Position numbers and translations under genes: made by a program. From NCBI GenBank assembly GCA_022821065.1, contig JAJEEK010000006.1, forward strand, positions 1 through 64,000: DNA of 64,000 bases. The letters run 5' to 3'. Source of the DNA: Candidatus Poribacteria bacterium. GTDB lineage: Bacteria; Poribacteria; WGA-4E; WGA-3G. The notes under the pieces were generated by a model. The model had not been told where the DNA came from and did no database searches. It saw only the letters and a program-made list of their open reading frames with translations. Positions 1 through 64,000 of the stretch are shown piece after piece. Each line of letters starts with the position of its first letter. Positions within the stretch are counted from its first letter, which is position 1.

Positions 1-189
1 AAGCGTGCCGAGTCCGCTACTGTCCATACGCGTAACATTTTCGAGATTAAAGATGACCTTCGGAGATTCAAAATGCTCTTCGAGTTCTTCATTAATCTGC
101 TCCCTAATTTCAGCGTTTGCCGCACCGATCATGCGTCCGGTAGGTCGAACAACAATGACACCTTCTCTTTGGCGTATTTCTGCTAACAT
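1..189 (-). CDS. STAS-domain anti-sigma-factor antagonist (5' part, cut by window edge)
   Basis: The first 63 residues of a SpoIIAA/RsbV-type STAS protein are visible; the rest lies beyond the left edge. The start ATG is at 189, preceded by an AAAGGAAG ribosome binding site. Residues 1-20 form the first beta hairpin (MLAEIRQREGVIVVRPTGRM). Residues 55-61 read MDSSGLG, the conserved loop holding the serine that anti-sigma-factor kinases phosphorylate in this family. Family members bind a partner-switching kinase and so free a sigma factor or other partner; the partner here is unknown because the neighbouring genes lie outside the window. A strong sigma70-type promoter sits about 85 bp upstream. 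Confidence 0.88.
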   Translation of the reverse strand, partial: MLAEIRQREGVIVVRPTGRMIGAANAEIREQINEELEEHFESPKVIFNLENVTRMDSSGLGTL

Positions 190-274
190 TTATCTTCCTT
201 TCATAGTGAGTTGTGTAATTAACGCATACAGATTTATGGGTTGTGTCCTAACGAAGAAATTCACAATAGATTAA

Positions 275-303
275 AATATAGTTAATTTCGGAAATTTTGT
301 CAA
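275..303 (-). promoter_or_regulatory. sigma70-type promoter of the STAS gene
   Basis: On the minus strand TTGACA (303-298) is followed by a 17-bp spacer and TATATT (280-275). The -35 box is perfect consensus and the spacing is optimal. It lies in an AT-rich gap and points at the STAS gene, leaving an untranslated leader of roughly 80 nt. Confidence 0.7.
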
Positions 304-391
304 GATTTTTTGTAAGTTTTTCCGATAGACATTCAGTTTTAAAAGCAAAAGAGGAATCATTTAGATTTCAAAATGATCTGCTTTTAATTTC

Positions 392-3300
392 TTATGCTGC
401 CCAATCGTTACATAATACCTCCGCTTGCTCCAAAATAGTTTCCGCAGCCTTTTCCCGCTTGTGGGGTGGGTAGCCGTATTTAAGAAGCGTGCGCTTCACT
501 ATTCTGCGTATATTGGCGCGGGCACTCTCTTTCAGTGTCCAATCAATACTCACGTTTTGTCGAACGGTTTTCACAAGTTCAAAGGTAATGGTTCGTAACG
601 TCTCATCACCCAACACCTTAACCGCGCTGTCGTTAACCTCAAGAGCGTCATAGAACGCCAATTCTTCATCTGAAAGCCCTAAATCATCGCCGCGTGCTTG
701 TGCTTGACGCATCTCTTTTGCGATTTGGATGAGTTCTTCAATGACTTGTGCTGCTTCAATTGTCCGATGCTGGTAGGCACGAATTGAACGTTCCAGCATG
801 CCTGCAAAGGAGCGTCCTTGGACGACGTTTTTCTGTGAGCGGGTTTTAATATCATCGCCGAGCAGCCTCTCCAGAAGTTCAACCGCTACATTTTTATGGG
901 GTAAATCTCGGACTTCGGCGAGGAATTCGTCTGACAGAATCGAGACATCAGGTTTTTCGAGTCCTGCGGCGGTAAAAATATCAACTACGCCTTCAGAAGC
1001 GACTGCTTTGGATACCAATTGCTTGATGGCTTGTTCTGTTGTTTCGGACTGTGTCTCTTCGGTAACTGATGGTTTCGCCAAAACACCTCTGACTGCCTGA
1101 AAGAAGGCGACATCGTCGCGTATCTCGGCTGTTTTTTCATCTGGGACAGCCAAGGCGAACGCTTTGGAGAGCTCAGGAACCACGCCTAATAAACGGTCTT
1201 TGCCATCCTTTTGTGCCAATATATGTTCTTGTGCTGCAGGCAGTAATTTGATCCGATCGGTACGGTTTCCATGAACCCAAGTTGACCAATCAAAGCCGTG
1301 AAACAGGCCGCAGCAGATTTCGTATTTCTCCAACATCACAGCCACTGCGTCGGCTTTGTTAAGAGTCGCGTCCCCTTTTCCACCACTTTCCGTATAATTC
1401 CGGAGTGCTTCTTTCAGGTGATAAGCAAGCCCTACGTAGTCCACAATCAAACCGCCCGGTTTGTCACCGTATACGCGGTTGACACGCGCAATCGCCTGCA
1501 TGAGTCCGTGTCCACGCATCGGTTTGTCTACATACATGGTGTGAAGACTCGGCGCGTCAAATCCGGTCAACCACATATCACGGACAATAACGAGTTTAAA
1601 CGGATCGTTGGCATTTTTAAATCGGGTTGCCATCTGTTCGCGTCTCGCTTTGTTTCGGATGTGTGGCTGCCATGCTATATCGTCAGAAGCGGAACCTGTC
1701 ATTACAACTTTTATGACGCCTTTTTTGTCGTCGCTGTCGTGCCATTCTGGACGGCGTTTGACAATTGCTTTGTAGAGGTCAACACAGATACGACGGCTCA
1801 TGCAGACAATCATGCCCTTGCCGTCCATGACTTCTAATCGTTCTTCAAAGTGCGCGATAATATCATCGGCAATAAGTCCGAGCCTTTTTTCGGTTCCCAT
1901 TAGTTTTTCAAGTTGTGCCCACTTGGTTTTGAGTTTTTCCTTCTGTGTCACTTCTTCAGTTTCGGTCACTTCCTCAAATTCAGGATCAATGTGCGGTTTT
2001 TCGTCTGCGTCAAGCTCGATTTTGGCGAGGCGGCTTTCATAGTAAATTGGAACGGTGGCACCGTCCTGAACGGCTTGTTGGATGTCGTAGACGCTGATGT
2101 AATCCCCAAAAACAGCAACGGTATTACGATCCGCAAGTTCAATCGGTGTACCCGTAAAACCGATGCAAGAGGCGTTGGGAAGCGCGTCGCGTATATGGCG
2201 GGCAAATCCGTCAATAAAACCGTATTGGCTACGGTGCGCCTCGTCGGCGATAAGCACGATGTTTCGTCTGTCGGATAATTCGGGAAAACGGGTTTCCTCG
2301 CCTTCAGGAAAAAATTTTTGAACGGTGGTAAAGATCACGCCACCAGATGCAACTTTCAGGAGTTCCCGTAAGTGTCGCCTGCTTTGTGCTTGTTCCGGTG
2401 TCTGTCGTAGAAGCTGGTGACATCGAGCGAATGTGCCAAACAATTGGTCATCCAAGTCGTTTGTGTCAGTGATAACGACAAGCGTTGGATTTTCCATCTC
2501 TGGATGTTGAATAATGCTACCGGCGTAAAAAGCCATCGTCAGGCTTTTACCAGAGCCTTGCGTGTGCCAAACGACACCGCACTGCTTATCGCCTTCGAGA
2601 GATGACGCTTGGACAGTCGTATCGACTGCTGTCTTGACAGCGTGGAATTGGTGATAACCGGCGATTTTTTTGGAAATCGTCCCACCTTCGGTTTCTTCGA
2701 AAACGATGAAGTGTTTGAGATAACGCAAAAGTCGGTGTTTCTCAAAGGCACCTTTAATCAATACCTCTAATTCTAACGCAGTTGAGGGTGCTTCGTCCTC
2801 TCCCTCAATTGTTCGCCACGGTAAGAACCACTCCTTATCGGCAGTTAAAGCCCCGATGCGTGCCTCTAATCCGTCTGAGATGACAACTGTTTCGTTGTAG
2901 GTGAATAGCGATGTAATCTCTTGTTTGTAGGTTTGGATTTGACGGAACGCGGTCAAGATAGTGGCTTTCTCGTCGATTGGATTTTTGAGTTCAAGGACGG
3001 CTAAGGGCAGTCCGTTGACAAATAACACGATGTCCGGACGGCGTTCGCTTGTTTCTACGACTGTGAACTGGTTAACTGCCAACCAGTCATTGTTTTCCGG
3101 TGTGTCAAAATCCATTAACCGTACGCGATCACCGCGGATTGTCCCGTCTGCTTGCCGATATTCGACCGCTATACCGTCAACCAACATCTGATGAAATGTA
3201 CGGTTGTTCTGTCCCAAAGTGTGAGAATCTGGGTTTAGTACTTTTCGGATTGCCTCTTGCTGTGCATCGGCAGGTATATTTGGGTTGAGGTCGGCAACGG

Positions 3301-3466
3301 CATTTTGTAAACGGCGCGTCAAGATGACTTCGTTATAAGAGGAACGTTCAGGATCAGGCGTGTCCGGGGCGATGTCGGGACCGTGCAAAACGGTATACCC
3401 TAACTCAGCGAACCACTCAAGCGCGGCTTCTTCTACATCGGATTCGTAAATTGTGTTGCGATTCAT
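392..3466 (-). CDS. hsdR: Type I restriction endonuclease subunit R (HsdR)
   Basis: A 1024-residue motor and nuclease subunit of a type I restriction-modification complex, which translocates DNA with ATP and cuts at a distance. The N-terminal PD-(D/E)xK nuclease is visible as PDIVLF (D145) and LELKNP (E159, K161). The superfamily 2 helicase follows: Walker A HTQGSGKS near 301-308, the DEAH box at 408-411 and GFTGTP shortly after. A long helical C-terminal region ends the protein, the usual place for HsdM contact. It is the last gene of the leftward hsd operon, about 30 bp after the AAA ATPase gene. Length and motif order fit an intact, active subunit. Confidence 0.96.
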
Positions 3467-3497
3467 GTTATTGCCTTAATACACCTTCAGGGGGAAT

Positions 3498-4718
3498 TCA
3501 ATGTGCAGACAGTTCTCGCTTTGGACCCCCTGCGTTGGTCAACGGATCACCGAATTCAAAGAACCCTTCCCTCCAGAGCTGCCCCAATTTTGCCCCTGCT
3601 TCCATAAGATGATTGATTCCCAGCATATCCGATGCGCGTTTGCAGACTGCGAAGCCTTGCTCATCTCGATAGAGTACCCACACCTCTTCAGCAGTGAATT
3701 CATTAACAAATTGAGGTGAATGTGTGGTAATTATGAATTGAGATCCCATTAACGCCTCAATGCACGCCCCGACGAAGCCAGTCAGTAGGCGTGGGTGCAG
3801 GTAGTTCTCGGGTTCCTCAATACCGATCAATTGTGGTGGTTCTGGAACATGAAACAGCGTCAGATACGACAGCAGCTTCAATGTACCATCGGAGGCGAAC
3901 TTTGCCGAGATGGGTTGTTCAAACGGTGCATCTTTAATTTCTAGGCGGCGACCACTCATTGTTAATTCTGTGTCAACTTTCTCTAAGCGGGGCACCTGAT
4001 TTGACAGAGAAGAGATAATTTTCTCCAAACGTTCTGGGTATCTTTCCTGCAGGTACTGGATGACGTTGAACAAGTTGTCACCTGTTACGGACAATCGCTT
4101 TTGCGGTCCATAGTTGGATGCTTGGCGCGTGGCATCGGTAGAAAGGCGAGAGAGGTGCCAATCTGTAATAAAACGCCGAAGGGCACACACACGAGGGTGT
4201 CTCACCAAGTGTCCTAACATATTGGCAGCAAGGAACGAGGGATCATAAAACTGTTCATTGATTGGTTCGTTTGTCTCATCTGGCGTTTCACCAGCGACGA
4301 TGGTTCCGCGTCCTTCACGAAAATTGAGGAAGCGAAACGGTTTGCCACGACTCCCGCGCCGCCACTGCATCCATTCCGTTTTGACGAAAGGTCCCTCTGT
4401 GTCTTCACCAATAGATAGGTGGTAGGTGATAATCGGTGCTTTAGGTTTTTCTCTATATTTCAACGCAAATTCAATCGGTCCATCACAGCCGCGTGTCCGG
4501 AGTTCCTTAAGTCCACCTCTTTTGCTACATGCTCGACGCAACCCGATTGTGAAACATTCAGAGAGAAACGCGAAGACATCAAAAAGTGTTGATTTACCAC
4601 TGCCGTTCGCGCCTAAAAAGGCAGTCAACGGTTTGAGTTGTTTTAATTCTATATTATGTAACGCGCGATAGTTTTTCACACGCAGTGATTCAATGTGCGG
4701 AACGGTCTGCTGAGGCAT
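3498..4718 (-). CDS. AAA family ATPase (RecF/OLD-like) within the type I R-M operon
   Basis: A 406-residue SMC/RecF-like ATPase. Walker A is FLGANGSGKST near residue 35, Walker B is IGIEEPENYLHP near 300, and a switch histidine follows in TTHSPQF. There is no obvious TOPRIM domain after it, so it is closer to the stand-alone AAA_21 proteins than to full OLD nucleases. The start ATG directly follows the hsdS stop codon, and its GGAGG ribosome binding site lies inside the end of hsdS, so the two are translationally coupled. Position between hsdS and hsdR suggests an accessory defence or regulatory role; that role is inference. Confidence 0.85.
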   Translation of the reverse strand: MPQQTVPHIESLRVKNYRALHNIELKQLKPLTAFLGANGSGKSTLFDVFAFLSECFTIGLRRACSKRGGLKELRTRGCDGPIEFALKYREKPKAPIITYHLSIGEDTEGPFVKTEWMQWRRGSRGKPFRFLNFREGRGTIVAGETPDETNEPINEQFYDPSFLAANMLGHLVRHPRVCALRRFITDWHLSRLSTDATRQASNYGPQKRLSVTGDNLFNVIQYLQERYPERLEKIISSLSNQVPRLEKVDTELTMSGRRLEIKDAPFEQPISAKFASDGTLKLLSYLTLFHVPEPPQLIGIEEPENYLHPRLLTGFVGACIEALMGSQFIITTHSPQFVNEFTAEEVWVLYRDEQGFAVCKRASDMLGINHLMEAGAKLGQLWREGFFEFGDPLTNAGGPKRELSAH

Positions 4719-5951
4719 CTAAGTTCCCTCCAATATCTCAGCTGCATCGTCTATGCGGATTTCACCAGATAATAACTTTGGCAGCAGCGTGTCACGCAGG
4801 TTCGTAAGTGATTCTGTTTCTGATGTGTTTGCCACTACGCGATCTCGTAGATTATTGACCTGATTTGCGAAAACTTCTACAATATCCAGAGGTGGGATTA
4901 CAAGCGGGAATCCACTTAATGTTTTGGCGTTGAGGCTCGCGCGGGTCGTTCCTATTTCCCGTCCTTTTACTAATTTCCAGTAACTATCTGACCGGAGCCA
5001 ATATTGCAGAAAGCGCGCGTACTCGCTGTGGATAGGACAGAAACGAATCAAGTAAGATGCAAAAACTGCCTCTTGATCTTCTTCTATCAAAACCCCGTGA
5101 CCAGGATCCGCCATCCGAGCGATCAAAACATCTCCTTTACGCAAACGGTATTTTTCAAAATCTTTGTCAGTAATCTCACAATAAGGCACAGAATTCCAGT
5201 CAATCCATGCTCGCTTATTGATGTCAGTAATACGGAGGAATTTTGGTCCGACACTTTCATCTCTTGCCGATGCGGTGTACCCATATTGAGGTTTGTGGGA
5301 CAAATCGCCTAAAGTCCGAACCTTCCAACCTTCTGGAATCTTCCCTAATAGAGAATCCTGAAATACTGATGGAAATAGTGCAGCGGTTTCCGTATCCATA
5401 CCTATAGGTTTCTGTCCTTCCATCTTTGCTTTCAAGGGGTCAAAGTTCACAAACCACGATTTGAAAATCGCTCGCGCTATTGCTTCCAGTGTCTCGTTCA
5501 TCTGTCGATTGAGTTCAATCTTTTCGTCAAGTGTGCCGAGGATGTGAGCGATGCGGCGTTGTTCAAAAGGAACGGGAATAGTTGCAGATATCTGCGAAAG
5601 AATAGTCTGATTAAGTAATGGTTGTCCTGAACCTGCCCGATAATTATTCAAGTGAAGGGTTTGAAGCATGTAGAAAAGAAACCTTGGATCGTTTCCGTTC
5701 ATTGCCTTAGCCCTAATAGCGTTATCGGTCACCCAACAAGAGCTATTACTAAAGTGTACAGATCCACAATAACTACCAACACGCCCGATAATAATAGTCC
5801 CAGGATTGGAATTTGTCTCATTGGAGAATCCTATAACCCCATTACCACCATAAACAGGGTATGGCAAGTCGTTGGAGCGTTCAGGACTGGTTTTACCATT
5901 GGAGAGGGACAACAAGCTGCCAAGGGTAGTCGTCATCCGTTCACTTTTCAT
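4719..5951 (-). CDS. hsdS: Type I R-M specificity subunit S (HsdS)
   Basis: A 410-residue DNA recognition subunit. Two target-recognition domains are separated by a central conserved helix (EQRRIAHILGTLDEKIELN, then ARAIFKSWFVNFDPLKAK, roughly residues 130-180). The second ends in a matching helical repeat (LRDTLLPKLLSGEIRI) at the C-terminus. The halves recognise the two parts of a bipartite site, and the whole joins HsdM and HsdR. AAAGGATC gives a clear ribosome binding site before the ATG at 5951. It follows the small frameshifted gene by about 22 bp. Confidence 0.95.
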   Translation of the reverse strand: MKSERMTTTLGSLLSLSNGKTSPERSNDLPYPVYGGNGVIGFSNETNSNPGTIIIGRVGSYCGSVHFSNSSCWVTDNAIRAKAMNGNDPRFLFYMLQTLHLNNYRAGSGQPLLNQTILSQISATIPVPFEQRRIAHILGTLDEKIELNRQMNETLEAIARAIFKSWFVNFDPLKAKMEGQKPIGMDTETAALFPSVFQDSLLGKIPEGWKVRTLGDLSHKPQYGYTASARDESVGPKFLRITDINKRAWIDWNSVPYCEITDKDFEKYRLRKGDVLIARMADPGHGVLIEEDQEAVFASYLIRFCPIHSEYARFLQYWLRSDSYWKLVKGREIGTTRASLNAKTLSGFPLVIPPLDIVEVFANQVNNLRDRVVANTSETESLTNLRDTLLPKLLSGEIRIDDAAEILEGT

Positions 5952-5973
5952 ATTTGATCCTTTTCAATCTACT

Positions 5974-6206
5974 TTAATAATATGGAGCACGGCAGAAAAC
6001 CAAAGCATCTATAATCTTAGCATCATCAGTTGTTTCTTCACCCGCATAGGAAGGGGCACCGTGTTGTCCTTCCCAGTCATGCTTTCCAGCGTCTAACTGT
6101 ATTTTTCTGGTGAAATATCGTCGTAGCCATCCTCATAACCGTCGACAACAACCCGTAAATCATCAGGATATTTTTCGAGAAATTCCATTAATTCCTTTAC
6201 TGTCAT
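5974..6206 (-). pseudogene. Small hsd-operon protein gene, interrupted by a -1 frameshift
   Basis: The ATG at 6206 overlaps the stop of the upstream gene as ATGA, a typical coupled start. Frame zero reads 37 residues beginning [20 protein letters not shown] and stops at 6093-6095. Shifting by one base at the five-A run (T-run 6102-6106 on the plus strand) opens a second frame ending ALVFCRAPYY with TAA at 5974-5976. The joined product would be about 77 residues. The N-terminus resembles small proteins I recall beside type I R-M genes; this is a weak recollection. The break could be a real mutation, a sequencing indel in a homopolymer, or programmed frameshifting. Confidence 0.6.
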
Positions 6207-7540
6207 TTTTTCTCTCCATTAGTATAAGCGCGATACTCTATGAGTACGGATTGACCTACGATTGCAACGATACGTATCATCAACTCTTTTCCGCGGGCAT
6301 CGGTGAGACGCATATCCTCCCCAAGGATAAAATGAACGGGCTGCTGCTGTCCTTCATTTATGGCGATGTTAGAAGCATAAAGATAGGTTCGGTCCCGCGT
6401 ATCGCGTATTGGATTTAAATATCCAGATAAACCTGGAATGTTGCCTGTCGCTTCAGGAAAAATTATCGATCCACCCTCTTGGAGACTTTTCATTTCTATT
6501 GTGAGCCCGCCTTTTGCTGGCATCCAATCATTTTCAAGATGTGCGGCAAAACTGGGGGCGGCTGCGAACACCGTCATCGGCAGATGCGTCGTGTGGAGAT
6601 CAATCTGCGCGTTCCCGTTCTCATCGGTAGTTGCCGAATTCCATGTTTTATTTGGAAATAGCACCAATATTTCAACGCCGGGTAATGGGTTACCGCTGTG
6701 ATGCACAAGAATACCAGCAGTTGCAGGTGTAAGATCTGTATCAGCAGCGGGAAGCGTGAGGACAAGATCTGAACCATCAATGAGCTGATACTGTGGCGAA
6801 TTTCCACTTAACGCTTTCGTTTCGCGAAAGATGATAGGGACACCATCTCCGCGTCGTTCCATGAAAAATTGTCGGTCCTCCGAGCCGCGTATATTCCCAA
6901 CAGACATCCTTCCCAGCATAGAGGTGAGAGCTTCATTGCGCGTTGATTGTCGGACCTCCATACTCTCAATTGTCAGATTGTTAGGTAAACCGCCGGGGGA
7001 GTTTATTTCAAGGCGGTCTGCGAACATTGAGAGTCGAATCTTGCTACCCCGAATTGTGTAGTCGCGATGTGCAACAGCGTTGACGATCGCTTCAAAGAGT
7101 GCCTTTTCACTGTATTGCGGTAAGTCCGTACGACCAGGATTCTTGTATGCACCGACGCGCATGTTACGCACAGCAAAGGCAACCGCTTCAGCAATTTGTC
7201 GGTTCAGTGGACCGGTAATTGTTTGGGCATCTATCTGTCCGGAAGCGCGATCTGTACCACGATAACAAGTTGCTGAGATACAGGCGTTTGGGAGCCATTC
7301 TTCGGGTGAATGCGTGCACAAGAGGACACCCGCTACGGTGGCACGCGTTATGCCGTTCTCATCGTTTGTCAAAAGTCCCATCTTTTCCAACGCCAATTCA
7401 GGTGCGGCGGCACCTTCGGCACTCAATAACGGTTTCCAAAGGGATTCATCTAAGGATCCAAAACCTGTTCCCGGAACCGGCTGTCTATCAAACCAGAGGA
7501 AACGCATGTGGCGTTTGATCTCTTCGGCACTGAAATTCAT
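6203..7540 (-). CDS. HATPase-domain protein of RecG/Schlafen-type regulator family
   Basis: A 445-residue protein with the GHKL-like ATPase module (HATPase_c_4) found C-terminal to AlbA_2 domains in so-called divergent AAA-4 or RecG-like regulators. The N-box is [15 protein letters not shown] (147-161), followed by [12 protein letters not shown] (175-186) and a glycine motif ERRGDGVP (228-235). The usual N-terminal AlbA_2 domain is absent. Residues about 275-320 look like a carboxypeptidase-regulatory-type beta sandwich ([20 protein letters not shown]), an unusual addition. The start overlaps the end of hsdM by 4 bp, so it belongs to the hsd operon. Function is unknown; a control or accessory defence role is inferred. 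Confidence 0.78.
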
Positions 7541-9147
7541 GAATCCTCTCCAAAGCCGAGCATCTTCAAATTCTTCGCGATAGCCTCATCTAATCGCCTC
7601 GCCTCTGCCATCTGCTCAGTCAATTCTTGTGTCAGGTTTGCTATGGTCTCCTCAAAAGGTTCGGTTTCCTCTTCTTCGACCTCAGCACCGACGTAGCGTC
7701 CGGGAGTCAGGACATTGTTATGTTCCTGTATTTCTGCAAGCGTTGTACTTTTGCAGAAACCGGGCACGTCGGTATATTCACTCGCGCCTTCATCACCGCG
7801 CCATGCGTGATAGGTTTCGGCAATTCGTGTCATTTCCGAATGCGTTAGTTCACGGTGTACGCGATCTATCATCTTCCCTAACCGGCGAGCATCTATGAAA
7901 AGTGTTTCACCCGTGCGTTTCCGAAAACTCGGATTTTCCTTGCGCCTTGTGATAAACCAGAGGCAAACCGGAATGGATGTGGAATAGAAAAGTTGACCCG
8001 GCAACGCCACCATACAATCCACCAAATCGGCTTCGATAATTTTCTTACGAATTTCGCCTTCGGTTGCGGTATTGCTGCTCATGGAGCCGTTCGCCAACAC
8101 AAATCCAGCAATGCCATTTGGCGCGAGGTGATAGATGAAGTGCTGCACCCAAGCAAAATTCGCGTTGCCAGTTGGCGGGGTGCCGTAAACCCAACGCCTG
8201 TCTTCACGCAACCGTTCGCCACCCCAGTCGCTACTGTTAAAAGGCGGATTGGCGAGGATATAATCCACTTTCAGGTCCGGGTGCATATCGTCGTGAAAGC
8301 TGTCGGCGTGTTCCTGTCCGAGATTCGCCTCAATGCCTCGAATGGCGAGGTTCATCAGTGCCAATTGCCGCGTGGTCGGGTTGGATTCCTGACCATAGAT
8401 AGAGATGTCATCGCGCTGTCCACCGTGTGCCTCTACGAATGCTTCGCTCTGGACAAACATCCCACCTGAACCGCAGCAGGGATCATAAATCCGCCCTTGA
8501 TACGGTGCAAGCATCTCAACAAGGAGCTGCACAACACAGCGAGGCGTATAGAACTGACCGCCTCTTTTGCCTTCGGCACTGGCAAATTGTGAAAGAAAGT
8601 ATTCATAAACCCTGCCGAGTATATCCTTTGAACGATTCTCCTCTTCACCCAAACCAATGGTGCCGATGAGATCAACGAGTTCACCGAGGCGTTGCTTGTC
8701 GAGTCCTGGGCGTGCGTAGTTTTTCGGTAAGACACCTTTGAGACGTGGATTTTCCTGTTCAATTGCGAGCATTGCGTTATCAATCAGCGTCCCAATTTCT
8801 GGTTGCTTGGCGTTTGCCTGTAGATACGACCAGCGCGCTTCCTGTGGCACGTAAAAGATGTTTTCTGCTAAGTATTCATCTATATCCTCTGCATATTCAA
8901 AACGCTCGATTTCCTCTTCAATATAGAATTCGCTCTGTGGATTGGCAAATTCTTCAAGAAGGAGGTGATACTTTTCCTCAAAAGCATCCGAGATGTATTT
9001 GAGGAAGATTAACCCTAATACGACGTGCTTGTATTCGGCAGCGTCCATGTTGTTTCGAAGTTTATCGGCGGCTTGATATAATTTTGCTTCAAAGCCGAGC
9101 GTTGCACCGTTATTATTCGTGTTTGTGTCTGATTTCTTTTTTCCCAT
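7537..9147 (-). CDS. hsdM: Type I R-M adenine methyltransferase subunit M (HsdM)
   Basis: A 536-residue N6-adenine DNA methyltransferase. The N-terminal HsdM helical domain (roughly 15-160) is followed by the catalytic domain: QFYTPR (198-203), SAM-binding motif DPCCGSGGM (222-230) and catalytic NPPF (300-303). With HsdS it methylates host sites, and with HsdR it forms the restriction complex. It is the first gene of the leftward operon and is preceded by a good promoter about 45-70 bp upstream. The ribosome binding site is weak. Length and motifs indicate an intact enzyme. Confidence 0.96.
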
Positions 9148-9191
9148 ATTGCTTACCGATTATGAGTCCTTCCGCAGTCAATAGTTGTTAA

Positions 9192-9220
9192 ATGATAGCA
9201 CGTTTGAGGGAGAAATTCAA
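9192..9220 (-). promoter_or_regulatory. Probable promoter of the hsd operon
   Basis: On the minus strand TTGAAT (9220-9215), a 17-bp spacer and TATCAT (9197-9192) precede hsdM by about 45 bp. Both boxes are near the sigma70 consensus. This is the only clear promoter seen for the operon, supporting co-transcription of hsdM through hsdR. Confidence 0.6.
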
Positions 9221-9299
9221 CGAATTATAAGTGGAAAATATTGGCGTAATTGCCTGAATGAGGGATTATGCGAATAACAGAAGATGATGTAGATTCAGT

Positions 9300-9352
9300 G
9301 GTGCGGTTGGAATGCAGGTCGCATTTGGGCGAGTACGCCGCAAAACCGCACC
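9300..9352. repeat. Palindromic intergenic repeat between sulfatase and hsdM
   Basis: Arms GGTGCGGTT (9300-9308) and AACCGCACC (9344-9352) are perfect inverted repeats enclosing 35 bp. The element lies just downstream of the sulfatase stop (9374) and upstream of the hsd promoter, so it may insulate or terminate transcription. There is no T-tract. Confidence 0.5.
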
Positions 9353-9373
9353 TACTGATTTCGGAGATGCTAT

Positions 9374-10831
9374 TTAACGCCCGACAGAGGGCTGTGGGGG
9401 CCAGTGCAGTCCGCGTTGACCGGATAAGGCTCGGTTCGGAGATGGACGATACGCACGATCCGGTAAACCGACGAGTTCGCCATTCTCCACCCATTTCTCA
9501 TCGCTGCCGTAGAGTTCACTGATCAGAAGATCCGTTAATCGCTCAAGGATTTCGGCGTGCGCGGGTGAATCAGCGAGATCGTTGAGTTCCCTCGGATCCG
9601 CTTCCAGATCGAAAAGTTGTCGGTAGTTGCCAGTGGCGTAGTAAATCAACTTGAAACGTCCGTCGTGAATCATACGGGTTGCGCTGCCACCTTCACCGCA
9701 TTCGCCGTACAACCACTCCCGTTTTTCATCGCCGACCATCGGGATCCCGTCTACGGTGTCGGGAATATCAATTCCAGCGAGGTGGAGAAGCGTCGGCATA
9801 ACGTCCTGCCATCCGACGAGCCGGTCATCGACCCGATGATGTCCGACGCGTTCATCGCCTGCGGTGCCGACGAGGAGCATCGGGACATTCGCAGAATCTT
9901 CGTAATAGAGCCGTTTTGCCCACATCCCATGGTTACCGAGCATATCGCCGTGATCCGATGTGAACAGCAGAATCGTGTTGTTCAGCAGACCTTCTTCTCG
10001 CAAAGTGCCGATAACGACACGCAATTGATGGTCGATGTGCGTGCAAAGCGCGTAAAAGGCTTGGCGTGCCGAACGCACTAAATCTTCCGTAAAGTGTTCG
10101 TCCTTTTTCTGCCGGCCCTTTAGTGGCAAGGGTAGCTGCTCGTTCTGTTTTGCCCATTCGCCACAATATGGCATATCCACCTCGATATCGCGGTACATGT
10201 CCATATAACATTGAAGCGGTGCCAGCGGTGGATGCGGGTGGCAATAGGAGAGGTACCAGAATCCCGGACGGGTCGGGTCTCGTCGTTTAATCATCCGCAC
10301 CATCTGCTGGGTGCTCCAGTTTGTTACATGGCAGTCTTCCGGAAGGTGCCAAGGTCTGTTGACGTAATCGTTATTACACATGCCGTGTGCGAACTGCTGA
10401 CCGGCATAGCCTCTGTCGCCGAGGAAGAGTTCATAATCGTCAATGGCCCCGTATTGTAACCTGCCCTCCTCGCCTAAGAGTACATCGTCGAACCCGATGC
10501 GGTCGCGTTGCGGATAGACGTGCAGTTTACCGACAGCGTAAGCCTGATACCCGGCATTGCGAAACGTCTGTGCGATTGTCGGCAGTCCGTCTATGCCCTT
10601 CTTATCATTGAAAACCCTATCTTTGTGTGTCCGCGTTGTTGCACCCGTCATCAAAGTTTTCCGTGCAGGGACACAGACGGGGCATTCGCTGTATCCGCGT
10701 GTGAATCGGGTGCCAGCACGCGCAAGTGTATCAAGTGTCGGTGTTTGGATAGCCGGATGTCCGCTGACACCGAGCAGTGAGTTGGGCCAATGGTCAGTAG
10801 AGATAAGCAGAACGTGTGGTTGGTCAGCCAT
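9374..10831 (-). CDS. Sulfatase (formylglycine-dependent)
   Basis: A 485-residue arylsulfatase/choline-sulfatase-like hydrolase that removes sulfate esters from an unknown substrate. The signature C-x-P-x-R is present as CVPAR (C53-R57), where C53 would be converted to formylglycine by an FGE-type enzyme. Metal ligands are visible as STDHW (D13) and FTSDHGDMLGNHG further on. The ATG at 10831 follows AAAGGAATCGCT; the open frame extends 14 codons further upstream, but that stretch lacks a ribosome binding site. No signal peptide is seen, so a cytoplasmic location is likely. Sulfatases are abundant in marine bacteria that feed on sulfated polysaccharides. Confidence 0.93.
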   Translation of the reverse strand: MADQPHVLLISTDHWPNSLLGVSGHPAIQTPTLDTLARAGTRFTRGYSECPVCVPARKTLMTGATTRTHKDRVFNDKKGIDGLPTIAQTFRNAGYQAYAVGKLHVYPQRDRIGFDDVLLGEEGRLQYGAIDDYELFLGDRGYAGQQFAHGMCNNDYVNRPWHLPEDCHVTNWSTQQMVRMIKRRDPTRPGFWYLSYCHPHPPLAPLQCYMDMYRDIEVDMPYCGEWAKQNEQLPLPLKGRQKKDEHFTEDLVRSARQAFYALCTHIDHQLRVVIGTLREEGLLNNTILLFTSDHGDMLGNHGMWAKRLYYEDSANVPMLLVGTAGDERVGHHRVDDRLVGWQDVMPTLLHLAGIDIPDTVDGIPMVGDEKREWLYGECGEGGSATRMIHDGRFKLIYYATGNYRQLFDLEADPRELNDLADSPAHAEILERLTDLLISELYGSDEKWVENGELVGLPDRAYRPSPNRALSGQRGLHWPPQPSVGR

Positions 10832-10951
10832 AGCGATTCCTTTGTGTATTGATAATTGCACAATTTCCATCAAACTCCGTTCGCATCATCTTATCAAAAG
10901 TTGTGGCAATTGGCAAGGGAAAAATTTTGTCGTGATCGGCAGCCTCTTAGG

Positions 10952-10976
10952 GTAGGAGCGAGCTGTGCTCGCGACA
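10952..10976. repeat. Short palindromic repeat (GGAGC...GCTC type), copy 1
   Basis: GGTAGGAGC and GCTCGCGAC flank a short centre, forming a GAGC/GCTC hairpin. A related sequence in the opposite orientation is at 54534-54558. It sits between DUF711 and the sulfatase and probably belongs to a dispersed repeat family. Confidence 0.45.
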
Positions 10977-10990
10977 ATGTAGATTACCGA

Positions 10991-12121
10991 TTATATCTGC
11001 ATGACTGTCGTGTTTGTTAGGTAGGGGGAATCAAATTCTGTCAGGCAGTCTGCGTTGCACCCGGGGACCGGAAACAGACGCACCGACAACGGTTTGGTCA
11101 ACCGAATAGAGAGGCTGGCAACGTCCGTTAGAATGGCAGCGATTTGAGATATTGAAGCATTGCCAGGAATAGGGATTGTGTCCAATCCGGTTCCACAGAC
11201 AGTCGAATAGAGGAGCAGACTGTCGAGGTTAAAATAGCCCGCTTCACTACGCGCACCGAGTCCGACATCTTCGAGTACAGGGAGCATTAATCCTGAATAT
11301 CCACAGAGCGGTAGGTCGAGTGATTTGAGCGTTTCTGTCAATCCTGCAGCGACTGTTAGCGTGCCGCGTTCACCGAAGTAACCCGGTAGTTGTTGTTCCA
11401 TAGCATAAGCGATGCTCTCATCGCCCATCGGTGCGGGAGAAACATCTATACCGACGAACTTAATGCCCCACTCCTGCGCCAGTGTTTCTGCGAGTGCGAT
11501 AATCTTCTGTCCTTCCGCTTCCATGACGGTTTTTAGGTTTTGCAAAGCAGTTTCCAAATTCGGTGCATCTGTGAAAGCGTGTTGTACGAGGTCTGCTGCC
11601 TGCCAACCGATGCCGAAGTTTGTTCGTGTATCGTGCCAGAATGCTGCTGGAAAGAATGGCGTGTTCGGAGGGCAGTTCATCAGTACTGCGAATCGCAGGT
11701 TTCCGTAGCCAGCATCGGTTTGGTGTGCGATCTGTTGAATGATGTTCGCTGCGTTTTCGGCAATATCCGATGCCACGCCCCCAGATGCTGTTGTAAGGGT
11801 AACCGTAGCGAAAAGTGTTTCGCTCTGGACAATCACATCGGCGACACGGGCGAGATGCGTTTCTGTGTGTCGCTTCTCAGGTAGGATCGTCCCCAAACTA
11901 AGGAACTCGACACCTAAATCCCGCGCCTCGGACGCCAACGCAAGGATAGTTTCCACATCTCGTGCCTCATCCCAGATTTGGGAACTGATACGCGTCGTTT
12001 GTACATCATAACCGTTCGCTTCAAAGTAGGCTTGGCAAGCGGCATTAAACTTCGCTGCACGTTGAAGTTGGTATGGCGCGAACGGGAGCGGAATGCCTGT
12101 CGTGATTGTTCGGATTTTCAT
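10991..12121 (-). CDS. DUF711 (UPF0210) family protein
   Basis: A 376-residue protein matching the DUF711 family in its start (MKIRTITTGIPL), the alternating alpha/beta pattern and motifs such as FVGIDVSPAPM and CGYSGLMLPVLEDVGL. Family members are related in fold to glycyl-radical-type barrels but lack the radical loop, and their reaction is not established. The ATG at 12121 follows accA by only 18 bp, so the two may share a transcript. The ribosome binding site is weak. Confidence 0.82.
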   Translation of the reverse strand: MKIRTITTGIPLPFAPYQLQRAAKFNAACQAYFEANGYDVQTTRISSQIWDEARDVETILALASEARDLGVEFLSLGTILPEKRHTETHLARVADVIVQSETLFATVTLTTASGGVASDIAENAANIIQQIAHQTDAGYGNLRFAVLMNCPPNTPFFPAAFWHDTRTNFGIGWQAADLVQHAFTDAPNLETALQNLKTVMEAEGQKIIALAETLAQEWGIKFVGIDVSPAPMGDESIAYAMEQQLPGYFGERGTLTVAAGLTETLKSLDLPLCGYSGLMLPVLEDVGLGARSEAGYFNLDSLLLYSTVCGTGLDTIPIPGNASISQIAAILTDVASLSIRLTKPLSVRLFPVPGCNADCLTEFDSPYLTNTTVMQI

Positions 12122-12139
12122 GTGGCGTACACCCGTCCA

Positions 12140-13111
12140 TTAAGTCTCATCTTCGCCGTAAATTCCGATATGTCGATAACGCTCGAACCTTTGCTCGACG
12201 AGTTGTTCCGGTGACATCTCTAGTAACTCGGAAAGATGCTTACGTATTGCGCGTCTGATGCTACGCGCCGCGGCATCCGGGCTTCTATGCGCGCCACCGA
12301 GCGGTTCACGAACGACCTGATCGATGATCCCCAACTTGAGCAGATCCGGGGCGGTCGGTTTATAGCCTTCGGTCGCTTCCGGTGCGTGTTCGCCTTTGTC
12401 TTTCCATACGATCCCGCTACAGGCTTCCGGCGGAGCGACGCAATAGACGGCATATTCCATCATTACGACACGGTTTCCGAGTGCGATTGCCAGTGCGCCG
12501 CCGCTTCCACCTTCACCGATAATAACGACCAGAATCGGGACACGTAGCATCATCATCTCCGCCAGATTTTCGGCGATCGCCATCGCTTGCCCGTATTCTT
12601 CCGAACGGAGATCAAAGTGCGCGCCGGGTGTGTCAACAAAACAGATGACAGGGCGGTTAAACTTATTTGCTAACTGCATCAGCCGCCTCGCTTTGCGATA
12701 GCCTTCCGGGTGCGTGTAGCCGAAATTCATCTCCTGACGCTCTTCGAGGCTTGTGCCTTTCTGCTGTGCGAGATAGACGACGGGCTGTTCATCGAACCAC
12801 GCGAAACCGCCGATGAGTGCACGGTCGTCGCCGTACAACTTATCGCTGTGGAGTTCGGTCGGCTCCTCAAGGAGCGCGTTGATATAGAAAGGCGCTTGCG
12901 GACGTTGGGCATGGCGCGCCAACCTCACTTTATCCCAACGACTTATTTTTTGGAACGTCTGTTTTGTAAGCGTTCCCATGTTCTGTTTGAGCGCATCCAT
13001 CCCTTCTGTGAGGTCTAACTCTGGGTGTGCTTCCGCAAACGCTTCTAACTGTGTAAGATGGCGTTCCAATTCAATGAGTGGTTTTTCAAATTCAAGTTCT
13101 GTTGCGTTCAT
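12140..13111 (-). CDS. accA: Acetyl-CoA carboxylase carboxyltransferase subunit alpha
   Basis: A 323-residue alpha subunit of the carboxyltransferase that makes malonyl-CoA for fatty acid synthesis. The typical start MNATELEFEKPLIELERHL is followed by the crotonase-fold domain with FVDTPGAHFDLRSEE, then GEGGSGGALAIALGNRV and the C-terminal HRSPDAAARSIR region. The ATG at 13111 matches family starts; the 15 extra upstream codons run into dispersed intergenic repeats and are unlikely to be translated. The beta subunit and biotin genes are not in the window. Confidence 0.95.
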   Translation of the reverse strand: MNATELEFEKPLIELERHLTQLEAFAEAHPELDLTEGMDALKQNMGTLTKQTFQKISRWDKVRLARHAQRPQAPFYINALLEEPTELHSDKLYGDDRALIGGFAWFDEQPVVYLAQQKGTSLEERQEMNFGYTHPEGYRKARRLMQLANKFNRPVICFVDTPGAHFDLRSEEYGQAMAIAENLAEMMMLRVPILVVIIGEGGSGGALAIALGNRVVMMEYAVYCVAPPEACSGIVWKDKGEHAPEATEGYKPTAPDLLKLGIIDQVVREPLGGAHRSPDAAARSIRRAIRKHLSELLEMSPEQLVEQRFERYRHIGIYGEDET

Positions 13112-13129
13112 ATTTTTTTCCATTACATT

Positions 13130-13230
13130 GGCTATCAGCAGGTCAGCCGTCAGCAATCAGCAAAAAGGACTTCTGTTAATCAAAATCCTCTTATTGCTGA
13201 CAGCCGAAAGCCGATTGCTGATAGCCGATT
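13130..13230. repeat. Cluster of degenerate GCTGACGGCTGA/GCTATCAGC repeats
   Basis: The gap between the BCCT transporter gene and accA is built from overlapping words such as GTCAGCAATCAGCA, GCTGACAGCCGA and GATTGCTGATAGCCGA in both orientations. Related clusters occur at 14876-14910, 59877-59914, 61005-61096 and 61243-61285. The cluster overlaps a spurious upstream extension of accA. Confidence 0.6.
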
Positions 13231-13231
13231 T

Positions 13232-14854
13232 CTATTGAGATTCACGGGCTTCACGACTCAGACCAACCCAGACACAAGCCCCCATACCTAATATCACAAT
13301 TGCGAAAGGGAAGCCTGTTGTGAGGGAAGCAGCTTGTAAAGATTTCAGACCTCCACCAAGTAAGAGCGCGATAGCGACTAAGCCTTCAGCAGTGCACCAA
13401 AACACACGCTGCGGAATCGGCGCGTCAACTTTACCGCCAGCTGCAATGATGTCAATAATTAAAGAGCCGGAGTCCGACGAAGTGACGAAAAAGATAATCG
13501 TCAGCGTCATACCGATACAAGAAAGCAGCGTTGCCCACGGTAGACCTTCAAACATTTTGAATAGTGCAAGTTCATACTTATATATTTCAACTTCCTCGGT
13601 TACGCCGGTGTAGCCCTCAGTGAGGAACTGGTGGATAGCAGTGCCACCAAAGGCGCTGAACCAGATCAAACATAGCAACGTCGGTAGAAGCAGGACGAAG
13701 ATGACAAACTCGCGAACTGTCCGCCCTTTTGAAATACGAGCGATGAAAGTACCGATGAAGGGTGCCCAAGCGATCCACCATGCCCAGTAGAACGTTGTCC
13801 AATCGTGGAAGAAGCCGGTATCTTCGCGCCCGATCCAGTTGCTGAGCGGCACAATCTTCATAACATAAGCACCAAGCCCAGTGAACAGACTTTTGAAAAT
13901 ATAGTTCGTTGGACCGAGAAAAATAAGAGCCGCCAATAATAAAAAGGCGAGAATTATGTTGAACTGACTCAGACGTTTGATACCGACGTTAATACCTGTC
14001 ATCACTGAGATCAGCGCAATTGCTGTAATCCCGACAATCAAAAGGACCATCGTGAGACTGTTCGCTGGTACCCCAAACAGATAGTCAAGTCCGGAGGTTA
14101 CCTGTTGTACCCCCAAACCGAGCGAGGTTGCCAGCCCAAAAATACCTGCGAATATGGCGAATGTATCAATGATATGTCCGGGCCAGCCCCAGATCCGGTC
14201 ACCGAATATGGGATAGAAGGCGGATCGGATGAGGAGTGGCAAACCTCGGTTGTAGGCGAAAAAGGCGAGGGCGAGACCAACAACACCGTAGATCGCCCAC
14301 CCTTGTAAACCCCAGTGGAAAACCGTTGTCGCTATACCCACGGAAGCCGCCGTTTGAACCTTCGGATCCCCAGCATCAGGGACATTTTCAGCGGTGTAGG
14401 CAGCCTCTGGATCGTAAATCGTTTCTATTCCCAGCGGTGAATAGCTTCCCCCTTGAAAATAGGTAATCGGCTCCGACACGCCGAAGAAGAGAAGCCCAAT
14501 ACCGACACCTGCAGCAAAAAGCATGGCGAGCCAAGTTAAATAGGAATATTCAGGCTTCGCATCCGCACCACCGAGACGGATCTTACCGAGTGGGGAAAAT
14601 GCGACGACCAGACAAAAAAGAAAAACGAGGTTAGCCGTAATCATGAACAGCCAATCAAGATTCGTGGTGAGCCAGACTCGGAGACCTCCAAAGAGTTTTG
14701 TTGCCCCTTCTTGGAAAATGAGAGAACCAATGATAAAAACGACAATTGCGATACTGGAAATAACGAATACAGGTGTGAGGTAAATATCTAAACCGAATAA
14801 TTTCTTATATTCCCTTTCGTGCATGTATTGGGGTTGTTTTCCTTCTTCGTGCAT
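13232..14854 (-). CDS. BCCT family osmolyte (betaine/carnitine/choline) transporter
   Basis: A membrane transporter of about 540 residues with roughly 12 hydrophobic segments. The family signature AAGVGIGLLFFGVSEP lies near residue 115-130, GLQGWAIYGVVGLALAFFAY follows, and the tryptophan-rich box YWAWWIAWAPFIGTF lies in the middle. BCCT proteins import betaine-type compatible solutes with sodium or protons, or exchange carnitine. AGGAG lies 10 bases before the ATG at 14854; a TTG at 14860 is an alternative start. The protein has no long C-terminal osmosensory tail. Confidence 0.93.
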   Translation of the reverse strand: MHEEGKQPQYMHEREYKKLFGLDIYLTPVFVISSIAIVVFIIGSLIFQEGATKLFGGLRVWLTTNLDWLFMITANLVFLFCLVVAFSPLGKIRLGGADAKPEYSYLTWLAMLFAAGVGIGLLFFGVSEPITYFQGGSYSPLGIETIYDPEAAYTAENVPDAGDPKVQTAASVGIATTVFHWGLQGWAIYGVVGLALAFFAYNRGLPLLIRSAFYPIFGDRIWGWPGHIIDTFAIFAGIFGLATSLGLGVQQVTSGLDYLFGVPANSLTMVLLIVGITAIALISVMTGINVGIKRLSQFNIILAFLLLAALIFLGPTNYIFKSLFTGLGAYVMKIVPLSNWIGREDTGFFHDWTTFYWAWWIAWAPFIGTFIARISKGRTVREFVIFVLLLPTLLCLIWFSAFGGTAIHQFLTEGYTGVTEEVEIYKYELALFKMFEGLPWATLLSCIGMTLTIIFFVTSSDSGSLIIDIIAAGGKVDAPIPQRVFWCTAEGLVAIALLLGGGLKSLQAASLTTGFPFAIVILGMGACVWVGLSREARESQ

Positions 14855-14875
14855 TTTCAAAATTCTCCTTTTTTA

Positions 14876-14910
14876 GTAGCTGTCAGCAATCAGCAGTTGG
14901 CTTTCAGCAA
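14876..14910. repeat. Short dispersed repeat (TCAGCAATCAGCAG type)
   Basis: GTCAGCAATCAGCAGTTGGC and the following CTTTCAGC belong to the same word family as the 13130-13230 cluster. It lies just upstream of the BCCT gene. Confidence 0.45.
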
Positions 14911-14961
14911 AGAGACCTTCTCATTTCCAACGGTTTTTGAAAACCCATAGTCGGGAACCGA

Positions 14962-16224
14962 TTAAAAATAATAACCGAAATTAAAATTAAGTCGCCAATG
15001 CCATTGGTTATTTCCGTTGGCACCAACGTGATTTACACCTGTCAGGATATTCCCATAGTCATCTTCGGTGTTACCAACAAAAAAGTTGCCATCAGAGAGT
15101 GCAAGATCACTATAGACATATAATGCGCCCAGAAGGGTCCAACTCGCGCCGACCGTCACAAGCGTACTGGCATTGTAGTCATCTACGGTTTTGAGGATGG
15201 TGCTCCACTCAGCGTAAGGGGTGACGCTATCAATCCATGAGATGCCTGAAGTATCTATCCCACCATATCGGAGCGATAGTGCCGGTATTAATCCCGTAGA
15301 TGCGACGGGCCACGCGAAGTCGTAAGCACCCATTGGAATCAAATTCCCGGTGCCCCAGGGGGTGTCGTCCGTAATGTTATGCGCGTAATAGGAAAATTGC
15401 GAATAGAGTGTAAAGTCAGCGAAGGTATTCTTCGCATGTGCGGAAAACGCGTAGTGGGTACCCCCATCATCGTCACCGACATCCGTCCCTTTTAGCAATC
15501 CGTATTGGGCGGAGACACCGAAATCTCCGATGTTCTCAAGGGCGTAGATGGCACGGATGTTAAACTGATGTTGCTCATCAAACCCGTTTTCACCGGCGCC
15601 CCATTCGACGTTTCCGTTGGCATCGGCTTTCTCTTCCCATTTGACGACATCATAACTGTAGCGAGAACTCGCCAGGCTGCCATACTTTATCAATTGCGGA
15701 TCACTCATCAGGTAGTAGCCTATATCCAGTGTCAACTTATCAAAGGTATCATTCCATGTGACCCCTAAGTCCATATCGTCAGCGAGCCCAACGTAGAAAT
15801 GCTGGTCGAAGAACCAGCTCGTCGAAACACCGTAGGCGGTTGGACCGAAGGGGGCCCGCACAATCCCTGCCTTAACTGTACCGAAATCACCGAAATTATA
15901 CCCTAACCATGCCGTATGTATCATACTGTAGTTATCATACCATCGGTATTCAAGCCGACTGATGATGTTATTATAGTCGAGGTCAGCGTTGATGCGGAAA
16001 ATCTCAAGGTCAACATCCCCGATTTTTTCGCCCCGGGGATGTGGGTTATCCGCATCCCCGTAAGCCCCATAAGCGTAGTTTACACGCATTGCCCCACCGA
16101 TCTTAATAGGGCTTTTCTTCGGTTCTGCTGCCTCTTCGGTTGTATCTGTAGCCATCGCGAACGGAGTAACGGTCAGCAAAAATGCGATGCCGAAACTGAA
16201 TATGGAACTCATTGTTTTATTCAC
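14962..16224 (-). CDS. Outer-membrane porin-like beta-barrel protein
   Basis: About 420 residues with a signal peptide ending near FAMA, then a long run of alternating amphipathic strands and a C-terminal aromatic end (FNFGYYF), the sorting signal of outer-membrane barrels. Phrases such as IISRLEYRWYD and GYNFGDFGTVKAGIVRAPFG resemble phosphate-selective porin O/P or alginate-export-like barrels, but the substrate cannot be told. GGAGG is seven bases before a GTG at 16224, which fits better than the further-upstream ATG at 16263. A strong promoter lies upstream at 16378-16406. Confidence 0.8.
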   Translation of the reverse strand: MNKTMSSIFSFGIAFLLTVTPFAMATDTTEEAAEPKKSPIKIGGAMRVNYAYGAYGDADNPHPRGEKIGDVDLEIFRINADLDYNNIISRLEYRWYDNYSMIHTAWLGYNFGDFGTVKAGIVRAPFGPTAYGVSTSWFFDQHFYVGLADDMDLGVTWNDTFDKLTLDIGYYLMSDPQLIKYGSLASSRYSYDVVKWEEKADANGNVEWGAGENGFDEQHQFNIRAIYALENIGDFGVSAQYGLLKGTDVGDDDGGTHYAFSAHAKNTFADFTLYSQFSYYAHNITDDTPWGTGNLIPMGAYDFAWPVASTGLIPALSLRYGGIDTSGISWIDSVTPYAEWSTILKTVDDYNASTLVTVGASWTLLGALYVYSDLALSDGNFFVGNTEDDYGNILTGVNHVGANGNNQWHWRLNFNFGYYF

Positions 16225-16377
16225 CAGTTTTCCTCCGTAGGTCCGTAATAATGTGAATTTCAATATAAGGTGTCAGATGCGGATAGGTTCCAAAAAATTC
16301 TGTGGCGAACTCACGCTGGGAAAATACCCGTTATGAGGCGTTCACAAACTTCATTTTTTTATCGAAGTTAGGAATGT

Positions 16378-16406
16378 ATATTATCAAAAATTTCATTTTG
16401 AGTCAA
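16378..16406 (-). promoter_or_regulatory. sigma70-type promoter of the porin gene
   Basis: On the minus strand TTGACT (16406-16401) and TAATAT (16383-16378) are separated by 17 bp in AT-rich DNA. The predicted leader to the GTG start is about 145 nt, long enough for post-transcriptional control. Confidence 0.65.
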
Positions 16407-16559
16407 ATTTTAAATTGATATAAAGTCAATAATCATCAGGGTTTAAGCGTCAGTTATGTTAGGGTGTTTTTTGGGAATTGAAACACAAGATATAAATGTC
16501 CTGGTAAAACTTTTTGTGATTCGCCGCTGTTTTCGGTCTCTCTGCTAATTCTCATAAGA

Positions 16560-16590
16560 AACTCGCCCACAAACCGGTTGTGGGCGAGTT
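16560..16590 (-). terminator. Rho-independent-type terminator after the repeat lipoprotein gene
   Basis: A 13-bp perfect stem (AACTCGCCCACAA paired with TTGTGGGCGAGTT) with a 5-nt loop is followed on the minus strand by TTTCTTAT. It lies about 60 bp past the stop of the 16651-18837 gene. Confidence 0.75.
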
Positions 16591-16650
16591 AGGAGTTGGT
16601 TTATCACACTTCTCGCGAAGACTCCATACTTTAGCGTATGGGTACTATGA

Positions 16651-18837
16651 CTACATTTGTCCCATACCCTGCATCATCATTATCATTTGGATGACCTGCT
16701 TGAAGTCGCCGAGCGTGAGGAGCAGATTTACGCCGACACGACTCTCTTCTACTTTCGCGGAAAAACCGATGCTGTAGTTTTCTGGCATGTTCATAAACAT
16801 CCCAGCGAACATTTGCATCGCTGCAGCAGCGTTTGGATCCGCCTTTGACACAATAGGTATCAGGCTTTTCACCATAGTTATCGGTGAAAGCGCGAGAAAT
16901 ACGTTATTGTCGGTTCCGAGGGTCCTGATAATTTTCTGATAACTCGGATTTTCAGCGAGGCCGCCTTCCATTCCAGATTTTCTGTCCAACGCTGCTTTAA
17001 TCATTTCGGCACTTCCCATAGAGAAAAAGAGTTGGCCTTCGTGAAAAGTGTAGTACCAGTGCCACTCTTGCGGGAACATGCCAGCAGCTTCAGGCGGTAC
17101 CTGTTCAAAAGCCGAACCGAAATTCGGGAAGACGTAACTTTTAATCTCGACTTCATTGTGCATCAAGGAATCGCCAGCCTGCGCTCCATCGTACGCACTT
17201 AATCCAGGTGAATCCCCAATTGCTTGGCGCATGACCCGCATCGTGGTGGTAATTTGCTCAAGGAACATGTTTTCCATATATCCTTGTGCCTGTTGTTTAT
17301 CGTTCACCATATAAATGACCATATAATCGGGGATAATGCTATCGCCAAAGTTGAGTGTGAAACCGGTCACATCGCCGAGAGACTCATAAAATGCAGTTAC
17401 TTGATGCGTGAGTGCTTCAAGTTCCACGCCCTGTTCCGACACCCCTACTGTTGAAAACATTTTTAGCCCCATCAGAGTCATATCAACCGCGAACTGTGGG
17501 CTCGCCTGATAAGCACCATTCACAACAGCGAGATTTGGAAGATCCCGGAGAATTTCTAAATCTTCAGGGATCATCTTTTTCAAGGACTGCTGAATTTCAC
17601 TACCGTTCTTGAATTTTAAGGACGGGGTGAGCTGAACATCGGTTCCTTTCACCTCAAGCGTGGCACTTAGCGATTCTGATTGCTCCAGAAAGTCTATAGT
17701 TTTGCTGAATATACTTTCAACAAACGGAGCCACTGCCATAGAGGCTGGATCGCTTTCTATGCTATCTCGCATTGATTCCGATTCTCTCTCCAGCGAAGTC
17801 TTCATGAGGGGGGCGACTGATTCGAGATTAAAGTGGAGTGCAACTTGTGCATCCCCCTCCACAATATCGGTGAGAAATGCGTTATAATCGGGATTGGACA
17901 CGATGGACTGCTTCGTCCGTTTATAGGCATCAATAGCACTTTCGCACACCTTCGCAGATTGTGAGAAAACGAGCATATTCTCTAAAATGGCGAAATGACC
18001 GCCGCCGCCAGTCGCACTCCAATAGGTTACGCCATTGTATTCAGTCGGCGCACTGCCTTCGCTTTCAGCATCAATCACCTGTTTCATCGCTTCAGGGTCT
18101 GTTAGGTGGACGGTTGCGGAGAGGTCAGGTGGCTCTAAAGTTGTCATGAAGATTGCGAAATCTTGGTCCAAATCGAGTCCGATTTCTTCTAATTCGGCGA
18201 GACTTTCAAACCCAGCACCGAAGGTATTTGCTAAGATTCTGGCGAGCACCTCTGGGTCTGTGTCCATCGGTATCAAATCTGTCACCAACGTATTAATGCG
18301 ATAATCCAATTCGAGCAGACTCGGACAATAGACGAGTCCGATCGTCTGTTCTGGAATCAGATGTAGCACACTACCTTCGGGGATCTCAGGAGTTGCAACT
18401 GTCTCTTCAGGTTTAGTTTCGCGGTGTGTTTCTTCTTCAGGCGAGTGCGATTTCTCTTTGAGTTCCGCTTCGGGTGAGTGCGGTTTCTCTCTAACTTCGG
18501 CTTCGGGTGAATGTGGTTTCTCTTTGAGTTCCGCTTCAGGGGTATCTGGTTTATCACCCAATTCCGCTTCGGGTGAGTGTGGTTTCTCTTTCAGTTCTGA
18601 TTCTGTGGATTGATCTCTATTCGCCAATTCTTCGGCTTCAGGCGAATGTGGTTTCTCTTTGAGTTCCGCTTCAGGGGTGTCTGAGCCATCTGCCTTTTCT
18701 GCCTTTTCTTCGTCTGGTGGGGAAGATGTTTCTACTATTGCTGGCGTTGATGTTTGCTCCTTGGCACTACAACTGATAAACAAGGGGGTTGTCAGTAGTA
18801 GGAGGGCGATAAGTGGCAAAGCCAAATATTTTTTCAT
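16651..18837 (-). CDS. DUF3352-like lipoprotein with repetitive charged linker
   Basis: A 728-residue exported protein. The signal peptide ends in a lipobox (LFISC, acylated Cys 23). Residues about 50-140 consist of repeats of the type EAELKEKPHSP, highly charged and probably extended, forming a spacer from the membrane. The remaining part (about 150-728) resembles DUF3352-type proteins: SVLHLIPEQTIGLVYCP near the start, FAILENMLVFSQS and EGQLFFSMGS, a duplicated alpha/beta layout with an unknown role. A strong terminator follows. The repeats show DNA-level near-identity, so copy number is likely variable. Confidence 0.75.
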   Translation of the reverse strand: MKKYLALPLIALLLLTTPLFISCSAKEQTSTPAIVETSSPPDEEKAEKADGSDTPEAELKEKPHSPEAEELANRDQSTESELKEKPHSPEAELGDKPDTPEAELKEKPHSPEAEVREKPHSPEAELKEKSHSPEEETHRETKPEETVATPEIPEGSVLHLIPEQTIGLVYCPSLLELDYRINTLVTDLIPMDTDPEVLARILANTFGAGFESLAELEEIGLDLDQDFAIFMTTLEPPDLSATVHLTDPEAMKQVIDAESEGSAPTEYNGVTYWSATGGGGHFAILENMLVFSQSAKVCESAIDAYKRTKQSIVSNPDYNAFLTDIVEGDAQVALHFNLESVAPLMKTSLERESESMRDSIESDPASMAVAPFVESIFSKTIDFLEQSESLSATLEVKGTDVQLTPSLKFKNGSEIQQSLKKMIPEDLEILRDLPNLAVVNGAYQASPQFAVDMTLMGLKMFSTVGVSEQGVELEALTHQVTAFYESLGDVTGFTLNFGDSIIPDYMVIYMVNDKQQAQGYMENMFLEQITTTMRVMRQAIGDSPGLSAYDGAQAGDSLMHNEVEIKSYVFPNFGSAFEQVPPEAAGMFPQEWHWYYTFHEGQLFFSMGSAEMIKAALDRKSGMEGGLAENPSYQKIIRTLGTDNNVFLALSPITMVKSLIPIVSKADPNAAAAMQMFAGMFMNMPENYSIGFSAKVEESRVGVNLLLTLGDFKQVIQMIMMMQGMGQM

Positions 18838-18875
18838 TTCTTTCTCCTTAACCGTTTTTATTCAAATTAACAGCG

Positions 18876-19964
18876 TTAATTTTGGGTTTTTGCAATTTTC
18901 TCTTGCAATTCGTCTATCTCTGCGTTGGAAGTTAACACGCCGATTTCGACCTCATAATGTCTGCGTCCACCGGGTTCAATATACTTTATAGAACCGCGTT
19001 CACGTTCTTTTTTTCGACCTTCCACGCCGCAATTTGAGGGTTCTAACCCGAAAACATAGGTGCCTTCACCACACATTTTCCATTGGACAAAATTTGGAAA
19101 CTGTGTCTTGTGGTAGCGTACGGACACACCGATGCCCTGTCCGTCGTTAAAATTGCGGTTTACAAGTGCGACGTGTATATGATTATCAACATCAGGTTCC
19201 ATTTCGTGGTAGAAAGCCTGTTCTTGGAAATCAACAGTCGGTGGTTCACAAAGGTTATAATTGTTCAGATCTGCGGCGGCGATGTCGTCACGAGGGGTTA
19301 CTTGCGAGGAGGGGGCAAGGAGCTCACTATCTTGAGTAAGGATCGGGAATCCAACATTAATATGGAAAAGATACATGTGCGGTGAATCTTGGTATCCCAA
19401 ATTCTCGACAATATCCTCAATATGCAACGTACGCGAACCGAGCTCTGTCCAGATTCTGCGGGTCCGCAAAAGGTTTTCACCTAAAGCAGCTGTCTCTTTA
19501 ACCTTCCCTTGTGCCCATAACATATACCGGTGTCCTTCCCACCGACTGTCGACCCAAATGTTCTTTGCGGGGAGGTTTGAAACTCTACCGTGCAGTCCTA
19601 ACGCTTCGCCATCATCTTTATTAGGTACGCCGACTTGTCGCATACCGCAGGTCGTCAATAGACCACCGTAGAAGCTGCGTAGCCAGCCGGTTCCTTCAGG
19701 TTCATAGTGCGCGGGATTGACATCGCCTGTGCTTGAACGCCAGCAGAGCGGGATTCCCTGATACTCGGCATAAGAGATATCCAACCCACGGCTCGGTAGC
19801 ACAGTGAAATTTAAGCCGCTACCGGTTCGGAAGTCAATCGCGTCAACGCCTTTTTCATTCCCATCTGTCAGTTGATATATCTTGGCATGCGCAATTTGGG
19901 ATATATCCCCGACGTGGCGAAGCAGCTGGGTTCTGTCATACGTTGCTCCATATAGGTTTATCAA
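18876..19964 (-). CDS. DUF4432 family (aldose-1-epimerase-like) protein
   Basis: A 362-residue protein of the DUF4432 branch of the galactose mutarotase fold. Visible features are VLPSRGLDISYAEYQGIPL, the TTCGMRQVG segment, LGLHGRVSNLPA with the conserved His, and LFHINVGFPIL. It probably binds or epimerises a sugar, but substrate and reaction are not established. The TTG start at 19964 follows AAGGAG by a normal distance, and a TATAAT promoter lies about 95 bp upstream. Confidence 0.82.
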   Translation of the reverse strand: MINLYGATYDRTQLLRHVGDISQIAHAKIYQLTDGNEKGVDAIDFRTGSGLNFTVLPSRGLDISYAEYQGIPLCWRSSTGDVNPAHYEPEGTGWLRSFYGGLLTTCGMRQVGVPNKDDGEALGLHGRVSNLPAKNIWVDSRWEGHRYMLWAQGKVKETAALGENLLRTRRIWTELGSRTLHIEDIVENLGYQDSPHMYLFHINVGFPILTQDSELLAPSSQVTPRDDIAAADLNNYNLCEPPTVDFQEQAFYHEMEPDVDNHIHVALVNRNFNDGQGIGVSVRYHKTQFPNFVQWKMCGEGTYVFGLEPSNCGVEGRKKERERGSIKYIEPGGRRHYEVEIGVLTSNAEIDELQEKIAKTQN

Positions 19965-20056
19965 TTCAAGGTTCTCCTTTTGGGTGCAGCTTGATAGTTT
20001 AATTTAAAAGTCCTAATTTTCGAGTCCATTTACAAAATTCTTGATACTGAAAAGGA

Positions 20057-20085
20057 ATTATAGCATAGTGCCGTAAAAAAAGCAA
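20057..20085 (-). promoter_or_regulatory. sigma70-type promoter of the DUF4432 gene
   Basis: On the minus strand TTGCTT (20085-20080) and TATAAT (20062-20057) are spaced by 17 bp. It lies in the divergent gap between the DUF4432 gene and the HD gene. Confidence 0.6.
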
Positions 20086-20196
20086 ACTTTTCATTTTCGG
20101 GGACGCAACTTTCAGTTGTCTGAACTTCAGTTTTGTGATATTCTTAATACTGTTGAGAAAGAGTTGTAAACCTATATAAAAAAAGGAGAATGTTCG

Positions 20197-20760
20197 GTGA
20201 CTGAAACAATGAAAAATAGAATTGAGGAGATTGTTGAACAGTCTTGTGCTGCTGATACCAACATCTTCGGTTACGATATTTGGACGCATCACATTTTACC
20301 AGTCATTCAAAACGCAAAACAACTCGCCCCACGCTTTGATGCTGATCCCGAAATTGTTGAACTCGCGGCGTTACTTCATGATTACGCCAGTATAAAGGAC
20401 AAAGCACTCTATGAAGATCATCACATTCATGGGCCAATTGAAGCAGAGAAACTCCTCAAGCGTTTCAGCTATCCAAAAGAAAAAACGGAAGCTGTCAAGG
20501 ATGCTATTGCGACCCATCGAGCAAGTGTCAGAGTTGAACATCGAAGTGCGGAAGGCGCATGTCTTGCTAACGCCGATGCTATGTCCCATATTGAACATGT
20601 TCCTTCGCTTTTATATTTGGCGTATATTCACCACGGAATGGGAATTGATGAAGGTAAGACATGGGTTAAGACAAAACTCCAACGGAGTTGGCAGAAGTTA
20701 CGAAAGGATGTCCAAGATATCGTTAGAGGCGACTATGAAGCAGCCTTGAAGGTACTCTAA
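20197..20760 (+). CDS. HD-domain phosphohydrolase-like protein
   Basis: A 187-residue HD-superfamily protein. Metal-binding residues are visible as H31/H32 in DIWTHHI, the HD pair at 61-62 (AALLHDYAS), H75/H76/H78 in EDHHIHG and D127 in ANADAM. This layout matches small stand-alone metal-dependent phosphohydrolases; the substrate is unknown. AAAGGAG precedes a GTG start at 20197. The DUF433/DUF5615 pair follows 40 bp later in the same direction and may be co-transcribed. Confidence 0.85.
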   Translation: MTETMKNRIEEIVEQSCAADTNIFGYDIWTHHILPVIQNAKQLAPRFDADPEIVELAALLHDYASIKDKALYEDHHIHGPIEAEKLLKRFSYPKEKTEAVKDAIATHRASVRVEHRSAEGACLANADAMSHIEHVPSLLYLAYIHHGMGIDEGKTWVKTKLQRSWQKLRKDVQDIVRGDYEAALKVL

Positions 20761-20800
20761 TGAGAGACTTCATATAACCCTTTTCAAGGAGATTTTACCA

Positions 20801-21016
20801 ATGAAAAAGCAACAGATCGTTTCGCGCAACCCAAAAGTGATGAACGGAGCCTTAGTTTTCGCTGGTACTCGTGTACCCGTCGAGATTTTGATTCAGCATC
20901 TAACGGCAGGCGACTCGCTCAAAAAGTTTCTTGATGACTTTCCAACGGTATCCCAAGAACAAGCTGTCGCGTACTTAAAGATGACCTTAGAGGTTGCCGA
21001 TGCGCGTATTACTTGA
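20801..21016 (+). CDS. DUF433 antitoxin-like protein
   Basis: A 71-residue protein of the DUF433 family: IVSRNPKVMNGALVFAGTRV near the start, then a helix-turn-helix-like half with FLDDFPTVSQEQAVAYL. In this family the protein pairs with a DUF5615 PIN-like protein and is taken to be the antitoxin and autorepressor. AAGGAG precedes the ATG. It overlaps the next gene by 17 bp, the usual coupling of such pairs. Confidence 0.88.
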   Translation: MKKQQIVSRNPKVMNGALVFAGTRVPVEILIQHLTAGDSLKKFLDDFPTVSQEQAVAYLKMTLEVADARIT

Positions 21017-21257
21017 TGAAAATCTGCCGCATCAGCTGCGAGAATTATTTGAAAACAACATAGAAGTGGTTACAGTAAGATATCGCGGTTGGCAAGGAAA
21101 AGAGAACGGTGAACTGTTGAGAATTGCAGCAAATGAGTTTGATGCTTTTATTACAATGGATCAAGGCATTCCCAATCAGCAAAACTTGAGCAAAATTAAG
21201 ATTCGGATTATAGTGTTGAAAGCTGAGAGTAACCGTTTTGAAGACCTTGCCCATTGA
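21000..21257 (+). CDS. DUF5615 PIN-like toxin
   Basis: An 85-residue PIN-fold protein starting MRVLLDENLPHQL, where D7 and E8 begin the acidic site; ITMDQGIPNQQNL supplies another aspartate. DUF5615 proteins are thought to be RNases acting as toxins of the DUF433 partners. The ATG at 21000 lies inside the antitoxin gene in another frame, so the two are translated together. A TTG six bases earlier is possible but less likely. Confidence 0.87.
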   Translation: MRVLLDENLPHQLRELFENNIEVVTVRYRGWQGKENGELLRIAANEFDAFITMDQGIPNQQNLSKIKIRIIVLKAESNRFEDLAH

Positions 21258-21373
21258 TTTCCCAAGTTAATAGTGTGTTGAAAACACCTAAAAATGGACA
21301 AATTGTATATGTAAGACTTTAACAAACCATTTTGCGAAGGCATAAGTAGCGTGTAGCGTTTACGGAGGGTATT

Positions 21374-21904
21374 ATGGAAAATTGTGTAAGTTGCATGACT
21401 ATTGACAGGGTTCACTGGTTTCTTGATCTCTTCGATGAACTCGGCATTAAAGTTTGGATTGATGGTGGATGGGGTGTTGATGCACTGTTAGGTGAATGCA
21501 CTCGGGAGCATTCAGATTTGGATATTATTATCTCATGGGAAGATTCCGCAGTCCTAACCAAAGCACTCTTCGCGCACGGTTTTGTGGATGTCTATACCGA
21601 TGATCGTAAAGATCGAAACTTTGTGATGGGACATCAATCTCATGGAAAAATTGACTTTCATGTCATCGAACGGACCGCAGATGGGGGCGCGATCTACGGT
21701 CCTGGAGAGATTGATTGGATTATTACTAAATCGGAGTTGAACGCTGTAGGTTTTATCAGAGGGCGGGAGGTCCGATGTTTATCGGTTGATTACCAAGTGC
21801 GCTCACACGCTGGGTATACATTACAAGATACAGACTTTGCCGATCTACGCGCATTGCAAAAAAGATACGGCGTTGCGTTGCTGCCTACGCAGATTAAAGA
21901 ATAA
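21374..21904 (+). CDS. Aminoglycoside-2''-adenylyltransferase-like nucleotidyltransferase
   Basis: A 176-residue protein matching the family of AadB/lincosamide nucleotidyltransferases: WIDGGWGVDALLGECTREHS near residue 28-47, then DLDIII with the catalytic aspartates, and FHVIER. Family enzymes transfer AMP to antibiotics, but many chromosomal members have unknown substrates. GGAGG precedes the ATG with normal spacing. It is alone on the plus strand after the toxin-antitoxin pair, so it may be acquired. Resistance cannot be concluded from sequence alone. Confidence 0.83.
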   Translation: MENCVSCMTIDRVHWFLDLFDELGIKVWIDGGWGVDALLGECTREHSDLDIIISWEDSAVLTKALFAHGFVDVYTDDRKDRNFVMGHQSHGKIDFHVIERTADGGAIYGPGEIDWIITKSELNAVGFIRGREVRCLSVDYQVRSHAGYTLQDTDFADLRALQKRYGVALLPTQIKE

Positions 21905-21912
21905 TCATTTTT

Positions 21913-22554
21913 TCAATGCGTCCAGAAAAGGGTGACAATACCGGCAATCATCAGCGCGATAGACCACAACAAGTCCATATTAAACCACGCCTTGCGAAGC
22001 AACGCAAGACCTACCACTTCGTAAACGATAACCGCCACAATCCCCGTCACAACGAAAAAACTGAGCGTATGCACGCCGACTGCGGACAGTAACATCACAG
22101 CGTTATCTGTCATGCCTGCGGTTGCATGGTGTGTATGTGGGGAAGTCTCAGCAGTCGGCATTCGCAACAGAAAAGGGACCAGCATCAAGCCTGCGCCGTG
22201 CGCCGATGCCATCAAGAAGGACCAGATCGTTAAGTCTTTAAAATTAACACGCATGCCGACCCACTTCGGGTGTCGCGCACTGAAAAATTTGTACACGCCA
22301 AAACCGAACAACACAGTTGCACAAGCGATACGCAGCACGTTCTCTGGAATCTGTCGTTGTGCCAAGGCGATGACGAACACGACAACGGCAATAGAAATCG
22401 CGTGTCCGAGTGCCATCGGGAAGAGGGCACCGATAACCGCACCCCTCCGTTTTTCCTGCATGCCTAACGCGACCGCAAAAAGCCAACCCATCCCCGGATT
22501 AATGCCGTGATATACGCCCATGAGAGTGTAGCTTAACCATGAGCCAGTATCCAT
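21913..22554 (-). CDS. Six-helix membrane protein, NicO/RcnA-like
   Basis: A 213-residue protein with about six hydrophobic segments. The first carries YHGINPGMGWLFAVALGMQE, whose H-G-x-N-P resembles the histidine motif of nickel/cobalt efflux and related permeases. A His-rich loop (TSPHTHHATAG) could bind metal. Proteins of this type are often labelled ArcD, with little support. AAAGG precedes the ATG at 22554; the frame opens 10 codons earlier. The transported substance is unknown. Confidence 0.6.
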   Translation of the reverse strand: MDTGSWLSYTLMGVYHGINPGMGWLFAVALGMQEKRRGAVIGALFPMALGHAISIAVVVFVIALAQRQIPENVLRIACATVLFGFGVYKFFSARHPKWVGMRVNFKDLTIWSFLMASAHGAGLMLVPFLLRMPTAETSPHTHHATAGMTDNAVMLLSAVGVHTLSFFVVTGIVAVIVYEVVGLALLRKAWFNMDLLWSIALMIAGIVTLFWTH

Positions 22555-22606
22555 AAAAACCCTTTCTGGATATAGAAACGTCATTTTTTTATTCAGTAGG
22601 GGTGGT

Positions 22607-22634
22607 GGACTTAGTCTACGGATAGACTAAATCC
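22607..22634 (-). terminator. Hairpin after the selenium-binding-protein gene
   Basis: TTAGTCTA and TAGACTAA pair around a CGGA loop, extended by GGA/TCC with one mismatch. It lies about 35 bp beyond the stop of the 22671-24062 gene. No T-tract follows, so termination is only probable. Confidence 0.45.
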
Positions 22635-22670
22635 ATTCCTTGTATGACATTCCCAACCCCTACGAAATTT

Positions 22671-24062
22671 TTACGAGTAACAGAAAGTATCGGATGAACT
22701 ATCGCCACCTTGCAAGCGAATCTGATGGGCGCGACTGTCGCCGAAACCTACGAAGAAGTTCGGATCGAATTCGAGTCCACCATCTTCCACATTCACATCA
22801 GCTTTCACCATCCATCCATTGGCACCGTCGGGATAGAACTGGTTATCCCAGGCGACGTAGAGAGAATTCGTGAAGTAGAGGCGTTTGCCGTCGCGGCTTA
22901 ATTCAACCATCTGCGGTCCACCGCTAACGGGTCCAGCTGCAGGATGTGGATGCGATTTCGTAATCCCACCGATCTCAAGGGTCCCAGTATGCTTCGGATT
23001 AAACGGGTCGGACACGTCGTATTGCAACAACTCGCCGGTCCCCCAACAAGAGACATACAAGAACCGGTCATCCAACGAGAGGATGTGATCCGTAACAAGG
23101 GGCGGAATCATGCCGATATCCTTCAAGGCAGGTGGCAGATCATCTGGATTTTCTGGTGCTTGTGCCGGAATATCAATAATCTTTTGGATGCCCCAATCGT
23201 CTCCATCCTTGTACCACGTCCAGATGGAACTGGAGAGGTCGTTCATATTCAGGACAGCATTGACGAATCCATAAGCTTTGGTTGGATCGTGTGCCGGACG
23301 GAGTTCCAGGATCATCTGATAGTCATCGCCGAGGTCCAATGTCTGGATGTTCTTCCGGTGTCGGATGTCCCAGATATGGATTTTATGCCCGAACTTGCGG
23401 GCCCCTAAATCTTCAAGGCTCACACCGTTTTCAATCATACCCGGATATCCCCACTCGCTGGTAACAGCGATGTCGTAGCCCAAATGCCACCAGAAATCGT
23501 AAGAGAGGGATTGAGAGCCACGTTCAACTTCCCATTGCCCAAGGATATTAAAGTTGTAATGATCCATGAGGAAAATTCCACCAGGACCTTCTTCTGAACC
23601 TGCCGTGGCGAGTGCGCTAATATAGATACCTTCTGGTCCGCAATGTACTGTATGTGGACGGGTATATCCAGATCGATCTTCAACTTCATCAGCCGTCAGC
23701 GTCTTAACGAGTTGCGGTGCCTTCGGGTCGGGTTTCACATCAAGGATATAGATATGAGAACCGCGGAGTGCTGGCACAACGAGGTAACGGCGTTCTATGT
23801 AAGGGTGCGGCGCGTACGGACAGAGTGCCGCGCTACAGGCGTTCCAACCGAAGTGGTGAATCTCATCACGAACGCCGAGTTCCAATTGATTGATAATTTG
23901 GCCATAAGTATCAGACCCTTCGTTGAGGTCAACAACGCACATTGCATCAGGTTTGCCATCATCCCGGGGTGCCGCGACATAAGCAAGTTCTTCAACGGGT
24001 GCCTCAATCGCCATTTTCGGCGATGGGTAAAAGGTTGGGTCAGGTTTCCACTGTTGTAACAA
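22671..24062 (-). CDS. Selenium-binding protein family / methanethiol oxidase
   Basis: A 463-residue beta-propeller protein of the SBP56/SELENBP1/MtoX family. Visible signatures are EIHHFGWNACSA (about 67-78), ALRGSHIYILDVKPD, RPHTVHCGPEGIYIS and LSLDDRFLYVSCWGTGEL. Bacterial MtoX is a copper-dependent methanethiol oxidase producing formaldehyde, hydrogen sulfide and peroxide, fitting turnover of marine organosulfur. It does not itself contain selenocysteine. A TTG start at 24062 follows AAAGGAG by about eight bases. MtoX often has a signal peptide, which is not evident here. Confidence 0.9.
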   Translation of the reverse strand: MLQQWKPDPTFYPSPKMAIEAPVEELAYVAAPRDDGKPDAMCVVDLNEGSDTYGQIINQLELGVRDEIHHFGWNACSAALCPYAPHPYIERRYLVVPALRGSHIYILDVKPDPKAPQLVKTLTADEVEDRSGYTRPHTVHCGPEGIYISALATAGSEEGPGGIFLMDHYNFNILGQWEVERGSQSLSYDFWWHLGYDIAVTSEWGYPGMIENGVSLEDLGARKFGHKIHIWDIRHRKNIQTLDLGDDYQMILELRPAHDPTKAYGFVNAVLNMNDLSSSIWTWYKDGDDWGIQKIIDIPAQAPENPDDLPPALKDIGMIPPLVTDHILSLDDRFLYVSCWGTGELLQYDVSDPFNPKHTGTLEIGGITKSHPHPAAGPVSGGPQMVELSRDGKRLYFTNSLYVAWDNQFYPDGANGWMVKADVNVEDGGLEFDPNFFVGFGDSRAHQIRLQGGDSSSDTFCYS

Positions 24063-24082
24063 GTTTATTTCTCCTTTTTAAT

Positions 24083-24212
24083 GTTGTCGGTTATCTGTTG
24101 TCAGTTAAAGAGAATTTCTTACTAAGTCGTTTGTTCTCGCAGGACACCAAGTTTGAATAGATTGCTGAGAAAGCGGTTCATAACTGGTAACTGACGACTG
24201 ATAACTGGTTAC
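24083..24212. repeat. Degenerate TTATCAGTTGTCAGTTA-type repeats
   Basis: The gap contains GTTGTCGGTTATCTGTTGTC and, near its end, AACTGGTAACTGACGACTGA, words shared with the gap at 63186-63246. No gene is present. Confidence 0.5.
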
Positions 24213-25093
24213 TATTTTTCATCAATTTGTGCGCGGTCAAGCCAACCGGGTAGCCTGATGTTTTCAGAGAGTTTCCACGCGGTTAAACAGAGCGAGGCAG
24301 TCCAACGCACCGACTCACGCGCTCGATTATTTACAAAATCCTTTAAAGCGGGTGTCGGGTTTTTCAAGTCTTGCCAGTCGTCTGCAAGTTCGTAAACATT
24401 ATCTACCAAAGTGTGTCCGCTTTTAATCTGTGCGATGATTGCGGGCATCAAATCAGCAACAGCGTCAATTTGTTGTGCTTTCGCGAGTTCCATTGGGTCC
24501 AGTCCTAACATCTCAATAGACGAATCAACCTTCTCATGAATGCCCCTATGTAGCCGCGTCCCATCCGCTTGCTTAATCCCGTCAAAATGAATGGTGAGGT
24601 GCAAGGGTTGGCACATATCCTGTGCATAGTGTGCAAGGAAACCGGCGTAGAGGAAGCACTTATTCTGGATCATCGGATTATCGGGCCATTTGCGATACTC
24701 AGCGAAAGCGACTGCAAGTCGTTCCGTCCATTCCGCCAAGGCATACGGAAGTGTACCGACTTCTCGCGGTGTAAGTCCGAGTTCGGCACATAGCTGAATA
24801 TGTGCCTCACGTCCGTCTGGAATCGGGTGTTCTCCGAAGAGTTCTATATCAATGTAGTGTTCCCCGTATTCGGATTGTCGAGCATGTGGTGTGCCGCGTT
24901 CCTTAGATATATCGGGGTCGTAGGCGCAGTGGGCAACCATTTTATCGGCGTTACGGAAAAATTCAGGCACTTCATCGGGAAGTGATTTGACAGCTGCTTG
25001 TGTCAGGATATCGTGTCCACCACCCCACCATGCCCACGCCGGTGTCGTAAGAATGAACGAAAACAGGATCAATATATTACAGAAACGTTTCAT
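24212..25093 (-). CDS. Secreted zinc-dependent S1/P1 nuclease or phospholipase C-like hydrolase
   Basis: A 293-residue protein with a signal peptide cleaved after PAWA, leaving an N-terminal tryptophan (WWGGGHDILT). In the S1/P1 nuclease and zinc phospholipase C fold the free Trp amine and a nearby His bind zinc, as would fit here. Further ligands are likely in AHCAYDPDI and AGFLAHYAQDMCQPLH. It acts outside the cytoplasm on phosphate esters; nuclease versus lipase cannot be decided. AAAGGAG precedes the ATG. It is followed upstream by DUF362 with a 14-bp gap, perhaps one transcript. Confidence 0.75.
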   Translation of the reverse strand: MKRFCNILILFSFILTTPAWAWWGGGHDILTQAAVKSLPDEVPEFFRNADKMVAHCAYDPDISKERGTPHARQSEYGEHYIDIELFGEHPIPDGREAHIQLCAELGLTPREVGTLPYALAEWTERLAVAFAEYRKWPDNPMIQNKCFLYAGFLAHYAQDMCQPLHLTIHFDGIKQADGTRLHRGIHEKVDSSIEMLGLDPMELAKAQQIDAVADLMPAIIAQIKSGHTLVDNVYELADDWQDLKNPTPALKDFVNNRARESVRWTASLCLTAWKLSENIRLPGWLDRAQIDEK

Positions 25094-25107
25094 GATGCTC
25101 CTTTTTA

Positions 25108-26058
25108 TTAATCAGCGGCGAGATACTCCTCAGAGTTTGCTTCCTGCCACTGGAACTGCTGTTCAGTTGTTTCATGCGGTTTAAACGGTATCGCGACTGT
25201 TTCGACAGCGGGGCCAACGATGTCAATCTTACTTAGATCTGTGGTACCGTATCCCATTTCATTTGCATAATGGAATAGCCCAATCTCTAACGGCTCAAAT
25301 CCCATCGCCTTTGATGTGACCGCATCCGCTGCGAACACATCACGACTGACGACAGCGATACCGAGCGGAACAGAATCGGTACCACCCGGTCCGTTGCCTT
25401 GTAATCCGACGGTGCCGTCAACGATAGCAATGTCAGGTTTAAGGTGCCGTGAAAGCCGGAGCAGATTGATATTCAGCGTTTGCGCCTCGCGTGGTAGCAC
25501 TCGATCTGCGTGGCTATGATAGCCGTGCATTTTAATCCGATCCTCTTTATGCAGGGTACCCATAATCATATTCTTCATCGCGAGCGTCACGACCCCGGCA
25601 TCATGCGTTTTCGCAATAGCGACCGAGATCGTGCAAGGGCAATCAAGAACCGTCTTCGGCATACGGACGGTCTCCTCGTCGCGTCCGGCGAGAAAGACTT
25701 TTGCCTCTACCCATTCAGTCTCCTGATGCAAATCGACAAGACGGATCGGGACATCGTATTCCGCTTGGAGTGCCTCGTAACCGAAAATTTGGAACGCCTC
25801 ACCAGAGAATTTCTCATTCGCGCCTTCGGCAATGATGACCTCTTTCGGTGGCTGTGGCGTGCTCAACAGAAAATCCAACGCGCCCCGCATGGCATCTACG
25901 TGCGATGAAGCGAGTTGATTTGTGCTGGAGAGGAAATTCGGTTTCAACAGCACCTGCTCGCGGACTCTCGGTGTGAGGTCGTCGCGTATATTGTCCAACG
26001 CCTGAAAAACGTTGGAACGTCGCCTGCCGGTTTTAGCAAGCCCAACTTTGGTAGCCAT
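25108..26058 (-). CDS. DUF362 domain protein
   Basis: A 316-residue protein of the DUF362 family, seen in LLKPNFLSSTN, AIAKTHDAGVVTLAMKNMIM, the HGYHSHADR segment and IVDGTVGLQGNGP. Family members often carry iron-sulfur ferredoxin domains, but none is seen here. Its reaction is unknown. AAAGGAG precedes the ATG at 26058. It lies 58 bp downstream of murQ on the same strand. Confidence 0.85.
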   Translation of the reverse strand: MATKVGLAKTGRRRSNVFQALDNIRDDLTPRVREQVLLKPNFLSSTNQLASSHVDAMRGALDFLLSTPQPPKEVIIAEGANEKFSGEAFQIFGYEALQAEYDVPIRLVDLHQETEWVEAKVFLAGRDEETVRMPKTVLDCPCTISVAIAKTHDAGVVTLAMKNMIMGTLHKEDRIKMHGYHSHADRVLPREAQTLNINLLRLSRHLKPDIAIVDGTVGLQGNGPGGTDSVPLGIAVVSRDVFAADAVTSKAMGFEPLEIGLFHYANEMGYGTTDLSKIDIVGPAVETVAIPFKPHETTEQQFQWQEANSEEYLAAD

Positions 26059-26116
26059 TGATGTCTCCTTTAGGTTACGCGTTTGAAAAAACGCGGCTAT
26101 AAGGATAGCTTAAATT

Positions 26117-27001
26117 CTATTCAAGAATATGTCTCAGAAATCCGGAATGCTTTTCTAACAGGGCATTTGCGTCTATCGGGTTCAATCCTTTTGCGAGCAT
26201 TACAATCGCGAGTTTTGCGCGTCCACCTGCTTGCGTTAGTGCTGCCTCAGCTGCCGCTGCATCTACACCGGTAACGGTTTGAACGATCCGAAGACTCCGA
26301 GCGACCAGTTTCGTGTTAGAAGCGTGTACATCTACCATCAGATTATTGTAGACTTTGCCGAGGTTGATCATCGCAGCGGTTGTAAGCATATTCAGAACCA
26401 ACTTTGTGGCGGTTCCGGCTTTCAAACGCGTTGATCCGGTGATAATCTCCGGTCCGACAATCGGTGTGATGAAATGTGTCACGCACGCCTTCAAGTGTGC
26501 TGGGGGTGGCACGCAGCAGAGGAATATTGTCGTTGCACCGATAGCGTGCGCTTCCTTCAAGGCGCCTATGACGTACGGTGTCCGTCCACTGCTGGCAATT
26601 CCGACGAGTATATCTTCCGGTGTGAGTTGTCGTTCTCGAATCGCTGCTGCCCCGCTTTCAGGTTTGTCCTCCTCACCCTCCACCGAACGGCGCAAGGCGA
26701 CATCGCCACCGGCAATAATCCCCTGTACCATCTCCGGTGATGTGCTGAAGGTTGGCGGACATTCCGAGGCATCCAATACACCCAGCCTACCGCTTGTGCC
26801 TGCACCGACATAAAATAACCTGCCACCGGATCGAAACGCGGCAACGCACAAATCAATCGCGTGTGCAATTGCATCAGACGCTGTTTCTACTGCTGCGATG
26901 GCTTTTTTATCCTCTTCATGAAAGATCCGAACGATCTCTGATGTCGATTTCAGGTCTATGTCAATGGAGTTAGGGTTTCGTTGCTCGGTTGTCGATTGCA
27001 T
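26117..27001 (-). CDS. murQ: N-acetylmuramic acid 6-phosphate etherase
   Basis: A 294-residue SIS-domain enzyme that removes D-lactate from MurNAc-6-phosphate to give GlcNAc-6-phosphate in cell-wall recycling. The SIS motif FYVGAGTSGRLGVLDASECP (63-82) carries the catalytic E80, and SVEGEEDK provides the second acidic residue near 110. A C-terminal UBA-like helix set (AEAALTQAGGRAKLAIVML) is typical. A BadF-type sugar kinase lies 28 bp upstream, together forming a recycling pair. The ribosome binding site is weak. Confidence 0.95.
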   Translation of the reverse strand: MQSTTEQRNPNSIDIDLKSTSEIVRIFHEEDKKAIAAVETASDAIAHAIDLCVAAFRSGGRLFYVGAGTSGRLGVLDASECPPTFSTSPEMVQGIIAGGDVALRRSVEGEEDKPESGAAAIRERQLTPEDILVGIASSGRTPYVIGALKEAHAIGATTIFLCCVPPPAHLKACVTHFITPIVGPEIITGSTRLKAGTATKLVLNMLTTAAMINLGKVYNNLMVDVHASNTKLVARSLRIVQTVTGVDAAAAEAALTQAGGRAKLAIVMLAKGLNPIDANALLEKHSGFLRHILE

Positions 27002-27029
27002 GGGCTACTTTACTTATGATAGTTTCCTA

Positions 27030-27944
27030 CTATAACCTCGCTTGTGCTAACAATACAGCACCGTACGCTGGATCGTGTGTGGGTAGATGAACGGACGCGT
27101 TTGGCGCGAGCCTCGCAAATTGTCGGCGGAGTTTCTCGGCAAACATCGGTTGATGGACAAGGTTGCCACCGCTGAGCACAATATCAAACGTCCCGTCAAA
27201 TACTAATTGTTTCATCACACTGCTTGCAGCACAGGCGAGTTCATCGGTGGCATCATCAATAATCTGTTCCGCAATCGTGTCCGATGATCGGGCAGCATCA
27301 AAGACGACTTTAGAGAGTTCTGCGATCGTATCTCTACTAACAGCGTGTGTCCAGCGGATCAGTTCGTCCGCTGCGTCGAGTTTGAGGGCATTCAGGATTC
27401 GGTTTGTCAAATCAGTGGAACCGCCTCTACCGTCGGCAGCACGAACCACCGCGCGGAGCCCTTTTATGGCGATGTCGTAACCGCTGCCTTCATCGCCAAG
27501 CAGATACCCCCATCCATTCGCTCGCGCTTCTTTACCGTCAGCATTGATACCGTAGACGATAGCACCCGTTCCTGAGATAACAATCACACCGTGCTGTTTC
27601 TCAGTGCCGCCGACGAGTGCGATGTGCGCGTCGTGTGTGAGGATACGATTTTCGCTGATGCCGAGCCTATCACAAATTTCACCGATTATTTTTTTATCCT
27701 CGGCACGTCCTAAACCTGCCATTCCGAGACAGAAACCGATAGCTTCGGTTGACGGAATTCCTGCTTTTTCACGGAGTTCATTGATGACGTTTTCCAGCAC
27801 AACCTGCGTTTCTACCTCGCCAACAACGTGGTAATTTGATGGACCCGATTCAACCTGTGCGAGACGTTCGCCTGTTTCTGTCGTCAAGATACCGACAGTT
27901 CTTGTTCCGCCGCCATCAATTCCAATGATGTACATAATGGACAT
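27030..27944 (-). CDS. BadF/BadG-family N-acetylmuramate/N-acetylglucosamine kinase
   Basis: About 304 residues of an ASKHA sugar kinase. The phosphate-1 motif is IIGIDGGGTRTVGIL, followed by FCLGMAGLGR, ISGTGAIVYGI and GWGYLLGDEGSGYDIAI. It resembles MurK and eukaryotic GlcNAc kinase, which phosphorylate MurNAc or GlcNAc at C6, making the substrate for the adjacent murQ. The ATG at 27944 (or 27935) begins at the fold; the frame extends 54 codons further but only across the repeats of the neighbouring Uma2 gene. No clear ribosome binding site is seen. Confidence 0.87.
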   Translation of the reverse strand: MSIMYIIGIDGGGTRTVGILTTETGERLAQVESGPSNYHVVGEVETQVVLENVINELREKAGIPSTEAIGFCLGMAGLGRAEDKKIIGEICDRLGISENRILTHDAHIALVGGTEKQHGVIVISGTGAIVYGINADGKEARANGWGYLLGDEGSGYDIAIKGLRAVVRAADGRGGSTDLTNRILNALKLDAADELIRWTHAVSRDTIAELSKVVFDAARSSDTIAEQIIDDATDELACAASSVMKQLVFDGTFDIVLSGGNLVHQPMFAEKLRRQFARLAPNASVHLPTHDPAYGAVLLAQARL

Positions 27945-27969
27945 TACTATAGTGTAGCAGAAGAACCTG

Positions 27970-28812
27970 CTAAATGCCGTTGCCTTGGCGGTCGGCGAGT
28001 TGCCGCCGGAGCCGTTCAAGTTCAACTTCTGCGTCCTGTCGCCGTTGTGCTTCCTCTGCGGCAAGCATTTCTGCGTCCTGTCGCCGTTGTGTTTCCTCTG
28101 CGGCAAGCATTTCTGCTTCCTCTCGTCGTTGTGTTTCTTCTACGCGAAGGTGATGTTCTTCCATAGAAGTTGTAATCGGGGTGCCATCCGGAAGATACGG
28201 ACGTAAAAGCCTAACGTGGGTATCCAGTTGGTCTTCCCATCCAAAATAGAGATTCAACGCTTCGCTAAACAAGCCTCCCTCTGCGTCCGGTGACAGCTCT
28301 ACGATACCACCTGATGGGTCCCGTCGCCACCCCCGAAACTCCGCAGGCTTTTTCAACTCAGGCTGATGAATGAAATACTCTTCAGCCGCCATATCTCTCA
28401 GATAGCGTTGAACTTTTTCATCCCGATCCTGATTCGCCGTTGAATCGGAAAGAAATTCAAAAATAGCCGTAGGGGTGGCACCTTCTGACCACGTGTAAAA
28501 ACTGCGCCGCTGTGGAAATTTATCAACACCGAAAACGACGTAAACATCGGGGGCAACGAACTTTGTGATGTCGCCTTCACGGTAGTAGATGAAACTGTCA
28601 ACGCCAATATAGATGTGCGGATTGATCGCAAAGTACCGCGAGACTTGTTCAGCAAAGATTCTAATCTGGTCCGCGTGAAATCCTGTCGCCGCCATAGGTT
28701 CATCGTCCTCACAAGGGTAGCCTTCGATGTAAATAGTGGGTTTTCCACTCGCTTTTGGAAAACTGGGCATGTATTTTTTTTGTTTGAATTCAAAATCGTT
28801 TAGGGTATCCAT
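27970..28812 (-). CDS. Uma2 family (DUF820) endonuclease-like protein with coiled-coil tail
   Basis: About 280 residues. The Uma2 restriction-like fold occupies roughly residues 35-200: VAPDVYVVFGVD holds the PD motif, and ATPTAIFEFLSDST gives the E-x-x-S segment. Family members are widespread in cyanobacteria and have no proven role. The last 65 residues are a coiled coil of 14-residue repeats (EETQRRQDAEMLAA), matching three 42-bp tandem DNA repeats. GGAGGAGATC precedes the ATG at 28812; the frame extends further upstream without support. Confidence 0.88.
   Translation of the reverse strand: MDTLNDFEFKQKKYMPSFPKASGKPTIYIEGYPCEDDEPMAATGFHADQIRIFAEQVSRYFAINPHIYIGVDSFIYYREGDITKFVAPDVYVVFGVDKFPQRRSFYTWSEGATPTAIFEFLSDSTANQDRDEKVQRYLRDMAAEEYFIHQPELKKPAEFRGWRRDPSGGIVELSPDAEGGLFSEALNLYFGWEDQLDTHVRLLRPYLPDGTPITTSMEEHHLRVEETQRREEAEMLAAEETQRRQDAEMLAAEEAQRRQDAEVELERLRRQLADRQGNGI
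28027..28152. repeat. Three tandem 42-bp repeats in the Uma2 gene
   Basis: Units at 28027-28068, 28069-28110 and 28111-28152; the first two differ at a single base and the third is diverged. They encode the 14-residue coiled-coil unit, so copy number can change without breaking the frame. Confidence 0.85.
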
Positions 28813-28904
28813 GATCTCCTCCGTATTAGGAAGCGGATGCGATTCGGAGCGTTCATATCGGAAATCGGAGTTCTCACCTACAAGAGAAACGTTTTGATAA
28901 AAAC

Positions 28905-28933
28905 TTGACAACTTACACCGAATCTCCTATAAT
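28905..28933 (+). promoter_or_regulatory. Consensus sigma70 promoter of the YCF48 lipoprotein gene
   Basis: TTGACA (28905-28910), a 17-bp spacer and TATAAT (28928-28933) form a perfect consensus promoter about 55 bp before the ATG at 28989. Confidence 0.8.
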
Positions 28934-28988
28934 GTAGTGTATCACGCGTAAGAAATAGATGCAATACAAATTTTATTTGGGGGTCAAA

Positions 28989-29948
28989 ATGTTGAAGAAA
29001 AACTATCTCACGCTTATCGTTTTATGGGGTGCCTTTGGCTACCTCGGTTGTTCCCAAGACCCAGTTCAATTGGAGTGGCAACAAGTTGAAAGTGGTACAA
29101 GCCAACATCTGTATGGAGTGTATTTCGCGGACGCGAAACACGGATGGGCAGTCGGAACTGCTGGTACAATACTATCTACTGCCGACGGTGGAATGACTTG
29201 GAATGCGGCCTCCGAATCGAAAGACACGTTCACAGCGGTTAACTTCGCGACCCCGAATAACGGTTGGCTTACGAGCATCGGAAAGGTACGTTATACCGGT
29301 AGTAGTGGGAGTACTTGGCGCATACAACACCAAGTTCGTGCTGCAGGCCCGAGACCACCCGGGATCTTGGACATGCATTTCATTACTGCAGCTGAAGGTT
29401 GGGCAGTCGGTGGATCAGGAACTGTTCTCCATACAACAGATGGTGGGAACCGATGGGAAAGTCAAAGCAATCTTTCCAAGATGCATCTCTGGGGGGTCTA
29501 TTTTGTCGATCCTAACCACGGCTGGATCGTTGGCGGCGGTGGCGAAAACGAAGACGCTGAGATACTCCATACCCGAGACGGCGGGAAGCAGTGGGTTCGA
29601 CAAAAAAGTAATACGTCTAACGAACACTTATTTGCAGTCTATTTCGCGAACCCGACACACGGTTGGATTGTCGGATCGGATGGACTGATCCTGCACACTG
29701 CTGACAGCGGACGGACATGGGTTCGACAGAAATCTACTGTGGACCAGGCGTTGCGAGCCGTCGCTTTTCGGGATATGAAACGCGGATGGGCAGTCGGCGA
29801 AAAAGGCTTAATCCTTCACACCACAGATGGCGGCAATATGTGGAGCCGCTATCCGACACCGGTTCAATATAATTTGCAGGACATATATCTGAATAAAAAC
29901 GCCAGTTGGATCGTCGGCGCGAAGGGGACAATCCTACGAAGTTATTAG
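28989..29948 (+). CDS. YCF48/HCF136-like beta-propeller lipoprotein
   Basis: A 319-residue protein with a signal peptide and lipobox (GYLGC, then SQDP). The rest is a propeller of about six YCF48-type repeats, each with H-G-W-x-V-G followed by ILHTTDGG and a tryptophan, for example GWAVGGSGTVLHTTDGG. In plants and cyanobacteria the related YCF48/HCF136 helps photosystem II assembly; here the role is likely as a surface binding or assembly protein and is unknown. GGGGGTC precedes the ATG at 28989, and a consensus promoter lies upstream. Confidence 0.88.
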   Translation: MLKKNYLTLIVLWGAFGYLGCSQDPVQLEWQQVESGTSQHLYGVYFADAKHGWAVGTAGTILSTADGGMTWNAASESKDTFTAVNFATPNNGWLTSIGKVRYTGSSGSTWRIQHQVRAAGPRPPGILDMHFITAAEGWAVGGSGTVLHTTDGGNRWESQSNLSKMHLWGVYFVDPNHGWIVGGGGENEDAEILHTRDGGKQWVRQKSNTSNEHLFAVYFANPTHGWIVGSDGLILHTADSGRTWVRQKSTVDQALRAVAFRDMKRGWAVGEKGLILHTTDGGNMWSRYPTPVQYNLQDIYLNKNASWIVGAKGTILRSY

Positions 29949-29951
29949 CAT

Positions 29952-30338
29952 TTAAACTCCTAAAGAACCCCTAATTTTTATTATCCAAATGGATAAACAG
30001 AGAATAATCCCACTAATAACAATCAAATTTTGAGTTGTGGGAGAACGACGCGCCCAAGTGCTCTTTAACCATATTGGGAAGAATGCTGCTGGAATAGCCA
30101 ACCCAACGATTAAAAAAGAGAACGGGTGATAACTCCAGGCAACACCGAATTTTCCCTGCACTAAAGCAAGGCATGCCCGTGTCATACCACATCCAGGACA
30201 TGCCAGATCCGTCAACGAATGAAATATACAGGGGATCAATGAAACTTCTTCGGGGGTTATTCCAGACACTGCAGTGTAAAGCCCCACCGTACCCAAACCG
30301 ATAAGAAGTAGACGGGCGAGAAACGTATGATTAAACAT
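29952..30338 (-). CDS. DUF2752 membrane protein
   Basis: A protein of about 128 residues with three hydrophobic segments. The family signature CPGCGMTRACLAL lies after the first helix (FHSLTDLACPGCGMTR). Function is unknown; the cysteines may bind metal. The ATG at 30338 overlaps the stop of the upstream DUF4234 gene by 8 bp; an in-frame ATG at 30353 is an alternative. The pair is probably co-translated. Confidence 0.85.
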   Translation of the reverse strand: MFNHTFLARLLLIGLGTVGLYTAVSGITPEEVSLIPCIFHSLTDLACPGCGMTRACLALVQGKFGVAWSYHPFSFLIVGLAIPAAFFPIWLKSTWARRSPTTQNLIVISGIILCLSIWIIKIRGSLGV

Positions 30339-30717
30339 TAGGCGTTCGTCCATAGAGTCTGTTAATTTGATGCTGCTGAACGGCAAGCGAAGCGACACCA
30401 AAACCGAAAATCGCTAACAGAACACAGATGATTGGTAGACTTGAATCGAATACCAAATCATTATCAGCCTGTACTGTATTAATACCGTTTGCCATCTTAT
30501 ACTCATAATAGATACCATAAATACCACAAGTGATAATTGAAAGCAAAAGCCAGAGCCAAAAAGAGTACTCATCTCTCTTCAGCCAAGCGTTAAGCGTCGC
30601 CATCTGCTTGTATTGCCAATAAAGTCCATAGATACCACAGGTCAGCAAGGTTACTAATATTCCAATCACGAGATTCCGTCTACCTTCGTACTCTGGATAC
30701 GGGTATTCATTAAGCAT
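30331..30717 (-). CDS. DUF4234 membrane protein
   Basis: A 128-residue protein with a duplicated helix pair: LLTCGIYGLYWQYKQMATLN and IITCGIYGIYYEYKMANGIN, the mark of DUF4234, and a third hydrophobic segment before a NRLYGRTPNV tail. Function is unknown. GGAG precedes the ATG at 30717; the longer frame runs into a dispersed-repeat end at 30741. It is coupled to DUF2752. Confidence 0.85.
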   Translation of the reverse strand: MLNEYPYPEYEGRRNLVIGILVTLLTCGIYGLYWQYKQMATLNAWLKRDEYSFWLWLLLSIITCGIYGIYYEYKMANGINTVQADNDLVFDSSLPIICVLLAIFGFGVASLAVQQHQINRLYGRTPNV

Positions 30718-30740
30718 AAAATTCTCCATTTTAAAACTGT

Positions 30741-30752
30741 AGGACTTACGCA
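30741..30752. repeat. Loose end of the TAGGACTTACGCA element
   Basis: AGGACTTACGCA matches the terminal repeat of the MITE-like elements at 33534, 34198, 47243 and 54328. No matching opposite end is seen nearby, so this is a remnant. Confidence 0.5.
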
Positions 30753-30787
30753 AGGTTGCGTTGAAACACGTCTTTTGTTATGAAGCA

Positions 30788-31825
30788 CTATTCACGTGGG
30801 AGCGAAACTGTGTCAGGAACGATAATCTCGCCAGCAATGATTTTCGCTTTCAGCGATTCAACAGTGGCGATGAGGTCCTCCGAAAGCAGCGGTCGGTTGT
30901 GTTCATCAACGGCATAACTGACACCGCCATCTGCGATCCCAAAATATCGAACACCTGCCATAAAATTACCGTCAACGGTTTCACGGATGATACGCACCAC
31001 AGAAGCCGGAATCTCTTTTGTCATACTGGTCAAGACAAGTCCTGGTGCGAGATGATTGCCGTTAGCATCGACCCAAATGATGAATTTTTGTTGTTCTTGT
31101 GCTGCTTCGAGCACCCCTTGACCGGAACCACCGGCAGCGACGTAAATCACATCAATCCCGTTTGCATATTGTGAGAGTGCCAATTCCTTCGCTCTGTCTG
31201 GCAGACCGAAACCTGTTGCATCTTCGCTAATGTATTCTACAGTGACTTCCGAGTCTGGATTGACTGCGTGAATCCCAGCAACATAGCCTGCTTCAAATTC
31301 GTGTAACAACGGGACATCCGCGCCACCGATGTAGCCGATCTTATTGCTTTCTGATTTTAAACCCGCAATTGCACCGACCAGAAAAGAGCCTTCGTTGGAT
31401 TTATAGTTCACGGAAGCTACATTTGGAATATCGAGCACAACGTCAAAAATCGCAAATTTGACATCAGGAAATTCGGGTGCCACACGAGCGAGCAAGTCCC
31501 CCATTTGGTAACCCGCTGTCAAAACAAGGTCTGAAGTTAATGCTGCCTCTTTTAAGAGTATCTCTGTTGCTTCCGGATCGTTTTCTATACCGTTGACTTC
31601 AGTGAGCGCAATTCCGAGTTCTTCCTCTGCAGCCCGGACACCGATATAGAAGGCGGTACAGTAAGCCGCGGAGCCAACGCAATCGCTCGGATATATCATG
31701 GTTACGTGGAGCGGCGCGCTTGATGGTTCGGGACGGGTTACGTCCTGAACCCTTTCGCAACCACAGATTATAAGTAAACCCAGTATTAAGAAAACGTATT
31801 TGTTTGAGATGTTAAGACCTTTCAT
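30788..31825 (-). CDS. BMP family (PnrA-like) substrate-binding lipoprotein
   Basis: A 345-residue periplasmic binding lipoprotein: signal peptide with lipobox LIICGC, then a type 1 periplasmic binding fold with VTMIYPSD, DLVLTAGYQMGDLL, FAIFDVV, EGSFLVGAIAGLKSESNKIGY and YVAAGGSGQGVLEAA. Relatives bind nucleosides (PnrA, BmpA) for an ABC transporter or act as sensors (Med). No transporter genes are adjacent. GGAGAAATT precedes the ATG. Confidence 0.9.
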   Translation of the reverse strand: MKGLNISNKYVFLILGLLIICGCERVQDVTRPEPSSAPLHVTMIYPSDCVGSAAYCTAFYIGVRAAEEELGIALTEVNGIENDPEATEILLKEAALTSDLVLTAGYQMGDLLARVAPEFPDVKFAIFDVVLDIPNVASVNYKSNEGSFLVGAIAGLKSESNKIGYIGGADVPLLHEFEAGYVAGIHAVNPDSEVTVEYISEDATGFGLPDRAKELALSQYANGIDVIYVAAGGSGQGVLEAAQEQQKFIIWVDANGNHLAPGLVLTSMTKEIPASVVRIIRETVDGNFMAGVRYFGIADGGVSYAVDEHNRPLLSEDLIATVESLKAKIIAGEIIVPDTVSLPRE

Positions 31826-31884
31826 AATTTCTCCGAAAAAAATATTATGATAAATATGAAGTTTGGAAAATTGTTTGCTTCAGA

Positions 31885-33504
31885 CTATACACCTACCGCA
31901 TATCCATCACGGCGTGGATCAGCACCGCCCATGAAACTCCCTTCTTCGGGATCGAAAGCAATACCGTGTCCGCCGCCGACGGTTGCTGTCCAGTCGGGTA
32001 ACACCTCTACTTCATGTCCGCGCGCCTCCAGTGCAGCACGTACAGCAACAGGAATCCGTCCTTCCATACTGACGTGTTTGCCCGGATTTACCAATCGGAT
32101 ACGGGGTGCTTCAATCGCCGCTTGAACGTTCATCCCGTGTTCAATCAGATTCAACACCATCTGCAGCGTTGTCTGAAGAATACCGTGGCTGCCGGGTGTA
32201 CCGATTGCAGCAAACGGGTTACCATCCTTCCAGACCTGACACGGCGCCATGCACATCTCTATCCGTTTATGCGGTCCAACAGCGTTTGGACTCTCAGGGA
32301 TCCTATCAAACCAGTTCATGAAGTTGTTGAGGAACATGCCAGTCGAACCGAGGATTACACCTGAACCGAAGGGTTGTCCGAGGCTCTGCGTCACTGCGAC
32401 GATATTGCCCTCTGCATCAGCAGTATCAAAGTGCGTTGTGCATTCGGTTGTCCAGTCGTTGGCGATAATTTCACCGGAGAGTTTGTCCTTTGACCAGCGT
32501 TCACCGCCGCTGACCGCTGCCTGCTCGCCGATGCGTTCGCGCTGTTCACGGGCATAGTCTTTCGATAGCAGACGTTCGAGCGGTGGGTTCGGACGTGGTG
32601 CGTGTTCGGCTCTATCCGCACTCGCTAATTTAATCGCTTCGATGAGTAGATGCAGGTATTCAGGCGTATTGTGTCCGAGTTCACCGAGTGCGTCGTTCTC
32701 TAAGATATTCAGTGTTTCCAGATACTGAAAACCTGAACACGGCGGTGGAGGACAGTAGACCTCGTAATCTTTGTATGTCGTAGAGACGGGTTCCTGCCAG
32801 AACACTTCAAAATCAGCGAGATCCTTTTCGGTGATTAAGCCTCCGTTTTCTTCAGAAAAACGGGCGATTTCTTTCGCAATCTCACCACGATAGAACGCCT
32901 CTGTGCCGCCTTCAACAACCGTTCGGAAAGTCTGTGCGAGGTCCTTCTGCACCAATACCTCACCGGGGAGCGGTGTTCTACCGCGCGAGGCGATAACCTC
33001 TACCGCTCTGTCAGAAAAATAGGGCCGCGCGCCTGCGATAAATTCCGCATTTTTGACCGTGACGGCGTATCCGTTTTCGGCGGATTCGATCGCCGGTGCG
33101 AAGATGTCGGCGAGGTCCATACTCCCGTAGCGTTCCAAGAGTGCCAGCCATCCGCCGCATCCCCCCGGAACCATCCCTGCGCGAATGCCGACCTGTTGGC
33201 TCTCAAGCGTTGGAAATGCATCGAGTGTCGCAGCGTACGGCGCGGTGCCGACGTAGTCTAACGCGCGGTGCGTCTTATCTTTCGCACTATAAATTAACAT
33301 ATATCCGTTGCCAGCGATGCCGGACATATAGGGTTCAACGACGTTGAGCGTTGAAGCGACTGCGACCGCTGCATCAAATGCGTTGCCACCAGCGAGCAAC
33401 ATACGTGCCCCCGCGAGGCTTGCGAGCGGATGCGCGCTTGTCACCATGCCACGTGTACCCGTTACGGTCGAGCGGTGTACTGTCCCATGAGATGGAAATG
33501 CCAT
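31885..33504 (-). CDS. Gamma-glutamyltransferase family protein
   Basis: A 539-residue Ntn-hydrolase. The large-subunit half has LLAGGNAFDAAVAVASTLNV and MSGIAGNGYML; autocleavage occurs before the nucleophile in ECTTHFDTADAEGNIVAVTQ (Thr 356), and the small subunit contains GSTGMFLNN and TPGSHGILQTTLQM. It hydrolyses or transfers gamma-glutamyl groups such as those of glutathione. GAGGAG precedes the ATG at 33504; the frame extends upstream only across a MITE-like element. No signal peptide is seen, unlike classical periplasmic enzymes. Confidence 0.92.
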   Translation of the reverse strand: MAFPSHGTVHRSTVTGTRGMVTSAHPLASLAGARMLLAGGNAFDAAVAVASTLNVVEPYMSGIAGNGYMLIYSAKDKTHRALDYVGTAPYAATLDAFPTLESQQVGIRAGMVPGGCGGWLALLERYGSMDLADIFAPAIESAENGYAVTVKNAEFIAGARPYFSDRAVEVIASRGRTPLPGEVLVQKDLAQTFRTVVEGGTEAFYRGEIAKEIARFSEENGGLITEKDLADFEVFWQEPVSTTYKDYEVYCPPPPCSGFQYLETLNILENDALGELGHNTPEYLHLLIEAIKLASADRAEHAPRPNPPLERLLSKDYAREQRERIGEQAAVSGGERWSKDKLSGEIIANDWTTECTTHFDTADAEGNIVAVTQSLGQPFGSGVILGSTGMFLNNFMNWFDRIPESPNAVGPHKRIEMCMAPCQVWKDGNPFAAIGTPGSHGILQTTLQMVLNLIEHGMNVQAAIEAPRIRLVNPGKHVSMEGRIPVAVRAALEARGHEVEVLPDWTATVGGGHGIAFDPEEGSFMGGADPRRDGYAVGV

Positions 33505-33533
33505 ACTTATCTCCTCGTTCTTTTTTATGCCAA

Positions 33534-33656
33534 TAGGACTTACGCATGCTGTTCTTTTGTAGCATAACCTGTTAGGTTGTGCCACCAAAACGCCTCTCTT
33601 TTTCCTAACGCTCTATCTCACAGAGTGGCATAAGAGTTAAAGCTGCGTGAGTCCTA
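33534..33656. mobile_element. MITE-like element with TAGGACTTACGCA ends, copy 1
   Basis: A 123-bp non-coding element. TAGGACTTACGCA (33534-33546) and TGCGTGAGTCCTA (33644-33656) are inverted repeats differing at one base. If the outermost TA is a target duplication, the insertion resembles IS630/Tc1-type elements. The inside shares words with the copies at 34198, 47243 and 54328. It lies directly upstream of the gamma-glutamyltransferase start. Confidence 0.75.
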
Positions 33657-33664
33657 ACCAAGTT

Positions 33665-33937
33665 TTAGCCTACAAACTTTACCAAAAGCCGCCGAAACCG
33701 ATGCCACCGCAGTTGCCAGACCAATTTTCCATACGTCGTGCGATGCACAAAAAGCCGTTGTCCATCCAACTCAAGCACAGGAATCAGATGCTTATATTTT
33801 GTGAATAACGCCAAATTTTTCGTGATGTCGATCTCCTCTATGACGATAAACGGTGCCTTCGCTTTAATACTTTGCAGTGTTTCCTTTGCCGCATCACAGA
33901 GCGGACAATCCGGTTTCGTGTAGAATTGGAGTTGCAT
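33665..33937 (-). CDS. Glutaredoxin-like (DUF836) protein
   Basis: A 90-residue thioredoxin-fold protein with the redox motif YTKPDCPLCDAAKETL (C-x-x-C) near the start, the cis-proline segment LIPVLELDGQ and a basic C-terminus. It is a small cytoplasmic thiol oxidoreductase with no known partner. The ATG at 33937 is preferred; a TTG at 33952 is possible. Unlike the thioredoxin genes at 47370-49892, its CxxC is complete. Confidence 0.85.
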   Translation of the reverse strand: MQLQFYTKPDCPLCDAAKETLQSIKAKAPFIVIEEIDITKNLALFTKYKHLIPVLELDGQRLFVHRTTYGKLVWQLRWHRFRRLLVKFVG

Positions 33938-33977
33938 CGGTTCGGTTTTCAACTTTTTTAGCTATGTGTCTCTGTCT

Positions 33978-34020
33978 AAAGAAACGCCCAAGCAAAACCC
34001 TCCATTTTGTTTCGGGCAAG
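33978..34020. repeat. Dispersed repeat shared with 45148-45190
   Basis: Both copies share AAGAAAC-CCCAAGCAAAA followed by C-rich sequence and GTTTC-GG. They differ by several substitutions and lie in gaps between genes. Confidence 0.55.
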
Positions 34021-34197
34021 TTCCAGTTGAGTACGCCGGAATCGAGGCGTATGACGTTTATCAAAAGAAGTTTCTATTTTTTAGAGTTTAGCACAAGTTG
34101 TCAAAAATCGCACTCATTATTTTATATAAACCAATATAGATTCTATGATAGAATCATGTCAGACCTTATCCAATGTTTCAGGCAATCATATTTAAGC

Positions 34198-34319
34198 AGG
34201 ACTCACGCACTGTAGCATAAACTGTTAGTTTGTGCGATCTGAGGAGTTGATAGATACCACGGATATCCACAATCTCTGAGCGCGTAATAGACGGAATGAA
34301 CCCATTTTGCGTAAGTCCT
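34198..34319. mobile_element. MITE-like element with AGGACTCACGCA ends, copy 2
   Basis: Ends AGGACTCACGCA and TGCGTAAGTCCT bracket 122 bp; an internal palindrome AAACT-GTT-AGTTT matches the other copies. It ends 17 bp before the oxidoreductase ATG at 34337, so it may influence its expression. Confidence 0.7.
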
Positions 34320-34336
34320 AATTAAGGAGAAAAAAC

Positions 34337-35326
34337 ATGAGAATGAGACTTGCACAATACGGTATTTCCCACGACCACGCTTCAGGAAAAGCCCGTGTGA
34401 TGAAGGAAAGTGACGACATTGATTTCGCCGGTGTCTTTGAACCGTCGTTAGAGGTCCGAGAAACGCTCGGTCAAAATCCTGTCTATGAAGGCGTTCACTG
34501 GTTTGCATCGAAAGAAGAAATGCTTGATGATGAAACAATCGTCGGGATTGCAGCCCAGGGACGTGTGTCGCAGAATCTCACCTTTGCGCGGGAGATTCTT
34601 GAACACGGTAAGCATGTCTGGTTCGATAAACCTGCTGGTGATAATCTTGATACGTTTCGAGAGGTTCTGGACATTGCCCGTGATAAAAACCTGCTCGTTC
34701 AACTCGGTTATATGTTCCGATACAATGCTGGCTTCCAGTTTATCCTTGATTGGGCGAATTCAGGCAAACTCGGCGATATTTTTTCCGTTCGGGCACGCAT
34801 CTCATCAGGACTGTCAAACGATTCTCATTGGCAACGCTGGGATTCGCTCGGTGAACATTCCGGCGGCATTATGTTTATCCTTGCTTGTCATCTCACTGAT
34901 ATTATCGTTGCCTTGTTGGGACGCCCCACACGGGTAACCCCATTTTTGCGGCACGATGGACATGACGTGCCGTGGTATCGGAACAATACGGCGGCTGTGT
35001 TTGAATACCCAAAAGCATTAGCAATTCTTGAGTCAACGGCGTTGGAAGTTGATTCAGGTAAATCGAGGCGATTGGAAGTTTACGGGACACGCGGCAGTGC
35101 GATTCTTGAGCCACTTGAACCGCCAGCGTTGCGATTGTGCCTTGACGAGGGACGGGACGGGTATGCGAAAGGTTGGCAGACAGTGCCTGTGGAGCCGCGA
35201 CCGCGTTATGTCGAAAGCCTTCGAGCCTTTGTCGCGGATATTCGGGGCGAGAAATCTCCCGACCGTTCACTCGACCATGAGTTCACAGTTCAAGAAACGG
35301 TACTCCGAGCGGCGGGACTGCAATAA
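34337..35326 (+). CDS. Gfo/Idh/MocA family oxidoreductase
   Basis: A 329-residue NAD(P)-dependent dehydrogenase-like protein. The first 110 residues form the Rossmann domain, with a degenerate glycine motif (LAQYGISHDHASGKARVM) in place of GxGxxG. HVWFDKPAG carries the E/D-K-P motif, with D-K-P rather than E-K-P. The C-terminal domain has GGIMFILACHLTDIIVALLG with the catalytic-position histidine. Substrate is probably a sugar or polyol derivative. AAGGAG precedes the ATG. Confidence 0.85.
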   Translation: MRMRLAQYGISHDHASGKARVMKESDDIDFAGVFEPSLEVRETLGQNPVYEGVHWFASKEEMLDDETIVGIAAQGRVSQNLTFAREILEHGKHVWFDKPAGDNLDTFREVLDIARDKNLLVQLGYMFRYNAGFQFILDWANSGKLGDIFSVRARISSGLSNDSHWQRWDSLGEHSGGIMFILACHLTDIIVALLGRPTRVTPFLRHDGHDVPWYRNNTAAVFEYPKALAILESTALEVDSGKSRRLEVYGTRGSAILEPLEPPALRLCLDEGRDGYAKGWQTVPVEPRPRYVESLRAFVADIRGEKSPDRSLDHEFTVQETVLRAAGLQ

Positions 35327-35348
35327 TAGTGTGTTATCGCTACCGTCA

Positions 35349-36293
35349 TTAGTCTTCATTTTCGATAACGACAACAGGGACAACTGTAACAGGAAAAGCC
35401 GACGGTTTGTAGCTTCCATCCGGTGCTTTGGTCGGGAACTTGTACTGAGGATCTGTTAGCAGTTCATAGACTGCAGTATCCCCAGTTTTAACCTGCTCTC
35501 TGGTGTTTAACTCCCATTCAACCTCGAGATCCTCGCTGCGTCCTGGAAAGTCCTGCGTTCCTAATATCGATGTCAAAGCCCAGTAGATATACTCCGTAAC
35601 CATGCAGCCGTAGTCGCAGGTTTCATCGGTATAGTGGTACCAAGCCTCTGCTGGATAGCCGCTCTTGGGACCCTCTTTCGGTACTTTCTCGAAATATCCG
35701 CCACGGGCGGCATCCATGCACTTCGCTAAGGTGGACCCCCGTTTCTCTCCGAACACTTCCGGGTAAGCGTTGGCGTAACCATGTTGTGTAATAGGATGCA
35801 GGATTTCCTCTAATGCGCCGTCGTAGTATCCACCATCAGGAGCGTTAATTTTCCCATCAACAAGGAAATCCGGCTTGGTTTCTTCGCCATAGAGGTCTTG
35901 ACCGAACCGATAGCCTGCCTCTTCTATTCGATCCATTTCCAATGTTTCCATCTCCGCCTCTGTTCCGGGCATAATAATGAAGACGTTTCGGCTCACCAAT
36001 TGGCTAAGAACCAACGGGTTGTCAGGAACACCGTCTTCGTCGTTATCGAGGTATTGTGCCAAAACGTCTGCAGCGTGAGAGAGTTTATCTTCAGGTGTTG
36101 TTGGGCTTGCGAAGATGTGAACGCCGAAAACGTTGACATATCTGTCACAACCGACTGATCCAAAAACAGAAAATTTGCTCGGTATCTCTACGATTTCGAC
36201 GTTCGGCGTTACTTCAATGTTTTTCATTACGTTGTCGGTAATGATTTGGGATGATGCAAGTCCCATTAAAACCAGCATGATTCCAATAGTCAT
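35349..36293 (-). CDS. Exported protein of unknown function with Ca-binding-like loop
   Basis: A 314-residue protein I do not recognise. Residues 1-16 look like a short signal peptide (MTIGIMLVLMGLASSQ). LDNDEDGVPDN resembles the calcium-binding DxDxDGxxD loop. Further on, GALEEILHPITQHGYANAYP contains an E-x-x-x-H arrangement, reminiscent of a metal site but not a standard HExxH. Several cysteines (CDRYVN, CDYGCM) suggest disulfides outside the cell. The ATG at 36293 follows GGAAAGAG. Confidence 0.6.
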   Translation of the reverse strand: MTIGIMLVLMGLASSQIITDNVMKNIEVTPNVEIVEIPSKFSVFGSVGCDRYVNVFGVHIFASPTTPEDKLSHAADVLAQYLDNDEDGVPDNPLVLSQLVSRNVFIIMPGTEAEMETLEMDRIEEAGYRFGQDLYGEETKPDFLVDGKINAPDGGYYDGALEEILHPITQHGYANAYPEVFGEKRGSTLAKCMDAARGGYFEKVPKEGPKSGYPAEAWYHYTDETCDYGCMVTEYIYWALTSILGTQDFPGRSEDLEVEWELNTREQVKTGDTAVYELLTDPQYKFPTKAPDGSYKPSAFPVTVVPVVVIENED

Positions 36294-36344
36294 AGATTCT
36301 CTTTCCAATAAGCTAATTCTCTCTCGCAGCACATAGGTAAGCAG

Positions 36345-37376
36345 TTATGCGAAGCGGACACCTAACTTCACATTTTCACCCGGATGCGTTGCGATTTTCG
36401 GATACTCGACTAACAGATCATCAAAATCAACAACAGGATAAATAACAGGCTCAGACTTCAGACTGCCATCATAAAGGAGCCGTAAACTGATTTCAAAGAG
36501 TCTGCCTTCGTTCCAATTCGGATATTCTGGGTTCGGTTCGCTACAGGCGCGTGAGAAGACAATCGTCGGGCGATTGAAATGCGCTTCGGCACCGAGGTCT
36601 AATCCTGCGGGATAGATACCGGGCCACGCGCCAGCGACAACTGTCCCTAAATACATCACGCCGCGAATAGCATCCTGCAGTGCCGAATGGTGTCCACTAT
36701 ATTCAATACAGACATCGGCACCGCGTCTGTTGGTCGCTTTTTTAATCTCTAAACCTGCGTCCTCTGTTGTAGGATCAATGACCATATCCGCGCCACATTC
36801 GAGTGCCACATTACGCCGTAATTCAAGCGGATCGACCCCAATAACGGGGTAAGCACCCGCTAACTTTGCGAGCTGCAGTGCCATCAACCCGATGCCACCG
36901 AGTCCAAAGACTGCCACTGCATCGCCAATACGGACATTACCGTCGCGCACCGCACCCAAGGCGAAATCTGTCGGGTCGAGACAGACAGCTGCCTGCCACG
37001 GTACACCATCAGGAAGTTTTCGGGTCCCTGCTGCGTTCCAAACATTTTCCTCGCGGAAGGAACTGTGCCGAAAAACTCGCTCTCCGACCTCAAATTCGGT
37101 AACGTCCGAACCGACCTCAGTTATTTCGCCGACACATATATTCCCAAGTCCTGAAGGGTAGTGTACCATCCCAGAGTTATTCGCTCGAAATATCTTATAT
37201 TCGCCATCATAGCCCCCGCGCGGACTGGCATACCCCTTATACGATGCCATTTCTGAACCGTGTTTGGCGGCACCAAACCGGCTCTTGACCCGGATTTGGT
37301 CGGCTTGCAAAGGTGGGCTTTCATACTCTCGGAACGCGACCTGTTCTTGGGCAGGTGCAATGAGTTCTCTTGGCAT
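36345..37376 (-). CDS. Zinc-type medium-chain alcohol dehydrogenase-like protein
   Basis: A 343-residue MDR-family oxidoreductase. The N-terminal GroES-like domain includes GLGNICVGEITEVGSDVTEF; the Rossmann domain shows AVFGLGGIGLMALQLAKLAG (G-x-G-G-x-G) and a downstream DPLELRR acidic end for NAD(P). The usual four-cysteine structural zinc loop is missing, and the catalytic Cys is not evident, so it may be a zinc-independent branch. It acts on an unknown alcohol or sugar. It lies about 55 bp downstream of the serine hydrolase gene. Confidence 0.85.
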   Translation of the reverse strand: MPRELIAPAQEQVAFREYESPPLQADQIRVKSRFGAAKHGSEMASYKGYASPRGGYDGEYKIFRANNSGMVHYPSGLGNICVGEITEVGSDVTEFEVGERVFRHSSFREENVWNAAGTRKLPDGVPWQAAVCLDPTDFALGAVRDGNVRIGDAVAVFGLGGIGLMALQLAKLAGAYPVIGVDPLELRRNVALECGADMVIDPTTEDAGLEIKKATNRRGADVCIEYSGHHSALQDAIRGVMYLGTVVAGAWPGIYPAGLDLGAEAHFNRPTIVFSRACSEPNPEYPNWNEGRLFEISLRLLYDGSLKSEPVIYPVVDFDDLLVEYPKIATHPGENVKLGVRFA

Positions 37377-37429
37377 ATCGATTAGTTCCTTTTTTAAATT
37401 TTCCTTGCGGTTCGATACATTAAAACATT

Positions 37430-38719
37430 TCAATCGGTGATCGCTTGGTAGCTGAGGATCCGAATTCTTTCCGCGATATCTCCAGCACCGGGATGCAATT
37501 GCGCCATAAAGATGCCGATCATCTCTTCTTGAGGGTCAATGAAGAAACTGGTATAAAAGAAACCGCCACCACCATACACATCGACCGAACCGAGTGCCTT
37601 AAGGTTTGGTTCATCTCTGACGATGCTGAAACCGAACCCGAATCCGTAGTCAACACCCATCTCATCGAGCTGATGCGTTGTCATCAATTCAACAGTTTTC
37701 CGACTCAACAGTCGGACACCGTTAAATTCTCCGCGGTTGAGTATCATCTGGGCAAAACGGGCATAGTCAGAGGCAGTAGAGACTAACCCAGCACCACCAG
37801 AGAAATAGGTTTGTGGACCGTTGTATGGATAGTCCGTTGAATAGATCAGCGAACCGGCGACTGTCGGTTCTTTGGGTTTTCGCATGATCGGTCCGTTATC
37901 GATTCGTTCATATACCGTCGCAAGCCGTTCACGTTTCGCTTCTGAGATGAAGAAGTGTGTATCTGTCATACCGAGCGGTTTAAAAATACGCTCAGCGAAA
38001 AACTGATCCAGCGGCATCCCGGATACGACTTCGACGAGATAACCGAGCACATCTATGGATAGACCGTACTCAATATCTTCTCCGGGTTGATGCAACAGCG
38101 GAATCGTTGCCAATACTTTCATCTTCTCCGCAAGCGTGCCTTCATCCTGCAGAAGTCCGTGCGTGATACCCGCATCGTTGTATAGCGGACCGAGCCGTTC
38201 ATTCCAATGATACGTTAGACCAGACGTGTGAGTGAGTAGGTGCCGGATGGTAATCTGGCGCGTTGCTGGGACAGGTGATGCCGCGTCTTCGGCGTCTTCC
38301 GGTGGCAGCACATACATCTCCTTAAAAGCCGGAATGAACTTTGAGACCGGTTCATGCAACAAGAAATGCCCTTCTTCATAAAGCATCATCACAGCAACGC
38401 ATGTGACCTGTTTCGTCATTGATGCGATACGAAAAATCGTATCGCGCTGCATCGGTTTTTCTGCCTCAACATCCATCATACCGTAAGCACCGAGATACGC
38501 AATTTTTCCGTGCCTCGCTACCAGTGTAACAGCACCAGCGATTTTCTTTTCAGCGATGTGCTTTTCCATGACCCTATCGATTCTTGAGAGTCTTTCGGTG
38601 GAGAGTCCAACTGCTTCAGGTTCCACCATCTGGAAGCCCTGGCTGAAGGCAGGGGCCGTTAGAACCGATAGGAACAATATATAAACTAAAATCCGGTCTG
38701 TTTTTTTCAGATAAACCAT
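37430..38719 (-). CDS. Exported serine hydrolase, class C beta-lactamase fold
   Basis: A 429-residue protein with signal peptide (ending near APAFSQ) and the penicillin-binding-type fold. The S-x-x-K motif is S100-MTK, with FRIASMTKQVTCVAVM around it; the second motif position reads YGLS (Y-x-S rather than Y-x-N). HLLTHTSGLTYHW is typical of esterase-like EstB/DD-peptidase relatives. It probably cleaves an ester or peptide in the periplasm. AGAGGCAGC precedes the ATG. Confidence 0.88.
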   Translation of the reverse strand: MVYLKKTDRILVYILFLSVLTAPAFSQGFQMVEPEAVGLSTERLSRIDRVMEKHIAEKKIAGAVTLVARHGKIAYLGAYGMMDVEAEKPMQRDTIFRIASMTKQVTCVAVMMLYEEGHFLLHEPVSKFIPAFKEMYVLPPEDAEDAASPVPATRQITIRHLLTHTSGLTYHWNERLGPLYNDAGITHGLLQDEGTLAEKMKVLATIPLLHQPGEDIEYGLSIDVLGYLVEVVSGMPLDQFFAERIFKPLGMTDTHFFISEAKRERLATVYERIDNGPIMRKPKEPTVAGSLIYSTDYPYNGPQTYFSGGAGLVSTASDYARFAQMILNRGEFNGVRLLSRKTVELMTTHQLDEMGVDYGFGFGFSIVRDEPNLKALGSVDVYGGGGFFYTSFFIDPQEEMIGIFMAQLHPGAGDIAERIRILSYQAITD

Positions 38720-38790
38720 GCTGCCTCTCTTTTCTTGTTTTCCGAGCCCCGATGGAGTGCCTACTACTGTGCCCGTTCTTGGATCGCGGA

Positions 38791-38808
38791 CGTGCGATGA
38801 ATCGCACG
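38791..38808 (-). repeat. Small palindrome after the DUF1501 gene
   Basis: CGTGCGAT and ATCGCACG pair over a two-base centre. It lies between the stop of the DUF1501 gene and the serine hydrolase gene and may help terminate transcription. Confidence 0.35.
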
Positions 38809-38841
38809 ACTACGAACCAATCCTCAAAGTCAAAGTTGGTG

Positions 38842-40281
38842 TTAAGCCAGAATGTCCTGGACGACGTGTCCGTGGACATCTGTGAGACGGAAATCTCGAC
38901 CTTGGAAGCGGTAGACGAGTTTTTCGTGGTTAATCCCGAAGAGGTGGAGCATTGTGGCGTGGAAGTCGTGGACATGCACGATATCTTCAACGGCGTTGTA
39001 CCCTAATTCGTCGGTGTTCCCGTAACTGATACCCCCTTTGACACCACCACCTGCCATCCACATGGAGAACCCGCGGATGTGATGGTCGCGTCCGCTACCT
39101 TGTGCCATCGGTGTCCGTCCAAACTCACCACCCCAGACGACTAAGGTTTCGTCCAACATCCCGCGCTGTTTGAGGTCGTTGACGAGCGCGGCGGTTGCCT
39201 TATCGACATAACCAGAGGTTGTCTTGATGGCGTTCTCAATACCGCCGTGATGGTCCCAACCGCGATGGTAGAGTTGAATGAACCGGACACCACGTTCTGC
39301 TAACCGGCGCGCGAGCAGACAGTTTGAGGCATAAGAGCCGTCGCCTGGTTTCGCGCCGTACATATCAAGAATATGCTGCGGCTCTTTAGAGATGTCGGTT
39401 AATTCGGGGACACTCGTCTGCATTCGGAACGCCATTTCGTATTGGCTGATCCGCGTTGCGATTGTCGGGTCGTCCACGGTCTCGTCAAGCATCCCGTTCA
39501 ATGCTTGCACGGCATCTATAACGTCGCGCTGCTGTTCTGTGTCCACACCGCCCGGATTAGCAACATAGTGAACAGGATCGCCTGTTGAGTGGAACTGCAC
39601 GCCTTGAAATTGACCCGGGAGGAATCCGCTATGCCACTGCCGCGTCGCAATCGGTTGGTCCTGTCCGCCACCAGAGGAGATCAGGACAACATAACCCGGT
39701 AGGTTCTCGTTTTCACTCCCAAGTCCGTAGAGTAGCCACGACCCCATACTCGGTCTACCAGCAATCGCAGTACCGGTATTCATGAAGGTATGTGCCGGAT
39801 CGTGATTGATCTGCTCAGTCTTCAGGGAACGGACGATGCAAATATCGTCAGCGAGGCTTCCGATATGTGGGAATGCTGTGCTCATCTCCTGACCGGATTC
39901 CCCGAATTTCTGAAATTCGTGTGTCGGACCTAAGCATTTGAGCCTGTTCGCTTGTCCTTGGAGTTGTGCGATCGGCTGTCCTTCGGTGAAAGACTTCGGC
40001 ATCGGTTGCCCATGCAGTTCAGCGAGTTTCGGTTTGTAGTCCAAAGTCTCTAAATGTGAAGGACCGCCAGCCATGCAGAGATGTATAATCCGTTTCGCTT
40101 TTGGTGGCACGTATGGCTGGGTAATAATTCCCTGCCATTTCTCAATCTCCGGTGCAGCGTTGATAATTGAGGGTGTCAGTAAAGATGCAAGGGCAAGGGA
40201 GCCGACACCCCGCACCGTTTTCCCAAGAAATGTACGTCTCGTAAGTTGAAGATTGTCCTGTTCATGAATATCTATAGCCAT
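38842..40281 (-). CDS. DUF1501 (sulfatase-like) Tat-exported protein
   Basis: A 479-residue protein with a twin-arginine signal (QLTRRTFLGKTVRGVG) followed by a hydrophobic stretch. The DUF1501 body shows IHLCMAGGPSHLETLDYKP, EQINHDPAHTFMNTG, VVWGGEFGRTPMAQGSG and DHHIRGFSMWMAGGGVKGG. It belongs to the alkaline-phosphatase-like fold. In Planctomycetes and relatives it is usually paired with DUF1549/DUF1553 proteins, as here. AGGAGG precedes the ATG at 40281. Confidence 0.93.
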   Translation of the reverse strand: MAIDIHEQDNLQLTRRTFLGKTVRGVGSLALASLLTPSIINAAPEIEKWQGIITQPYVPPKAKRIIHLCMAGGPSHLETLDYKPKLAELHGQPMPKSFTEGQPIAQLQGQANRLKCLGPTHEFQKFGESGQEMSTAFPHIGSLADDICIVRSLKTEQINHDPAHTFMNTGTAIAGRPSMGSWLLYGLGSENENLPGYVVLISSGGGQDQPIATRQWHSGFLPGQFQGVQFHSTGDPVHYVANPGGVDTEQQRDVIDAVQALNGMLDETVDDPTIATRISQYEMAFRMQTSVPELTDISKEPQHILDMYGAKPGDGSYASNCLLARRLAERGVRFIQLYHRGWDHHGGIENAIKTTSGYVDKATAALVNDLKQRGMLDETLVVWGGEFGRTPMAQGSGRDHHIRGFSMWMAGGGVKGGISYGNTDELGYNAVEDIVHVHDFHATMLHLFGINHEKLVYRFQGRDFRLTDVHGHVVQDILA

Positions 40282-40306
40282 ACCTATTACCTCCTGTTCA
40301 TTTGGA

Positions 40307-40531
40307 TCATCTGTGTCCAATCAGATTCCCAGAATACGATTTTTGCGCTGGTCTATTTAGTTTCTGACACGTCTCCAGATAATCTTCTACGGCTTCTTCA
40401 AAAGCCACTTGAAGTTCAGGGACAGTGTCAGCATGAAATCCAACGATGTCAGTGATTCCAGCAATATGACCGACAAGACATCTATCTTCTTCGCTGTACG
40501 CAATATCAGCACTATAGCCTTTGTACATCAT
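40307..40531 (-). CDS. HicB-like antitoxin, truncated C-terminus
   Basis: A 74-residue protein: MMYKGYSADIAYSEEDRCLV, then DIVGFHADTVPELQVAFEEA and a DYLETCQKL helix match the HicB partial RNase-H-like fold. The family normally continues after KPYSGK into a ribbon-helix-helix DNA-binding domain; here the protein stops shortly after SYSGNL. No HicA toxin is adjacent. It sits between the DUF1553 and DUF1501 genes, starting 4 bp after the former's stop, so it is probably translated by coupling. Confidence 0.78.
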   Translation of the reverse strand: MMYKGYSADIAYSEEDRCLVGHIAGITDIVGFHADTVPELQVAFEEAVEDYLETCQKLNRPAQKSYSGNLIGHR

Positions 40532-40534
40532 ATT

Positions 40535-43500
40535 TCAATACCGCGTAATCGTCTCATGCAGGTTCAATATGACGCGTGCGACGGAAGTCCATGCGGCGAG
40601 TTCGTCGGGGTCAACATCTTCTGTTACAGGTGCTTCACCCGTTGCGATCAAAGCACCCGCAGCATCAGGATTGCTCGTGTACTCGGTTTTGTGTTTTTCA
40701 TAGAGACTCGTCATAACCTCCAATTCCTTCGGCTGTGGTAGACGAGACAATACCGATTGGTACGCCCAGTTGATGCGGTCTTCGACAGAATCCCCGCCTT
40801 CCCCGATCATCCGTGCCGCAAAGACACGCGCCGCCTCAACGTAAGTCGGATCGTTGAGTAAGGTGAGTGCCTGCATGGGTGTATTGGAGGTCGCGCGCTC
40901 GGCGGTGCATTCCTGACGGCTCGGCGCATCAAACGCCATCATACTCGGATGCAAGAAAGTCCGCTGCCAGTGCGTATAGAGACCGCGGCGATACTGATCC
41001 GCTCCCTTGTCGGGCACATAGGTACGTTTCGGGAAGTTCAAGTTAGAGTAGTACCCTTTCGGTTGGTAGGGTTTCACACTCGGTCCACCGATTTTCGGAA
41101 CGAGGAGCCCACTCAATAGCAGCATATTATCGCGGATCGTCTCGGCATCGAGTCGCCAGCGAGATTGACGTGCGATTAAGCGGTTGTAAGGGTCTTTTTC
41201 CTCCAAGACTTCCGTCGGTTTCGAGGATTGACGGTAAGCGTTTGAGGTGACCATAAGTTTCACAATATGCTTGACGTTCCAACCGCTCTCCATAAATTCC
41301 ACTGCAAGCCAATCGAGCAACTCAGGATGTACAGGAGCTTCACCTTGTGCCCCGAGGTCATCCAAGACACGTGAGAGACCGGTTCCGAAATAGCGTGCCC
41401 AGAGTCGGTTCACAAAGGTGCGTGCTGTCAGCGGATTCTCCTTTGAGACGACCCATCGCGCGAAGTCCAATCGGGTTGGACGGCGGTTCTTTATATTCAG
41501 GTCGCCAAGGAAGTTCGGTATCATCGGCTCGACGATCTCACCGGAATCGTCCATCCAGTTACCTCGTGGTAGCACGCGGGTCGTACGCGGTTGTGTAGAC
41601 ACCGTGGTGAGTGAGTAGGGAATCTCCTGTTCGATTTCGGTTTTCTGTTTCCGTAGAGCCGCCATCTGGTTTCGGATACCGTCGAGTGCAGGTGTAATAC
41701 CGCGATGCGCCGCAGCGATCAGTTCGCGTTGGCTCGCCGTTCTGATGGAGCGGTCTATATGAATCGCGTCAATAACCTGCGATGTATGCGTATGTTTCAC
41801 TGCCGATGCCTGCGTCGTTGCGATGCCTGCGACATCCCAGTAAGCGGTACCACCGAACTGAACGAACGCGATACCGTTCAGAACCGTTTCAGGTTCCAAG
41901 CCGACAACTTCGGGGTCCACTTCAAGCCGCACCCATTTCCCAGTTTCCGGTAGCGGTCCCATCGGTCTGTGATCCGGTGCATCGGTTCCGATTTCACCGA
42001 ATTTAATTTTATCTTCACCCCAAAACGCTCGATGGTTCCAATCCCCGTCATTCCATTGGAGCATGACTGTTTCCGGTGGCGTTTCCGGGTCAAGCCAGAC
42101 GTAAGCGAACAGTTTATCGCCTTCAGCGAGTGTGAAGGTACGCTTCGCAGCGTGGAAATAGTGCTGAACCGTTTTCTCGGGTTCTGCTATCTGTTGACGT
42201 GAGAACTGCTCGCTGAAAACGGGTGCCTCGTTTTTACCGACGAATTTCCACGTGCCTTCGGTTCTACCACCGTTTGATTGGGCGTCGTCCACCCACGCGA
42301 AATCGGTCGGTTCTGTTGACACGAGCTGCGAACGGATATCGTTTTCCCATTCCGCCTGTTCTGCTTCTAAACCGGGTGATGATGCCTTAAATACGCGATC
42401 CAATTGTGCCAATGCGTCGTCAATCTCTTGCAGTGCTGATTCCTGTGAGGATGTCGGCAGCATGACGACAGGTTCCCACTTACTTCTGCCGGGGTAGACG
42501 CCCGGCCCCTGAACATCGGCGAAAAATGCGGCGAAACTGTAGAAATCTTTCGCAGTATACGGGTCAAATTTATGGTCGTGGCACTGGGCACAACCGACAG
42601 TCGCCCCTAACCAGACAGATGCGGTCGTTCGGACGCGATCTGCGGCATAAATCGCGAGATATTCTTTCGCTTGCGCGCCACCTTCTGAGGTCGTCTGATT
42701 CAGGCGGTTATAACCGGAAGCGATCTTCTGTTCAAGTGTGGCGTTCGGTAGGAGATCACCTGCAAGATTTTCGAGTGTGAACTGATCAAACGGCATGTTA
42801 TCGTTAAAGGCTTTTATCACATAATCACGATAGGGCCAGATACTCACGTTTTCGTCAGCATGGTAACCGCTCGTATCCGCATAGCGCACGAGATCGAGCC
42901 AGTACATTGCCAACTGTTCACCGTACTGGGGTTTAGAGAGCAGTCTGTTGACGAGTGCGTCATAGGCATCGGAGCTTTCATCTCTCAAGAAGTGTTCCAC
43001 CTCAGCGGGGGGCGGTAGGAGTCCGTTCAGATCGAAGTTCAAACGCCGGATGAGCGTCCGTTTGTCCGCTTTGGGGGACGGTGTGAGTCCTTCTGCTTGT
43101 AGTCTACCGAGTATAAACGCGTCGATCGGGTTGTGGACCCATGCTGCGTTTTCGACGGTAGGCGGATCGACCCGTTCAGGCAGTTTGTAAACCCAGTGTT
43201 CTTCCCATTCTGCACCCTCAGCGATCCACTGGATGAGCGTTTCAATCTCTTTTTCTGTGGGTTGACGATTTGCGATCTGCGGCGGCATCCGCTGATCAAT
43301 ATTTTCGTGCGTTATCCGTAGCACCAGTTCGCTATTTTCGGGTTCACCGGGGACGATGATCGGGTAACCGCTCGGGGCAGAGAACGCGCCTTCTTTGGTA
43401 TCAAGCCGTAAATCGGCTTGACGTACCGCCGAATCGGGACCGTGACACGCAAAGCATTTATCTGACAAGATCGGAAGAACATCTCGATCAAACTGAAGTT

Positions 43501-43618
43501 TCTCAGCATCGGCGGGGTGCAACACCGTTGTCAGTCCGAAGAGGACGACGATGAGACCCATACAACCGATGCGAATCCATGCTGAAGTCTCTAAATGTGA
43601 TAGCTGAGTCGGTAACAT
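40535..43618 (-). CDS. Planctomycete-type cytochrome C / DUF1549 / DUF1553 protein
   Basis: A 1027-residue exported protein with an N-terminal membrane segment (about 15-33). The first heme-binding-type motif CFACH (55-59) lies in the PSCyt1 domain; then the DUF1549 domain with NPIDAFILGRLQAEGL and RRLNFDLNGLLPPP; a second motif CAQCHDHKFDP (343-353); and the C-terminal DUF1553 with RTFVNRLWARYFGTGLS. These proteins are thought to handle polysaccharides or electron transfer with the DUF1501 partner, without a defined reaction. The ATG at 43618 is preferred over the longer frame; GGAGG lies 12 bases upstream. Confidence 0.93.
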   Translation of the reverse strand: MLPTQLSHLETSAWIRIGCMGLIVVLFGLTTVLHPADAEKLQFDRDVLPILSDKCFACHGPDSAVRQADLRLDTKEGAFSAPSGYPIIVPGEPENSELVLRITHENIDQRMPPQIANRQPTEKEIETLIQWIAEGAEWEEHWVYKLPERVDPPTVENAAWVHNPIDAFILGRLQAEGLTPSPKADKRTLIRRLNFDLNGLLPPPAEVEHFLRDESSDAYDALVNRLLSKPQYGEQLAMYWLDLVRYADTSGYHADENVSIWPYRDYVIKAFNDNMPFDQFTLENLAGDLLPNATLEQKIASGYNRLNQTTSEGGAQAKEYLAIYAADRVRTTASVWLGATVGCAQCHDHKFDPYTAKDFYSFAAFFADVQGPGVYPGRSKWEPVVMLPTSSQESALQEIDDALAQLDRVFKASSPGLEAEQAEWENDIRSQLVSTEPTDFAWVDDAQSNGGRTEGTWKFVGKNEAPVFSEQFSRQQIAEPEKTVQHYFHAAKRTFTLAEGDKLFAYVWLDPETPPETVMLQWNDGDWNHRAFWGEDKIKFGEIGTDAPDHRPMGPLPETGKWVRLEVDPEVVGLEPETVLNGIAFVQFGGTAYWDVAGIATTQASAVKHTHTSQVIDAIHIDRSIRTASQRELIAAAHRGITPALDGIRNQMAALRKQKTEIEQEIPYSLTTVSTQPRTTRVLPRGNWMDDSGEIVEPMIPNFLGDLNIKNRRPTRLDFARWVVSKENPLTARTFVNRLWARYFGTGLSRVLDDLGAQGEAPVHPELLDWLAVEFMESGWNVKHIVKLMVTSNAYRQSSKPTEVLEEKDPYNRLIARQSRWRLDAETIRDNMLLLSGLLVPKIGGPSVKPYQPKGYYSNLNFPKRTYVPDKGADQYRRGLYTHWQRTFLHPSMMAFDAPSRQECTAERATSNTPMQALTLLNDPTYVEAARVFAARMIGEGGDSVEDRINWAYQSVLSRLPQPKELEVMTSLYEKHKTEYTSNPDAAGALIATGEAPVTEDVDPDELAAWTSVARVILNLHETITRY

Positions 43619-43710
43619 TACAGAATATTCCCTCCATTTATCGGCACAAGCAATACGATACACCTTGCACATTGTCAGCCACTATAGCAATTCTTGAAAT
43701 TGTTTATTGT

Positions 43711-43740
43711 ACTATATCATTTACAACGGAATGTGTGCAA
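43711..43740 (-). promoter_or_regulatory. Possible promoter of the DUF1553 gene
   Basis: On the minus strand TTGCAC (43740-43735) and TATAGT (43716-43711) are spaced by 18 bp, about 95 bp before the start at 43618. Confidence 0.4.
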
Positions 43741-43804
43741 GAAAAATTGCGGAATAGTTTTGGATGAATAGTCATCGGTTGACAAGCCAAAACGAAATAA
43801 TGTT

Positions 43805-43833
43805 TTGACACTGTTGACCATTTATGTTAGAAT
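43805..43833 (+). promoter_or_regulatory. sigma70-type promoter of the LamG gene
   Basis: TTGACA (43805-43810) and TAGAAT (43828-43833) with a 17-bp spacer precede the ATG at 43865 by about 30 bp. Confidence 0.75.
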
Positions 43834-43864
43834 TGCTTCAGTTAAAATGCAAGGAGGTATTAAA

Positions 43865-44641
43865 ATGCTTAGATGTTTATGTTTGTTAGGGGTTATGGCG
43901 ATCTGTGTATTCGCTGTTACGCTCTCTTATGCTGTCGAGGAAGAGGATATCGTCGTCTACTATTCTTTCGATAAGTTGAGCGGCGATACATTCACAGATG
44001 ATTCCGGGAACGGGAACGATGCTAAGTTGGTTGGGAAAGGCTCACTCGTTGATGGCGCGTTCAAGCAAGCCGTCCGCCTCAACGGCGGGATTGTGCAGAT
44101 GGACGCCAACGATTTCGTTGTCCCGATCGGTAAGAACGGTGAAATCACGATGGAAGCGTGGTTCTATCTTAACGAACACAACGCTTACGATGGCATCATC
44201 TCGATTGAGGCTGTTGATGCTGGATGTTGTGAATTTCGGACAATGGTGAACCCGAACTTCAATCCGTTCTGGGATGCCGGGCATCATGCTGACAAGAGTC
44301 TCGGAAACTTCCAATTTGAATTAGATGAGTGGTACCACTACGTGTTAGTCGCCGATGGCAAGGACGGTAAGATTTATGTCAACGGCGAATTTATCGGTGA
44401 ACAGGTAGAGAATTTCGAGTGGCCCGAGTTCAAAGAGGCGGCGATCTACATCGGGGCAGGCGAGAACCCGAACGTCCACAGAGTAGAAGACGCTATTATC
44501 GATGAAGTCGTCATTTACGCCAAAGCGTTGACGGAAGATGAAGTCCAAGAATCTATGGAGCTGAGTGTTCCGGGCGTGCTTGCAGTTGAGGCGCGTGATA
44601 AATTGGCGGTGACATGGGGCGAGCTGAAAACCGATTTCTAA
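43865..44641 (+). CDS. Exported LamG/concanavalin-fold protein
   Basis: A 258-residue protein. A signal peptide (MLRCLCLLGVMAICVFAV, cleaved near SYA) is followed by one LamG jelly roll: VYYSFDKLSGDTFTDDSGNG, EITMEAWFYLNEH, WYHYVLVADGKDGKIYVNG and AIIDEVVIYAKALTEDE. It probably binds sugars at the surface. AAGGAGG precedes the ATG at 43865; a longer frame to 43805 starts inside the -35 box and is rejected. The stem at 44651-44682 follows its stop. Confidence 0.9.
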   Translation: MLRCLCLLGVMAICVFAVTLSYAVEEEDIVVYYSFDKLSGDTFTDDSGNGNDAKLVGKGSLVDGAFKQAVRLNGGIVQMDANDFVVPIGKNGEITMEAWFYLNEHNAYDGIISIEAVDAGCCEFRTMVNPNFNPFWDAGHHADKSLGNFQFELDEWYHYVLVADGKDGKIYVNGEFIGEQVENFEWPEFKEAAIYIGAGENPNVHRVEDAIIDEVVIYAKALTEDEVQESMELSVPGVLAVEARDKLAVTWGELKTDF

Positions 44642-44650
44642 TAATATAAT

Positions 44651-44682
44651 GTGTTGGGTGAGACGGACATCTCGCCCAACAC
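44651..44682 (+). terminator. Hairpin between LamG and the small helical protein gene
   Basis: A 13-bp stem (GTGTTGGGTGAGA with TCTCGCCCAACAC, one G-T pair) and a 6-nt loop lie 9 bp after the LamG stop. No T-tract follows, so it may be a partial terminator or stabiliser. Confidence 0.5.
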
Positions 44683-44697
44683 CTATCTGGAGACCTT

Positions 44698-45090
44698 ATG
44701 AAATTTGGATTTTTAACAAAAATTTTTGAAGGCGCGTTGGGCATCGAAAAAACATACAACCAATGCGATAAGGCAATCGGGCAATTAAAAGCCTATAACG
44801 AGAAACGTAAACAACCCGATTTTCGTATGTCCGATGAGGAACAGGCTGCACTGGATACCGTTGTTGATACTGCGCTCAAGAATGCGAACCGTATCATTGA
44901 CAAAGAGGGTGAACGGAATTGGCCCGGCGTGTTCCGAGAGATGCATAAAAATTTGGCGAACATCTATATGGAACTTGATGAACACGATAAGGTTCGCGCA
45001 GCGTGTGAACGTCTCCAAGAGTACGGCGAAGTCGGTAAATTGGATGCCGAAGAGGTACTCGAAAGCCTCAAGGAAAAAGAAGATTCTTAA
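44698..45090 (+). CDS. Small helical protein of unknown function
   Basis: A 130-residue, highly charged, all-helical protein I do not recognise. The regular helix pattern and segments such as NLANIYMELDEHDKVRAACE suggest a degenerate TPR-like repeat, possibly a protein-interaction role. There is no signal peptide or membrane segment. GGAGACC gives a clear ribosome binding site. It follows the LamG gene by 56 bp. Confidence 0.72.
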   Translation: MKFGFLTKIFEGALGIEKTYNQCDKAIGQLKAYNEKRKQPDFRMSDEEQAALDTVVDTALKNANRIIDKEGERNWPGVFREMHKNLANIYMELDEHDKVRAACERLQEYGEVGKLDAEEVLESLKEKEDS

Positions 45091-45147
45091 TAGTCCTTGC
45101 GGTTCGATAAGGTAGGTTGGAAGCTTCAGATTCCTTTACGTAAACCT

Positions 45148-45190
45148 GAAGAAACACCCAAGCAAAAACCCTTCCACTACGTTTCAGGCT
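45148..45190. repeat. Dispersed repeat shared with 33978-34020
   Basis: GAAGAAACACCCAAGCAAAA and the following segment match the copy at 33978 with several substitutions. It occupies the 200-bp gap before the BatA-like gene. Confidence 0.55.
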
Positions 45191-45292
45191 ACGCACACTT
45201 TGGAAGATGAAAAGAAAGACGGAAGGCAAAGTACTTCTTAACAACAAGTTCTGGAAACCTACGAGCTGCGCCAGAACCGCGGAGAGGCAAAA

Positions 45293-47233
45293 ATGCAGTT
45301 CCTGAACCCTGCAGCGTTTTACCTACTCGGCGTCATCCCGATTGTGGTGGCACTTCACTTTCTGAAGCTGCGCCGCCACACCCACCTCGTTCCGAGTATC
45401 ATGCTCTGGCTCACCACCGACGAGGATCGGCGAGCGAACGTTCCGTTCCAACGGCTTCGTAACCTACTACTCCCGATACTACAGATCCTATTTCTTTTAC
45501 TTGTGATCTTCAGCGCAGCGCGTCCGGCACTGCGTAGACCCGGATTTATACCGGGACGCGCAATTCTCATCGTCGATAATTCCGCGAGCATGCTATCAGC
45601 GGAGACCGGGGAAACGCGTCTCAATCTGGCAAAACGGGCGGCACACAAGCACATAGAAGAGGTCGCCACTGGCGGCGGGATGATGCTCATGGTGACGAGT
45701 GCTACCGAATCTGATAATTATATCCGGGAAGCCTTCACGACAGATACAGCGAAACTCCGCAGCGCAATAGAAAATATCCCACAAAGCCATGTCCCACGCA
45801 ATCTCCGTCCCGTCTTTGATGCCGCATCGCGCTATGTCGAGTCTACACAAGACAAAGTTTTCCTGATTAGCGATAATTTTGAAAATTTACCGGAGACTTC
45901 GCTCTCTGTTCATAAAATCGGTGTCGGCAGTGATGCTGAGAACATCGGTATCGTCCGTTTCAGTGTCGAGATCGTCCGAGATCAATATGAGGTGTTGGTC
46001 GGTATTCGGAATTTCACGGATACCGTTAGAGCGGTAGACGTCGAGCTGGCGGTTGAAAACGCTACTTTCGATAGCAAAACGGTATCTATCCCTTCAAAGG
46101 CGACGAAGCCGGTCCTGTTTTCAGGTGATCCAGAGGGTTTAGTGGATAAAGTTATTCGCGTCCATCTTCCGACAGAAGATGACTTTATGCTGGATAACAG
46201 TGCCGCTGCTGTCTTGTCCGACGTGTCTCAATTCCGAATCCTGCTTGTCAGTGACAACCAAAAGTCTTTGCTCCCCGCGCTTTTAGAGGCGTATGGGGAA
46301 CATGTAGACCTACATGAGGTTGTTCCTGCAGATTATGTCGGTACCGGCAATTCCGAAATAGCGGTTTTCGATGGGAGTACACCCGCTGGACGCGAGGCTT
46401 TAGGGCGTTCTGTTGGTGCTGCACCCGGAACACATCTAATTTTTATCAATCCCGGGAACAACCTTCCGTTCATCGGAGAAGCGGACGGTACCGTTGAAGA
46501 TATGGCAGCACCGATACACGTTATCCAAACGGCTGAGGCGCACCCGCTCATGACCAACGTATCGCTACAAGACGTACGGGTCCTTAAATCGACTTCCCGA
46601 ACGTTGCCGCTTTTAGGACATTCACTTGTCGAAACAGAGAAAGGGGCGTTGATATGGATCGCGCAAGCGGCGGGTCGTCAGTTTCTTATCTTTGAGTTCG
46701 ATGCGTTCAACCCAGAGGTCTCTAACTTCGCGACGACTCTTCCGGATGCACCCCTGTTCGTCTATCAATCTTTGGCACGCTTTGAGTCAGGAACGGCAAC
46801 GCTGCGACCCCTTGAATTTACGGATGGACAGACGCGACACGCATTCCGCACTGGCGAATCCGTAAGGATTACAGCCATTGCCGAAGGTGCTACCGTTCAC
46901 ATCGAAAAACCCGATAAAGAGACTGTTGAGGGGGCAGATTCCTTATTCACCGAGACGGATCAGGTCGGGGTCTATACCCTCTATGCCGATAATAGACCGC
47001 TTGAAAGATTCACGGTTAATCTACTCGACGCGGACACATCAGCACTCTCACATTCGGCAACGACAACCGAGACAGATACGTCGGCATCCATCGAAAACGG
47101 ATTCCAACCGATGACACAAGAGGTGTGGCGGTTCCCCGCGCTGCTCGCATGTATTGTACTACTATTGGAGTGGTGGTTTTATCATCGGGAGGGAGTACCT
47201 GTTACCAGAAGACTTGGCGGAGCGACTGCGTAA
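45293..47233 (+). CDS. BatA-domain and von Willebrand factor A membrane protein
   Basis: A 646-residue protein. The N-terminal BatA segment (MQFLNPAAFYLLGVIPIVVA) and a second helix near 57-75 anchor it; the VWA domain follows with the metal site D-N-S-A-S (AILIVDNSASM). A long periplasmic-type beta-rich region and a C-terminal helix (FPALLACIVLLLEWWFY) complete it. Such proteins occur with MoxR ATPases in Bat/stress systems, but no MoxR gene is in the window. GGAGAGG precedes the ATG. The stop codon lies within a loose TGCGTAAGTCCT repeat end. Confidence 0.87.
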   Translation: MQFLNPAAFYLLGVIPIVVALHFLKLRRHTHLVPSIMLWLTTDEDRRANVPFQRLRNLLLPILQILFLLLVIFSAARPALRRPGFIPGRAILIVDNSASMLSAETGETRLNLAKRAAHKHIEEVATGGGMMLMVTSATESDNYIREAFTTDTAKLRSAIENIPQSHVPRNLRPVFDAASRYVESTQDKVFLISDNFENLPETSLSVHKIGVGSDAENIGIVRFSVEIVRDQYEVLVGIRNFTDTVRAVDVELAVENATFDSKTVSIPSKATKPVLFSGDPEGLVDKVIRVHLPTEDDFMLDNSAAAVLSDVSQFRILLVSDNQKSLLPALLEAYGEHVDLHEVVPADYVGTGNSEIAVFDGSTPAGREALGRSVGAAPGTHLIFINPGNNLPFIGEADGTVEDMAAPIHVIQTAEAHPLMTNVSLQDVRVLKSTSRTLPLLGHSLVETEKGALIWIAQAAGRQFLIFEFDAFNPEVSNFATTLPDAPLFVYQSLARFESGTATLRPLEFTDGQTRHAFRTGESVRITAIAEGATVHIEKPDKETVEGADSLFTETDQVGVYTLYADNRPLERFTVNLLDADTSALSHSATTTETDTSASIENGFQPMTQEVWRFPALLACIVLLLEWWFYHREGVPVTRRLGGATA

Positions 47234-47238
47234 GTCCT
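47227..47238. repeat. Loose TGCGTAAGTCCT repeat end supplying the VWA stop codon
   Basis: This inverted-repeat end overlaps the last codons and TAA of the BatA/VWA gene, 4 bp before a full copy of the element. Confidence 0.5.
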
Positions 47239-47242
47239 GAAC

Positions 47243-47362
47243 AGGATTTACGTATTTTTGACTGCAGCCTATTCTGTTAGATGAGATTTCTCGTAAAACA
47301 TAGCGTTCTGGTGTCACAAACTATGAAGTTTGTGGTACAAAAGAGCAGCATGCGTAAGTCCT
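47243..47362. mobile_element. MITE-like element, copy 3
   Basis: Ends AGGATTTACGTA and TGCGTAAGTCCT bracket 120 bp. Inside is the palindrome CACAAACT-ATGA-AGTTTGTG, followed by GTACAAAAGAG; this part is identical to the copy at 54328-54447. Confidence 0.75.
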
Positions 47363-47369
47363 ACTGAAT

Positions 47370-47978
47370 CTATTCGGGCTCGTCTATTTCTAAGATTCCG
47401 AGAATCCGTTCTACCAAAACGTTGCTCGGCATTGCCCCCACAAACGCACCTGCAATCTCTCCATCTCTGAATACGATATAGGTCGGTGTCCCGCGGATAT
47501 GATATTCACCAGTCTTCTGTGGTTGCGTATTAACATCCAACTTGGCGAAGGTAAAGGTATCCCGATATTCTAATGCTACAGCTGTGACCACAGGCTTCAT
47601 CAGTATACAGTATATTCAGCGTTCCGATTTAAATTCTACGACGATCGGGAGTTCGGAACCGAGAACGATGTCGTCAAAAGTTACGTCGGTAACTTCAAAT
47701 GGAATACCGGATGTTTGACCGAGATAGGTCGCCGTGAGTACCAAATCTAAAATATTGACGGTGCCATCCCTGTTGATGTCCGGGTTGGGGGATTGATCTT
47801 CGGTAGGCATCTCGCCAAAATGTGAGGCGATGAATGTGAGGTCGAGGATATTCACGAAGCCGTCGGTGTTGACATCGGCTGCGCTCCGAGCATCGAAATC
47901 CTCATCTTCAGCGTGATTTGTTGCCCAAAAACCGAACACGAGGCTCAGCATTAGCAACGAAAGAACCAATTTTTTCAT
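47370..47978 (-). CDS. Dockerin-thioredoxin protein with in-frame TGA, probable selenoprotein
   Basis: Read through one TGA, this gene gives a 202-residue protein: signal peptide (1-23), type I dockerin (about 33-90, calcium loops DVNTDGFVNILD and DINRDGTVNILD), then a thioredoxin domain from about 95. The TGA (47616-47618, position 121) stands where the first active-site Cys belongs: FKSER-U-IYC-ILMKPVV. The frame continues with a normal thioredoxin C-terminal half including the cis-proline segment IRGTPTYIVF. A hairpin with a GGTC loop starts 22 nt after the TGA. A dead gene is the alternative, but the paralog at 48072-49892 has TGA at the same place. AAGGAACGT precedes the ATG. Confidence 0.8.
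47582..47593 (-). promoter_or_regulatory. Candidate bacterial SECIS hairpin of the 47370-47978 gene
   Basis: On the minus strand CTGT (47593-47590), loop GGTC and ACAG (47585-47582) form a small hairpin whose loop lies 27-30 nt after the TGA. The E. coli fdhF SECIS also has a GGUC loop about 19 nt after UGA. The stem is short, so this is a candidate only. Confidence 0.4.
47616..47618 (-). other. In-frame TGA at the thioredoxin active-site Cys (probable Sec codon)
   Basis: The codon lies between CGC (Arg) and ATA TAC TGT, giving U-I-Y-C. It aligns with the first Cys of CxxC and with the TGA at 48303-48305 in the paralog. Confidence 0.78.
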
Positions 47979-48038
47979 ACGTTCCTTACATGATAAGTAA
48001 TGCAGGCAAGGTTTGGAACCTCACCTGCAATGAGAAAG

Positions 48039-48063
48039 AAGATGCTGACACTCGCAGCATCTT
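48039..48063 (-). terminator. Terminator-like hairpin between the two dockerin-thioredoxin genes
   Basis: AAGATGCTG and CAGCATCTT form a 9-bp stem with a 7-nt loop just after the stop at 48072, followed on the minus strand by CTTTCTC. It suggests that the two genes are separate transcription units. Confidence 0.6.
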
Positions 48064-48071
48064 TGAATCCT

Positions 48072-49892
48072 TTAATTTATAGCCTTGAGAACGTTCTGAA
48101 CGAATTCATTTTTCGGTGTTTCGCCTGCGAAACGTCCAACTTCCTCTCCATCTTTGAATATGATGTAAATAGGCTGATATCTGATCCCAAACTTTCTGGA
48201 TGTTTCGAGGTTCTCTTCCCGGTTCAATTTTCCGACAGCGAATGTATTCTTGTTCTCTGAAGCAATTTCGGCGACAACTGGCACCATTTTTTGGCAAAAC
48301 GGTCACCAGTCCGTATAAAACTCGACCACGATGGGAAGCTTAGACCCAAGCACGACGGTATCAAAGTTCGCATCGGTGACTTCAATCGGGATACCGTCAT
48401 AAGCACTCGCAGTGGTAAAGGTGATGTTAATCTCGGTCCCGTTGTTGGCAGCGTCTCTAACTTTTCCAGTGATAACATAAGTAGTCTCCGGGTCGAGTTC
48501 TTTGCCAGGGACAGGTGTAAGCATCACTTTGTTGCCATCAAAAGTGGTGATCCATCCGACATTATCGTCTGCTTCGGTTCGCAGCGTGACGAGACCACGG
48601 ACATCTTCGCTGAACACGATTTCAATCGTCGCGCTTGGGTCAACGTCTGTATCGCCATCACTGACCGTCCCACCCGTGATTGACGGTGCCTCCGTATCCG
48701 GTGCGACGACCGTGTAAGTGAACGTTAGACTCCCATCCGACCAAGTGATTGTCAGTTCCAGTTCCCCGGGTGTAAAGGGTCCCGTGATTGTGACACTGTC
48801 TCCATCCGTTGTGGCAGTCCCTGTGGTGGTTGTCACGTCCTGTGGCGGATTGTCGAAAGTTAGCGTGATACTATCCTCGGTCGTAATCTCTACGCCGCTT
48901 TCTGGCTCTGCACTAACAAATGCGACAAGTGGTCTGACGGTATACGAGAGAGTTTCGGCTCCATCTTCCCAAGTGACCGTCAATTCCAGATCACCGGGTG
49001 TAAAGGGACCGGTGATGGTAACACTGTTCCCTTCGGTTATAGCGACCCCATTGCTGACGGTAACATCCGCTGGCGGATGGTCAAAAGCCAAGGTGATGGC
49101 ATCGTTTGTCGTAATTTCTGTCCCACTTTCAGGATCTGCACTAACGAATGCGACAACCGGTCTGGCAGTATAGGAGAGGGTTTCGGTTCCATCAGCCCAA
49201 GTGATCGTCAACTCAAGATCACCGACTGTGAAAGGACCCGTGATTGTGACACTGTTTTCATCGGTTGTGGCAGTCCCTGTGCTGGTTGTCACGTCCTGTG
49301 GCGGATGGTCGAAAGTTAGCGTGATACTATCCTCAGTCGTAATCACCACGCCGCTTTCTGGCTCTGCACTAACAAATGCTGCAACCGGTCTGACAGTATA
49401 GGAGAGGGTTTCGGTTCCATCAGTCCAAGTGACTGTCAACTCAAGATCACCGACTGTGAAAGGACCCGTGATTGTGACACTGTTTTCATCGATTGTGGCA
49501 GTCCCTGTGCTGACGGTAACATCCGCTGGTGGATTGTCAAAGGTGAGGGTAATACTATCGTTCATGACGAGTTCAGAACCGATTTCTGGATCCACGCTAA
49601 CGAACGCCACCGGGGGTCTGACGGTTTCGCCGAGATGGTTCGCGACGAGTACCAAGTCAAGAACGTTGACACTGCCGTCGCCGTTGACATCTGGGCTAGG
49701 CGTTTGGTCCTCGGCGACGATCTCACCGAAATGTGAGGCGATCAGCACCAGATCAAGGACGTTTATCATTCCATCGCTGTTGACATCAGCTGCCCGTAAG
49801 GTCTCAATATCTGTTTCTTCTTGCGCGTAGCTTGCTGTTGAGGCGAGGAATGCTAAACTGAGTATTAGCAACGAACAAGTCAGTGTTTTCAT
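48072..49892 (-). CDS. Dockerin / Ig-like repeat / thioredoxin protein with in-frame TGA, probable selenoprotein
   Basis: Read through one TGA, this gene encodes 606 residues: signal peptide (1-23), type I dockerin (about 35-90), four near-identical Ig-like repeats of about 76 residues (95-400; each with SITLTFDNPP and SVTITGPFT), a Big_5/SbsA-like domain (about 403-500, SDGDTDVDPSATIEIVFSED) and a thioredoxin domain (510-606). TGA (48303-48305) is residue 530 in VVEFYTDW-U-PFC-QKMVPVV, exactly the first active-site Cys. After it the same frame gives KFGIRYQPIYIIF and a normal end. Tryptophan uses TGG next to it, so TGA is not a Trp codon. Reduction or isomerisation of disulfides outside the cytoplasm is the likely job. 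AAGGAAAACG precedes the ATG. Confidence 0.8.
48270..48285 (-). promoter_or_regulatory. Weak candidate SECIS hairpin of the 48072-49892 gene
   Basis: GGTG and CGCC (one G-T pair) enclose an 8-nt loop (CCAGTTGT) lying 22-29 nt after the TGA. The spacing suits a bacterial SECIS but the stem is only 4 bp, and other foldings are possible. Confidence 0.25.
48303..48305 (-). other. In-frame TGA at the thioredoxin active-site Cys (probable Sec codon)
   Basis: The codon order GAC TGG TGA CCG TTT TGC gives D-W-U-P-F-C, the classic W-C-x-x-C context with TGA for the first Cys. Confidence 0.8.
48690..49620. repeat. Four tandem Ig-like domain repeats (about 230 bp each)
   Basis: The DNA of the four repeats within the 48072-49892 gene is highly similar; the word GGACCCGTGATTGTGACACT recurs unchanged in two units. 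This indicates recent duplication and possible copy-number change. Confidence 0.8.
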
Positions 49893-49979
49893 GACGTTTT
49901 CCTTGTTAGGCGTTATAGAATTTGCTTTACGGCTGCTTTTCCCAGCAGCGCGTGATATGTAGCATTCCGTGAGGAGATG

Positions 49980-51017
49980 CTAAGTTGTATCCGTTTTTTC
50001 GTTGTGCCATCCCTGAACCGCTTCCGGGATGGCTTGTAGGTTTTCGATGGTTGTCTGGAGTGGAATTGCGCATTCCGGTCCTATCAGTGGAACACCGGCA
50101 TCCAAGTTTTTTACGACCTCTGCTTTAACGTCTTCAGGTTCTTTGGCGAACAGCGTTTCGGGGTTATTAATATTTCCGACGAGTGCGATCCGTTTTTTTA
50201 TGATGTCCATAGATTCACTCGGTTCGTTTTTCGAGTCGTAATGGAAGGCTGCCATCCCTGTCTGTGCGATGTATTCCATCCGGTCAACGGTGCGCCCACA
50301 GATATGGAGTATAAGTGGGATCGGAATACGATCGACGAATTCGATGTGAAGGTCTCGGAGGTAGTGCTGATAGTATTCGCCGCTGACAAGGTCGCCTGTG
50401 GCGTGGTCAGGAAGCGTCAGGGCATCTGCTCCCGCCTCAATCTGCGCGACACCGAATTGCACGGTTGCTTCCTTCATCCGGTCGAGTGCGAGTTTCGTTT
50501 TGCCGGGGTCATCGAGCGACAGCAACAAGAACGGTTCGACACCGAAGCAGTGGTAGCCGAGCGACCAAGGCCCCATCGTCTTCCCGATGATAGCGACTTC
50601 ATCGCCGTATTCTTTTTTCAAGATTTTAATCGCTTCGAGGACGCACTGTGTATCTGGGTGTGTTAGAAAATCATCTGGGATAGCGATGTCATCGACATCC
50701 TCCCAGATCGGTTCCCGCATTTTGACGGTGGGCCAGTTATCCTTCTGTTCCCACTGGATTTTGCAGCCGAGTGCGCTGGATTCTTGGATAATCGTAAAGA
50801 CTGGCATGATGGTGTCGAATCCGAGTTCAGTGTATCCTGTGGCAGCGAGACGGGCCATCAATTCCGGTTCTCGGTTCGCTTGTGGGAAAGGTGCCTCTAC
50901 CAGGTCCATCAGTTCGACAGTGGCGACGGAGGTCGGGTTGCAGACAGGTGTGCGATCGGTCGGTTCGTTACGGAGTGCAGCGAGTACACGTTCACGGCTC
51001 GTCATTGCGTTTGGCAT
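49980..51017 (-). CDS. Uroporphyrinogen-decarboxylase-fold methyltransferase (MtaA/CmuA-like)
   Basis: A 345-residue TIM-barrel of the URO-D superfamily, closer to corrinoid methyltransferases than to HemE: TSRERVLAALRNEPTDRTPV at the start, PWSLGYHCFG in the middle, the zinc ligand pair in PLILHICGRT (H-x-C) and the later Cys in LIGPECAIP. MtaA-type enzymes move methyl groups between methylcobalamin proteins and thiols. The methyl source here is unknown. GAGGAAAC precedes the ATG at 51017, and the unknown gene at 51030 starts the same leftward pair. Confidence 0.87.
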   Translation of the reverse strand: MPNAMTSRERVLAALRNEPTDRTPVCNPTSVATVELMDLVEAPFPQANREPELMARLAATGYTELGFDTIMPVFTIIQESSALGCKIQWEQKDNWPTVKMREPIWEDVDDIAIPDDFLTHPDTQCVLEAIKILKKEYGDEVAIIGKTMGPWSLGYHCFGVEPFLLLSLDDPGKTKLALDRMKEATVQFGVAQIEAGADALTLPDHATGDLVSGEYYQHYLRDLHIEFVDRIPIPLILHICGRTVDRMEYIAQTGMAAFHYDSKNEPSESMDIIKKRIALVGNINNPETLFAKEPEDVKAEVVKNLDAGVPLIGPECAIPLQTTIENLQAIPEAVQGWHNEKTDTT

Positions 51018-51029
51018 TTTCGGTTTCCT

Positions 51030-51677
51030 CTATGTCTGTTGGCTCGGTGCGCTGAGGACACCGCGTCCGGCTCCCATCTCATCTTCACGCAAGACGACTC
51101 TAACGTTCGGTGCCCGCGTCAGTAGGAGTCCAACGAGTGCGTCGTGCGACGTTTCACAAGCAAAAGCAACGGTGTCTCTGTTATCGGTTTCGACGCTCTC
51201 CATTTCACCCAATTTCGCCAAACCACCGGCAATCGCTGAGATGCGTCGTGCTGCGCTTCTGCCTTCACCTTCTGTGGTAACCCGATAGACACCTTGTCCT
51301 GTCGAATCAACCGTAATCGTAAGTCTCGATTTTTTATCGAGGATATTTAACGGACGCGGTTCAGCGGGGGTATCCGGGGCAAGTTTACACGCTTCGAGAA
51401 AGACGCGCCGACACGCCGCTTCGTGTGTGCTGTTACACGGGAAATGCAGCAGACCGTCGTCATTTTTCAGCATCCCACCGAGCACTTGCATCGCTTCAAC
51501 CACAGCTTCGATTCTCTCGGGCGCGCCTGATATACGACTGTAGGTATGCACGAGAAAGGCTGGCGTGTTGTTCCCGTGGTTTACATTCTGGCGGTAGAGT
51601 CCGATAGTAATGTCATTGAAATGGGGGTCCATCGGTACGAGTTCGATACGTCTACCGATGTCAACAACGCGTTGCAT
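51030..51677 (-). CDS. Protein of unknown function next to the MtaA-like gene
   Basis: A 215-residue cytoplasmic protein I do not recognise. The first half is alpha/beta with DPHFNDITIGLYRQN and the helix GAPERIEAVVEAMQVLGGML; CNSTHEAACRRVFLEACKL lies in the middle. The second half has two ferredoxin-like beta-alpha-beta passes (VTTEGEGRSAARRISAIAGG). The gene ends 12 bp before the MtaA-like gene, so the two are probably co-transcribed and may work together. AAGGATC precedes the ATG. Confidence 0.72.
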   Translation of the reverse strand: MQRVVDIGRRIELVPMDPHFNDITIGLYRQNVNHGNNTPAFLVHTYSRISGAPERIEAVVEAMQVLGGMLKNDDGLLHFPCNSTHEAACRRVFLEACKLAPDTPAEPRPLNILDKKSRLTITVDSTGQGVYRVTTEGEGRSAARRISAIAGGLAKLGEMESVETDNRDTVAFACETSHDALVGLLLTRAPNVRVVLREDEMGAGRGVLSAPSQQT

Positions 51678-51695
51678 AAATGATCCTTAGACTGA

Positions 51696-52634
51696 CTAAT
51701 TACGCCGTGCAAGCCTGCCGCCGTAGTGATTTTCGTAGATGTACTTATAAGCCTTTTCGGAGAGTCTGCGTAAGATAGTCGCACGCCGGTCCTTCCAACT
51801 GTAAAAGGATTCCCACCGGTTCCTGCGGTCCGTTTTCGACCTGTCCTCCATCAGTCCGATAAAAATGTAGGGACGCGATCTCCCGCGTGGGTCTTTCAGG
51901 ACTAATACGCCGCCGTCTCCTACCAATCCGTAAACGGTTCCCGTTTTGTTGTAAACCTCCACGTAGGCGGGGATATAGGTCTGTTTGAAGATATAGTCTC
52001 CGTTTTTCAACTTGAAATACCACTTCATTTTATCCGAATGCGGGAGTCTATCCTGCCACAACCGCAAGAAGAATGTGCTCAAGTCACGAGCAGAGGTCAT
52101 GTTTTTATATGTCCGTCCGGTGTACGGGATGTATTCGACAATCCGAGTCTGTTTGAAGTACGGATAATTGGTTTTCAATATTCGGCTCACGCGTGCCGGT
52201 CCACCGAGTAATCGGATGAAATAGTTCGTTGAGGAGTTTGAGCTCTTCTGTATCATTGCCCTTAGATGCCCTCTGTTATTATCGGTATGCTGCTGCCGTC
52301 TATATTTGACTTCGTGAAAATACGCGAGCATAACAAAGTTCTTAATAATTGATGCCGCCATCATCTGCCGATCTTCGTTGATGGACACTAACTTCTTGTT
52401 TTTTGAAATATCGTAAACAACGAAACTGGTGCGATCAGATGCCGAAAGACGTTTCCGCCTGCGTAGGTTCTTAATATAGTATTCAAATTCCGCTTCCAGC
52501 TGCGAATCTATTGTGCTCTGGTACTTATTCGGGATATTACGATAGCTCGCTGCTGACGAACCATATATTGGCAGCAATAGTGCGATATTACAACATATTA
52601 AGAATGTAAATAACTTTGTTTTGCCCCTTAACAT
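51696..52634 (-). CDS. Exported class A beta-lactamase-fold protein
   Basis: A 312-residue protein with signal peptide (LLLPIYGSSAAS). The three active-site motifs of the serine beta-lactamase/PBP fold are present: S95-IIK (AASIIKNF), a second-motif segment MIQKSSNSSTNYF (S-x-N), and NKTGTVYG near 255. The protein is very basic (RRRKRLSASD near 58). Such proteins may be PBP-like peptidases or binders rather than antibiotic-degrading enzymes. AAGGA precedes the ATG at 52634. Confidence 0.82.
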   Translation of the reverse strand: MLRGKTKLFTFLICCNIALLLPIYGSSAASYRNIPNKYQSTIDSQLEAEFEYYIKNLRRRKRLSASDRTSFVVYDISKNKKLVSINEDRQMMAASIIKNFVMLAYFHEVKYRRQQHTDNNRGHLRAMIQKSSNSSTNYFIRLLGGPARVSRILKTNYPYFKQTRIVEYIPYTGRTYKNMTSARDLSTFFLRLWQDRLPHSDKMKWYFKLKNGDYIFKQTYIPAYVEVYNKTGTVYGLVGDGGVLVLKDPRGRSRPYIFIGLMEDRSKTDRRNRWESFYSWKDRRATILRRLSEKAYKYIYENHYGGRLARRN

Positions 52635-52721
52635 CTCACTGTCCTTCCCCTTTCTGATGTTTATCCGTAACGATGCAGACGGTATACTCATAAAATTGCG
52701 CAATTACTTTGAAAGATTGGA

Positions 52722-54254
52722 TCATTCCGTTCCAATATCGGTTTTTGTGTTGATCGTTGGTAGTTGATAGCATGCCGCTTCACTGCTATTACGGACAAGT
52801 AAATATTCGCCAGCGAGTGCGGGGGTGTTCCATGTTTTACCCGTTAATGCCGTAAAGCGGGCATGTTCGATATGCCGTTCTGGATTCGGTTCAACGAGGA
52901 CGACATCACCGGATTCGGTGGTCACCAGCAGGACATCCGAGATTAACAATGTTTGACCGTGTCCGTATCTGCCACGTTTCCATTGACGTGTGCCGTCGTT
53001 TGGATTTATACAAGCGAAAATTCCGTCGTCAAGCCCGTACAAATAGCCTTCGTAATAGATGATATTGGTGAATTTAGCCTTGAGATTGATCGTTTCCCAT
53101 AGAATGGAAACGTCAAATTCACCCATCGGGTTACGCGAGAGTTGATAAAGTTTAGCACCGGCACCGTACCCGGTTGAGGCGAGGAGTGTGTCATCAGAGA
53201 TCGGTACCGGCTGTGCGACGCATTCCGCATAAGATTCTACCCACGGCTGTTTCCACAGAAGTTCACCCGTAAGCGGTTCATGTGCGGTGATTAACCCTTG
53301 GTTGAAAAGAACGATCTGTTCGGTACCTAACAGCGTCGTCACGAGGGGTGAACTATAACCGCTTTGGGTTCGGTGGCCTGTCCATACGATCTCGCCTGTT
53401 TCCTTGTGGTATGCGACTGCGCCCCCGGCACTAACGATAACAAGTTCATCGAAAACGAGCGGCGAAATACTGATCCCCCAAGGCGGTGGTTCGGCTTCGT
53501 TCTGTGTGAAGGTGTCCGCCGTCCAGATCTGATCACCAGTTTCGAAGTCTAAACAGTTAAGTATCCCGGTGCCCCCGACGGTGTAGACCCGGTTCTCGGA
53601 GATCGTCGGTGTCGCGCGCGGTCCGAGGCCGGCTGGCGGCGAGTTATACCGCGCGCTATCTTTATGACTCCACTTGATTTCGCCGGTGTATAAGTCGTAA
53701 CAGACCACTTTCTCCCAGTCGCCTTCCTGTTCTTGCGTGATCGCAGAATCGCCGACGACTGCAAAACCCGACCATCCTGCGCCAATAGGTTGCCGCCAGA
53801 CGAGTTTCGGGGGATAGGTGTCCCAATCACGGTTTAACTGGATACCCGTCACAACACCGTTTCGGTGCTGTCCGAGGAATTGCGGGTAGTCGGTAGGTGT
53901 AGATGTTTCATCGATAGCCTGTCGGAAGGTGGTCGGTTCGCCGCGCCACCGCCATTCAAACATCGGGATGAGGTCGCCACTGAACCCTTTGAAACGGAAT
54001 GCAGTGCCAGTGACGGCACCCACACCGATGACAGCGGCAAGCGTGATTAATTTCAGCCGCCAAGTTAAACGTGAGAACGCTAATAGCCACAAGACTCCCA
54101 GACCGGTTGTGATAATAACAACCAGGGTTGTCCAAAGGACCTTGTCTTGGCGATGACCCGCGTCCAAAAACAGAATAATGAGAAAACTTATGAGAGCAAG
54201 GGCAATGATAACGAACAGGAGCCACCAGCGAATCGGTTTTTGTATTTGCGCCAC
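52722..54254 (-). CDS. Membrane-anchored PQQ-like beta-propeller protein
   Basis: A 510-residue protein with three N-terminal membrane helices (about 10-30, 40-60, 67-85), then a PQQ/BamB-type propeller from about 120. Repeats end in aromatic-Asp-Gly signatures such as CYDLYTGEIKWSHK, LDFETGDQIWTAD, EPLTGELLWKQP and INPNDGTRQWKRG. Bound cofactor is not required in many of these. The QFLGQHRNGVV start is common in Planctomycete-like proteins. A GTG start at 54254 follows AAAGGAATT. Confidence 0.87.
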   Translation of the reverse strand: MAQIQKPIRWWLLFVIIALALISFLIILFLDAGHRQDKVLWTTLVVIITTGLGVLWLLAFSRLTWRLKLITLAAVIGVGAVTGTAFRFKGFSGDLIPMFEWRWRGEPTTFRQAIDETSTPTDYPQFLGQHRNGVVTGIQLNRDWDTYPPKLVWRQPIGAGWSGFAVVGDSAITQEQEGDWEKVVCYDLYTGEIKWSHKDSARYNSPPAGLGPRATPTISENRVYTVGGTGILNCLDFETGDQIWTADTFTQNEAEPPPWGISISPLVFDELVIVSAGGAVAYHKETGEIVWTGHRTQSGYSSPLVTTLLGTEQIVLFNQGLITAHEPLTGELLWKQPWVESYAECVAQPVPISDDTLLASTGYGAGAKLYQLSRNPMGEFDVSILWETINLKAKFTNIIYYEGYLYGLDDGIFACINPNDGTRQWKRGRYGHGQTLLISDVLLVTTESGDVVLVEPNPERHIEHARFTALTGKTWNTPALAGEYLLVRNSSEAACYQLPTINTKTDIGTE

Positions 54255-54327
54255 TGTGTGAATTCCTTTCTGTAAATAAAAAATAAGAGCCCATTAAATC
54301 ACGAGTGTTTTACACCGCTTTCATAAT

Positions 54328-54447
54328 AGGATTTACGCGATTTTGATTGTAGACTGTTTTGTTAGAAGCAAGTTTTCTGCAAACCCGGCGTTCCTGTATC
54401 ACAAACTATGAAGTTTGTGGTACAAAAGAGGATTATGCGTAAGTCCT
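54328..54447. mobile_element. MITE-like element, copy 4
   Basis: Ends AGGATTTACGCG and ATGCGTAAGTCCT bracket 120 bp, in the same orientation and length as the copy at 47243-47362. The internal palindrome CACAAACT-ATGA-AGTTTGTG is unchanged. Confidence 0.75.
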
Positions 54448-54533
54448 GCATAATTATAATAGTCATTTTTATGGCAATTTGTCAAGTAAATTTTCAATTT
54501 TTGAGCGCGAGATTTCCTCATCTGGGTCTTGGT

Positions 54534-54558
54534 GTTGCGAGCATAGTTTGCTCCTGCC
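54534..54558. repeat. Short palindromic repeat (GGAGC...GCTC type), copy 2
   Basis: Reverse-complement relative of 10952-10976: GTTGCGAGCA and TGCTCCTGCC flank TAGTT. Confidence 0.45.
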
Positions 54559-54578
54559 AAATTAACTTAGGAGATACA

Positions 54579-54623
54579 ATGAAGATTTTTAGCCGAGATG
54601 TATCTAAAGGAATGTGTGCATAA
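54579..54623 (+). CDS. Possible 14-residue leader peptide
   Basis: TTAGGAGATACA gives an ideal ribosome binding site before ATG, followed by 14 codons (MKIFSRDVSKGMCA) and TAA. It lies about 120 bp before the SDR gene and upstream of that gene's promoter. It could be a remnant rather than an expressed peptide. Confidence 0.2.
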   Translation: MKIFSRDVSKGMCA

Positions 54624-54658
54624 ATTATCAATCTTCCTGAAATTGATATACTGAAACC

Positions 54659-54687
54659 TTGATAAATATTGAACGTTATGATAAAAT
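54659..54687 (+). promoter_or_regulatory. sigma70-type promoter of the SDR gene
   Basis: TTGATA (54659-54664) and TAAAAT (54682-54687) with a 17-bp spacer lie 55 bp before the ATG at 54742. Confidence 0.65.
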
Positions 54688-54741
54688 AGTAATGTCCAAA
54701 AAAATAGAACGAAAATTAAATTGCGTAATCGGGAGGAAAGG

Positions 54742-55515
54742 ATGCGTTTTGAGAGCCGGGTTGCCTTTGTAACAGGCGGCGGCGGACCGTTAGGTATCGG
54801 TAGAGCCGCGTGTTTAGCGTTCGCGCGTGAAGGCGCATCCGTAGTCGTTGCTGGTGGTAGAAGCGCAGATGCTGTCGCCGCAGAAATACACACCGAAGGT
54901 GGAAAGGCGATCGCTGTTCCGTTGGATGTTACTGTGCCGCAACAGGTGCAAGCGGCAGTGGACACAGCGATGGATACTTTCGGACGAATTGATGTACTGT
55001 TCAATAACGCGGGTATCCTCGGAACCCAGACATTGTTTGAAATAACGCCAGAGCAGTTTGACGAAGTTATGGCGGTTAATGTTAAGGGGTGCCTATTATG
55101 TGCGCAGGCGGTTGCGAAGGCCATGATTAAACACGGCATACGTGGACGTATCATCAACAATTCGTCTATTTATGCCGAGGAATCGCACGTCGGTGTGTTG
55201 AGTTATTGTGTCAGTAAAGCAGCACTCAATAGGCTTACACGGAGCCTCGCGCTCGAACTTCGACATCACGGCATCACAGTCAACGCTGTTGCACCCGGTG
55301 GCGGTGCACCGACCGGTATGAACGCATCACAAAATATTCCTAAAGATAATACACTACCTGATTTGCCGGCTGCTCCGACAGATACACCGCCGCTTGAACG
55401 GCGCGCAACTGTATGGGATTATATCGGTGCAGTCTTGTTCCTCGCTTCTGACGAAGCTGCCTATATAAGTGGTGATATTATAACTATTGACGGTGGGGCT
55501 GTCTCACGTCGGTGA
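54742..55515 (+). CDS. Short-chain dehydrogenase/reductase
   Basis: A 257-residue classical SDR. The glycine motif TGGGGPLGIGRA differs slightly from TGxxxGxG; NNAG (FNNAGILG), the catalytic Ser (IINNSSIYAEES) and Y-x-x-x-K (SYCVSKAAL) are complete. The C-terminal ISGDIITIDGG is typical. Substrate is unknown. GGGAGG precedes the ATG at 54742. The PGPGW-type membrane gene follows 19 bp later in the same direction. Confidence 0.92.
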   Translation: MRFESRVAFVTGGGGPLGIGRAACLAFAREGASVVVAGGRSADAVAAEIHTEGGKAIAVPLDVTVPQQVQAAVDTAMDTFGRIDVLFNNAGILGTQTLFEITPEQFDEVMAVNVKGCLLCAQAVAKAMIKHGIRGRIINNSSIYAEESHVGVLSYCVSKAALNRLTRSLALELRHHGITVNAVAPGGGAPTGMNASQNIPKDNTLPDLPAAPTDTPPLERRATVWDYIGAVLFLASDEAAYISGDIITIDGGAVSRR

Positions 55516-55534
55516 GTTATAGAGGAGAATCTTC

Positions 55535-55972
55535 TTGTCGTTCGTTGACACTTTAAAAGCTTTCTGTTTTGCTATCCTTGGATGGCTTAAAACTTATGGG
55601 TTGCTGCTCAGCATCATCTCTGTTGCCAGCCTTGTGGGTAGTATCCTTTTTTGCACATTGGCTATCGCATATCTCCCTTTTGATTATTTTTTATTTAAAG
55701 AGCGGGAGAGCCGTATCAAGCAACCTGCTTTGCGGATAGCCCTTAAGTGCCTAAAGAACCTACTCGCTGTGCTACTTATTATTCTCGGAATTATTATGTT
55801 ACCGTTACCGGGACAAGGTGTTCTAACAATACTGATAGGGATTATCCTCAGCGATATTCCCGGAAAACATAGGTTGGAGCGTCGAATCATACGTTCACAA
55901 GCCGTTTTATCCGCTGCGAACTTTATCCGTTCCCGTTTTAAACGTCCACTGTTTATCATAGAAGACCAGTAG
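55535..55972 (+). CDS. PGPGW-type small membrane protein
   Basis: A 145-residue protein with about three hydrophobic segments. The family core is IIMLPLPGQGVLTILIGIIL, with PGQG in place of PGPG, followed by a basic tail (KHRLERRII). Function is unknown. A TTG start at 55535 follows AGGAG by seven bases. It is probably co-transcribed with the SDR. Confidence 0.8.
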   Translation: MSFVDTLKAFCFAILGWLKTYGLLLSIISVASLVGSILFCTLAIAYLPFDYFLFKERESRIKQPALRIALKCLKNLLAVLLIILGIIMLPLPGQGVLTILIGIILSDIPGKHRLERRIIRSQAVLSAANFIRSRFKRPLFIIEDQ

Positions 55973-56050
55973 AATAAGTTGTATTCGTGATACGGTAATC
56001 AGCGGAGGACTTATACAATTTTTGTGTAGGTTCGTCGGTCTGTACGCGGT

Positions 56051-56078
56051 GCTGGCGAGGTTTTCAAACCCCGCCAGC
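56051..56078. terminator. Bidirectional hairpin between convergent genes
   Basis: GCTGGCGAGG and CCCCGCCAGC pair with one mismatch around TTTTCAAA. It lies between the rightward PGPGW gene and the leftward DUF1028 gene, a fitting place for a shared terminator. Confidence 0.55.
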
Positions 56079-56123
56079 GCAGTGTGAGTTATGTATCATC
56101 TCTATCACGAAAGGGTCGCGCGT

Positions 56124-56834
56124 CTACCGATCAAATAGTACCTTATGGAGTTCCAACAAACGTTGGAGTTCTTCGATCGGTTTTTCGGCATCGTCGATGC
56201 GTAGGTCAATGTAGCGGTCATTGAAACCGCCGTAGCCGCGATCCTCCTGCACGACGAGCAGGGCAGCTGACTGTTGCCCGCGCGTATCGCCCCCTTTTTC
56301 TTGTCCAGCGAAGAGTGCCGCCATTAACTTATCTGCAAGCTCGCCTTCCGTCTCTTCAAACGCTTTTCCCATCGCTTTCACGACGTCTTCATCGGCGAGG
56401 ATATTGCCTTGTGCCGTATAATGTATCCCTGAAACGGCACCCGCCCAAGCGTTACATGCGTCGCCTGTGTAGTTCGCGACGTTGCCTTTCGCATCAACGA
56501 TGCCGACCTGCCGTGTCGCACGTCCCGGATCGTCAGCGATGAGGCGTTCCAAAGCCTGTTCTGCTGAGAGACCACTTTTGAGCAGCTTTAAGCCGTTCGG
56601 GCCATAAGTTGTATTTGCCCAAGATTGGGTTGCGATGGCACCGACACCGGCTTCAGCCCATGGAACAACTGAACCGACAGCGAAAAATTTGGATTGCACG
56701 GCGATACCGAGCTGACCGGTTTCCACATCGTATCCGACGATCGAAAACGTCGCAACGGGTGGCAAGGCAGCGTTTTTAAGCGGTGGGTTCGGGTCAGAGA
56801 GGTGGAGTAAAAGGCTTAGTGGTATTACAAGCAT
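56124..56834 (-). CDS. DUF1028 family protein
   Basis: A 236-residue protein with the DUF1028 Ntn-hydrolase-like fold: ATFSIVGYDVETGQLGIAVQ, FFAVGSVVPWAEAGVGAIAT and DAKGNVANYTGDACNAWAG. The N-terminus is hydrophobic (MLVIPLSLLLHL) and may be a signal peptide. Reaction is unknown. GGAGACAC precedes the ATG. The gene follows hisD by 22 bp. Confidence 0.88.
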   Translation of the reverse strand: MLVIPLSLLLHLSDPNPPLKNAALPPVATFSIVGYDVETGQLGIAVQSKFFAVGSVVPWAEAGVGAIATQSWANTTYGPNGLKLLKSGLSAEQALERLIADDPGRATRQVGIVDAKGNVANYTGDACNAWAGAVSGIHYTAQGNILADEDVVKAMGKAFEETEGELADKLMAALFAGQEKGGDTRGQQSAALLVVQEDRGYGGFNDRYIDLRIDDAEKPIEELQRLLELHKVLFDR

Positions 56835-56856
56835 CAGTTGTGTCTCCTATGTGCTC

Positions 56857-58155
56857 TTAATCTTCCTCAAATCGGATTTTCATCGCGGCGGCGTGTCCTT
56901 CGAGACCTTCGACCTCGGCGAGTTTGACAACTGCCGGTGTGACTTCCGCTAAAGCGGCTTTGGTGTATGAGATGAGACTTGACTTTTTTAAGAAATCATC
57001 AACGCTGAGTGGCGAAGCATAGCGTGGCGCGGTACCGGTTGGTAGAATTGCGTTGGGCCCAGCAATATAATCTCCAACCGCTTCTGGAGAGTAAGGCCCG
57101 ATGAAAATAGCACCAGCGTTTTCGACATCTCCAAGCCAGTCCATAGGATTCTCTACGTGGAGTTCGAGGTGTTCCGAGGCAATTTCATTCGCTAAAACGA
57201 CAGCTTCAGCAATATCCGGAGTGACAAAAGCAACACCATAGTTTTTAAACGCTTGTGTCAAAAGATCGTGGCGCGGTAAGGATTTACCTTGTACCTCAAT
57301 AGCTGTTTTGACCTGTTCAGCGAAACCCAATGAGGAGGTAACAAGGATCGCAGCACACTCGGGGCCGTGCTCTGCTTGTGAGATGAGATCGGCAGCGACA
57401 TAATCTGGGTCAGCTGTGCTATCGGCGATAACAAGGATTTCGCTTGGACCCGCCAATTTGTCTATGTCAACGTGTCCATAAACCTCTTTTTTCGCCAATT
57501 GTACATAGAGATTCCCGGGCCCAACGATTTTATCGACAGGTGGGATAGTGTCGGTGCCATACGCCATCGCTGCGACAGCTTGTGCACCACCACATTTATA
57601 GATTTCTTGAATGCCGCATTCCGCTGCAGCAACGAGCATATACGGGTTGATATTCCGGTTGCGCATTGGGGCGGTACAGACGGCGATCTCTTTCACGCCA
57701 GCGACTGTAGCCGGTAGCACGGCCATCAATAAAGAAGAAACCAAAAGTTGGCTAACAGATGGCACACAAACCCCGATGCGCTTCAAAGGACGAATCAACT
57801 GTCCAAGCACTACGCCATTCGCCTCAGTTGACATCCAGGAAGTCCGTAACTGCTTCTGGTGGAATCTTTCGATGTTTGTTCTCGCGTGCGTAATTGCGTC
57901 TATAAATTCGGAGGGGACCTCTAAATACGCTTCCCCGATTTCTTCTCGTGAGACCTTTAGTTCTTTTGCTGAGATACGGGGGGCATCGAGTTTGCGCGTA
58001 TATCGGACAACCGCTTTATCTCCCTCTGCTTGGACATCACTCAAAGTACGGCGGACGACTTTCAGGATACTTTCATCTGTGAGTTTACCGCGCGCCTTCA
58101 ACTTAGAGAGGAGATCGTCTGCCTCTACTGTACGCGTCTGAACAATTTGTAACAT
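56857..58155 (-). CDS. hisD: Histidinol dehydrogenase
   Basis: A 432-residue enzyme that oxidises L-histidinol to histidine in two NAD-dependent steps. Motifs: IGVCVPSVSQLLVSSLLMAV, then ECGIQEIYKCGGAQAVAAMA, KIVGPGNLYVQLAKKEVYG, LAGPSEILVIAD and the zinc-site region DLISQAEHGPECAAILVT. PSVSQ replaces the usual PGG segment. Other his genes are not nearby, so the operon is broken up. The predicted start matches the family N-terminus. Confidence 0.95.
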   Translation of the reverse strand: MLQIVQTRTVEADDLLSKLKARGKLTDESILKVVRRTLSDVQAEGDKAVVRYTRKLDAPRISAKELKVSREEIGEAYLEVPSEFIDAITHARTNIERFHQKQLRTSWMSTEANGVVLGQLIRPLKRIGVCVPSVSQLLVSSLLMAVLPATVAGVKEIAVCTAPMRNRNINPYMLVAAAECGIQEIYKCGGAQAVAAMAYGTDTIPPVDKIVGPGNLYVQLAKKEVYGHVDIDKLAGPSEILVIADSTADPDYVAADLISQAEHGPECAAILVTSSLGFAEQVKTAIEVQGKSLPRHDLLTQAFKNYGVAFVTPDIAEAVVLANEIASEHLELHVENPMDWLGDVENAGAIFIGPYSPEAVGDYIAGPNAILPTGTAPRYASPLSVDDFLKKSSLISYTKAALAEVTPAVVKLAEVEGLEGHAAAMKIRFEED

Positions 58156-58205
58156 CCTCGAATAACCAGTCCTTTCTATTTTCGGCGGTGATTACACGCG
58201 CTGTT

Positions 58206-59471
58206 TTATTCGTTAACTCTTGTAATATTCGCACCGACATCGTTCAGTTTTTTTTCGATCGACTCATAGCCTCTGTCGATGTGATAGACACGCGAGACGA
58301 CGGTTTCGCCTGTCGCTGCCATCCCGGCTGCGACGAGAACCGCCCCAGCACGTAGATCGGATGCCATCACCGGCGCGCCGCTGAGGTTACGGGTACCTTT
58401 AATGATAGCCTTGCTACCATCAAGCGCGATATTCGCACCCATCCGGTTGAGTTCCGCCGCGTGGATGAAACGGTCTGTATGAACATTTTCGGTGATAACG
58501 CTGGTGCCAGAAGCGAGGCATAGGAGCCCCATAATTTGTGCCTGCATATCTGTCGGGAAGCCGGGGAACGGGGCTGTGGTGATATCAACCGGTTGAATCT
58601 CGTGTGGCGTTGTTACGCGAACACCGTTAGCGTCCCAATCGAGTTCGACACCCGCTTCAACGAGCTTCTCTGAGATGGCAGGTATCTGTTCGGGGGTGAT
58701 ACCTTCAACGTAAACGTCGCCTCTGGTGATAGCACCAGCGACGATAAAAGTCCCCGCCTCAATGTCGTCAGAGATGACAGTGTGTTCGGTTCCGCGAAGC
58801 TGCTTGACCCCACGAATCGTTAGGGTCGGTGTGCCGATGCCTTCGATATCGGCACCCATCGCGTTGAGGAAATGCGCGAGGTCTGAGATATGCGGTTCAC
58901 GCGCTGCACCGTGGATGACAGTTGTGCCTTGCGCTAACGTGGCAGCCATCATCACGTTTGCCGTCGCGCCGACACTCGGACCGTGTTGCCCGATAAGATT
59001 CATCTCTGTGCCGACTAAGCGTTCGGCTTGCGCGTAAATATAGCCCTCTTCGACGTTTACTTCTGCACCTAACCCTTCTAAGCCTCGGATGTGTAAGTCG
59101 ATCGGTCGCGGACCGATGGCACAGCCGCCAGGGAACGATACTTTCGCTCTTCCGAGTTTTGCGACGAGCGGTCCCAAAACATAGATAGAGGCCCGCATCT
59201 TTCGCACGAGATCGTAAGGGGCTTCATATTCCAAATGGTTGATCGATTCAATGTAGAGTGTGGAGTTTTTGAGTTTGATAGTGGCACCGAGTCCCTCTAA
59301 TACAGCCTGGAGGGTCTTCACATCTGTGAGATTCGGGACGTTGTGGAGCACGCTGACGCCATCGCCGAGGATCGAAGCGGCGACTGCGATCGGAAGCACC
59401 GCATTTTTGCAACCGCTGACCGGGATTGTCCCTTTAAGTCTCGTACCGCCTTTAACGATTAATTTTTCCAT
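58206..59471 (-). CDS. murA: UDP-N-acetylglucosamine 1-carboxyvinyltransferase
   Basis: A 421-residue enzyme that transfers enolpyruvate from PEP to UDP-GlcNAc, the first committed step of peptidoglycan synthesis. K22-N23 in SGCKNAVLPI and the catalytic Cys C117 in FPGGCAIGPRP are intact, so the fosfomycin-sensitive form is expected. AAGGAGAC precedes the ATG at 59471; the longer frame to 59618 is not supported. It lies 50 bp upstream of hisD. Confidence 0.96.
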   Translation of the reverse strand: MEKLIVKGGTRLKGTIPVSGCKNAVLPIAVAASILGDGVSVLHNVPNLTDVKTLQAVLEGLGATIKLKNSTLYIESINHLEYEAPYDLVRKMRASIYVLGPLVAKLGRAKVSFPGGCAIGPRPIDLHIRGLEGLGAEVNVEEGYIYAQAERLVGTEMNLIGQHGPSVGATANVMMAATLAQGTTVIHGAAREPHISDLAHFLNAMGADIEGIGTPTLTIRGVKQLRGTEHTVISDDIEAGTFIVAGAITRGDVYVEGITPEQIPAISEKLVEAGVELDWDANGVRVTTPHEIQPVDITTAPFPGFPTDMQAQIMGLLCLASGTSVITENVHTDRFIHAAELNRMGANIALDGSKAIIKGTRNLSGAPVMASDLRAGAVLVAAGMAATGETVVSRVYHIDRGYESIEKKLNDVGANITRVNE

Positions 59472-59637
59472 CTTTGTCTCCTTGATAATTTTTTCGCGGC
59501 GTATGCTATTTGATTTCTCTATAGCATAAACGATGCCAATTGGGTACCTGTTACAAACTGTGGTAATATGTAGGTTTAGACGAATTTCCGGCTCGAAAGG
59601 TTGTGTCAAAAAAAACACATGTTGCAGTTATGGCTTA

Positions 59638-59836
59638 TCAGTAGACGGAATTTCAATCTCTGCCTGCTTACGACTTTCCTCAAATAGAACGGGTTCACTT
59701 CCGAATTCTGAGGTCGCTTCTACAGTGAGAGCCTCTGAACCGGAATATCTGAAAATTTACTTGCGTTGAGAAATATCCTTTGGTAAAATGTGATTTCAGT
59801 TTCAAGATTTATGGAAGCGTCAGCCGGTGGTGGCAT
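59638..59836 (-). pseudogene. Possible degenerate small gene, frameshifted
   Basis: From ATG (59836) a frame reads MPPPADASINLETEITFYQR and stops at 59720. A neighbouring frame then reads EATSEFGSEPVLFEESRKQA and ends at 59638. The two together look protein-like, but no family is recognised and no ribosome binding site is clear. Confidence 0.2.
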
Positions 59837-59876
59837 TTTGAAAGCGCGCTATCGGTACTTAAACTGAGGCGGAATG

Positions 59877-59914
59877 CCGACGGCTGATGGCTGACGGCTA
59901 ACATCCGTCAGCGT
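59877..59914. repeat. GACGGCTGATGGCTGACGGC repeat cluster
   Basis: GCCGACGGCTGATGGCTGAC and ATCCGTCAGCG belong to the same repeat family as 13130-13230. It lies about 35 bp before the 59949 gene. Confidence 0.55.
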
Positions 59915-59948
59915 AACTAAAGTTTCAGAACAACGAAAGGGTAAACAG

Positions 59949-61001
59949 ATGGCTGATAAAACATATCGTGTCGGGGTAATTGGATGCGGTGGTATGGGGC
60001 GTTCCCACGCGAATAACTGGAAAAATACGGGGCGTGCTGAAGTCGTCACGGCTTCGGACATCAGTGAAGCGTCTGCCGCGAAATTCGCTGAAGAATTCGC
60101 ACTTCCGACGCACTATACCGATTTTACTGAAATGTGCGAGAAAGAGGATTTAGACATCGTCAGTATCACGACGTGGCAGAGCGTCCGCGCCGAACCGACA
60201 ATCGCCGCCGCTGCAAACGGAGTCTTAGGCGTTATTACCGAGAAACCGATGGCAGCTTGCGTCGGCGATGCACAAGACATGATGGATGCCTGTGAGAAGC
60301 ACGACGTGAAATTGGTTGTCGGGCACCAACGCCGGTTCAGTCCGCAGAACTGCGAAGCACGACGCCTCATCGAAGAGGGGGCGATCGGTCAACCGCAAGC
60401 GATGCTCCGTCGCGATGGACACGGATTACTCAATCGCGGCACACACGAGATTGACGAAATGCGTTTTATTCTTGGTGACCCTGCACCGCAATGGCTTATC
60501 GGTCAGGTCGCTCGGAAAACCGACCGATGGGAACGCCGTGTTCGGACGGAAGACCTCTGCATGGCGGAAATCTGCTTTGAAGGCGGTATCCGTGGTGTCT
60601 ATGAAAGCGATTTACCCGAACCCGGACTGCGAGGCGATGCGGTTTATGGGGATGATGGGCAGCTACGTCGTGGCAGCGACGGCACGATTGAACTCTTGAA
60701 TAGCAAAGCCGCCGGGTGGCAGACCATCAAACCCCGCCAAAGCGAACCGAACCAGTTCACGGAGATGTTAGCCTGGATTGAAGGCGAAGTTGACGAACAC
60801 CGTAACGCTGGCAGGCACGGTCTCTGCACCATAGAAATTCTGATGGCATTTTACGAATCGTTGCGCCTCCAAGGCGTTGTAACTTTCCCGTTAGAGACGC
60901 GTCCGAATCCACTCGACCTTTTGGTTGAGGGCGGTAAGCTACCCGTGTTTGTTGAAGGGCGTTACGACATCCGGGCACCGTTCCCAGAACAGAACAAATA
61001 G
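59949..61001 (+). CDS. Gfo/Idh/MocA family oxidoreductase
   Basis: A 350-residue NAD(P)-binding oxidoreductase. The Rossmann motif VGVIGCGGMGRSHANNW is at residues 8-24, E-K-P (GVITEKPMA) near 98-100, and HQRRFSPQN and NRGTHEIDEMRFILGD mark the C-terminal catalytic domain. It likely acts on a sugar or inositol derivative. It is the second such protein in the window, but the two are not close paralogs. The ribosome binding site AAAGGG is moderate. Confidence 0.9.
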   Translation: MADKTYRVGVIGCGGMGRSHANNWKNTGRAEVVTASDISEASAAKFAEEFALPTHYTDFTEMCEKEDLDIVSITTWQSVRAEPTIAAAANGVLGVITEKPMAACVGDAQDMMDACEKHDVKLVVGHQRRFSPQNCEARRLIEEGAIGQPQAMLRRDGHGLLNRGTHEIDEMRFILGDPAPQWLIGQVARKTDRWERRVRTEDLCMAEICFEGGIRGVYESDLPEPGLRGDAVYGDDGQLRRGSDGTIELLNSKAAGWQTIKPRQSEPNQFTEMLAWIEGEVDEHRNAGRHGLCTIEILMAFYESLRLQGVVTFPLETRPNPLDLLVEGGKLPVFVEGRYDIRAPFPEQNK

Positions 61002-61004
61002 CGT

Positions 61005-61096
61005 GATGGCTATTGGCTATCGGCTTTCGGCTCTCAGCAAGAATGGCTGTCGGCTATCGGCTTTCGGAAGAATGGCTTTCGGCTATCGGCTAAGAG
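61005..61096. repeat. Repeat cluster (GGCTATCGGCTTTCGGC type)
   Basis: At least five copies of GGCTATCGGCTTTCGG-like words follow each other, partly inverted to the words at 61243-61285. The cluster fills the gap after the oxidoreductase gene. Confidence 0.65.
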
Positions 61097-61099
61097 GCT

Positions 61100-61156
61100 T
61101 GGACCGAAAATATCGTGCCTTTGTTCAATGACATTATTGTCGATATTTTCGGTCCA
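61100..61156. terminator. Long inverted repeat between convergent genes
   Basis: TGGACCGAAAATATCG (61100-61115) and CGATATTTTCGGTCCA (61141-61156) are perfect 16-bp arms around 25 bp. It lies between two converging genes. The long loop is unusual for a terminator, so a MITE remnant or regulatory structure is also possible. Confidence 0.5.
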
Positions 61157-61242
61157 GGTAAGAAACATTGTGCTAACCTAACACCTCTTTACCGACGGAA
61201 ACCGACAGTGAGCGCAGCGAACGCCCTCTTTGCTGATTGCCA

Positions 61243-61285
61243 CTTCCCCTCTTTGCTGATCGCTGACGGCTGACAGCCATTAGCA
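61243..61285. repeat. Repeat cluster (GCTGATCGCTGACGGCTGAC)
   Basis: Same family as the other GACGGCTGA clusters; its end overlaps the last codons of the phytanoyl-CoA dioxygenase gene. Confidence 0.55.
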
Positions 61286-62143
61286 ATCCACGTCTTTTCC
61301 TTCACTGCCGTAAACCGCCATCCGTTCTTGTGTGGTAAGCTCCCCGCTACTCACAGGTTTGTAATGGAGTTGGAGGGCACGCCTTCGCTGCTCGGATTGG
61401 TTCGCCGGACTCCCGTGATGCGTCAGTCCGTGCCAGAAAAGGCAGCCACCCGGCTGCAATGGCACCATCGTATCACGTCCAACGGGGACATCTGTATCGC
61501 AAATCTGCCAATCTCTGCGTTTAAAATGGATCATCGGCCCCTCATCATGCGAACCCGGTATGACGTGCATGCAGCCGTTTTCAGCCGTCGCTTCATCTAA
61601 GGCAACCCATACGCCGACAACCGTTGTTTCTTGTGGCACATTAAAATAGGCACAATCCTGATGCCACGGTTTCTCCGATCCGTGCAGCGGCGGTTTGACG
61701 AGTGCCATATCTTGGAAGAGTTGCGGCGTATCCGCCATAATCCGTTCGAGGACATCGAGAAGTCCGGGATGCATCGCTATCGCGTTCAGCCGCGGTTCGT
61801 GGTTTACATAGTTGAAGATCTTCCTGATGGCATCGCGCCGTTCTTGACCTTCCATTTCGTCCTTCGCTTTCACGAGTGACGGCTCGAATTGGATGGACTT
61901 GAAGTCTGGACACTTCCCGTCCATGAGATGGATCATACCCGCCAATGCGTCCGAGACCTCGGTAGCACTGAAGGCATCGTTAATTACAAGGTAGCCGTAT
62001 CGGTGAAAGTATTCGATGTCCGCCTCAGTTACGGCTGCGAAACCGCCAGAGACCCCGTCAGCAGTCGTATCGAAGCGATAGAGGTCCGGTGGATACGGGA
62101 TTGCGGCAATGTTGCTATGTTCGCCAGTCGTTGCGTTGTTCAT
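61280..62143 (-). CDS. Phytanoyl-CoA dioxygenase (PhyH) family protein
   Basis: A 287-residue Fe(II)/2-oxoglutarate oxygenase. Iron ligands are H161 and D163 (PWHQDCAYF) with H242 or H243 (GLTHHGS), and the arginine cluster at 253-255 (EQRRRALQLHY) suits 2-oxoglutarate binding. Such enzymes hydroxylate diverse small molecules and are much expanded in Poribacteria-like genomes. AAGGAG precedes the ATG. The stop lies at the edge of a repeat cluster. Confidence 0.92.
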   Translation of the reverse strand: MNNATTGEHSNIAAIPYPPDLYRFDTTADGVSGGFAAVTEADIEYFHRYGYLVINDAFSATEVSDALAGMIHLMDGKCPDFKSIQFEPSLVKAKDEMEGQERRDAIRKIFNYVNHEPRLNAIAMHPGLLDVLERIMADTPQLFQDMALVKPPLHGSEKPWHQDCAYFNVPQETTVVGVWVALDEATAENGCMHVIPGSHDEGPMIHFKRRDWQICDTDVPVGRDTMVPLQPGGCLFWHGLTHHGSPANQSEQRRRALQLHYKPVSSGELTTQERMAVYGSEGKDVDC

Positions 62144-62154
62144 AAATTAACTCC

Positions 62155-63168
62155 TTAAATTTCGCCTCGGCTTTCACGGGTCATTAACGTCAAGAAATCT
62201 TCAACACGATCAACAGCGGCTTGTGCGCGGTCGCGTGCTGATGCGTCTTTCTCTTTTTCATCTAACCACTGTTTCCGTTGTGGGAGCCATTCGTTTGTCA
62301 GGTGGTCAAGTTGGTTCAAGAAGTGCGGGTCCTCATTCTCACTGACAAAATATTCGATGATACCGAGCAGCCCGTATTTCCGATTGATCTCCATATCGTC
62401 TAATTCATCTACCATTTGCAAGAAAAGCTGCTGATTCCTGTCCTGTCGTCCTTGGGCAAGTTCACGAGAGGATTCGGTTAGAAGTTTGTCAACGAATTCC
62501 TGTTTGGAGTTAATCCAGCGTGGCAGGTTCCGCACGTAATCCTCTAAATCGAAACTTCCGCGTTGGAGTGCGAAATAGGAGTGAATGTGAATGTTTCGGA
62601 AAAAACCGGTATAGCCGACGTTCGGATCCATCGTGTCTGCATCATAGAGGATCTGGTTTTCAACCCTATTGTAAAGCAGTTTAAAGTTCTCCTCTGTGAG
62701 GTTCGTAGGTTTTAGATGTGCGAAGACAACAGCCGTCGCAGCTTCTACGAAAGCCGGTTCAAAGTCGTACATCGCCAAGATATTTTCAGTAATAACTGCC
62801 CCGGACTCGTGATGGACCTTACCGTGGAGGTCATGCTTATCGTAGAGTTCGGTAACAACGTTCTGACCTGCCGGGGTGAGCGTTTCATTTAACCAGAAAC
62901 CGTCATCGGTGAAGACCCGTTTTCCTTCCGCGTCGGTTTTAAAATCACCGTCATAGCGTTTGGTGATGTCGTGCAGCGTGCCTGCAACTTCGAGGAGTTT
63001 CACGTCGCCGCCTTCGCGTCTACCGAGTTCCATACTCGTCGCACGCACACGCATGGTGTGGTTCCATGTGTAATGCCGCCATTGGAAACCGACACGGTTG
63101 TGTTCCCAGAGTCCGAAAGTTTCGTTGACCAAAGTTTCCAATTCACTCAAGACTTGACTGTAATTCAT
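62155..63168 (-). CDS. HD-domain protein
   Basis: A 337-residue protein with an N-terminal HD domain: H37 in TWNHTMRVRA, H66-D67 in AGTLHDITKRYD, then DKHDLHGKVHHESG supplies more histidines, and ILYDADTMDPN the final Asp. The remaining half is helical and charged, without a known domain. It is probably a metal-dependent phosphohydrolase with unknown substrate. AAAGGAG precedes the ATG. It starts 12 bp before the PhyH gene in the same direction. Confidence 0.85.
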   Translation of the reverse strand: MNYSQVLSELETLVNETFGLWEHNRVGFQWRHYTWNHTMRVRATSMELGRREGGDVKLLEVAGTLHDITKRYDGDFKTDAEGKRVFTDDGFWLNETLTPAGQNVVTELYDKHDLHGKVHHESGAVITENILAMYDFEPAFVEAATAVVFAHLKPTNLTEENFKLLYNRVENQILYDADTMDPNVGYTGFFRNIHIHSYFALQRGSFDLEDYVRNLPRWINSKQEFVDKLLTESSRELAQGRQDRNQQLFLQMVDELDDMEINRKYGLLGIIEYFVSENEDPHFLNQLDHLTNEWLPQRKQWLDEKEKDASARDRAQAAVDRVEDFLTLMTRESRGEI

Positions 63169-63185
63169 GCAGAGCTCCTTTTCGA

Positions 63186-63246
63186 TAGTTATCAGTTTTC
63201 AGTACGGTTTTCTGCGAAAACCTTTCGGTTGTCAGTTAACGCGGGA
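63186..63246. repeat. TATCAGTTTTCAGT-type repeat with hairpin, overlapping the end of truA
   Basis: GTTATCAGTTTTCAGTACGG is followed by a GGTTTTC-TGC-GAAAACC hairpin (63206-63222) and GGTTGTCAGTTAACG. Related words occur at 24083-24212. The last residues and stop of truA are encoded in this repeat. Confidence 0.55.
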
Positions 63247-64000
63247 TTCGCGTAAGTCTTATCGTTATATTTGACAGCGATGAGTGATAACCCGTGTGCA
63301 GGGGCTGACATCCCTGCTATAGATCTATCTCTTGCCTCTATAATACGGTGAAGTTCCGTTTTGGCATCACGAAATCTCGTGCTTTTGGCACCGCTTGTAC
63401 ACAAGAACTTCCGATGAACAGTTAGGACGGTGCCGACGATGGCGCGGACCATACCCCGTAGAAACGCGTCTGCCTCGATTTCAAAATAGATGTATGGACT
63501 GTTCTGCCACCAGTACGCCTCATAAATCTCACAGACGGGATTCATACGGTCGCTACCGGTCTTTTGGAAAGCGGAGAAATCCTGTTTTCCAATCAAGATT
63601 CGGCAGAGGTCGTTTATGCTATCGACATCAATCGCTTCTCGGACGAAGTAGCTTGTCTGCCGTGAAAGTGCGCTCGGATATTCTCTATTCAAGATCGTGT
63701 ACCGATAGCGACGGCTCGTTGCACTGAACCGTGCGTGGAACTCGGCAGGCACCTCAGTTACAGAGCAGACGACGATATCCCGTGGCAGTGTGGCGTTAAG
63801 TCCTTTCTGGAAAGCGACGAGCGGTATCTGTGCCAACGTGTGAAAATTTGCGACCTGTCCTTCCGCGTGGACACCGCTATCCGTCCTGCCTGCACCGATG
63901 ATCTGTATCGGTGTTTTCGTTAGTTTCGACAAAGCCTTCTCGACTGTCGCTTGGACAGTCGGCTGGTTCGGTTGTGTCTGCCAACCGTTGTAGTTCGTGC
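63192..64000 (-). CDS. truA: tRNA pseudouridine synthase A (5' end beyond window)
   Basis: The gene runs off the right edge; translation of the minus strand before the internal ATG at 63932 continues as TNYNGWQTQPNQPTVQATVE, the usual TruA N-terminus, so the true start is outside. The catalytic Asp is in IIGAGRTDSGVHAEGQVANF. The enzyme converts uridines 38-40 of tRNA to pseudouridine. The C-terminus is slightly longer than usual because the stop codon is provided by repeat DNA. Confidence 0.94.
   Translation of the reverse strand, partial: TNYNGWQTQPNQPTVQATVEKALSKLTKTPIQIIGAGRTDSGVHAEGQVANFHTLAQIPLVAFQKGLNATLPRDIVVCSVTEVPAEFHARFSATSRRYRYTILNREYPSALSRQTSYFVREAIDVDSINDLCRILIGKQDFSAFQKTGSDRMNPVCEIYEAYWWQNSPYIYFEIEADAFLRGMVRAIVGTVLTVHRKFLCTSGAKSTRFRDAKTELHRIIEARDRSIAGMSAPAHGLSLIAVKYNDKTYANPALTDNRKVFAENRTEN

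Follow-up and report, generated by a model that had tools for sequence, protein, structure and literature searches.

Two side-by-side genes of a “Candidatus Poribacteria” bacterium each carry an in-frame TGA at the first active-site position of a thioredoxin domain, and, as judged from sequence comparison, selenocysteine (Sec) is very likely inserted at both. Both genes lie in the window, by which we mean the whole 64,000-nucleotide stretch of DNA that was analyzed. We are confident in an overall reading in which the TGAs are very likely Sec codons and the two predicted exported proteins are likely tethered through their dockerins to extracytoplasmic cohesin proteins and there would reduce disulfides or peroxides by means of UxxC. 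The coordinates of the genes, their domains, and their neighbors are collected in Table 1.

Table 1. Features of the predicted dockerin-selenothioredoxin gene pair and its surroundings in the window
Feature	Position	Strand	Remarks
Downstream convergent conserved neighbor, presumed VWA/BatA-like membrane protein	45293..47233	+	In 32/40 genus stretches
Short gene: dockerin-selenothioredoxin	47370..47978	-	202 aa with TGA = Sec; predicted exported
Short protein thioredoxin domain, UIYC active site	47403..47696	-	
SECIS-like hairpin, short gene	47570..47603	-	Apical loop GGTC at +27 to +30 after TGA
In-frame TGA of short gene	47616..47618	-	Predicted Sec codon, residue 121
Short protein type I dockerin	47721..47879	-	Dockerin_1
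Predicted signal peptide of short protein	47910..47978	-	By-eye reading
Long gene: dockerin, four Ig-like repeats, Big_5, selenothioredoxin	48072..49892	-	606 aa with TGA = Sec; predicted exported
Long protein thioredoxin domain, UPFC active site	48090..48386	-	Pfam
SECIS-like hairpin, long gene, 17 to 34 nt after TGA	48269..48286	-	Loop AGTT at +24 to +27; weak energy; synonymous-site invariant in genus
In-frame TGA of long gene	48303..48305	-	Predicted Sec codon, residue 530
Big_5 Ig-like domain, residues 399-494	48411..48698	-	Pfam
Four 76-residue Ig-like repeats, residues 92-395	48708..49619	-	Sequence period and beta-sandwich model
Long protein type I dockerin	49632..49790	-	Dockerin_1; two DxNxDGxxNxxD repeats
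Predicted signal peptide of long protein	49824..49892	-	Sequence read by eye; N-terminal helix in structure model
Upstream conserved neighbor, presumed uroporphyrinogen-decarboxylase-like	49980..51017	-	In 30/40 genus stretches

An earlier note on this DNA had described the long gene alone; the gene is real, but it is one of a pair within a wider set of paralogs, and the short gene had been overlooked. The long gene has AAGGA a few bases 5′ of its ATG, and the only odd codon in its frame is the TGA, which is seen on the minus strand in the context EFYTDW-U-PFC when it is read as a residue and which falls, as had been claimed, at the first position of the thioredoxin UxxC. In both window genes the TGA occupies the column of the first active-site Cys, the second Cys is kept, and a thioredoxin fold and family match are found. 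The W-C-x-x-C motif put forward earlier describes the long gene (DW-U-PFC) but is rejected as a general motif because 58 of the 89 TGA-containing members found in the genus have a residue other than W ahead of U. A scan of the window for further readthrough frames of the UxxC or CxxU type gave no other candidate that was convincing by eye.

The long protein matches Pfam Dockerin_1 at residues 35 to 87 (44.0 bits; cutoff, 22.9), Big_5 at residues 399 to 494 (66.5 bits; cutoff, 23.6), and Thioredoxin at residues 503 to 601 (76.5 bits; cutoff, 23.5). The short protein matches Dockerin_1 with 61.1 bits (cutoff, 22.9), and both calcium-binding repeats are visible in each window protein. Between the dockerin and Big_5 of the long protein lie Ig-like repeats of exactly 76 residues each, which start at residues 92, 168, 244, and 320; the Pfam search placed no Ig family on them and gave three spurious-looking matches there. 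In the predicted model, which is poor at residues 498 to 529, where its database rows end, the repeat region is all beta and aligns with titin Ig tandems, a comparison limited to the families in the structure list used. Pfam, the 76-residue period, and the all-beta model together bear out the type I dockerin, the four Ig-like repeats, and the Big_5 domain that the earlier note had named, and the repeats may serve as a spacer. The signal peptide it had placed upstream of the dockerin is matched by a signal-like start when read by eye, and export itself is predicted. The N termini of both proteins have a lysine near the start, a hydrophobic core, and an end of short residues in this by-eye reading, and these segments are presumably cleaved signal peptides.

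The names of the two conserved neighbors in Table 1 are our assumptions, the upstream one being taken as uroporphyrinogen-decarboxylase-like (URO-D) and the downstream one as VWA/BatA-like. At least one of them is present in 37 of 40 genus stretches, which differ in extent, indicating a shared gene order.

The codon at the active-site column was followed across the genus in 60 stretches, 59 from 35 same-genus relatives and 1 from an outgroup genome, picked among the matches listed. All stops were read through, and every domain was aligned to a profile of the host's own four paralogs. Among 101 genus domains, 89 have TGA at the column and 12 have a Cys codon (8 TGT and 4 TGC). Neither TAA nor TAG occurs there, and no other stop was found in 10,666 codons, a total that includes two TrxA controls (L204 and L205). 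Thus, the column holds TGA or Cys codons and not random stops, as the Sec reading of the earlier note entailed, and the random stops or frameshifts that it had named as contrary evidence are absent in general, with the exceptions of one transposase-cut gene (G006) and one frame-shifted database protein (P0050). In the former (L152), which has no active-site column and is not in the count of 101, a transposase interrupts the short gene close to the active-site codon, and the long gene of the same genome reads through.

By layout and motif, the 89 TGA domains comprise 37 long domains (some of which run off the contig before the dockerin), 35 short domains, and 17 domains of a lipoprotein class. 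All 36 genus genomes have a long or a short TGA domain, and 33 have both; the long form is missing from G034, and the short form is missing from G006 and G028. The last of these genomes also encodes two tandem lipoprotein selenothioredoxins (L178; AVWUGVC and AVWUGAC), one of which has an extra repeat like those of the long protein. Median dN/dS values after the TGA are 0.36 for the long (n = 37), 0.13 for the short (n = 35), and 0.21 for the lipoprotein (n = 17) domains, compared with 0.22, 0.09, and 0.21 before it; these values are rough, since they come from simple Nei-Gojobori counting at dS values near 1. By this codon comparison, purifying selection acts on the region that follows the TGA.

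These results bear on whether the TGA is a true stop, which would leave the dockerin or dockerin-Ig part functional alone and make the thioredoxin half a decaying remnant. Gene callers do end the proteins there, as in 88 of the 120 short-form homologs listed (of 324) and 118 of the 120 long-form homologs listed (of 494). However, the half after the TGA is under purifying selection and free of other stops, TAA and TAG are absent from the column, and complete Cys homologs of the short form exist, which together make a true stop very improbable. A sequencing error or strain-specific pseudogene is refuted, and its probability is negligible, because the TGA recurs across assemblies: the same codon is found in the 89 domains from 36 genus assemblies and in 15 of 19 loci of two sister genera.

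When the short protein was used as a query, 324 relatives were obtained, 120 of which were listed. Among those listed, the 88 truncated proteins are dockerin fragments that stop at the residues before the TGA column, ending with the four residues that precede it or close variants of them. Cys stands at the column in 30 of the 31 listed proteins that are at least 170 aa long and also in the shorter P0098 (131 aa); the one exception among the 31, P0050, has a frameshift at this point. For the long form, no Cys homolog was seen: among the 120 relatives listed of 494, none passes the column, and the 118 noted above end just before it. Protein databases mostly contain the Poribacteria dockerin-thioredoxins in a form cut short at the TGA codon.

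Short-form matches at an E value of 1e−25 or better occur in 57 of 84 genomes of the phylum, all within the host's own family: 38/38 in its own genus, 2/2 and 17/18 in two sister genera, and 0/26 elsewhere. The 19 loci of the sister genera divide into 15 with TGA, 2 with TGC (G062 and G063), and 2 with TGT (G065 and G071). A tree was built, with the column masked, from 50 rows with Sec and 15 with Cys, the latter being P0098, 4 genome loci, and 10 of the 30 full-length database proteins that have Cys. Its well-supported branches force at least three changes between Sec and Cys; bootstrap values were not fully settled. In the host's own genus, genome G035 encodes a dockerin-thioredoxin with TGC (L203) on a contig other than that of its Sec pair. 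We also found in the Sec-pair cluster of this genome a Cys-type lipoprotein Ig-thioredoxin (L185).

The host genome encodes the machinery that Sec insertion needs, and all four of the components proposed earlier as a check were found: tRNA-Sec (76.4 bits; cutoff, 47), selB (362.5 bits), selA (597 bits), and selD (362.5 bits), the protein genes likewise over their cutoffs. ARAGORN also reports a tRNA-SeC (tca), 155 bases from selB. The selD gene is itself a predicted selenoprotein gene with its own TGA (CAG-U; L036:1004-1006, contig C4 of G000), followed by the hairpin GCTC-CGGGT-GAGC, the loop of which begins 16 nt after the TGA.

Across the host and its relatives, tRNA-Sec was over the cutoff in 51 of 60 genomes. 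It was found in 32 of 36 draft genomes of the host's own genus and not in G025, G031, G034, and G035; in the first three of these, selB is over the cutoff, although it starts 93 bases into its contig in G025 and is partial in G034. Neither tRNA-Sec nor selB over the cutoff was found in G035. In the sister genera, 17 of 20 genomes have tRNA-Sec, and G070 has selB without tRNA-Sec; G064 and G067 (81% and 73% complete) encode TGA forms, yet no tRNA-Sec and no selB over the cutoff were found in them. Most sponge symbiont bins are reported to contain SelA together with SelB (PMC5649159).

Readthrough as such is well supported, and it could in principle insert Trp, Cys, or Gly via a changed code or a suppressor tRNA. 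The Cys homologs and the full Sec machinery point to Sec instead. TGA also still seems to work as a terminator: it ends 10 of the 46 window open frames of at least 200 codons (some of which are perhaps not genes), and in some of the selenothioredoxin genes themselves a second TGA, seemingly the terminator, stands where relatives end (e.g., L154, L163, L173, L179, and L181). In addition, the hairpin loop described below is missing from four sister-genus Cys genes. We thus consider another residue at the TGA highly unlikely. Overall, a true stop, a changed code, and an assembly error were all rejected on the basis of selection after the TGA, a column of TGA and Cys codons only, recurrence, and the apparent continued use of TGA as a terminator.

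The RNA after the TGA was compared with a published bacterial SECIS model (PMC13188914). Among the short genes, 34 of 35 agree with the model, as do 15 of 17 in the lipoprotein class, compared with 45% and 46% of synonymous shuffles, a high pass rate for shuffled sequences; among Cys paralogs, 3 of 12 agree, compared with 13% of shuffles. The short gene of the window scores −9.1 and fits the model. In the long gene of the window, loop and spacing fit but the energy of −4.1 falls short, and in the long class as a whole only 6 of 37 genes reach −7.5 kcal/mol (shuffles, 32%). The mean z scores of folding energy against synonymous shuffles are −1.33 for the short, −1.35 for the lipoprotein, +0.35 for the long, and −0.26 for the Cys class; the energies thus lie below those of shuffles in the first two classes and not clearly so in the Cys class, and the long-class RNA downstream of the TGA is not more stable than its synonymous shuffles.

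Because energy alone did not set the long class apart from shuffles, we also examined synonymous conservation and counted base pairs. The loop AGTT stands at the same place, 23 nt after the TGA, in 35 of 37 long genes, and at codons +8 to +13 all five informative codons never vary synonymously, whereas the 27 codons outside +1 to +16 have a mean ratio of 0.60 relative to the synonymous variation expected. The synonymous ratio is also lower around the loop than elsewhere in the lipoprotein class (0.33 versus 0.48) and slightly lower in the short class (0.48 at +5 to +13 versus 0.66), and it is higher in the Cys paralogs (0.71 versus 0.55). One stem pair of the long class occurs as C-G, U-G, U-A, and A-U through amino acid changes. 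Of the seven pairs counted, a single one that varies (columns 23-34) contributes most of the signal, and a further one (25-32) is not paired in 31 of 34 distinct rows. The lipoprotein class shows weak covariation: there is one double change, and 32 of 500 shuffles score as high.

The motif [AG]GT occurs between +23 and +30 in all 72 long and short genes, in 3 of 17 lipoprotein genes, in which the hairpin loop lies further on, and in 1 of 12 Cys paralogs. In the sister genera, CC[GA]GT[GT]GT was read by eye in all 15 TGA genes and in none of the 4 Cys genes. We interpret this element as a putative SelB-binding loop, retained only in genes that use Sec. The SECIS check suggested in the earlier note thus gave a clear hairpin in the short gene and the lipoprotein class and, in the long gene, one that is energetically weak yet conserved at synonymous sites.

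The weakness of the long-form hairpin would suit a selenium-gated gene with two products, in which an exported dockerin-Ig or dockerin-only protein is made when Sec is low, the full selenothioredoxin is made when Sec is available, and both matter. A signal-like start and a complete dockerin do precede the TGA in both genes. However, no constraint favoring a separate short product was found, and Cys homologs of the short gene would yield the full form only, which makes a second functional product unlikely.

In our preferred reading, the full-length selenothioredoxins act outside the cytoplasm. SelB and Sec-tRNA would read the TGA, the signal peptide would take the product out of the cytoplasm, the dockerin would bind a cohesin, and the domain with UxxC and cis-Pro would reduce disulfides or peroxides. 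A selenol is chemically advantageous over a thiol in redox catalysis. P75, which we take to be the cis-Pro site of thioredoxins, is invariant in the thioredoxin domain.

Partners for docking are encoded by the host, whose genome has 48 dockerin and 10 cohesin (PF00963) matches, and cohesins were found in 36 of 36 genomes searched. The window dockerins probably bind cohesins of the same cell. Three of the 10 cohesin places were examined; one is in a large protein with a dockerin of its own, and one gave no open reading frame in the stretch. One cohesin sits in a 225-aa lipoprotein-like protein with a Pro/Glu-rich stalk (L265:3072-3749, minus strand), which is a plausible candidate for the membrane anchor of the dockerin proteins.

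A Thioredoxin_7/TPR protein that has DW-U-GFC and begins with a signal-like segment (L034:1847-2752, plus strand) is likely another exported selenoprotein. A lipoprotein-like thioredoxin with Sec (AEWUGFC; L032:2730-3218, minus strand) lies about 9 kb from one with Cys (AVWCPFC; L032:11603-12862, minus strand), which has a weak Ig match. Lipoprotein thioredoxins of both types are found repeatedly in the genus, commonly together on a single contig, and wherever they were read the first type has TGA and the second has Cys.

Our guess is that electrons could be passed on by a DsbD-like protein together with the Sec-containing lipoprotein thioredoxin; the translation of L021 is presumably such a DsbD-like protein. 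Taken further, both dockerin selenothioredoxins could sit on lipoprotein-anchored cohesins as parts of an extracytoplasmic selenium-dependent redox machine that is fed by the Sec-lipoprotein thioredoxin and DsbD, that keeps reduced or remodels the disulfides of the bacterial surface assembly or of a matrix belonging to a host of the bacterium, and in which the TGA also gates between the full protein and an empty dockerin-Ig form. We offer this extended scheme tentatively and regard it as doubtful.

Thioredoxins with UxxC are among the known prokaryotic selenoproteins (PMC13188914 and PMC9312934), and Sec-thioredoxin, with 11 sequences, is among the Sargasso Sea selenoprotein families (PMC1088965). 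The Poribacteria forms share with known Sec-thioredoxins (Trx; PF00085) the Trx fold, Sec at the first active-site position, Cys homologs, and a SECIS-like hairpin. They differ in that the domain is C-terminal behind a dockerin (and, in the long form, Ig repeats), predicted to be exported, and encoded by a tandem pair, and in that the residue before U is often not Trp. Both window proteins are below the cutoff of NCBIfam TIGR01068 (72.8 and 59.0 bits versus 96.8).

Fusion selenoproteins have been described from the Global Ocean Sampling data, namely, Prx/PP2C, UGSC, and Prx-like fusions (PMC2398784). They resemble the window proteins in joining a Trx-fold selenoprotein to another domain, and they come from marine bacteria; the domains joined to them include a PP2C-type phosphatase, a distant Secretin_N, and others that are unknown, and the main text of that paper does not mention a dockerin.

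The two-repeat type I dockerins over the Pfam cutoff, with cohesins in the same genome, are like those of cohesin-dockerin assemblies. Cellulosome dockerins mainly carry glycoside hydrolases; unlike them, the Poribacteria window dockerins carry a redox protein as cargo. An extracytoplasmic Trx fold would do chemistry similar to that of exported thioredoxin-like proteins such as TlpA, ResA, DsbE, and StoA. Of these, only StoA matches the window proteins, and weakly (18.1 bits; cutoff, 210), and the Poribacteria forms have Sec in place of Cys and a dockerin in place of a membrane anchor.

The earlier note had regarded an exported, dockerin-linked selenoprotein as new. Exported selenoproteins as such are not, since periplasmic formate dehydrogenases are already known, but a dockerin selenothioredoxin was not found in our searches of the open-license PubMed Central literature. 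In these searches, no paper joins selenoprotein, thioredoxin, and dockerin or selenoprotein, cohesin, and dockerin, none links Poribacteria with cohesin and dockerin, and none combines dockerin, thioredoxin domain, cohesin, and extracellular. Because Sec-thioredoxins and Trx-fold fusions are known and the dockerin combination is absent from the literature searched, we regard the window proteins as a dockerin-borne variant of an established family.

If this reading is correct, it would add a selenoprotein family present in all 36 examined genomes of one Poribacteria genus and, as short-form TGA genes, in 15 of the 18 that represent a sister genus, and databases would mostly store its members as dockerin fragments without the catalytic half. 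The family would also offer a natural series of Sec/Cys exchanges in which the presence or absence of the hairpin loop matches the residue. Furthermore, it would tie selenocysteine to cohesin-dockerin assembly and suggest a modular extracytoplasmic redox activity in a candidate phylum.
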